A stretch of DNA of 29,605 bases from Schleiferiaceae bacterium. Its GTDB lineage: Bacteria > Bacteroidota > Bacteroidia > Flavobacteriales > Schleiferiaceae. The translations under genes and the position numbers were made by a program. Location of the stretch: positions 1 through 29,605 of the forward strand of contig JAURMB010000085.1 in NCBI GenBank assembly GCA_030831045.1, written 5' to 3'. Shown one piece after another: positions 1-29,605 of the stretch (the first letter of the stretch is position 1; each line of letters starts with the position of its first letter). The notes beneath the pieces are model-generated. The model did no database searches. It was not told where the DNA came from and saw only the letters and a program-made list of their open reading frames with translations.

Positions 1-51
1 ACCCGGCTGTTGCCCGGACGTTACCCGGCCACGGACGTTACCCGGCCACGG
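1..51. repeat. Short 17-bp tandem repeat
   Basis: A 17-base unit (CGGACGTTACCCGGCCA) occurs at 15-31 and again at 32-48, with three more bases of a third copy. The first 14 bases resemble a degenerate copy. The array is cut by the window edge, so its full length is unknown. It lies just outside the terminator at 60-90, between genes. No function can be assigned. Confidence 0.75.
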
Positions 52-59
52 CGGCAAAC

Positions 60-90
60 AAAAAACCCGAGCTCGCGCTCGGGTTTTTTT
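60..90 (-). terminator. Rho-independent terminator, likely bidirectional
   Basis: A perfect 7-bp GC-rich stem (66-72 pairs with 77-83) has a TCGC loop. It is flanked by six A on the left and seven T on the right, so it has a U-tract on either strand. It lies 27 bases past the stop codon of the minus-strand acyl-CoA dehydrogenase, which it most likely terminates. It could also end a plus-strand gene entering from the left. Confidence 0.9.
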
Positions 91-116
91 ATGGGCTTGC
101 GCGGTGCCGCGAGGGC

Positions 117-1271
117 TTAGATGCCTGCGGCCTCGTTGAGTACGGCGCGCGAAATCACGATGCGCTGAATCTCGCTGGTACCCTCATAAATCTGCGTGAT
201 TTTGGCGTCGCGCATGAGGCGCTCGACGTGGTACTCCTTGACAAAACCGTATCCGCCGTGAATTTGCACGGCCTCGGTCGTCACTTCCATCGCCACCTCC
301 GACGCATAGAGCTTGGCCATCGCCGATTCCTTGTCAAACGGCAGCCCTTGGTCCTTGAGCCAAGCAGACTTGAGCACCAGCAGGCGCGCGGCCTCAACCT
401 TGGTTGCCATATCGGCCAACTTGAACGCCACGCCTTGGTGTTCGCCAATGGGCTTGCCAAAGGACTTGCGTTCGGTCGCGTACTTGGCGGCGAGCTCAAG
501 GGCTCCGCTTGCGATGCCCAGCGCTTGCGCGGCGATGCCAATGCGTCCGCCGCTCAGGGTCTTCATCGCAAACTTGAACCCAAATCCTTCTTCGCCGATG
601 CGGTTTTCTTTCGGAACCTTCACGTCCGTGAACATCAGCGAGTGGGTATCGCTGCCGCGAATGCCCATTTTGTCTTCTTTCTTGCCCACGATGAACCCCG
701 GCATGCCCCTTTCAACGATCAGCGCGTTGATGCCGCGGTGCCCCTTGGCCACGTCGGTCTGCGCAATAACGAGGTAAATGCTGGCGGAATTTCCGTTGGT
801 AATCCAGTTTTTGGTGCCGTTGAGCAGGTAGTGGTCGCCCATGTCGATGGCGGTGGTCTTCTGCGACGTAGCATCTGAGCCCGCTTCGGGCTCGCTCAAG
901 CAAAACGCGCCGATCACCTGACCCGCAGCAAGCGGCTTGAGGTACGTTTCTTTTTGCTCAGGCGTACCAAACTTTTCCAGTCCCCAGCACACCAATGAGT
1001 TGTTGACGCTCATCGAAACCGAGGCCGATGCGTCGATCTTTGAAATCTCTTCCATTGCCAGAACGTACGAAACGGTGTCCATTCCGCTGCCGTGGTACTC
1101 GGGCGACACCATCATGCCCATGAAGCCCAGTTCGCCCATTTTGCGCACGCCCTCGGCGGGAAACTTCTGGTGGTCGTCGCGTTCGATGACGCCAGGAAGC
1201 AGTTCCGTCTGCGCGAAATCGCGCGCGGCCTGCTGAATCATGAGGTGTTCCTCGGTAAGCTGAAAATGCAT
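117..1271 (-). CDS. Acyl-CoA dehydrogenase (short/medium-chain type)
   Basis: A 384-residue FAD flavoprotein that oxidises acyl-CoA to trans-2-enoyl-CoA in beta-oxidation or branched-chain amino acid breakdown, passing electrons to electron-transfer flavoprotein. The family order is intact: an N-terminal helical domain, the middle beta domain with FCLSEPEAGSDA and WITNG, and the C-terminal helical domain ending with IYEGTSEIQR, whose first Glu is the expected catalytic base. Full length for the family. The start is set at the ATG before HFQLTEEH because the family begins there; 20 further upstream in-frame residues lie in the promoter gap and are rejected. It diverges from anmK. Exact chain-length preference cannot be read from the sequence. 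Confidence 0.96.
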   Translation of the reverse strand: MHFQLTEEHLMIQQAARDFAQTELLPGVIERDDHQKFPAEGVRKMGELGFMGMMVSPEYHGSGMDTVSYVLAMEEISKIDASASVSMSVNNSLVCWGLEKFGTPEQKETYLKPLAAGQVIGAFCLSEPEAGSDATSQKTTAIDMGDHYLLNGTKNWITNGNSASIYLVIAQTDVAKGHRGINALIVERGMPGFIVGKKEDKMGIRGSDTHSLMFTDVKVPKENRIGEEGFGFKFAMKTLSGGRIGIAAQALGIASGALELAAKYATERKSFGKPIGEHQGVAFKLADMATKVEAARLLVLKSAWLKDQGLPFDKESAMAKLYASEVAMEVTTEAVQIHGGYGFVKEYHVERLMRDAKITQIYEGTSEIQRIVISRAVLNEAAGI

Positions 1272-1276
1272 GATGT

Positions 1277-1284
1277 CAAAGGTT
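1277..1284 (-). promoter_or_regulatory. -7 box of acyl-CoA dehydrogenase gene
   Basis: AACCTTTG matches the Bacteroidota -7 consensus TAnnTTTG except at the first base. It ends 5 bases before the ATG at 1271, so transcription would begin at or next to the start codon. No -33 TTTG is evident at the usual distance. Confidence 0.5.
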
Positions 1285-1313
1285 GATACGGCAAAAATAA
1301 CACCGGCAAGCCC

Positions 1314-1321
1314 CACCTTTG
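1314..1321 (+). promoter_or_regulatory. -7 box of anmK
   Basis: CACCTTTG matches TAnnTTTG except at the first base and ends 4 bases before the GTG at 1326. The spacing equals that of the stronger boxes in this window and supports GTG as the true start. It lies on the opposite strand about 30 bases from the acyl-CoA dehydrogenase box. Confidence 0.5.
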
Positions 1322-1325
1322 TTCG

Positions 1326-2453
1326 GTGCAACCGCCAATTTGGACCTCAAACGAACCCGTTCGCCTTTTGGGCGTCATGTCGGGAACTTCGCTCGACGGA
1401 TTGGACCTCTGCGCGGCGGAATTTGAACGCCTTGGCGACCGGTGGACCTACCGCATCTTGGCCTACGAAACGCGGACCTACCGCGGAACCCTCTGGCCCC
1501 AACGCCTGACCGCCGCCTACCGCGACCGTGGGGCCCAGCGGGCCCAAACCAGCCGAGACTTTGCCGCTTGGTGCCAAGATCAGTGGCTCGATTTCGACCA
1601 GCGCCACGCCTTCGGAGCTCAGGCAGTGGCCCACCACGGCCACACGGTGGAGCACGACCCAAAGCGCGGAATCACCGTGCAAATCGGCCACGAAGCCTCG
1701 GTTTTTGACCAAAGTCCTGTTCCCGTCGTCGGCGACTTTCGCAGCGCGAGCGTGGCCCGCGGCGGCCAAGGCGCGCCGCTCGTTCCCCTTGCTGACCGAG
1801 ACCTCTTCGGCACCTTCGCCGTATGCGTCAACTTGGGCGGCTTCTCCAACGCCTCGTGGACCGACGCCCGCGGGCTGCGCCGCGCGGGCGACCTCGGACC
1901 CTGCAACGGCCTCCTCAACCCCTTGGCGGCTGAACTCGGGCTCGAATTCGATCCGGGGGGAGCCTACGCCGCCCAAGGCCGGGTGGCCGTGCCGCTCGGA
2001 GGCCCCGACGCCGCTGACGCCCTCCGCCACCTCCCCTACTACGCCTCGCCCTTCCCGAAGAGCCTGGGTCGCGAATGGATGGAGCGCGAATTTTGGCCCG
2101 CCTTCAACGCCCAACGCCCCCACCAACCTGAAGATGCCCTGGCCACAGCCGCCGACCACATCGCGTGGTCCATCGTCCACGGACTCCGCATGGCCGCAGC
2201 ACCCCCCGGAACCGCCCTGCTCAGCGGCGGAGGCGCCCACAACGCCGACCTCGTGGGCCGACTGACCGCCTACGGCCCCGAATGGACCTGGACCGTTGCG
2301 CCCCTCGACGTGCTCGAGGCCAAAGAGGCCCTCGCCTTCGCCTACCTAGGGCTGCTGCGGCTTCGGGGCGAACCCAACGTGCTCGCGAGCTACGCTGGAG
2401 GGCAAGGTGACGGTTGCGACGGCACGATTTTCGGAGCACCGCACAAAACCTAA
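1326..2453 (+). CDS. anmK: Anhydro-N-acetylmuramic acid kinase
   Basis: A 375-residue sugar kinase that phosphorylates and hydrolyses 1,6-anhydro-MurNAc to MurNAc-6-phosphate, a cytoplasmic step of peptidoglycan recycling. Family signatures are present in order: GVMSGTSLDG at residues 16-25, the GDLGPCNGLLN segment followed by FDPGGAYAAQG, the LLSGGGAHN motif and the C-terminal KEALAFAYLG stretch. Translation must begin at GTG 1326: an in-frame stop lies at 1284 and no ATG occurs before the conserved N-terminal motif. The gene is very GC-rich, which creates long spurious open frames on the opposite strand. No other cell-wall recycling gene is adjacent. Confidence 0.95.
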   Translation: MQPPIWTSNEPVRLLGVMSGTSLDGLDLCAAEFERLGDRWTYRILAYETRTYRGTLWPQRLTAAYRDRGAQRAQTSRDFAAWCQDQWLDFDQRHAFGAQAVAHHGHTVEHDPKRGITVQIGHEASVFDQSPVPVVGDFRSASVARGGQGAPLVPLADRDLFGTFAVCVNLGGFSNASWTDARGLRRAGDLGPCNGLLNPLAAELGLEFDPGGAYAAQGRVAVPLGGPDAADALRHLPYYASPFPKSLGREWMEREFWPAFNAQRPHQPEDALATAADHIAWSIVHGLRMAAAPPGTALLSGGGAHNADLVGRLTAYGPEWTWTVAPLDVLEAKEALAFAYLGLLRLRGEPNVLASYAGGQGDGCDGTIFGAPHKT

Positions 2454-2516
2454 CCCTGAGGGAAGCATAAATTAACCTGCGGCCCCTAACTTGGTGCTAC
2501 CTATAGAAAACTACCC

Positions 2517-3827
2517 ATGTACACGTTAATGATTGCCCTTTTTGTGCTCGGTTATGCGGCCATCGCCTTTGAGCATTCGATTAAAATCGACAAGGCCGCC
2601 TCGGCCCTCATCACGGGCGTGGTGCTCTGGGCCGTCTACGTTTTGGGCGGAGCCGACCTCCACGCCGCCGAACACCACCTGCTGGAGCACGTGGGCGAAA
2701 TCGCCTCCATCCTCTTCTTCTTGCTTGGAGCCATGACCATCGTCGAGGTGGTCGACGCCCACCAGGGCTTCTCGGTGATTACCGACCGCATTAAAACCGA
2801 CAAAACCGTAGTCCTTCTCTGGATTTTGGGCTGGCTGACGTTTTTCTTGTCCGCCGTTCTCGACAACTTAACCACCGCCATTGTCATGGTTTCGCTCATC
2901 CGAAAACTTGTTAAAGAGCAGCAACTTCGCTGGGTTTTTGGCGGAATCATCATCATCGCCGCCAACGCCGGCGGTGCCTGGTCCCCCATTGGCGACGTCA
3001 CCACCACGATGCTGTGGATTGGCGAATACGTGTCCACCGGCACCCTGATCAGCTTCATCTTTTTACCCTCGGTAGCGGTGCTGCTCGCCCCCTTGATCTA
3101 CCTGACCTTCACGCTTAAAGGAACATTTGAACGCCCAGAATCGCACGTGCAGCACGCGCACCACGCCACGGTGACGCCCAGTGAGAAAATGCGTGCACTA
3201 GTGGTCGGGGTCGGCGGACTTCTGTTTGTACCCGTGTTCAAAACCGTGACCCACCTTCCGCCCTTTATGGGCATGATGCTCAGCCTCGGCGTCATGTGGG
3301 TGGTTACCGACCTCATGCACCGACGTAAAATAGACAGCGTGCGCAGCGAACTCGGTATCCTCGGGGTGATTCGCAAAATTGATACCCCATCGGTTCTCTT
3401 CTTCCTCGGAATCTTGCTCGCCGTCGCCAGCCTTCAAACGGCCGGACAGCTCAAAGACCTCGCGAGCGGCCTCGATTCCGCCTTTGACACCACCACCGAA
3501 ATGGGCGTGTATTTGGTGGGCGGAATTATTGGCGTCCTTAGCGCCATTATTGACAACGTGCCCCTGGTGGCCGCTGCCATGGGCATGTACGACATGGTTC
3601 CGGGGACCTTTTTTGCGCAAGACGACTTTTTCTGGAAGTACCTCGCCTTCACGGCCGGAACGGGTGGCTCCATCCTCATCATCGGCTCTGCGGCCGGGGT
3701 GGCAGTTATGGGCCTCGAAAAAATTCCGTTTGGTTGGTACCTCAAGAAAATCTCCTTCCTCGCGCTGCTGGGATACGTGGCGGGCATTGCCGTCTACGCC
3801 GTTCAGCGCTGGATTATCTTCGGTTAA
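2517..3827 (+). CDS. nhaD: Na+/H+ antiporter, NhaD type
   Basis: A 436-residue polytopic inner-membrane protein of the ion transporter superfamily that expels Na+ (or Li+) in exchange for protons. About twelve hydrophobic segments are visible. The family's conserved N-terminus (YAAIAFEHSIKIDKAASAL), the LDNLTTAIVM segment and the matching IDNVPLVAAAMGMY repeat near the C-terminus are present, as is the NAGGAWSPIGDVTTTMLW region. The gene lies 63 bases after anmK and 56 bases before exbB on the same strand. It suggests life in salt water. A weak -7-like TACCTATA lies 11 bases before the start, with two mismatches, so no promoter is called. Confidence 0.96.
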   Translation: MYTLMIALFVLGYAAIAFEHSIKIDKAASALITGVVLWAVYVLGGADLHAAEHHLLEHVGEIASILFFLLGAMTIVEVVDAHQGFSVITDRIKTDKTVVLLWILGWLTFFLSAVLDNLTTAIVMVSLIRKLVKEQQLRWVFGGIIIIAANAGGAWSPIGDVTTTMLWIGEYVSTGTLISFIFLPSVAVLLAPLIYLTFTLKGTFERPESHVQHAHHATVTPSEKMRALVVGVGGLLFVPVFKTVTHLPPFMGMMLSLGVMWVVTDLMHRRKIDSVRSELGILGVIRKIDTPSVLFFLGILLAVASLQTAGQLKDLASGLDSAFDTTTEMGVYLVGGIIGVLSAIIDNVPLVAAAMGMYDMVPGTFFAQDDFFWKYLAFTAGTGGSILIIGSAAGVAVMGLEKIPFGWYLKKISFLALLGYVAGIAVYAVQRWIIFG

Positions 3828-3847
3828 TAACTTGTGGGCTTCGGCAC

Positions 3848-3855
3848 TGTATTTG
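3848..3855 (+). promoter_or_regulatory. Possible -7 box before exbB
   Basis: TGTATTTG differs from TAnnTTTG at one position and lies 28 bases before the exbB ATG. Unlike most boxes here, it would give a short 5' leader. No -33 box is convincing, so this is a weak call. Confidence 0.3.
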
Positions 3856-3883
3856 TTTCGAAGTCTTCGGAATTTAGTACCCT

Positions 3884-4597
3884 ATGAACGTGCCTTTTCT
3901 TCAAATTGAACTGCCTGCCGAGGCCGCGACAAGCGCCCTCCCCGCAGAACCGGTGGTAACCGAAAAAACCATGACGATTATTGACCTGATGTTTTCCGGG
4001 GGCATCGGTGGCCAAGTCATCATGGGAACCATGCTGGCCCTCTCGGTGCTCATGGTCTACCTTTTTGTCGACCGATACCTAGCGATCCAACGCGCCAACA
4101 AGCTCGACGACAAATTCATGCGCGACATCAAGGACTTCATTGCCGCCGGCAACATGCAGTCCGCCCTAAATACCTGCGAGCGCAGCGACACCCCGGTGGG
4201 GCGCATGATCGCCAAAGGAATCAAGCGCATCGGCAAGCCGCTGCAAGACATTTCTGCCTCAATTGAGAACCAAGGCAAGCTCGAAATTCAGCAGCTTGAG
4301 CGCAACATGCCCTACCTCGCGACGATTGCGGGCGGCGCGCCCATGATTGGATTCCTCGGGACCGTAATCGGCATGATCCTATCGTTCCGCGAAATGGCCA
4401 ATGCCGGCGCGGGCGTTCAGGTTGACATGCTTGCCGAAGGAATTTACGTCGCCCTGACCATGACGGTGGCGGGCCTCATCGTCGGCATCATCGCCTACTT
4501 CGCCTACAACTACTTGGTGATGCGGGTTGAGTCCGTCATTTACAAGATGGAGGTGAGTGCCACCGAATTTCTGGACCTCCTTCACGAACCGCTGTAG
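3884..4597 (+). CDS. exbB: MotA/TolQ/ExbB proton-channel protein
   Basis: A 237-residue inner-membrane subunit of the TonB energising motor. With ExbD it forms the proton channel that powers TonB-dependent uptake through the outer membrane. Three membrane segments are visible at about 41-63, 144-166 and 187-209, with a cytoplasmic loop between the first two, the normal ExbB topology. The segment TIAGGAPMIGFLGTVIGMI is the family signature. ExbD follows after 2 bases and a TonB-like gene after that, so this is a complete ExbB-ExbD-TonB set. TolQ or MotA roles are less likely because of this partner arrangement. Confidence 0.94.
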   Translation: MNVPFLQIELPAEAATSALPAEPVVTEKTMTIIDLMFSGGIGGQVIMGTMLALSVLMVYLFVDRYLAIQRANKLDDKFMRDIKDFIAAGNMQSALNTCERSDTPVGRMIAKGIKRIGKPLQDISASIENQGKLEIQQLERNMPYLATIAGGAPMIGFLGTVIGMILSFREMANAGAGVQVDMLAEGIYVALTMTVAGLIVGIIAYFAYNYLVMRVESVIYKMEVSATEFLDLLHEPL

Positions 4598-4599
4598 CC

Positions 4600-4992
4600 A
4601 TGAACTTACGCAGCCGCAGCAAAGTCAGCGCGGAGTTCAGCATGTCGTCGATGACCGACCTCGTGTTCCTCTTGCTGATCTTTTTCATGCTCACGTCGAC
4701 GCTGGTCACCAGCAGCGCGCTCGACGTCATTTTGCCTAAAAGCAAAGCGCAGAGTGTCAACAAAGCGTCGATTACCGTCACCATCAACAAGGACCTCCAA
4801 GTGAGCGTCAACGAAGACATCGTGGCCATGGACCAGGTCGAAACGCAGCTACTCACCCTGGCCAGCCAAGACCCCGAAGTCGTGGTAATCCTGCGCGCCG
4901 ACGAATCGGTACCCACGGGCGAAACGGTGCGGATTATGGACATCGCCTACCGAAACCGACTGAAGTTGGTGCTGGCGACCGACCCGAAATAA
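4600..4992 (+). CDS. exbD: ExbD/TolR biopolymer transport protein
   Basis: A 130-residue partner of ExbB with one membrane helix. The short cytoplasmic N-terminus leads into TDLVFLLLIFFML (about residues 19-31); the Asp there is the expected proton-carrying residue. The remainder is a small periplasmic domain typical of ExbD/TolR, ending near residue 130 as in family members. The start is 2 bases after the exbB stop and the TonB-like gene begins 15 bases downstream, so the three are almost certainly co-transcribed. Confidence 0.94.
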   Translation: MNLRSRSKVSAEFSMSSMTDLVFLLLIFFMLTSTLVTSSALDVILPKSKAQSVNKASITVTINKDLQVSVNEDIVAMDQVETQLLTLASQDPEVVVILRADESVPTGETVRIMDIAYRNRLKLVLATDPK

Positions 4993-5007
4993 TTTTTGTA
5001 CACCGTC

Positions 5008-5781
5008 ATGGGTCAGCAAAATCACGACAAAAAAGACCGCAACAAGGCGCTTGCGACCACCTTCTCGGTGCACGCGGTGCTGCTCGTGCTTTTTGCTTTT
5101 TTTGGCTTGACGTACCAGGATCCGCCACCCGAGTATGGCATCCCCGTGAGTTTTGGCAATTCGCTAGACGGCTCGGGCGACGACGTGGCCGCCCCCGACG
5201 GCGCTGAGGCTCCGTCGGCCGCAGAACCCGTTTCAGCAGAATCTGAGGTTGCCACCCAAGATTTCGTGGACGCTCCGTCGGTTTCGTCAGAGAAACCCAA
5301 AGAGACCAAGGTGGAACGCACGGTCGAAAAGCCCGCCGAGCAGGCACCCAAGCCGTCGAACGAGCTCTCCAACCGCCTCAAAGGTTTTGGCAAACCGGGC
5401 GGTACCGCAGGCGGAACCGGCAGCGGCCAAGGCAGCACGACCGGCGGCGGCGACCAAGGTTCCCCCAACGGCAGCGGCACGGGCAACGGCAGCGGAGGTT
5501 CCGGCGGCGGCAACTACCAACTGGGTACCCGGTCCGCCCTAGAACGCCCCAAGCCACGCTACGACTGCGACGGTGAAGGCGTGGTCGTCGTTAAAGTGTA
5601 TGTCAACCGCAACGGGATCGTTACGCGCGCCGACGGCCAAGGCCAAAAGGGCTCGACGACCTCCGAGGAATGCCTTATTCGACGCGCCGAAGAGGCGGCC
5701 CTCAAAACCCGCTGGCAAGGTGACCCTTCGGCCCTTGAACTTCAGGTGGGTACGATTCGCTACAATTTTCAGCGGACCTAA
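5008..5781 (+). CDS. tonB: TonB-like energy transducer with Gly-rich linker
   Basis: A 257-residue envelope protein: a short cytoplasmic N-terminus, one membrane anchor at about residues 17-35 (ATTFSVHAVLLVLFAFFGL), a long acidic and then Gly/Ser-rich periplasmic linker, and a C-terminal domain of about 80 residues of TonB type (VVVVKVYVNRNGIV followed by a helix and a final strand). Instead of the usual Pro-Lys spacer, residues of about 125-170 are almost entirely Gly, Ser, Thr, Asn and Gln. Two Cys sit in the C-terminal domain (YDCDGEG and EECLIRR) and could form a disulfide. ATG 5008 is preferred over an in-frame TTG at 4996. It presumably couples ExbBD to outer-membrane receptors. Confidence 0.85.
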   Translation: MGQQNHDKKDRNKALATTFSVHAVLLVLFAFFGLTYQDPPPEYGIPVSFGNSLDGSGDDVAAPDGAEAPSAAEPVSAESEVATQDFVDAPSVSSEKPKETKVERTVEKPAEQAPKPSNELSNRLKGFGKPGGTAGGTGSGQGSTTGGGDQGSPNGSGTGNGSGGSGGGNYQLGTRSALERPKPRYDCDGEGVVVVKVYVNRNGIVTRADGQGQKGSTTSEECLIRRAEEAALKTRWQGDPSALELQVGTIRYNFQRT

Positions 5782-5784
5782 GCC

Positions 5785-7053
5785 ATGAACCGTTTTGACG
5801 CGGCCTGCGACTGGCTCGTCCAGCGGCTGCCCATGTTTCAGCGCCAGGGCGGTACCCCAGCAACCTACCGACTCGACCTCAGCAAGACCGAGGCTTGGCT
5901 TGAACGTCTCGGAAACCCCCACCGTGCCTACTCCTGCATTCACGTGGCGGGCACCAACGGCAAGGGGTCAACGTGCCATATGCTCGCGAGCATTTTTCAC
6001 GAAGCGGGAATGGTCGTCGGACTGCACACTTCGCCCCACATGCTCGACCTACGCGAACGCTTTCGCGTCGGAGGCCGGTTAGTCCCCGAGCGTTGGGTGG
6101 CCGACTTTGTCGACGCGCACCGCGCTGACATTCTCGAGCTCGACCTGAGCTTTTTTGAAGCCACCGTGGGTATGGCCTTTGCCGCCTTTCGCGACGCGCG
6201 GGTGGACCTCGCCGTGGTCGAAGTGGGCATGGGCGGACGCCTCGATTCCACCAACGTCGTAACGCCGCTGGTGTCCGTGGTCACCAGCATTGGCCTCGAC
6301 CACATGGCCTTTTTGGGTCCGGACCGCGCCAGCATCGCCCGCGAAAAAGCAGGAATCTTCAAGCCGAAGGTGATGGCGATCGTTGGTGAATCGGATTCCG
6401 AAATTCTACCCGTGTTTGAGGAGGTCGCGGCCTCGCTCGACCGATGCTACGTGTACCCGATTGGCAAGCACGACGAAGTTTTTCCGACGGACCTGCTGGG
6501 CGACTACCAGGTAAAGAATGCGCGAACCGCGATCATGGCCGCTCGGGTTGCTCGGCACCGACTTATGGACCACCAAATTCGGCGCGGACTTATGCGGGTG
6601 GTGGCCAATACCGGGCTTCGCGGCCGCTGGGACGTGCTCGAGGCGGAGAATCCGTTGGTCGTGGCTGATTCCGCGCACAACGGTCACGCGTGGATTCCGG
6701 TAATGAAGCAGTGGAACCGCGTGCGGGCCGGGCGCACGTCTGCCATGGTTCTGGGTGTGGTTAGCGACAAAGACACGGCCGAACTGATCACCTTGATCCC
6801 TCAGGCCTGCCGGGTGTACGCCTGTGCTCCCGACATTCCTCGGGCCCTGGCCGTGCCCGAATGGGCAGCGCAGCTTCGGGCCGCCGGGCGCAACGTGGTT
6901 GAATGCCCTTCAGTCGCCCACGCCATCAATATGGCTAAAGCTGACGGTTTTCAGGCGATATATGTGGGCGGATCGAGCTTTGTCGTCGCTGATGCCCTTG
7001 GAGCCTACAGGGACGGGCGGGTCAGCAAGCGGCGTTCCGCCTCAAGGGACTGA
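5785..7053 (+). CDS. folC: Folylpolyglutamate synthase / dihydrofolate synthase
   Basis: A 422-residue Mur-ligase-family enzyme that attaches glutamate to dihydropteroate and then extends the polyglutamate tail of folates in the cytoplasm, using ATP. The P-loop HVAGTNGKGS is at 53-62, followed by the omega-loop and central-domain motifs (VVEVGMGGRLDSTNV, ITSIGLDH-like, and FKPKV-type Lys region), and the C-terminal domain contains VADSAHNG. The ATG lies 3 bases after the tonB stop, so it belongs to the exbB-exbD-tonB operon. The 3' end overlaps the convergent TolC-like gene by 49 bases. Together with pabB elsewhere in the window it represents folate metabolism. Confidence 0.95.
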   Translation: MNRFDAACDWLVQRLPMFQRQGGTPATYRLDLSKTEAWLERLGNPHRAYSCIHVAGTNGKGSTCHMLASIFHEAGMVVGLHTSPHMLDLRERFRVGGRLVPERWVADFVDAHRADILELDLSFFEATVGMAFAAFRDARVDLAVVEVGMGGRLDSTNVVTPLVSVVTSIGLDHMAFLGPDRASIAREKAGIFKPKVMAIVGESDSEILPVFEEVAASLDRCYVYPIGKHDEVFPTDLLGDYQVKNARTAIMAARVARHRLMDHQIRRGLMRVVANTGLRGRWDVLEAENPLVVADSAHNGHAWIPVMKQWNRVRAGRTSAMVLGVVSDKDTAELITLIPQACRVYACAPDIPRALAVPEWAAQLRAAGRNVVECPSVAHAINMAKADGFQAIYVGGSSFVVADALGAYRDGRVSKRRSASRD

Positions 7054-8357
7054 AGCTTGGCCGTAGCGATCGCGCGCTTTTGAACCGCCTCCAAGTACTT
7101 CGTTTCGCGGCTAGCCAAGATGAACATGGTGCTTTCGCCTAGGGAGAACCGGCGACGTTCCTGCTGGAGCAGTGCGTAGGCTGCTGATTCCGCTCCAATC
7201 AGGGCATTGAGCTCGGCGTTGAGCGCCACGACCTGCTGAGCTAGCTGGCGGCGAAGTACGTCAATTTGGTTTTGGGTGGCTGCCGCTTGGGCCTCGGCCG
7301 CGCGCAGCCGCGCCTGAGCACCCACAAGGTCGGCCCGCGCTTTTTGGTTAAACAAGGGTATTGCCATTCCGACTTTCCACTGCACGGCCTCGGGATTCCA
7401 GGAGCTCCCGCCCCATTGGAGCATTCGGTAGTCCACATAGGGTGCGGGGAGCCATTGAGCCCAGGCCGTGGTGGTCGCCAAGCGTTCGCGACGAAGAATC
7501 GATGCCACCATCGTCAATTCGGGCACCGCTTCGTTCGGGAGTTGATCGAGCGCACCAACGGGGTTTTGAGGCAGGACTACCGGGCGCGTGTCGGGCACCA
7601 AACCCGTCAAGGCGGCTGTAGGCTCGTCGGCGCCAAGGATTAGCCGTTCGACCTCCGCGCGTGCAGCAACAGATAGGCTCTGCTGCTTGGACGCATCTGA
7701 ACGGCGATCAACCCACGACAAGTAGGCCTCGAGCGTGTCCATTTCGCTTCGCTCTCCAAGTCTAAAGGCCTCGCGGACCAACCGCAAGCGCTCCTCAGCG
7801 ACCGCGAGTGCCTCATTTACCGCTACCTGAACTTCGGATTGCGCTTGCCAAAACGTGTAGACTTTGACGGCTTCGAGCCGAACCTTGCGTTCCGCCCGGT
7901 CGAGCTTAGCTTCTTCAACTTCACGTTCACGGCTTGCCGCACCCCACGCATACTGCCGATCACTAAACACCAGGCCGCCACCGAGGGGTGCCGAAATTCC
8001 GATGTTAAGTAATCCCTCAACGGGCGTTTTGCGCTCGGGATTAATGAATGCCCCCGAAGCCTGGGCGGCTCCGCCGACAAGGTCAATTCCGCCGGGAAGC
8101 CCAACGCGAGCCTCAGCTCGATCAAGTCGGTACTGCAGGTCGTTTCCGTAATTTTTACCCTCACTTGCTAGGTCAATCCGCGGCTCAAATGCAGCAAAAG
8201 CCGCCATTCTCTTGGCTTGGGCGATTCGCACGTTGGACTCGGCGACGCGAACCTCACCCGAGCGCTCAAGCGCAAGGACCACAAATTCGCTCCAGGGCAT
8301 TACCTGCGACGATGCCGACGCGGCCGCTACAGCCCAAAACATGAGTGCGCGAATCAT
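7005..8357 (-). CDS. TolC-family outer-membrane efflux protein
   Basis: A 450-residue outer-membrane exit duct. It starts with a signal peptide (MIRALMFWAVAAASASSQ) and has two related halves of alternating helices and strands, with long Ala/Arg/Glu-rich coiled-coil segments ending in EARLRLVREAFRLGERSEMDTLEA-like and RRRFSLGESTMF motifs typical of TolC homologues. Its ATG overlaps the TGA of the upstream adaptor fusion (ATGA, 4 bases), so the two are translated together and should form one trans-envelope export machine. The 3' end runs 49 bases into folC on the opposite strand, with no terminator between. The substrate is unknown. Confidence 0.93.
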   Translation of the reverse strand: MIRALMFWAVAAASASSQVMPWSEFVVLALERSGEVRVAESNVRIAQAKRMAAFAAFEPRIDLASEGKNYGNDLQYRLDRAEARVGLPGGIDLVGGAAQASGAFINPERKTPVEGLLNIGISAPLGGGLVFSDRQYAWGAASREREVEEAKLDRAERKVRLEAVKVYTFWQAQSEVQVAVNEALAVAEERLRLVREAFRLGERSEMDTLEAYLSWVDRRSDASKQQSLSVAARAEVERLILGADEPTAALTGLVPDTRPVVLPQNPVGALDQLPNEAVPELTMVASILRRERLATTTAWAQWLPAPYVDYRMLQWGGSSWNPEAVQWKVGMAIPLFNQKARADLVGAQARLRAAEAQAAATQNQIDVLRRQLAQQVVALNAELNALIGAESAAYALLQQERRRFSLGESTMFILASRETKYLEAVQKRAIATAKLQSLEAERRLLTRPSL

Positions 8358-10609
8358 TGCCCGGCAGATGGATTCCGCTCACCCGGACCGTTGGCCGGAA
8401 AGCCATTAAATTGCCGCCAGAGCTCAAACCACATGGGCACGTCGTTAAGCAGCAAGGTTGCCGTTACGTGGGTCCCTGGTCGTGCATTGGTTGGCCACGG
8501 TTCCGTGGGCTCGAGCACGACGGCAAAACGTCCTTCGGCGTCAGCCTGCGAGGCGATGTAGCGGATTTTGGCCGAAAAAAGGCCGACGCTGGATCGGGGC
8601 CAACCCGGTATTTGAAGGATGGGCCAACCGTCTAGGGCGCAAAGCGCAGAATCCCCTACCGACAGCAACGGCACATCAAAGGGCTCAACCTTGGCCATCA
8701 CGACCGTCGGCGCCCCCTCCGGTGCCAAGTACAGCAGCGGTTGGTCTTTTTTAACCGAAGCGCCCGGGGCCACGTAGCTCAACTGAACGACAAATCCGTC
8801 GCGCGGCGCCAGCAGCGCACGGTTACCTTGGCGGCGCTGAACTCCGCCTACCTTGATTTGCGCATCGGCCAGTGCATTTTGAGCGCTGGCCATATCTGCG
8901 GCGGCAGCGGCGCGTTCGCTGCGCAGTTTCGCAATTTTCTCTTGCCATTCCGCGGACTTGCTTCGGGCGTTTAGGCGCGACGATTGCCAGTCTTGTTCGG
9001 TAAACTCCGCTTTAGATCGGGCCTCCTGAGCTTTGGTTTGGCGCTGCTCCCACTCGAGGCGACTCAAAGCACCCCAACGGAACAAGCTGTCGGCTCGCTG
9101 CGCCTGCAAGCCCGCATAGCGTGCCTCAAGGGCTGCCGCCTGGTACTTCGCGCTGTCGGCGCGGACTTTGCGCCAGGCCGCCGCAATCTGCAGGGGCATC
9201 GCGGCTTGAGCCTGCTGAATTTGTACCTCAAGAGCAGAAATTTTTTGTCGGTATCCGTCTACGGCGTTTGATTTGGCATCCCGGCCCAGCTCCGTATTGC
9301 TCAGCACGTTGGGGTCCATGTACTCCGTTTTGGTTTCTTCGAGCAACGCCAGCGTGTCGCCTTGCTTGACCGCATCCCCTTCGCGTACGAGCCATGCAGC
9401 CAGTCGGCCGTCTTCGGCCATCGCCAAGGGCATCATGCGGTCCATTGGGTCGTCAAATACCAGCGAGCCCTCCGTGGCCACGGTTTGGGTCCACGGTAAA
9501 AAGAACGAAAGCACGACAAAAACCGAAACGGCCACAATCCAACGCCGCGGACGCACCCACTGATCCGTAGCCCGAGTTTCCATGCAAATCTGGCGAAGTT
9601 CCTCAGGTATGTCGGCGTGTTCAATATCAAAGTCGCTGAACGCCTGAGGCTTGAGGTCGCGGGTCCAAAAGGCCTTGTCGAGTTTGACGACCGAAGTGAG
9701 CATATCAAACAGCGATTCCGCGCTCGAAACGAGTTTTTCAAGGCTCGTCAAAATGGTTAAAAAGATGATTTCAACCGCAACAAATTGACCGATTGATACG
9801 CTTCGGTCGACCACGAGCCATCCGCCCGCAATGAGCAGTAAGGCCGTAAAAGCAAGGCGAAGGCCGACCATGATGGAATTCATGCGGTAGACGACCCTAA
9901 AGTGGTCCTGGCGGTTGCGCAAGTAGCCCACGAGCAGCCGCGAAACCGACGCGTAGGGGGGCGGAGAATTCGGCGCACCCGATCGCTCGCGCGCGAAGTG
10001 CTCAATCTGGTCAACGATACGGTACTTCTCGGAACTTTCGTCGATGCTGTACCCGAGTCCGCGCGAAAACCCGATGCGAATCATAATGCCTGCAATACCC
10101 AAAATCAGAAACGAAACCGCCACGAACATAAAGTCGTACAGCATCAGGAGCAAAAAGCCAAAAAGCAGCTGTAGGATGGCCGCTGAGGCCGTTACCAAAA
10201 TTTTTGGCAGTTCTTTTTGAATGGTAATGGTATCAAAAAACCGGTGGACGCGCTCGTACCAGGTCTTTTGGTCTTCTTCGGGCACCACCGCCGGCATGAC
10301 CGACATAAAGTAGGTGGCGCTGCGCACGAATATGCGCTGCTGAACCCACTCCGAAAGGCGCATTTGGAACAGCCCAAAAAGACCCATAAACAAGCTAGAA
10401 ACCACCACCAACACCGTAAGAATCAGCCAGGTTGACGACAATCGGCCGCCCATTAGCTGCCCTACAAGCGCTTGAACACCTAGGGGCAGCATCAAGCTAA
10501 ATGCGCCACTGAGAACGGCAAACGAAAGGATGCGCAAAATGTCTTTGCGATCCCACTGAAGCAAGGAAAAGAGGCGCTGAAACGCTTCTGACGATTTGGT
10601 TTTTGCCAT
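8354..10609 (-). CDS. ABC-exporter membrane domain fused to HlyD-type adaptor, no ATPase domain
   Basis: A 751-residue inner-membrane/periplasmic protein. Residues about 1-315 resemble the transmembrane domain of a type-I ABC exporter, with hydrophobic segments near 28-50, 60-80, 139-158, 160-180, 250-267 and 275-290 and the usual cytoplasmic helix loops. A linker (316-354) replaces the nucleotide-binding domain: no Walker A, LSGGQ or Walker B is found. One further membrane helix at 356-372 leads to a membrane fusion protein: first lipoyl half (397-425, with EGDAVKQGDTL), coiled-coil hairpin (440-590), second lipoyl half (595-630, with APRDGFV) and beta-barrel (635-720). It sits between a DUF481 gene and TolC. 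How export is energised is unclear; an ATPase might act in trans. Confidence 0.85.
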   Translation of the reverse strand: MAKTKSSEAFQRLFSLLQWDRKDILRILSFAVLSGAFSLMLPLGVQALVGQLMGGRLSSTWLILTVLVVVSSLFMGLFGLFQMRLSEWVQQRIFVRSATYFMSVMPAVVPEEDQKTWYERVHRFFDTITIQKELPKILVTASAAILQLLFGFLLLMLYDFMFVAVSFLILGIAGIMIRIGFSRGLGYSIDESSEKYRIVDQIEHFARERSGAPNSPPPYASVSRLLVGYLRNRQDHFRVVYRMNSIMVGLRLAFTALLLIAGGWLVVDRSVSIGQFVAVEIIFLTILTSLEKLVSSAESLFDMLTSVVKLDKAFWTRDLKPQAFSDFDIEHADIPEELRQICMETRATDQWVRPRRWIVAVSVFVVLSFFLPWTQTVATEGSLVFDDPMDRMMPLAMAEDGRLAAWLVREGDAVKQGDTLALLEETKTEYMDPNVLSNTELGRDAKSNAVDGYRQKISALEVQIQQAQAAMPLQIAAAWRKVRADSAKYQAAALEARYAGLQAQRADSLFRWGALSRLEWEQRQTKAQEARSKAEFTEQDWQSSRLNARSKSAEWQEKIAKLRSERAAAAADMASAQNALADAQIKVGGVQRRQGNRALLAPRDGFVVQLSYVAPGASVKKDQPLLYLAPEGAPTVVMAKVEPFDVPLLSVGDSALCALDGWPILQIPGWPRSSVGLFSAKIRYIASQADAEGRFAVVLEPTEPWPTNARPGTHVTATLLLNDVPMWFELWRQFNGFPANGPGERNPSAGQ

Positions 10610-10643
10610 GCCGCCGCTTGTACCAAACAGCGTGCCGTGTCAG

Positions 10644-11408
10644 CTAGAACTTCCAGCTTAGGCCCGTCGTGCTGTACAAGGTGAATTGAGGAACGTCTGT
10701 TCCAGCCGGATAAGCGTCGTAGTTCAATTGCCCAATAACCACCAGACTTAAATCGGGCCGCAAGGGCGCGGAGAGCCGCGAATTTATCATGGCCCGAATG
10801 TCTTCAAATCGCCCAAATCGGGGCTGGTAGTAGGCCACGGTGGTCCAGCGCCACTGATCCCACTGCCGATCCAAGCTGACGTAGGTGTTCAACCGAAGGG
10901 CGTGGTCCGTTTTGGCTGAAAACGACTCAACGTCGTACTCGTACATGAGCAACGGGTTAATGTACAGCTTGACCCCCGGCGCCGAAATCGCGGTGTAGCG
11001 CGGGCCACCCCCAAGGTTAAAGCGCCGCGCGATGCGCATCGGCAAGTTGCTCTGCCACTCCACAAAATACTCCGCCGTGATTTTCTCGTTGTAGATGCGG
11101 TTGTACCGTACATGAAGCATTCCGTTTCGCTCAAAGTCAAACTTGCTGTCGCCCAGCCGGGTTGCCCAGTTGGCGCTGGCGATTCCGTACCAAACGTGGT
11201 CGTCAACCCGGCGCGTCGCATTGACCGAGCCGTTGAGCTTGAGCAGAAGGGCTTGCGTACCCCCGAGGTAAAAACCTCCGTCAACCCGGCCGTGAACATC
11301 TTCGGTCGTATCCTGCTCGGCGGGACCGCGCATGGCTTCGACGTTAACGATTTGTGCGCGGAGCACCGACGACCAAAGTCCGATAGCGGCGAGCATCCAG
11401 AGTTTCAT
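10644..11408 (-). CDS. DUF481 family outer-membrane protein
   Basis: A 254-residue exported protein with a signal peptide (MKLWMLAAIGLWSSVLRA, cleavage near AQ). The rest is rich in amphipathic beta-strands with alternating aromatic residues, ending in WKF as expected for an outer-membrane barrel. The pattern DGGFYLGGTQ...NGSVNAT...GIASANWATRL...RYNRIYNEKITAEYFVEWQ...GGGPRY fits the DUF481/YdiY-like family. It is the first gene of the export operon, 34 bases ahead of the ABC-adaptor fusion, and has its own promoter box. Its role is unknown; it might assist or stabilise the exporter at the outer membrane. Confidence 0.8.
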   Translation of the reverse strand: MKLWMLAAIGLWSSVLRAQIVNVEAMRGPAEQDTTEDVHGRVDGGFYLGGTQALLLKLNGSVNATRRVDDHVWYGIASANWATRLGDSKFDFERNGMLHVRYNRIYNEKITAEYFVEWQSNLPMRIARRFNLGGGPRYTAISAPGVKLYINPLLMYEYDVESFSAKTDHALRLNTYVSLDRQWDQWRWTTVAYYQPRFGRFEDIRAMINSRLSAPLRPDLSLVVIGQLNYDAYPAGTDVPQFTLYSTTGLSWKF

Positions 11409-11412
11409 GCGT

Positions 11413-11420
11413 CAAAAGTA
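11413..11420 (-). promoter_or_regulatory. -7 box of export operon (DUF481 gene)
   Basis: TACTTTTG fully matches TAnnTTTG and ends 4 bases before the ATG at 11408, predicting a transcript that starts at the start codon. It is divergent from the box at 11439-11446, 18 bases away. Confidence 0.65.
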
Positions 11421-11438
11421 CCTAAATCATGCGGCGCG

Positions 11439-11446
11439 TATGTTTG
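11439..11446 (+). promoter_or_regulatory. -7 box of secreted protein gene
   Basis: TATGTTTG fully matches TAnnTTTG and ends 4 bases before the ATG at 11451. This fixes the start at 11451 even though the reading frame stays open upstream through the neighbouring gene. Confidence 0.65.
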
Positions 11447-11450
11447 CATT

Positions 11451-12044
11451 ATGCTTGCAACCCGAATTTTTACTGCTTTCTTGGCGCTGAGCGCCCCGGC
11501 CTTTGGGCAATCTGACGACCTCCAGCAGCGCATCAAAGGCTTTCAATCGGAATTAGCTGCAACCTATGCGGTAAAAACGCTTAACCTTCAGGGCGAATCT
11601 TTAGGGGCCCTCGAAAAAGAGGAGCCCGCCTTTCAAACCCACTTCAAGCTGGAGGCCAAAGAAAAAAGCGAGGACAACCTCGGCCGCAGCACCAAGCTGA
11701 ACGTTCACGTACGGGTGTTTGAATTTGCATCGACCGACGACCTCAACTGGGCCATGAAACGTTGGATGCCTGACTTCATCGACCACAATGCCGTTAAGCC
11801 TGGACGCGACTCCAAAACCCTACCGCATGCCGATCCGGCACTGGTCGTGATCGAAGGCACGGTGATCACGGTTCTAACCTTTCCCTGCAGCCAGTTTGAT
11901 TTAGACCGCTTTCGTACGTGGCGCAAGCACCTGCTGACCTACTTTGGCGGGGCTTCATCAGTCGTTATTGAAGTTCAGGGCTGCGAAGGCCCATTGCTTT
12001 GGACCAAGAATGCTCCGGACCCCAAGGATCGGACGTGGAAGTAG
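11451..12044 (+). CDS. Secreted protein of unknown function
   Basis: I do not recognise this 197-residue protein. It begins with a clear signal peptide (MLATRIFTAFLALSAPAFG, then QSDD), so it should be periplasmic or surface-exposed. The mature part is mixed alpha/beta and charged, with two Cys (FPCSQFD and VQGCEGP) that could pair, and no membrane segment or catalytic motif. The open frame extends far upstream, but the start at 11451 is supported by the signal peptide and a perfect -7 box. It diverges from the export operon with a 42-base gap and overlaps the 3' end of the ComM-like gene by 80 bases. Confidence 0.75.
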   Translation: MLATRIFTAFLALSAPAFGQSDDLQQRIKGFQSELAATYAVKTLNLQGESLGALEKEEPAFQTHFKLEAKEKSEDNLGRSTKLNVHVRVFEFASTDDLNWAMKRWMPDFIDHNAVKPGRDSKTLPHADPALVVIEGTVITVLTFPCSQFDLDRFRTWRKHLLTYFGGASSVVIEVQGCEGPLLWTKNAPDPKDRTWK

Positions 12045-13380
12045 TGCGGAACTGGCTCGAATGAAACGAGATCGCGAGCCACGCGTCGTGTGCCGTCACG
12101 CGGCTGCGCTGGCTCCAATCGGCCGAAGTTCGGGCCACCCGCATGGCATGGTGCAGCGCCCGAAGCCCCAGCCCACTCTTTTTGTGCCAGCTTTGCATGG
12201 TTTCGAGGGCGTCTCGCGAAAATCCAGCATCTAAGCCAAAGAACTCTACCGGCATCGCGCCGTTGCCCATCCAAGGACCCCGATTGCGCTGCACGTCTAC
12301 CGCATGGCGCAGTTTAAAAACCAATTCATCCCAAGGGACTGAAATTCGTTCGTCGCGCATCGAAAGGGCCAGGGCAATATGGAACCGATCAAGAAACGGC
12401 GCCGAAAACCGTTCTTGGTAGCGGGAGATTCGGTTGGTGGAGCAGGTGCATTTGACGTGCTCGTGCCCCGTGAACCCGCAAGGACAAGGATTAGTTGCCC
12501 CAATCACTAGCGGGCTTGGCGGCGCTTCGCGCGCCCACAATGCCTCCATAGGTTTGCGCAGACCCTCAAGCGTGCGAACGGGCATTTCGCCCAGTTCGTC
12601 AAGAAAAAGAACTCCGGAGCCCGCCGCCCAAAATGCGCCGTTTACCCCGACGAGCTGCACCGGAGTGAGGCTTGATGGAGGTTCCACGTACGGCGTATTG
12701 GGTTCTACTGCGCTGCGAAGCAGGTGAACCGCGCGCGCAAATTCCGTTTTACCAACACCCGGGGCACCATGCAAAAACGCGGGGTGGCGACCGGCCGCGA
12801 CAAGTCCAAGAGCCGTGACGGCCTTGGGGCTAAGCTCCAGGCTCGGCCACGTCGGAATTGTACGAATTCGCGCCGGTACTTCAGCGTCCTCGATGGGATG
12901 TCCCGAACGTACCACGGCGAGCACTTCGGCCAACGTCCGCACTGGGGACCACAGGGGACCTTGCTGCTTCCATGCGGCGGAACTCGGATAAATAAACAGT
13001 CCCTCATCCCCGGGCGGAGCGGGGCGATCCTGGTCAACCCAACTCACGCGGGACTTGAGGTCTAAGGTTCCGACCGCACAAACGCCGTCTCGAAACGGAA
13101 TCTGCCCCGAAGCCATAAGAACCCCCAACGCAATGGGCAGGTCCATGGAGCTACCCAACTGCCACGGGCGTGACGGGTGAAAGGAAACGGTGATGCGCTT
13201 TCCGGGCCACTTGGCGCCCACCTCAAGGAGGGCCGCGTGGATTCGGTTAGGCGCCTCGCGAACCGTTGGATCGCGGGTTCCGACCATGTGAAACGAAAAT
13301 CCCGGCGTAGCCGCGACGTCAATGCGCAGCTCGTGCCAGCGGGCCTCGGCCCATACCCAAGTCAATAATGAAACTACCAT
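11965..13380 (-). CDS. comM: ComM/YifB-family Mg-chelatase-like ATPase, divergent
   Basis: A 471-residue AAA+ protein. The family is a helicase promoting branch migration during natural transformation. Domains in order: a Lon-protease-like N-terminal domain (DLPIALGVLMASGQI at 80-94), the AAA+ core with Walker A GAPGVGKT (205-212), Walker B VLFLDE (257-262) and the Cys-rich NPCPCG...CTC segment, then the C-terminal Mg-chelatase helical domain. The family's PFRxPHHT block between Walker A and B is replaced by unrelated residues and the loop before NPCPCG is shortened. The start at 13380 is chosen from the family N-terminus and a nearby promoter box. The last 26 or so residues are antisense to the secreted protein gene and look like an added tail. 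Confidence 0.85.
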   Translation of the reverse strand: MVVSLLTWVWAEARWHELRIDVAATPGFSFHMVGTRDPTVREAPNRIHAALLEVGAKWPGKRITVSFHPSRPWQLGSSMDLPIALGVLMASGQIPFRDGVCAVGTLDLKSRVSWVDQDRPAPPGDEGLFIYPSSAAWKQQGPLWSPVRTLAEVLAVVRSGHPIEDAEVPARIRTIPTWPSLELSPKAVTALGLVAAGRHPAFLHGAPGVGKTEFARAVHLLRSAVEPNTPYVEPPSSLTPVQLVGVNGAFWAAGSGVLFLDELGEMPVRTLEGLRKPMEALWAREAPPSPLVIGATNPCPCGFTGHEHVKCTCSTNRISRYQERFSAPFLDRFHIALALSMRDERISVPWDELVFKLRHAVDVQRNRGPWMGNGAMPVEFFGLDAGFSRDALETMQSWHKKSGLGLRALHHAMRVARTSADWSQRSRVTAHDAWLAISFHSSQFRTTSTSDPWGPEHSWSKAMGLRSPELQ

Positions 13381-13384
13381 GGCG

Positions 13385-13392
13385 CAAACCAA
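13385..13392 (-). promoter_or_regulatory. -7 box of comM-like gene
   Basis: TTGGTTTG differs from TAnnTTTG at one position and ends 4 bases before the ATG at 13380. Its spacing equals that of the other start-proximal boxes. Confidence 0.45.
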
Positions 13393-13460
13393 CGCCCCCA
13401 TCACTGGGGCAGTCGGTAGCAAATGGATTTAGTCGTTTAGTTCGGATCGCTCCTGCGCCT

Positions 13461-13865
13461 TCACTCCTCTAAGCCCCACGAACGCTGAAGTTCTGGATTG
13501 AGGAACACGTGGCTGTACACGAGCAGGTCCGCAGACTGAAACAGCGCGTAGCCATTGAGTTCCAAATGGTAGTCCACCTCAGACTCTACACTGCGCAGCA
13601 CCCAGCGCTTTTGGCCCTTATTCCACAGAAAAACGCCCAACTCCTCGGCCGAATCGGGCACGGGCTTGAACTTCACAATATCCCATTCATACAAATGCGT
13701 GCGGTGGCGGTCCCGCAAACCCACCGCCTCGTCGACGTGCTCGTACTCCAACGGCTTACCGGTCCACCAAAAACCGTCGGGCGAATAAAAATCCGTGCCT
13801 TCAATCCTTCGCAGATACCCCACGACGCGTTCACCGACGCGCAGTCGGTAGCGATGCTCCATCAT
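13461..13865 (-). CDS. YopX-like small protein
   Basis: A 134-residue cytoplasmic protein with no signal or membrane segment. The central VGLRDRHRTHLYEWDIVKF closely follows the YopX consensus GLxDKxGxxIYEGDIVxF, and the end (LLVYSHVFLNPEL) fits the family's VIGNIxENPEL motif, so I infer the YopX-like beta-barrel fold. The diagnostic EGD is EWD here. Such proteins are usually encoded by phages and plasmids, with no clear biochemical role. This one lies 37 bases after the glycosyltransferase on the same strand, perhaps the last gene of the long operon. Either of two adjacent ATG codons may be the start. Confidence 0.65.
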   Translation of the reverse strand: MMEHRYRLRVGERVVGYLRRIEGTDFYSPDGFWWTGKPLEYEHVDEAVGLRDRHRTHLYEWDIVKFKPVPDSAEELGVFLWNKGQKRWVLRSVESEVDYHLELNGYALFQSADLLVYSHVFLNPELQRSWGLEE

Positions 13866-13902
13866 TACTTAGGTAACCCCCAAGCGCCAAAATTGTTGCG
13901 TA

Positions 13903-14853
13903 CTACACCCCCAATCGCTTCAACGCCAACCGAACGGTGTCTGCGCTGAGTTCCGCACGGCAGGCCCAGTCCCCGCGGCGGCACCCATCGGACCCTAAAA
14001 TGCTGCAGGGCTGGCAGTCCAAACGTGGCTCAGTTGCCAAGTGCTCCACCGGACCGGGCGCAGCGAACCCTCCCGCCGGATGCGTTCCCGCCCAAAGGGC
14101 CACGGCCGGAACCTGGTACCGATAAGCCAAATGCTGCGCCGCCGAATCGCACACAACCGCGGCCCGAGCCCGGCGCCACAGCGCATCCTCCTCGTGGGCG
14201 GAACACCCGACAGCCGACGCAAAACCTTTGGGGGTACGGTCGCTTGGACCCCCAAGAAACACCACCTCGTAGCCTTCATCTTGAAGTTGCCGTCCCAGCC
14301 GGGATGCCTCGTCCAACGGCCACCGCTTGGATTCGCGGCTCGCATGGGGCGCCACGAGAATCAGATTTTCGCGCGGCGCAGGGGCTTCCAAAGCGCGGAC
14401 ACTCGGCCACCCTAACTCCTCCAACGCCACCTTGTGAAGATCGTAGGCGTTGGGAACCTCCTGCGTTCCTCCGGCAAGGAGTGCTCTTCGCGCGGCCCGT
14501 GGCTTAACCACCTGACCGAAAGGGATTTGAAGTACGGCTGCGATCCAGCGGCTGCTTCGGGTGCGCACGTGGCTGTGGGCATCGTACCATTCGGTGAGGT
14601 CCGCCGAGCGCATCCAACCCCACCAAAACCACATCAGCGCAAAAAAGCGGCGGTAGGGCCCGCGGTCCACATCAAGCCCGTGCACGTCGATACCGGGGTG
14701 CGCCGGCAGGCGCTCCGCCCAACGCGGTCGGGTAAAAAGGGTGATGCGGTCGCCGTCCGTCACCGCCTGCGACAGCACCGAATGAAGCAAAACGACGTCG
14801 CCGAAGGCCGAAAACCGCACGACGCCGAGGTGGCGTTTAGCCCTGAGCCCCAT
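13903..14853 (-). CDS. Glycosyltransferase family 9 (heptosyltransferase-like)
   Basis: A 316-residue GT-B enzyme of the ADP-heptose:LPS heptosyltransferase family (GT9), probably adding a sugar to lipopolysaccharide core or another surface glycan at the inner face of the inner membrane. The N-terminal VVRFSAFGDVVLLHSVL matches the family's RxSAxGDVxxxxP opening. In the second half VAPHASRESKRWP, VFLGGPSD, AVVCDSAAQHLAYRYQVPAVALWAGTHP and the late CQPCSILGSDGCRRG Cys cluster match the donor-binding domain and typical C-terminus. It starts 17 bases inside the end of the DUF4254 gene, so the two are translationally linked. The donor sugar cannot be read from the sequence. Confidence 0.9.
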   Translation of the reverse strand: MGLRAKRHLGVVRFSAFGDVVLLHSVLSQAVTDGDRITLFTRPRWAERLPAHPGIDVHGLDVDRGPYRRFFALMWFWWGWMRSADLTEWYDAHSHVRTRSSRWIAAVLQIPFGQVVKPRAARRALLAGGTQEVPNAYDLHKVALEELGWPSVRALEAPAPRENLILVAPHASRESKRWPLDEASRLGRQLQDEGYEVVFLGGPSDRTPKGFASAVGCSAHEEDALWRRARAAVVCDSAAQHLAYRYQVPAVALWAGTHPAGGFAAPGPVEHLATEPRLDCQPCSILGSDGCRRGDWACRAELSADTVRLALKRLGV

Positions 14854-15439
14854 AAAGCGCCGGATTCGTTGCCGGATCGTTGTACAGCTTAAACTGGCGG
14901 TAGGGCGTGTAGCGCACCGAACCCGAAACCACCTCAGCCCAAAGTCCGGCGCAGGCGGTCATGAGGTCAACGTGCTGGGCGTCCGCCGCTTCAAGGCGCT
15001 GGCCGCACGCAGTCCGATGCGCGTCAAGGGCATCGCTTCGCTCAACTTCTGCGCGAAGGTGGTAGCGCTTGAGCTGCAAAATGCACAATCGATCAAGGGC
15101 CCAAGCAAGCGATTCGGTCCGCAACGCGCCGCCAACAGCAACCTCAGGCTGAAGTAGGGCCGCAAGGCGCACATCAAGGGCCTCGACGGCGTTGGTGCGT
15201 TCTTGGTTGAGGGCGTCAATTCGGCGTTTTATGGCCATCAACTGATCAGACGGCAGGTCGGTGCGCCGCACTTCGTCTTCGAGGTGCCACTGCACCGTGT
15301 CGATCCATGCCTTGGCGTACCAAGCTTGGTCCAGGCTGCCGGCTTTGTAGGCCGTCGGACACGGTGCGTCCCAGCGGTCGAGCACGTGGTAGTCTTCGAT
15401 GGCTGCCTCGAGCAGCGCAAGGATGCGTTCGAGCGTCAC
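14837..15439 (-). CDS. DUF4254 domain protein
   Basis: A 200-residue, mostly helical cytoplasmic protein with the DUF4254 pattern: WHLEDEVRR near residue 51, RRIDALNQERTNAVEALD in the middle and LCILQLKRYH later. It has no signal peptide or membrane segment. To my knowledge the family is largely confined to Bacteroidota, often beside GT9 glycosyltransferases, as here, so a role in surface-glycan synthesis is inferred from context only. It starts with GTG; the GTGA overlaps the dsbD stop by 4 bases. Its own end overlaps the glycosyltransferase start by 17 bases. Confidence 0.8.
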   Translation of the reverse strand: MTLERILALLEAAIEDYHVLDRWDAPCPTAYKAGSLDQAWYAKAWIDTVQWHLEDEVRRTDLPSDQLMAIKRRIDALNQERTNAVEALDVRLAALLQPEVAVGGALRTESLAWALDRLCILQLKRYHLRAEVERSDALDAHRTACGQRLEAADAQHVDLMTACAGLWAEVVSGSVRYTPYRQFKLYNDPATNPALYGAQG

Positions 15440-17523
15440 TTCGCCGCGTTAAACGTTTTGAGTCCGGCGTCCAGCCAGTTCAAAAAAATCGTGGGATCGG
15501 GGTCGTAGGCCGTGTGTCCGTTGATCGCTGCCGGTGCCTCAACCGCCGGATCCATCAGCACGTAGTAGGGCTGGGCGTTGGCATTAAAGTACTGAGCCTG
15601 AAGGTCGCCCCACTTTTGGCCCACCGTCTTTATTTTTTTGCCCGTCGTTGCGCTGACGCGGACCTCATCTGCGGGCAGGGCCGAGCGTTCGTCGACGTAG
15701 AGCGACACCAGCACCACGTCTTCGGCAAGGCGTTGGCGCACCTCGGGGCGCGACCAAACCTCTTCTTCCATTTTGCGGCAGTTGACGCAGCCCCAGCCCG
15801 TGAAATCGAGAAGCAAGGGCTTGCCGGCCTCGAGGGCGTAGGCTCGAGCTTCTTCTAGGTCGTTAAAGCAGGGCAGGTTCAGCGGGCAGTGGGCGTCTTC
15901 GCTCAGCTTCACTTCGCTTGAGGCTGCGGAACCTGACCCCAATCCGTTGGGGTTTTCGGCATAAAACGAGGGCGGAGGAAATCCGGCTACAAGCTTTACC
16001 GGCGCCCCCCAGATTCCGGGAAGTAGGTAAAAGCCCGTTACCAAAAAGAGGAGGCCCGTGAGCATGCGGCCCACTCCGAGTCCGCCCTTGGGCTCGTCGT
16101 CGTGGGGCATGCGAAACACGCCAAAAAGGTACAGAGCCGTCGCAAACGCTATGGCCACCCAAAGGGCCAAAAAGAGCTCGCGCTCCAGCCAGTGCTTTTG
16201 CCATACCATGTCGGCCGTGCTCAAGAACTTTAGCGCGAAGGCCAGCTCTAGGAAGCCCAGCGTGACCTTGACGGTATTGAGCCATCCGCCCGACTTGGGT
16301 AAGCCCTTCAGCCATCCGGGGAAGGCCGCAAACAGCACAAACGGAAGCGATAGCGCAAAACTGAACCCGAACATTCCGACGGCGGGACCGAGCAGCTCAC
16401 CGCTCACGGCCGTGGCCACGAGCAGCTGTCCGATCAGCGGGCCGGTGCAGCTGAAGCTCACCAGCGCCAGGGTAAAGGCCATGAAGAAGATTCCGAGGAG
16501 TCCGCCGCGCTGCGACTGGTCGTCAGCCTTGTTGACCCACGACGACGGAAGCGTGATTTCAAAGGCCCCAAAAAAGCTAATGGCAAACACCACAAACAGG
16601 GCAAAAAACGCCAAGTTGAACCACGGATTGGTCGCCATGGCATTGAGCGCATCTGAACCAAAAACCACCGTGACGAGAAGCCCCAAAACCACGTAGATCA
16701 CGTTGATGCTTACCCCGTAGAGGATGGCCTTGCGCACGCCGTCGGCTTTGGACTTGCTTTGCTTGAGAAAGAAGCTGACGGTAAGCGGAATCATCGGGAA
16801 GATGCAGGGCATGATTAGCGCAAAAAAACCGCCGAGCATTCCGGCGCCGAACAGGGCCCAGAGGTTGACGGCTTCGGCGCTTTCGGGCTCCTGGCCCGGG
16901 GTGCCGACCAGCTCTTGCCCCTCTTCGACCGCAGGGGTCTCGCCTCTGTCCTTCGCGCCATCTGAATTATCGGCCGAGGCCGAAGGGGCCTCGTCGGCCT
17001 GGGTCTGCTGCTCGTTGAGCTCGGACGGCTTGCTCGGCATTTCTTCACCGACCAACTCGGTCGCTGCTGCGGCCGGAACCTTAAACACCAAACTCACGTA
17101 GTCGGGCGGAAGGCAGCGCTCGTCGTCGCACACCATGAACTCAACCTCGGCCGTGTAGGTAAAGGCCTTGGGATTGCTGCGCTTGGCGGCAATCACGAAG
17201 TCGGCCTTCTTGGCGAAGTAGGCCAGCTCCATGCCAAAATTTTTATCAAATTCCTTGATGGGCTTGGGCTCGCGCACGGGGCCCTGGGTTTTGAGGTCCT
17301 TAGACGCGGGCAGCGTGAATGCGGTTGGAATCGGTCCGTCGCTTCCAATAAACTGCGAATACACGTGCCAGCCGGCGTCAATTTTGGCGGACGCCACAAG
17401 TTCCAGGGTGCCGTCGGTAGCGGTCCGCACCGAAGTGCTCCACGTCACCGGCTGCAGAATTTGCGCCACGGCCATCGTGCTCGAAAAAGCAAGGGCGAGC
17501 GCCGCGAGAAGAAATCGGTTCAT
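15436..17523 (-). CDS. dsbD: DsbD-like thiol:disulfide interchange protein
   Basis: A 695-residue inner-membrane reductase that carries electrons from cytoplasmic thioredoxin to periplasmic targets. Domains: signal peptide (1-20), a periplasmic DsbD-alpha domain with the Cys pair CDDERC (132-137), a linker rich in acidic residues, a CcdA-like membrane core with about eight helices and the Cys-containing CIFPMIPL and SCTGPLIG motifs, and a C-terminal thioredoxin-like domain with CVNC at 579-582. All three redox pairs are present. The start at 17523 is set by the signal peptide and an adjacent -7 box; the frame stays open further upstream into tilS. It lies 5 bases downstream of tilS. Confidence 0.94.
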   Translation of the reverse strand: MNRFLLAALALAFSSTMAVAQILQPVTWSTSVRTATDGTLELVASAKIDAGWHVYSQFIGSDGPIPTAFTLPASKDLKTQGPVREPKPIKEFDKNFGMELAYFAKKADFVIAAKRSNPKAFTYTAEVEFMVCDDERCLPPDYVSLVFKVPAAAATELVGEEMPSKPSELNEQQTQADEAPSASADNSDGAKDRGETPAVEEGQELVGTPGQEPESAEAVNLWALFGAGMLGGFFALIMPCIFPMIPLTVSFFLKQSKSKADGVRKAILYGVSINVIYVVLGLLVTVVFGSDALNAMATNPWFNLAFFALFVVFAISFFGAFEITLPSSWVNKADDQSQRGGLLGIFFMAFTLALVSFSCTGPLIGQLLVATAVSGELLGPAVGMFGFSFALSLPFVLFAAFPGWLKGLPKSGGWLNTVKVTLGFLELAFALKFLSTADMVWQKHWLERELFLALWVAIAFATALYLFGVFRMPHDDEPKGGLGVGRMLTGLLFLVTGFYLLPGIWGAPVKLVAGFPPPSFYAENPNGLGSGSAASSEVKLSEDAHCPLNLPCFNDLEEARAYALEAGKPLLLDFTGWGCVNCRKMEEEVWSRPEVRQRLAEDVVLVSLYVDERSALPADEVRVSATTGKKIKTVGQKWGDLQAQYFNANAQPYYVLMDPAVEAPAAINGHTAYDPDPTIFLNWLDAGLKTFNAAK

Positions 17524-17528
17524 AGGTT

Positions 17529-18893
17529 TCAAAGGTAGTTCACAGTCCAACGGACCACAGCGCCCGGTTCTGAATCCAACGCCAGGGCTTCGCTCAGTCG
17601 GATTCCCGGAATCCAAAGTACTTCACCGGGCTGTTCGCTGCGTGCGAGTACCACTACATGGCGGCGAACGGGAGCCGGAACTTTGGCCTCGGTCAGCGCG
17701 TCGCTAACCTTCTTGCGGCCTTTGAGTCCGAGCGGATGGATAACGTCGCCCTCCAACCACGTGCGCCAGCAGGCGCCCCGGGGCAGCTGCTGCGTGACCG
17801 GCTCGGTCGCGTTGCCCAGGTTTTTGGGCCGCTGCGTGCCTTCGGTGGCCCAAATTTGCACCCGCGCGTGCCAGACTTCGCCCGACCACAGCGGCAGCTC
17901 CACACGGCCTTCGGCAGGGCGGGGCGCAAAGCCCGCTTCGCTCGAGGACAGCAGCAGCAGACCTTCGCGGTCGGCCCAAATTTGCCAGCCGTCGCGCTCG
18001 AGATAGGCCCCCACTTGGGCCTCGGCCAGCTGCCGAAGCGCCTCTAGGTCAAAGGGCGCGTAGGGTTTCAGGAGCTGGTGCACAATAACTTCTGAATGCG
18101 GATGGGCCAGCGCATCTCGGTACAGCACTCGGGCACCGGGCAGGCGACGGCTCATCGCGGTGTACACACTTGATTCGCGCTGAATGGCGACCTCGGCAAA
18201 CTTTTGAAGGTTGCGCAGGTGGCGCATGGTGGTGCGAATTCCGTCGCGGGCCTGCGGAATCGCCTGCTCCAAGGCGGGCACCGCGTGGTGGCGCAGGTGG
18301 TTGCGGGTGTACTTGTCGCCTTCGTTGGAGGCATCTTCGCGCCAAATTAGCCCCATGCGCTCGGCTTCAGCGCGGAGTTCCGATTTGTGAAAACCCAAGA
18401 GCGGCCGCCGGAGCATGCCGTTTTGGGGCGCCAAGGAGACCAGGCCGTCGATGCCCGTTCCGCGGGCCGCAAAAAGCAAAAAGGTCTCGATTGCGTCGTC
18501 GGCGTGGTGGGCCGTAGCGATAAACTCGGCGCCAACCTGTTCGGCCTCATGCTGGGCCGCCCCGTAGCGCAGGCTACGGGCTCGTGCCTGAAGGTCGGGC
18601 GCCGCACCAAAGTCGGCCGGAGCGTGAACCGCACGAAACGCACAGCCTGCCTGCTCGGACCAGGTGCGCACCACGTCTTCGTCGGCAACCGACGCTTCGC
18701 CGCGAAGGCCATAGTTCACGTGGACCACCTGCATCGAGTACCCGTGGGCGCGCAGGGCTTCGGCAAGCACCATGGAGTCCAGTCCGCCCGAAACAAGCAC
18801 CACCACAGGCTTGGCCGGCGGGCCCAGCAGCTCGCTCAATTCCGCCCGCACGGCGGCTTGAAACGCGGGCGACGCCTTAGCCCAGGCACCCAT
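17529..18893 (-). CDS. tilS: tRNA(Ile)-lysidine synthase
   Basis: A 454-residue N-type ATP pyrophosphatase that converts C34 of the CAU-anticodon tRNA(Ile) to lysidine, so it reads AUA and accepts isoleucine; essential in most bacteria. The PP-loop SGGLDS is at 35-40, followed by the family's VHVNYGLRGE, TAHHADDAIETFL and ASNEGDKYTRNHLRH motifs. The C-terminal region carries the extra substrate-binding domain (LKGRKKVSDALTEAKVP), so it is the long form. ATG 18893 is chosen because the PP-loop is at the usual distance; the longer frame would overlap most of the end of pabB. It begins 17 bases inside the end of pabB. Confidence 0.95.
   Translation of the reverse strand: MGAWAKASPAFQAAVRAELSELLGPPAKPVVVLVSGGLDSMVLAEALRAHGYSMQVVHVNYGLRGEASVADEDVVRTWSEQAGCAFRAVHAPADFGAAPDLQARARSLRYGAAQHEAEQVGAEFIATAHHADDAIETFLLFAARGTGIDGLVSLAPQNGMLRRPLLGFHKSELRAEAERMGLIWREDASNEGDKYTRNHLRHHAVPALEQAIPQARDGIRTTMRHLRNLQKFAEVAIQRESSVYTAMSRRLPGARVLYRDALAHPHSEVIVHQLLKPYAPFDLEALRQLAEAQVGAYLERDGWQIWADREGLLLLSSSEAGFAPRPAEGRVELPLWSGEVWHARVQIWATEGTQRPKNLGNATEPVTQQLPRGACWRTWLEGDVIHPLGLKGRKKVSDALTEAKVPAPVRRHVVVLARSEQPGEVLWIPGIRLSEALALDSEPGAVVRWTVNYL
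17530..17537 (-). promoter_or_regulatory. Internal -7 box of dsbD
   Basis: TACCTTTG fully matches TAnnTTTG, ends 6 bases before the dsbD ATG at 17523, and overlaps the last codons of tilS. It would let dsbD and the genes after it be transcribed independently of lpdA-pabB-tilS. Confidence 0.55.
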
Positions 18894-20169
18894 TCCACAC
18901 GTTTTGAGGGGTCGCCGCTTTGAGGAGGCATTCGTCCCATTCGGCCGCGGGATCGGCGGCAAGCGTTAACGCACTTCCTGCCCAGACCTGCCACGACTGC
19001 GACGGAACATGGCCAAACAGCGTGCGAATCAGCACGTTAAAGTCAGCGCTTCCGTCGGGCCGCACGTAGCCCATGGCCCCGCTGTACCAGCCGCGCGGGC
19101 GGAACTCGTGGGCGTCGATCAGCTCCATGGCGCGCAGCTTGGGCGCTCCAGTCATGCTGCCCATCGGGAAACTCGCGGCCACCGCATCGAGCCAATCAAG
19201 GCCCGGCTTGAGCTGAGCTTCTACGGTGCTCACCAAGTGGTGTACCGTTTTAAAGCTCTGGAGTTCGAGAAGGCGCGGAACCGCCACCGATCCTTTTGAT
19301 GCCACCCGGCTGAAGTCATGGCGCACCAGATCCACAATCATGATGTTCTCTGCCTGCTCCTTTTCAGCGAACCTAAGTTCTGCCGCGGCGGCCGCGTCCG
19401 CCTCAAAATCACGACCCCGTGAAGCCGTGCCCTTAATGGGTTGGCTGCAAATTTTGCCATCAGGCGCAACCTTTACGTAACGCTCCGGCGAAGCGCTCGC
19501 TACAGAGAAATCGCCCCAACGAATCATGCCCCCCATGCCCGCTTCGGTCTGTTCCCGCAGCTTCGCAAAAAGGCGACCGAGGTCCCGTTCTCCTTTAGCT
19601 TCGGAGTCCACGCAAAGGTTAACCTCGTAAATGTCGCCCCGATGTAGGTGAAGGCGGAGCGATTCCGCACGCTCAAGGTAGTCCGGAGCCGACCAGCTCA
19701 CCGACCATTGAGCCTGTTGCTGGGTGGTACTTTCGTTAAGGTGCGCGGACTGCTTGAGCCAGGCTTGCGCGTCGCCGTGCTCCACGACGGTTCCGTCGGA
19801 ACGGCACTCGAGAACCCACTCGGGTTCCCACATCGCCACGTCGGGCATGCCGTGCCAGGCTTCACCGCGCGGCGGCAACGTGGGTTCAAACGCATTCTTG
19901 AGGTCGTAGCCCAGCACGCCAAACCACCACGTAGGTCGGCGGCGCCAAGCGGCAGCCAGCTCGGCCCAGGACTCGGGGGTCGCTCGGTCGACTCGGTGAA
20001 CGCGGCGGCAGCCGCCCGCGGCCATCCAGCGCATAGTATTCAGTTCCTCCTCCGGGGCAGCCGGGTGGGTTTCAAAAAAGGCAAAGTAGGTCTCTGCGGA
20101 CCCGCGGCGCTGAAGTTCGTCCGCGAGGTCCGCCGGAGGGTTGGACCAAACGCGTTGACGCCAGCCCAT
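18877..20169 (-). CDS. pabB: Aminodeoxychorismate synthase component I
   Basis: A 430-residue chorismate-utilising enzyme that makes 4-amino-4-deoxychorismate, the precursor of p-aminobenzoate for folate. The motif PIKGT (244-248) contains the Lys characteristic of PabB rather than the PIAGT of anthranilate synthase, which argues against TrpE. Other family blocks are MIVDLVRHD, HLVSTVEAQL, FPMGSMTGAPK and GWYSGAMGY. The start at 20169 follows the lpdA stop by 4 bases; a longer N-terminus would overlap lpdA and is basic and proline-rich, unlike the family. No pabA or pabC is adjacent, so the amidotransferase and lyase must be encoded elsewhere. Confidence 0.93.
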   Translation of the reverse strand: MGWRQRVWSNPPADLADELQRRGSAETYFAFFETHPAAPEEELNTMRWMAAGGCRRVHRVDRATPESWAELAAAWRRRPTWWFGVLGYDLKNAFEPTLPPRGEAWHGMPDVAMWEPEWVLECRSDGTVVEHGDAQAWLKQSAHLNESTTQQQAQWSVSWSAPDYLERAESLRLHLHRGDIYEVNLCVDSEAKGERDLGRLFAKLREQTEAGMGGMIRWGDFSVASASPERYVKVAPDGKICSQPIKGTASRGRDFEADAAAAAELRFAEKEQAENIMIVDLVRHDFSRVASKGSVAVPRLLELQSFKTVHHLVSTVEAQLKPGLDWLDAVAASFPMGSMTGAPKLRAMELIDAHEFRPRGWYSGAMGYVRPDGSADFNVLIRTLFGHVPSQSWQVWAGSALTLAADPAAEWDECLLKAATPQNVWNGCLG

Positions 20170-20173
20170 GGGA

Positions 20174-21568
20174 CTACATGTGTATGGCTCGTTTCGCCGT
20201 CGCGTCGAGGGCCGCCTCTTTGATGGCCTCGGTGTAGGTCGGGTGTCCGTGGCAGATGCGCGCCACATCTTCAGCTGAAGCGCGGTACTCCATGGCCACC
20301 GCGAGTTCCATGATCAAGTCGGCCGCACGGGCACCCACAATGTGGGCGCCAAGCACCTCGTCGGTGCTGGCGTCGGCCAAAACCTTCACAAACCCGTCGG
20401 TGTCGCCTGAAGCGCGGCTGCGGCCCAGTGCCCGCATCGGAAAATTGCCCACCTTGTACCCGCGGCCGCTGGCCTTAAGCTGCTCCTCGGTCTGGCCGAC
20501 GCTCGCGGCCTCCGGCCACGTGTACACGATACCCGGAATCAAATTGTAGTCCATGTGCGGCTTCTGGCCGGCAATCTGCTCGGCAACCACTACGCCCTCC
20601 TCCTCGGCTTTGTGCGCCAGCATCGCCCCGCGCACCACGTCGCCGATTGCAAAAATGTGCGGCTGGCTCGTCTGCAGGTGGTCGTTCACGTTGAGGCGTC
20701 CGCGCTCGTCGGCCGTAATGCCGGCAGCTTCGTAGTTAAGCCCGGCGGTATTTGCCTTGCGGCCCACGGCCACGAGGCAGTAGTCGCCTTCGAGCTCAAC
20801 GGCATTGCCCTTCTTGTCGGTAGCCTTCACCTTCACCACGTCGCCGTGGCGCTCGACACCCTCAACCTTGGTTCCGAGGTGAAACGACATGCCGGTCTTG
20901 CGCAGCACACGCTGCATCTCCTTACCAATCGACCCGTCCATCGTAGCGAGGATGGAATCGGCAAACTCGACGACGGTTACCTCAGCGCCAAGGCGCGTGT
21001 ACACGCTGCCGAGTTCGAGGCCGATCACGCCGCCGCCGATCACGATCAGGCGCTTGGGCACCTCGGGAAGGCTGAGGGCTTCGGTCGAACTGATGATGCG
21101 CTCGCCGTCAAACTTGGCAAACGGCAGTTCGATGGGGGTTGAACCCGTAGCGACGACGATGTGCTTGGCCTTCACCGTCTGCTCTTCGGTACCCGAAACC
21201 TTGACGGTGTGGGCGTCGACAAACGACCCGAGGCCCTTGAGGACCGTAACCTTGTTTTTGTTCATCAAAAAGTCGATGCCCGAGCAGGTCGTGTCGACCA
21301 CCTGCTTTTTGCGGGCCATCATTTGGGCCCAGTTGATCTTGGGTGCCTCGACCTCGATGCCGTGCTCGGCGAACGCGTGGGTGGCGTTGTAGTAGTGCTC
21401 AGAAGAATCCAGGAGGGCTTTGGACGGAATGCATCCGACGTTGAGGCAGGTACCTCCGAGGGTGGGGTCTTTTTCAACCAAAGCCGTTGAAAAACCGAGC
21501 TGGGCGCAGCGAATGGCGCTTACGTAGCCTCCAGGGCCGGCGCCGATAACGAGTACATCGAATTCCAT
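20174..21568 (-). CDS. lpdA: Dihydrolipoyl dehydrogenase
   Basis: A 464-residue FAD/NAD flavoenzyme, the E3 subunit that reoxidises lipoamide in pyruvate, 2-oxoglutarate and branched-chain 2-oxo acid dehydrogenase complexes and the glycine cleavage system. N-terminal FAD motif GAGPGGYVSA, redox-active disulfide in GGTCLNVGCIPSK (Cys 41 and 46), NAD-binding GGGVIGLELG, the second FAD segment FAIGDV, and the C-terminal CHGHPTYTEAIKEAA with the His/Glu acid-base pair are all present. It is the first gene of a long minus-strand run, with a perfect -7 box immediately upstream. No E1 or E2 genes lie beside it. Confidence 0.97.
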   Translation of the reverse strand: MEFDVLVIGAGPGGYVSAIRCAQLGFSTALVEKDPTLGGTCLNVGCIPSKALLDSSEHYYNATHAFAEHGIEVEAPKINWAQMMARKKQVVDTTCSGIDFLMNKNKVTVLKGLGSFVDAHTVKVSGTEEQTVKAKHIVVATGSTPIELPFAKFDGERIISSTEALSLPEVPKRLIVIGGGVIGLELGSVYTRLGAEVTVVEFADSILATMDGSIGKEMQRVLRKTGMSFHLGTKVEGVERHGDVVKVKATDKKGNAVELEGDYCLVAVGRKANTAGLNYEAAGITADERGRLNVNDHLQTSQPHIFAIGDVVRGAMLAHKAEEEGVVVAEQIAGQKPHMDYNLIPGIVYTWPEAASVGQTEEQLKASGRGYKVGNFPMRALGRSRASGDTDGFVKVLADASTDEVLGAHIVGARAADLIMELAVAMEYRASAEDVARICHGHPTYTEAIKEAALDATAKRAIHM

Positions 21569-21572
21569 GCGG

Positions 21573-21580
21573 CAAAGGTA
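21573..21580 (-). promoter_or_regulatory. -7 box of lpdA operon
   Basis: TACCTTTG fully matches TAnnTTTG and ends 4 bases before the lpdA ATG at 21568. It should drive lpdA-pabB-tilS and perhaps the whole run. Confidence 0.65.
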
Positions 21581-21591
21581 GGCCTCACGGG

Positions 21592-21609
21592 CGTGCGCGA
21601 GGGCGCACG
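21592..21609 (-). terminator. Hairpin between lnt and lpdA, possible terminator
   Basis: A 7-bp GC-rich stem (21592-21598 with 21603-21609) with a 4-base loop lies about 30 bases past the lnt stop and just ahead of the lpdA promoter box. It lacks a U-tract, so termination is uncertain. A 12-base palindrome (GCGGAATTCCGC) also lies between it and lnt. Confidence 0.35.
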
Positions 21610-21639
21610 GTGCGGAATTCCGCCCTGTACCCTACCGCG

Positions 21640-23238
21640 CTAAACGGCTTTAAGCCCCCGCAACCGGCGCACCACCAAACTCAGCACCAAGAATCCAAAG
21701 ACAAAAAGCCCCCATTGACCGATAATGTCGCCGTGGCGCACAAAAAACGTCGGCTCGCTGAATGTGGGCACCGTGGCGCGGAGCATGCCTTGCTGGTCCC
21801 AACCCAGCGACTGCTGCACCTGCCCGTCGGGGCCGATGACCGCTGAAATTCCCGTGTTGGCGCTGCGCAGCACGGCTCGATTCTGCTCAACAGCCCGCAG
21901 CCGAGCGTAGTGCAGGTGGGCGACATGGCCGGGGGTGTTGCCCCACCAACCATCGTTCGTGATGATCGTCAGCACTTCGGCTCCGGCATTCGAAAACTCG
22001 GCGGCGTAGGGACCAAAATCTTGTTCCCAGCAAATGGGTGCACCGATGCGGGGCAGGTCGGGACCGGCCTCGAACACGCTGCGCTCGGTTTGGGTGGCGA
22101 GGGTGCCGCTGGTGCCCCCCAGCGAAAGCGTCAGGTCGCCCAGCACCGCATTCAAGGTCGACGCCATGGGCATGGATTCGACGCCTACCACGAGCTTGGA
22201 CTTGCGGTAGATCTGCAGCGGGAGGCCCGCTCGGGCAAAAACTGCGGCGTTGGCGTAGCTCACGTAGCGGCGGTCATCGATGCGCCGAGCCGCGGGGTTG
22301 CCAGGCTCTTCGCCGTGAAGTCGGTAGGTGGTCGCACCGAGTACCACCGCCCAATTTTCGCGCAGCAGCGGCTCAAACGCCAGCAGCGAAGGCCAATTCG
22401 ACGCGTAGTTCTCGTCAAGTCCCTCGTGCAAAAAGGTTTCGGGTAGCACCAGGAGGCCCGGGGCGGAATCCGCCACGGATGCAGCCTGTGCCGCCCAGTA
22501 GCGGGCCTGCTGCAAATCAGGCGTTTGGAACTTCTCGGTGTAGGGATCGACGTTGGGCTGCACGACAAGCGCACGCAGGCTTCCGCTGGGCTTTTGGGCG
22601 TCAAGCCACGCACCAACGGCATAGCTCAGGGCGACGGGACCAAGCACGGTGGCCAGGAGCACGCGGCGCAGGCGCCGGGTTCCGCCATCGGCCAACTGCC
22701 ACACCACCACGTTGGCGATGAGCATCCAAAGGCTTCCGCCTCGAGGCCCGGTCCAGGCGTACCAGCGCACCCAGTGCGGAACCTCCGCAAAAGCATTGCC
22801 CAAATTCAGCCACGGAAAGCTAAAGGCCCAGTCGTCGTGCAGGATTTCGATGGCCAACCAGCCCGTGACCCAAATCCAGAGCGCGGTGCGGACGCCGACC
22901 TGACGTGCCGCGTAGCTGTACAGCGTCCAGACGCCGGCCATGAGGGTTCCGTTGATGAGCACTGCGCCAAGCACACCCGACCAGTGGGCACCGGCGACCC
23001 ACCAGGTTGTGGCCAAGGTAAACAGGGCCATGCTGCCCAAAGCCCACCCGGCAAAATGGCGGAGTTTGCCTTCGCGCATCCGCGATTCGAGCACCAGCAT
23101 GGGCACCATCGACACCCACAAAAGCGGCGCCAGCACCGGGAATTCGTGGTAGCCCAAGGTTCCGGGCCACGCGAGGCACAGCAGCAGCGGAGTTAGCAGG
23201 GCCAGCGCCCCGTTCGGAAGTCGGTTTAACGTCGCCAT
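21640..23238 (-). CDS. lnt: Apolipoprotein N-acyltransferase
   Basis: A 532-residue inner-membrane enzyme that N-acylates the terminal Cys of lipoproteins using a phospholipid donor, the last step of lipoprotein maturation. The first 210 or so residues contain six to seven membrane helices; a periplasmic nitrilase-like domain follows with all three catalytic residues in place: Glu267 in LPETF, Lys346 in IYRKSKL and Cys403 in PICWEQ. A final membrane helix lies near the C-terminus. ATG 23238 is chosen because a perfect -7 box is 5 bases upstream; a frame open further upstream covers pssA and is rejected. It diverges from pssA, another membrane-lipid gene. Confidence 0.95.
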   Translation of the reverse strand: MATLNRLPNGALALLTPLLLCLAWPGTLGYHEFPVLAPLLWVSMVPMLVLESRMREGKLRHFAGWALGSMALFTLATTWWVAGAHWSGVLGAVLINGTLMAGVWTLYSYAARQVGVRTALWIWVTGWLAIEILHDDWAFSFPWLNLGNAFAEVPHWVRWYAWTGPRGGSLWMLIANVVVWQLADGGTRRLRRVLLATVLGPVALSYAVGAWLDAQKPSGSLRALVVQPNVDPYTEKFQTPDLQQARYWAAQAASVADSAPGLLVLPETFLHEGLDENYASNWPSLLAFEPLLRENWAVVLGATTYRLHGEEPGNPAARRIDDRRYVSYANAAVFARAGLPLQIYRKSKLVVGVESMPMASTLNAVLGDLTLSLGGTSGTLATQTERSVFEAGPDLPRIGAPICWEQDFGPYAAEFSNAGAEVLTIITNDGWWGNTPGHVAHLHYARLRAVEQNRAVLRSANTGISAVIGPDGQVQQSLGWDQQGMLRATVPTFSEPTFFVRHGDIIGQWGLFVFGFLVLSLVVRRLRGLKAV

Positions 23239-23243
23239 GACCC

Positions 23244-23251
23244 CAAAGGTA
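23244..23251 (-). promoter_or_regulatory. -7 box of lnt
   Basis: TACCTTTG fully matches TAnnTTTG and ends 5 bases before the lnt ATG at 23238. It lies 6 bases from the divergent pssA box. Confidence 0.65.
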
Positions 23252-23257
23252 GCGCCG

Positions 23258-23265
23258 TACTTTTG
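23258..23265 (+). promoter_or_regulatory. -7 box of pssA
   Basis: TACTTTTG fully matches TAnnTTTG and ends 4 bases before the pssA ATG at 23270. The two start codons of lnt and pssA are only 31 bases apart, so both promoters occupy the same DNA and each would cover the other gene's start. Confidence 0.65.
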
Positions 23266-23269
23266 TGGA

Positions 23270-23944
23270 ATGCGATGGATTCCGAACGCCCTCACCTTGG
23301 GCAACGTGGCCTGCGGAATGGCCGCCATTTGGTACTTGATGTTCCAGAATTTCGAGTACGCCACGGCCGCCGTAATGCTGGCCTTTGTCTTTGACGGCCT
23401 GGACGGCTGGGCCGCCCGCAAGGTCGGCGTGAGCGGGGAGTTCGGCGTGCAGCTTGACAGCCTAGCCGACGCCATCACGTTTGGGGTGGTTCCGGGATTC
23501 ATGTGGATGCAGCTCGCGATGTGGATGAACACGGCCTACAGCTGGCCTGCGCTGCCGGTGCTTGGCTGGGCGGTCACTTTGGCGTCGGTCTACCGTTTGG
23601 CGCGCTTCAACTCAGACATGAAGGACCATCCCGGCTTTTTGGGCATGCCCACCCCGGCCAATACCGCCTTTGTGCTGGGGCTCCTGTATGCGGCTGACGC
23701 CGAGCTGGTTCCGCTGCACCCGGCCGTCTTTTTGGTAGCGCTGGCGTGGTCGGTCTACAGCCTGAATGCCTCGTTTACCGTGGCTTCGTTCAAGGACCTT
23801 CCGACGGGTTGGTGGTCGCGCGGATTTCGGCTGGTCTGGCTTGCGGTATCGCTCACGGTATTTGCGTTTTGGGGCTTGGCCGCGATGGCGGTTGCCGTAC
23901 CTTTGCTGCCTGTAGTTTCTGCCCTCGAAAAACGCTTTTTATGA
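23270..23944 (+). CDS. pssA: CDP-diacylglycerol-serine O-phosphatidyltransferase
   Basis: A 224-residue inner-membrane enzyme that makes phosphatidylserine, the precursor of phosphatidylethanolamine. The CDP-alcohol phosphotransferase motif is complete: Asp45-Gly46, Ala49-Arg50, Gly59, Asp63 and Asp67 in DGWAAR...G...D...D. Six or so hydrophobic segments are present, and the opening IPNALTLGNVACG is typical of the family. The start is fixed at 23270 by the promoter box and by the family N-terminus; the 11 extra upstream in-frame residues overlap lnt. The TGA overlaps the purS ATG by 4 bases. Confidence 0.95.
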   Translation: MRWIPNALTLGNVACGMAAIWYLMFQNFEYATAAVMLAFVFDGLDGWAARKVGVSGEFGVQLDSLADAITFGVVPGFMWMQLAMWMNTAYSWPALPVLGWAVTLASVYRLARFNSDMKDHPGFLGMPTPANTAFVLGLLYAADAELVPLHPAVFLVALAWSVYSLNASFTVASFKDLPTGWWSRGFRLVWLAVSLTVFAFWGLAAMAVAVPLLPVVSALEKRFL

Positions 23945-24195
23945 AATTCCGCGCTGAAATCAACGTAATGCCCCACAAGGCACTTTTGGACCCCCAAGGC
24001 AAGGCCGTGAGCCAAAGCATGCCGTCCCTCGGACTGCCCGAAGTTGGCGGAGTGCGCATCGGCAAGCACATCACCCTGGAGGTGGAGGCCGCCAGCAAAG
24101 ACGAGGCGCACGAAAAAGTGACGGTGGCCTGCCAAAAACTGCTCGCCAACCCAATTATGGAGAGCTTCGAGTTCGAACTCTTCAACCAGGCCTAA
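23941..24195 (+). CDS. purS: Phosphoribosylformylglycinamidine synthase subunit PurS
   Basis: An 84-residue protein matching PurS, the small dimeric subunit that links PurL and PurQ in the fourth step of purine synthesis (FGAR to FGAM). The order fits: an N-terminal strand (KFRAEINVMPHKALLDPQGKAV), the helix-loop SMPSLGLPEVGGVRIGKHI, and a C-terminal LANPIMESFEFEL. It overlaps pssA by 4 bases and is followed after 4 bases by an aldo/keto reductase. purL and purQ are not in the window. Such a short gene is easily missed inside the longer frame that begins at 23746, but the start at 23941 is the family start. Confidence 0.9.
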   Translation: MKFRAEINVMPHKALLDPQGKAVSQSMPSLGLPEVGGVRIGKHITLEVEAASKDEAHEKVTVACQKLLANPIMESFEFELFNQA

Positions 24196-24199
24196 AGCC

Positions 24200-25183
24200 A
24201 TGGAATACCGTCGTTTAGGTCGCTCTGGCTTGCAGCTTAGCGAGCTTTCGTTCGGAACCTGGATCACCTTCGGCAACCAAATCCCCTACCCGACCGCCAA
24301 AGACTTGTTTGTGGCGGCCTACGATGCCGGCGTCAATTTTTTTGACAACGCCGAAGTTTACGCCCACGGCGAGTCCGAGCGCGTGATGGGCCGCATCCTC
24401 AGCGAGGTAGGTTGGTCGCGCGACAGCTACACCGTGTCGTCCAAGGTCTTTTTTGGCGCCGGAGGCAAGCTTCCGACCCAGCGCGGACTGCACCGCAAGC
24501 ACGTCGTCGAGGCCTGCCACCAAGCCCTCGAACGACTTCGCGTCGACTACCTCGACCTGTACTTCTGCCACCGGCCCGACAAAGCGACGCCGATGGAAGA
24601 GACGGTCTGGACGATGCACCAGCTGATCATGCAGGGCAAAATCCTGTACTGGGGCACCTCGGAATGGAGTGCCGAAGAAATCATGGACGCCCAGCGCGTT
24701 GCCGACCAGCACCACCTCATCGGCCCGACGATGGAGCAGCCGCAGTACAACCTGCTGCACCGCGAAAAAATGGAGTCCGAGTTTCTGCGCCTATTTGAGC
24801 GAATTGGCCTCGGAACCACCATCTGGTCGCCCCTCGCCTCAGGCATTTTGACCAACAAGTACCGCGACGGGCTGCGCGAAGATTTTCGCCTGAACCGCGA
24901 CGAGCTTTCGTGGCTCAAGGACCGAAACGTGGTCGAAGAAAAACTGGCCATTGCCGGCCGCTTGGCCGACCTCGCCGCGGAACTCAGCATCACCCCAGCC
25001 CAATTGGGCATCGCGTGGTGCTTAAAAAACCCGCACGTGTCGACGGTAATGCTTGGCGCTACCCGGGTCGAGCAGCTGCACGAAAACCTCAAATCGGCCG
25101 AGGCCGTCGCGCTCCTAACCCCCGAGGTGATGGAACGCATCGAAGGAATCGTGGGCAACAAACCGGTGCTGGCACCGTACTAG
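24200..25183 (+). CDS. Aldo/keto reductase, Kv-beta / YghZ type
   Basis: A 327-residue NADPH-dependent TIM-barrel oxidoreductase acting on aldehydes. The catalytic tetrad is Asp49 and Tyr54 (FFDNAEVY), Lys82 (SSKVFF) and His124 (FCHRPD). The opening MEYRRLGRSGLQLSELSFGTW and GKILYWGTSEWS resemble the potassium-channel beta-subunit-like branch, which includes glyceraldehyde-3-phosphate reductase YghZ. The C-terminal NADPH segment STVMLGATRVEQLHENL is present. The gene is the third of pssA-purS-AKR. The physiological substrate is unknown. Confidence 0.93.
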   Translation: MEYRRLGRSGLQLSELSFGTWITFGNQIPYPTAKDLFVAAYDAGVNFFDNAEVYAHGESERVMGRILSEVGWSRDSYTVSSKVFFGAGGKLPTQRGLHRKHVVEACHQALERLRVDYLDLYFCHRPDKATPMEETVWTMHQLIMQGKILYWGTSEWSAEEIMDAQRVADQHHLIGPTMEQPQYNLLHREKMESEFLRLFERIGLGTTIWSPLASGILTNKYRDGLREDFRLNRDELSWLKDRNVVEEKLAIAGRLADLAAELSITPAQLGIAWCLKNPHVSTVMLGATRVEQLHENLKSAEAVALLTPEVMERIEGIVGNKPVLAPY

Positions 25184-25204
25184 CTGTCTTTTAACGTTTA
25201 ACCT

Positions 25205-25248
25205 CGGCTAGCGTAGCCGTTGGAACCGACTCGGACCCGAGGGCGGTT
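25205..25248 (+). terminator. Two hairpins after the aldo/keto reductase gene
   Basis: A 6-bp stem with a 3-base loop (25205-25219) is followed by a longer interrupted stem (25224-25248, outer AACCG/CGGTT, inner CTCG/CGAG), with a TTTT run at 25253-25256. They lie 22 to 65 bases past the stop and could end the pssA operon. The short, interrupted stems make this tentative. Confidence 0.4.
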
Positions 25249-25302
25249 GGAGTTTTGGGTTGTTCCCCGCGGTGGGGAGCGCTAACCTTAAATCTCTCTG
25301 TT

Positions 25303-25845
25303 ATGCGTTTATTGCTTGTTTCTGGAACCCTTTGTGCCGCCCTCTCGGCATCTGCCCAAAGTTCGGACTTTGTCGATGCCTTGTTTTTAATTGAAGAGTC
25401 GTCGATGATTCGTGCCGTTAATGCCCAAAGTGCCAATTTAACGGACCTTACATTTTACTTGATGGCCCCCAATGTGCCAGGTGCCGCTTACCCCGCGGTA
25501 CCCAACCAAACCATGTACCTTCAGTACACCTCGGTAAAAACGGCGGCACCCGACGACCAACGGCAAATTAGCGTGGACATCGTCGGTGGCACGCTTCCCG
25601 ATGGCGTTAGCCTAACGCTAACTGCGACGGGCGCTGGGATTGGCGATTTTGGATCAGGCCACGAATTGGAACTCACCAGCGCCACCACCTCGGGCGTCTT
25701 AGTTGACGGAATCGGTTCCGCCTATTCGGGAATTTCCTCGGGTCAAGGCATTCCCGTGACGTATGCTGTGAATTTTGCCACCCAAGACTTGGACGCTTCC
25801 ACGGCCGGTGTGGTGTCGCTTCAGTTCACAATGAGCAACTTCTAA
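25303..25845 (+). CDS. Small secreted beta-rich protein, candidate fibre subunit
   Basis: A 180-residue exported protein: signal peptide MRLLLVSGTLCAALSASA (then QSS), mature part of about 160 residues. It is Gly/Ser/Thr/Val-rich, lacks Cys and Lys-rich parts, and has alternating hydrophobic residues suggesting an Ig-like beta sandwich. It ends with a strand (GVVSLQFTMSNF) that has the alternating pattern and final aromatic of chaperone-usher pilins. Similarity to a named pilin family is not certain; a DUF4402-type protein is one possibility. It is the first of three overlapping genes, the next being a PapD-like chaperone, which is the main reason to call it a subunit. ATG 25303 is chosen for its signal peptide. 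Confidence 0.7.
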   Translation: MRLLLVSGTLCAALSASAQSSDFVDALFLIEESSMIRAVNAQSANLTDLTFYLMAPNVPGAAYPAVPNQTMYLQYTSVKTAAPDDQRQISVDIVGGTLPDGVSLTLTATGAGIGDFGSGHELELTSATTSGVLVDGIGSAYSGISSGQGIPVTYAVNFATQDLDASTAGVVSLQFTMSNF

Positions 25846-26507
25846 TGCGGAGTTTTGCTCAAGGTCTAGGTCCAAATCATCTTTGGGCCTGGCTCTTTCT
25901 TTCGGTTGGTGTGTCCGCCGGGCTGCGGGCCCAAGTTGTGGTGCGGAATGGGTTAAGTCACGTTCACGCATGGACAAGCAACCCGAGCGGCACAATCGAC
26001 CTGAAAAATTCAAGCGACCAACCGGTAACGGCCTACGTGACCGCCGACAGCCTTTGGGGGCCTCAAAATGCGCTACAAATTCCCAGTCAGGTCAGCTTGG
26101 ACGCCAATGAATCGCGCTCAGTGCCCTACCGCTGGCTGAACGATGATTCGGTGAGCCAAGCAACCCGCATCTACATAACCACCGATCAGCCAACCCTCGA
26201 AGCTTCGCCCAAGCAAGCACTCACCCTGCGCATCTCAACGCGCTACGCCGTCGATTTATATCGCGGACCTGTCGGAACGGAACTCGATCTGGAATGGGTA
26301 GATGGCGGAGTTAAGGTCCAGAATTCGTCAACCTCCTTTTGGGCCGGAGCCTGCTACGAACTTCGAGATTTCGAACGTTTTGGAAACCGATTGGCCGGCG
26401 GGGTTCTGCGTCCCGGTGACCATCGAATTTGGCGGATTCCACCAGGCGCTCAGGGCGTTTGGATTGAAACGTCCCAGGGCAGTGTTTTAGCTTCTTTGCG
26501 CCCATGA
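25845..26507 (+). CDS. PapD-like periplasmic chaperone
   Basis: A 220-residue exported protein with a signal peptide (about 1-29, cleavage near LRAQ). Two Ig-like halves can be traced. The first follows PapD: SNPSGTIDLKNSSDQPVTAYV, the PSQVSLDANESRSVPY strand, RIYITTDQP and LTLRISTRYAVDLYR. The second has GGVKVQNSSTSFWAGAC and GGVLRPGDHRIWRIP, the latter matching the chaperone's late Pro-Gly turn. The Arg and Lys that anchor a pilin C-terminus in classic PapD are not obvious (Asp sits where Lys is expected before LYR), so binding details may differ. Its ATG shares one base with the preceding stop, and the next gene overlaps by 4 bases. Confidence 0.7.
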   Translation: MRSFAQGLGPNHLWAWLFLSVGVSAGLRAQVVVRNGLSHVHAWTSNPSGTIDLKNSSDQPVTAYVTADSLWGPQNALQIPSQVSLDANESRSVPYRWLNDDSVSQATRIYITTDQPTLEASPKQALTLRISTRYAVDLYRGPVGTELDLEWVDGGVKVQNSSTSFWAGACYELRDFERFGNRLAGGVLRPGDHRIWRIPPGAQGVWIETSQGSVLASLRP

Positions 26508-27739
26508 GCTTCGCCCTATGGTGGGCCCTGACGTATTCGCAAAGTGGGCTGTTGCCGTTACTTGGAGGCAGTTTTTTAGGGCCCAAAAGCCACCTATGGG
26601 CCCAAACCGCGTTGGCCAGTGAGGGCATTCGGTCGCAACTTACCGCCGCTTATGGTCCCTGGTCCTTGAAGTACGGCAGCCAGAACTTAGGTTGGGGTTG
26701 GAGCATCGACCACCGCGGAACAGGACTGTGGTGGTCTCCGCGCAACGGACTGGGAATCTTAAGTAAGGGCCACGTACTTCGCGGCAAACATCAGGTATCC
26801 TATCAGGTAGCTGCGCACCGCACGCACTTCGTGGGAAGGTTGAGCTGGAACGGAATCTCGCTGCAGCAAAACCTAGGCGGCGCGACTTCGGTATCCGCGC
26901 AAATTGGGCCGCAACGCCTTGAGGCCAGCTACCGGCAGAAGTGCATACAGGTTGGGCTTCGCAGCCCAATGATCGACGTCCGCTGGGCTCAAGGACCGTC
27001 GCAGCAGCTTGGCATGATTCGCGTGCATCATGCTTCAGGCAGTTTAGAATACCGCCGCCAATCAAGTTCCGTTCGCAGCTCCAATCAATTCATCGTGACG
27101 ACAAAAGCTCGGGATTATCAGTTTTGGTTGCACGCAGCCTTCTACGATCATAAAGCAGAACTCAGCTTGCGAACGTGGATCGAAACGCAAAAACTCGGTC
27201 GATGGTCCGTATTCGTGGATTCCCGAACGTCTACCGCTCGATGGTCGCCGGGAGCTTGGTCGCGTTGGCAAGGAAGCTACATTCAGTTGGGGACCCCGAC
27301 CGCATTGAGGCTTAGCCATGATCAGCTTTCGGTAACGGGAGAATGGGGGCGGAACGGCAAATTGAGTCAGTTATCCGTTGCGTCCAGAATTCCCTTTAAT
27401 CCGGTTAACGCCAAACCGAAGGCAGACTTGGCGGACCTAAAACCCTCTTGGCTGAGCATCAATTTGGACTACCGAGGGGAACTACCCTACTCGTACCTCG
27501 AACTTTCGGGCTCAACTACGCACCGAATAAAACTGGCTCCGCAAAACCGACAGTGGAGCGATCACATACCGCCCGGCACCTATGCGGTACGGGGGGTCAC
27601 CGCAAAGGACTGGGCCATTGAGGTGTCCGCAGACAGCCTTAGCCTGAATTCGGGTCAAATTACCCAAATAACTGCTCGAATCTCCCGACCCGATGGGCTT
27701 GTTCGGTGGATCAGCGCGTCAGGTGCAGCTGCGGAATGA
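26504..27739 (+). CDS. Short outer-membrane beta-barrel-like protein, candidate usher
   Basis: I do not recognise a named family. The 411-residue protein begins with a weak signal-like region (hydrophobic 1-25, then SHLWAQ) and continues with about 270 residues of alternating short strands rich in Trp, Tyr, Arg and Gly, as in an outer-membrane barrel. The last 90 residues form a soluble beta domain with HIPPGTYAVRGV and SLNSGQITQI, like the carboxypeptidase-regulatory or usher C-terminal folds. Position after the subunit and the PapD-like chaperone is that of an usher, but ushers are about 800 residues, so it would be a reduced one. The ATG overlaps the chaperone stop (ATGA); its end overlaps the convergent PAP2 gene by 29 bases. 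Confidence 0.6.
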   Translation: MSFALWWALTYSQSGLLPLLGGSFLGPKSHLWAQTALASEGIRSQLTAAYGPWSLKYGSQNLGWGWSIDHRGTGLWWSPRNGLGILSKGHVLRGKHQVSYQVAAHRTHFVGRLSWNGISLQQNLGGATSVSAQIGPQRLEASYRQKCIQVGLRSPMIDVRWAQGPSQQLGMIRVHHASGSLEYRRQSSSVRSSNQFIVTTKARDYQFWLHAAFYDHKAELSLRTWIETQKLGRWSVFVDSRTSTARWSPGAWSRWQGSYIQLGTPTALRLSHDQLSVTGEWGRNGKLSQLSVASRIPFNPVNAKPKADLADLKPSWLSINLDYRGELPYSYLELSGSTTHRIKLAPQNRQWSDHIPPGTYAVRGVTAKDWAIEVSADSLSLNSGQITQITARISRPDGLVRWISASGAAAE

Positions 27740-28442
27740 GGTATCCGACCGCGGCTCCCACTGCGAACCCTACCAATACATCTGAGGGGTAGTGTTTTCC
27801 TGCCTGAACCCGCTGCCAAGCCACATAAGCGGGAACCGCCGCTGCGGCCGACCACACTGCGGGCTTCCACCGGGAATTCGGGTGCAGGTCGCTCCACACT
27901 TTGGCCGCATAAAACGTGTTGCAAGCTGTGAGGCTCGCGTGGCCCGAAAAAAAGGACTTGCGGGCATCTGCCTCCATACGTTCCGCTAGGGGTGCCCCGT
28001 CGAAGTACACGAAGGGGCGGTTGCGGCGAACCGCATTTTTCACTGCATCCGTTAGCATCAAGGTACTGAGGTTGGCCTGGAACCACATGCTTCCAAGCAC
28101 GGCAGCATCGGCGATGCGGTGGTCGGCACGGGTGTGGGCAAGGGCCGTGATGCCCGCGGCGCCAAAAGCGGCGAACAGGGTATAATCCGACCGTTGTCCG
28201 GCGGCCTCGTTCCAGCGATTCAGGGCAACCCGATCGAAGCCCACCGCACGTGGCGCGCCGAGCATTGCAAGCTCAAATTCGCTGAATCCGCGATGCTGGC
28301 CAGCGGCATACCCGTTCCAACCGGCTAGGGCAGCGCTGGCCCCGTACGCCAAGCCGTCGGTCCGCAAGCTCAGACGGTACGGAAGTTGGGCCCAAAGGCC
28401 CTGCGCTGACAGCAACGCAAGCAGGCAAAAAACGCGTATCAT
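27711..28442 (-). CDS. PAP2-family phosphatase
   Basis: A 243-residue exported or membrane-associated protein of the phosphatidic acid phosphatase type 2 superfamily. All three motifs are present: KNAVRRNRP (Lys135 to Pro143), SFFSGHAS (163-170, with catalytic His) and RVQAGKHYPSD (Arg211, His217, Asp221). The start MIRVFCLLALLSAQGLWAQ is a signal peptide, so it acts in the periplasm or outer membrane, as in undecaprenyl-pyrophosphate or lipid A phosphatases; the substrate is not clear. ATG 28442 is chosen for the signal peptide. It begins 5 bases after the amylase stop, so the two form an operon. Confidence 0.88.
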   Translation of the reverse strand: MIRVFCLLALLSAQGLWAQLPYRLSLRTDGLAYGASAALAGWNGYAAGQHRGFSEFELAMLGAPRAVGFDRVALNRWNEAAGQRSDYTLFAAFGAAGITALAHTRADHRIADAAVLGSMWFQANLSTLMLTDAVKNAVRRNRPFVYFDGAPLAERMEADARKSFFSGHASLTACNTFYAAKVWSDLHPNSRWKPAVWSAAAAVPAYVAWQRVQAGKHYPSDVLVGFAVGAAVGYLIPQLHLTR

Positions 28443-28447
28443 GAGCA

Positions 28448-29605
28448 CTAGTACTGGACCTGCAAGGTATGGCGCTCGCTGCCCAAGGCATCGTGCACCT
28501 GAACCACGTACCACCCCGCCGGAAGTCCGCCGAGGTCTAGGTACTCGAGCTCCGCAGCTGAACGCTCCCAGTGGCGAAGTACGCGGCCTTGCGCGTCCAC
28601 CAGCTCCACGTGTCCTTCAGCCGCCGGACGCTCCAGCCAAAATCCGTTTGAGGCGGGATTTGGGTACACGCGGGTCAGGGGAACACCCGGAAGCTCTTCG
28701 ACATCGAGCGTGATCTGCGGCTGGGCCAGCTTGGCGCTGGTGTACACCCGGTACGCGCCGGGAGCCAGCGATAGGCTCGCATTAACGTCGGTCACGAGAA
28801 GGGTATCGCCGCTGAAGTACTCGTACCACGTTCCCGCGCCCGGGAAAGCCGGAATAATCGTCTGGGTCGTCACGCCGAAGTTGCCCAAGACCACTGCGTC
28901 CATTCCGCTGCTGTTAAACACCATGCGCTTGGTGGTGCCCGACAAACTGTAGGCAAACTGTCCGTCGCGGAACGTCGCCGGATGCGCGCGCCTTAGGTGA
29001 AACACCGCCGACGTCACGTCGTACAGGCGGCGGCGTTCCGGAACCTGGTAGTAGTTCCAGCGCAAGGGCTTGTTGCAGACCCGGCACGGAACATTTATCG
29101 ACACGTCGTAGCCCAGCTCGCCAAACATCCAAATCATTCGAGGTCCCGGAATCAGGTAGGCAAACAGGTTCACGGCCTCAGCGCGGCGCAACCCCGTAGC
29201 CAGCTGCTTTGGATTGTGGTTGGCGTTAGACGTATTCCCGTACGTGAGCACCTCGTACATCAGGCGTTCCTCGTCGTGGCTTTCGGGGTACGAAACCAAG
29301 GCGGGTTGCGACCATCCGCGCGCGCCGTGGTAGGCCCACGAAAAATTGCTCTGCGCGTTGCCCTGCCCTGCCTGGTGAAAATTGTAGGTTGAATTGCCCC
29401 AAAGCATAAAGCCATAGTCCGCCAGGGCCTTTTCTTCACTGTTGTCGGCCCAGTGCTCCAAAATCACGTGCGCATTGGGATTCACCGACCAAATCGTGTC
29501 GCCGATGCGCTTAATAATGGCTTGGCGGACCGCGGAACTCCCGGCGTTGCCGTTCAAAAAACCTTTGGTGTAGTCAAAGCGAATTCCGTCGATGCGGTAC
29601 TCCTG
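28448..29605 (-). CDS. GH13 alpha-amylase-family enzyme with T9SS sorting domain, 5' end cut
   Basis: The C-terminal 385 residues of a secreted glycoside hydrolase; the start lies beyond the right edge. The visible part begins at the fourth strand of the GH13 barrel: YRIDGIRFD contains the nucleophile Asp (residue 11 here), followed by ILEHW with the acid/base Glu (residue 50) and later YPESHDEER with the conserved His-Asp. A C-terminal beta domain follows, then a type IX secretion sorting domain (RVYPNPASNGF ... GLPAGWYVVQV ... final VQY). The enzyme is therefore likely released or anchored at the cell surface to degrade alpha-glucans such as starch or glycogen. It is cotranscribed with the PAP2 gene. 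Confidence 0.93.
   Translation of the reverse strand, partial: QEYRIDGIRFDYTKGFLNGNAGSSAVRQAIIKRIGDTIWSVNPNAHVILEHWADNSEEKALADYGFMLWGNSTYNFHQAGQGNAQSNFSWAYHGARGWSQPALVSYPESHDEERLMYEVLTYGNTSNANHNPKQLATGLRRAEAVNLFAYLIPGPRMIWMFGELGYDVSINVPCRVCNKPLRWNYYQVPERRRLYDVTSAVFHLRRAHPATFRDGQFAYSLSGTTKRMVFNSSGMDAVVLGNFGVTTQTIIPAFPGAGTWYEYFSGDTLLVTDVNASLSLAPGAYRVYTSAKLAQPQITLDVEELPGVPLTRVYPNPASNGFWLERPAAEGHVELVDAQGRVLRHWERSAAELEYLDLGGLPAGWYVVQVHDALGSERHTLQVQY

What the first reader, a model, noticed from the sequence alone, without database searches (positions are those of the whole stretch)
25303..27739. Three-gene chaperone-assisted surface system with an unusually small usher-like protein
Three overlapping genes (1 and 4 bases of overlap) encode a signal-peptide subunit-like protein, a PapD-like chaperone and a 411-residue barrel-like protein. 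The gene order matches pilin-chaperone-usher operons, but normal ushers (about 800 residues, 24-strand barrel with plug) do not fit. This may be a reduced or undescribed fibre or surface-protein assembly route in Bacteroidota, which mostly use lipoprotein type V pili. The chaperone also lacks the clear Arg/Lys anchor of PapD. The assignment rests on motif patterns I read by eye.
Basis: partly seen in the sequence, partly recalled or inferred. Interest (0 to 1): 0.75.

Follow-up and report, generated by a model that had tools for sequence, protein, structure and literature searches.

The report
Miniature chaperone-usher-like cassette in Bacteroidota
Three tightly coupled genes in a Bacteroidota bacterium look like a stripped-down machine that chaperones a surface protein and passes it through an unusually small outer-membrane pore, a compact form of a wider pilus-assembly-like system that appears to be unnamed.

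Summary
The three ORFs are real (180, 220, 411 aa; overlaps of 1 and 4 bases), conserved as a unit and under purifying selection. P2 is predicted with confidence as a PapD-like two-Ig protein. P3 is predicted as a large barrel of about 24 short strands in about 270 residues plus one C-terminal beta-sandwich, without room for a plug and without an N-terminal domain. No protein has a significant Pfam or NCBIfam match. Profiles link the cassette to a larger Bacteroidia system: subunits, a 255-325-aa chaperone, a 741-1219-aa usher-like protein. Some of its chaperones match Gram-positive WxL-interacting proteins (WxLIP). The classical usher model was found in 0 of 149 Bacteroidia genomes, the larger-chaperone profile in 56 of 345. 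Among 88 family genomes the 411-aa form occurs in two small-genome genera. I read it as a reduced variant that works like a chaperone-usher pathway but fails several tests of classical membership. Donor-strand transfer, export through P3, fibre formation and the direction of reduction are inferred; the P1 fold was not predicted.

The parts
25303..25845 (+). P1, 180-aa secreted subunit-like protein (most conserved of the three)
   Evidence: ORF; homologues; P1 lies just upstream of P2 in 16 of 16 compact loci where it is on the contig
25303..25359 (+). P1 signal peptide (residues 1-19, ...ASAQ); no lipobox cysteine at the cleavage region
   Evidence: sequence reading; Q19 invariant in A1
25845..26507 (+). 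P2, 220-aa PapD-like (two Ig domains) periplasmic chaperone
   Evidence: AlphaFold2 pLDDT 85.8; Foldseek best PapD E 1.9e-10; profile match to larger Bacteroidota chaperones E 8.4e-17
25959..25961 (+). His39 codon of P2 (26 of 28 rows), 16 residues before conserved Asn55; proposed to correspond to PapD Arg8
   Evidence: PapD sequence and numbering recalled, not from a call
26241..26267 (+). P2 residues 133-141 RYAVDLYRG: conserved Arg133 followed by alternating Tyr/Val/Leu, proposed donor (G1) strand
   Evidence: strand 134-141 in the model; conservation
26504..27739 (+). P3, 411-aa usher-like outer-membrane protein
26588..27397 (+). P3 barrel region (residues about 29-298): 24 of the 26 predicted strands, turns of 2-5 residues apart from two 10-residue loops, no plug-sized insertion
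27446..27685 (+). P3 C-terminal beta-sandwich (residues 315-394, PPGTY motif), related to the last C-terminal domain of the larger usher-like proteins
   Evidence: (E 5e-5), controls

Best explanation
The three genes form a compact chaperone-usher-like cassette. P1 is exported by Sec, and P2 holds it in the periplasm by lending a beta-strand (probably its conserved RYAVDLYRG strand). P3 is a minimal outer-membrane translocation barrel of about 24 strands with one periplasmic C-terminal domain that takes over P1 and exposes or polymerises it at the surface. It is a reduced form of a Bacteroidota system whose larger chaperones are related to WxLIP. Shown by computation: gene unit, selection, predicted P2 fold, predicted P3 barrel plus C-terminal domain, profile relation of P2 and of the P3 C-terminus to the large cassettes. 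Inferred: donor-strand complementation, export through P3, polymerisation, direction of reduction.
Against: P3 pTM is 0.55 and the best listed Foldseek TM-score is 0.37 (FimD); the first three rows are a rhamnogalacturonan lyase, and TonB receptors score slightly above ushers, so the fold alone does not say usher. The P3 N-terminus is no classical signal peptide: the first Lys/Arg is residue 28. P2 itself hits no PapD or WxLIP model, and PF11797 finds 0 of 21 near relatives. The wider chaperones also match other Ig-like families (fn3_5 in 8 of 10, MSP in 6 of 10, at E <= 0.1). The P1 fold was not predicted and P1 matches no pilin model. The P3 to large-usher match covers only the C-terminal domain, the match to the widest set falls on the wrong domain, and the single-sequence scores are weak (best E 0.0014). 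The tree is unrooted and does not show reduction. 6 of 22 same-genus genomes have none of the genes.
Confidence: 0.62

Rival explanations
1. P3 anchors P1 at the cell surface as a display or adhesin complex: P2 chaperones P1 and P3 holds one P1, with no fibre.
For: Only one subunit gene in the compact form, while many larger cassettes have two or three and one has a 2655-aa Calx-beta protein; no plug or N-terminal domain for cycling.
Against: The related large cassettes look like multi-subunit assembly systems; a homopolymer needs only one subunit gene.
Confidence: 0.22
2. P3 is an ordinary porin- or receptor-like outer-membrane protein with a beta-sandwich tail, and P1/P2 act in the periplasm or cell wall like a WxL/WxLIP pair.
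For: TonB receptors and porins match the P3 barrel as well as ushers do; some larger chaperones match WxLIP; WxLIP is proposed to bind WxL and peptidoglycan (PMC10599100, abstract).
Against: P2-P3 overlap in 14 of 14 measured loci, the P3 C-terminus matches usher-like proteins of related gene clusters, and chaperone plus usher-like protein recur in the class.
Confidence: 0.12
3. A decaying remnant of a larger cassette without function.
For: In the family search found only in genera with 1.3-1.8 Mb genomes; several domains and the extra subunits are missing.
Against: Intact frames in the complete loci, and dN/dS below 0.4 in the 19 of 24 comparisons where it could be computed, most with saturated dS.
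Confidence: 0.04

Closest known systems
Classical chaperone-usher pathway (PapD/FimC/Caf1M/CsuC; PF00345, PF00577)
   Same: Gene order subunit-chaperone-barrel, predicted two-Ig chaperone fold, predicted large barrel followed by a C-terminal beta-sandwich
   Different: No significant Pfam match of any protein, no plug, no usher N-terminal domain, a single C-terminal domain, about half the usher length, uncharged P3 N-terminus
WxL / WxL-interacting protein (WxLIP, DUF916-DUF3324) clusters of Gram-positives
   Same: Some larger relatives of P2 match WxLIP (PF11797, PF06030, PDB 9i25/9i1y); a predicted strand insertion from WxLIP into WxL is described in PMC10599100 (abstract, results part 1 and discussion read)
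   Different: P2 is 220 aa, ends in a beta-strand without transmembrane helix and does not itself match the models; no WxL match in P1; diderm host with a barrel partner
Unnamed Bacteroidia cassettes found here (subunit, 255-325-aa chaperone, 741-1219-aa usher-like protein, often further subunits)
   Same: Related subunit (E 4e-20 for L024), related chaperone (8e-17), related last C-terminal domain (5e-5)
   Different: Window form lacks the N-terminal Ig-like region, one C-terminal domain, many barrel residues and the extra subunits
Type V (lipoprotein) fimbriae of Bacteroidales
   Same: Secreted beta-rich surface subunits of Bacteroidota
   Different: P1 has no lipobox; the cassette has a chaperone and a barrel, which PMC5789003 (abstract start and passages read) says are not described for P. 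gingivalis

Membership tests
Classical chaperone-usher pathway | Periplasmic chaperone with PapD-like two-Ig fold | tested here: met
Classical chaperone-usher pathway | Chaperone matches PapD_N/PapD_C sequence models | tested here: not met
   P2 has no PapD match up to E 1; 1 of 10 wider relatives matches PapD_N at 0.0025
Classical chaperone-usher pathway | Usher matches PF00577 | tested here: not met
   P3 has 0 Pfam families up to E 1; PF00577 in 0 of 149 Bacteroidia genomes, E. coli control positive
Classical chaperone-usher pathway | About 24-stranded outer-membrane barrel | tested here: inconclusive
   26 strands predicted in residues 2-298, the first two largely hydrophobic; pTM 0.55; TonB receptors match as well
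Classical chaperone-usher pathway | Plug domain inserted in the barrel | tested here: not met
   no stretch over 10 residues between predicted barrel strands
Classical chaperone-usher pathway | Usher N-terminal domain before the barrel | tested here: not met
   predicted barrel-like strands start at residue 2
Classical chaperone-usher pathway | C-terminal periplasmic domains | tested here: inconclusive
   one beta-sandwich at 315-394; related to the larger usher-like proteins, not shown related to PapC/FimD C-terminal domains
Classical chaperone-usher pathway | Arg/Lys anchor of the chaperone cleft | tested here: inconclusive
   Arg133 27/28 and His39 26/28 conserved; equivalence to PapD Arg8/Lys112 rests on the recalled PapD sequence
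Classical chaperone-usher pathway | Subunit with incomplete Ig fold and N-terminal donor strand | not tested
Bacteroidia WxLIP-type chaperone/usher-like cassette (described here) | Homologous chaperone | tested here: met
   hhalign 8.4e-17, 0 of 60 decoys as high
Bacteroidia WxLIP-type chaperone/usher-like cassette (described here) | Homologous subunit | tested here: met
   P1 profile finds the first subunit of larger cassettes, E 4.4e-20 to 2.9e-8
Bacteroidia WxLIP-type chaperone/usher-like cassette (described here) | Usher-like protein with N-terminal Ig-like region, barrel, two C-terminal domains (architecture read from sequence and Pfam, not predicted) | tested here: not met
   P3 keeps a barrel and the last C-terminal domain only
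WxL/WxLIP system | WxLIP domain models and C-terminal transmembrane helix in the partner protein | tested here: not met
   P2 matches neither model and ends in a beta-strand; some larger relatives do match
Type V fimbriae | Lipoprotein subunit | tested here: not met
   no cysteine at the P1 cleavage region

The most novel reading that the evidence does not exclude
A plugless usher with neither N-terminal domain nor second C-terminal domain, about 400 residues with a barrel of about 24 strands, is enough to export a chaperoned subunit. It belongs to a Bacteroidota chaperone-usher superfamily whose chaperones share ancestry with Gram-positive WxLIP, so strand donation by WxLIP and by pilus chaperones would be one ancient mechanism.
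Probability: 0.38. Interest if true: 0.82.

Novelty: new variant of a known kind. Interest (0 to 1): 0.64.

Why it matters
PMC5789003 (abstract start and passages read) says very little is known of how Bacteroidetes fimbriae are assembled and that no chaperones or ushers are described for P. gingivalis. Here a chaperone family is found in 56 of 345 Bacteroidia genomes, with an usher-like gene in the cluster in 12 of 12 of those loci that I fetched, although the classical usher model finds none in 149. The compact form would ask how little of an usher is needed: no plug, no N-terminal domain, one C-terminal domain. The WxLIP link gives a testable common origin for a Gram-positive surface system and a Gram-negative assembly chaperone.

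Tried and rejected
Family searches: P1 and P3 have no Pfam match up to E 1, P2 one chance match at 0.17; NCBIfam none. PDB sequence searches with P2 alone and with profiles of all three gave nothing below E 0.1. PHROGs and PADLOC were not searched. Type V lipoprotein pili: rejected for lack of a lipobox. Classical usher: PF00577 finds nothing. Gene decay: disfavoured by dN/dS. T9SS cargo: no Por_Secre_tail match in P1-P3, though a neighbouring gene has one. A chaperone tree gave one compact group but no direction, with long branches. P3 against the widest usher set (A10) beat its decoys but aligned the P3 tail with the N-terminal Ig-like region, so I do not count it. The 7e-75 match of A9 to A5 is inflated, because L070 is in both alignments. 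VIA-align lists are second looks at Foldseek hits; families not listed are not excluded.

Paper searches: 25 of 39 listed; 20 of 1000; 2 of 2; 20 of 37; 8 of 8; 2 of 2; 15 of 121; 15 of 1023. None of the listed titles or abstract starts is about a chaperone-usher system of Bacteroidota. Opened: PMC10599100 (abstract, results part 1 of 2, discussion), PMC4793230 and PMC5789003 (passages). The library holds no preprints and few subscription papers.

Full report
OBSERVATION. The three ORFs are at the given coordinates. P1 has an ordinary signal peptide ending ASAQ and no lipobox. P2 has one ending near residue 29. P3 starts MSFALWWAL and has no Lys/Arg before residue 28; in the 21 aligned rows the first basic residue lies between positions 10 and 51. 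The first two predicted strands of P3 are largely hydrophobic, so they may be an atypical signal peptide; then 24 strands remain.

CO-OCCURRENCE. P2 homologues occur in 15 of 60 relatives, in two genera. In the family search P1 is in 17 of 88 genomes at E below 1e-30 (32 of 88 including remote matches) and P3 in 18 of 88. Both are in 16; P1 without P3 in G016; P3 without P1 in G012 and G022. These three matches lie at contig ends. 6 of 22 same-genus genomes have none of the genes. P3 was not searched outside the family except in the protein database (7 relatives, only 7996 candidates scored). In 14 of 14 measured loci order, strand and near-zero spacing are kept. Record titles of 13 loci name Cryomorphaceae, Schleiferiaceae, Flavobacteriales or Bacteroidota MAGs, one called Baikal-G4; their contig lengths equal those of contigs already seen, so they are not independent. 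dN/dS lies between 0.025 and 0.36 in the 19 of 24 comparisons where it could be computed, but dS is below 1 only for the pair L004/L005.

THE LARGER SYSTEM. The P1 profile matches 5 of 395 phylum genomes, one of them the nearest relative G001. Around the other four lie a subunit, a chaperone of 263-267 aa, an usher-like protein of 910-1025 aa and further subunits. Similar clusters lie in other genera of the window's family, one with a 2655-aa Calx-beta protein. Of 32 fetched larger-type loci, 26 hold complete chaperone and usher-like genes in one cluster; L074 has the usher-like gene cut by the contig end, L066 a cut usher-like gene and subunits, L069 one subunit at a contig end, and L063, L065 and L067 subunits beside a large protein with neither gene in the stretch. 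The larger-chaperone profile finds 56 of 345 class genomes (38 of 178 genera); 12 of 12 loci fetched from these hold a 904-1219-aa usher-like protein in the cluster (L117 judged by size and place only). PF00577 finds 0 of 149 class genomes. CarboxypepD_reg matches 11 of 11 and 9 of 11 of the two usher-like sets, Ig-like models only a minority, all at E up to 0.1; their barrels were not predicted.

LINKS. P2 to larger chaperones: E 8.4e-17. P3 to larger usher-like proteins: C-terminal domain only, E 5e-5, probability 67. P3 to the 741-762-aa forms (4 rows): 296 columns over barrel and tail, E 6e-6, probability 85. The two larger usher-like sets to each other: 2e-57. In five tests none of 60 shuffled decoys reached the observed score, but one of the five aligned the wrong domain. 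Chaperones to WxLIP at E up to 0.1: PF11797 in 6 and PF06030 in 4 of 11 larger rows, PF06030 in 6 of 10 wider rows; PDB WxLIP 1.7e-4 and 2.5e-4. Against this, other Ig-like families match the wider rows too, and P2 and 21 near genomes do not match PF11797.

MECHANISM AND VERDICT. Most likely P2 lends a strand to P1 and P3 releases P1 at the surface, as in a chaperone-usher pathway. It is not filed as a classical member, because the sequence models, plug and N-terminal domain were tested and not met. It is a compact relative of an apparently unnamed Bacteroidia cassette family. That it is a reduction is inferred: larger forms occur across the class, and the compact chaperones are one side of a branch (100/99) in genera with 1.3-1.8 Mb genomes. 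Against a simple size argument, genus g6 has genomes of 1.3-2.5 Mb and keeps 741-951-aa usher-like proteins.

Noticed in passing
L024-L027, L059-L062, L064, L107-L118: Bacteroidia gene clusters with WxLIP-like chaperone, usher-like protein of about 900-1200 aa and subunits, not matched by the usher model in the genomes searched and not named in the papers listed
   Followed up: partly
L009-L014, upstream of P1: In one subclade a 195-201-aa gene lies just upstream of the cassette; the L010 copy matches cNMP_binding weakly (23.2 bits, cut-off 27.5), suggesting a Crp/Fnr-type regulator
   Followed up: partly
L061:8999-16966: A 2655-aa protein with Calx-beta matches lies between the usher-like gene and two subunits in a larger cassette, a possible giant adhesin
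   Followed up: no
G007: Besides the main P3 match, two further short P3 C-terminal matches lie on other contigs of this genome; a second copy or broken assembly
   Followed up: no
window 28448-29605 (-): Protein running off the window end carries a Por_Secre_tail type IX sorting domain (29 bits, cut-off 27), so the host probably has a T9SS
   Followed up: no
window 27711-28514 (-): PAP2-family phosphatase gene converges on P3 with 29 bases of tail-to-tail overlap
   Followed up: no
window 26504-26587: P3 N-terminus is conserved in near relatives yet uncharged, unusual for a Sec signal peptide
   Followed up: partly
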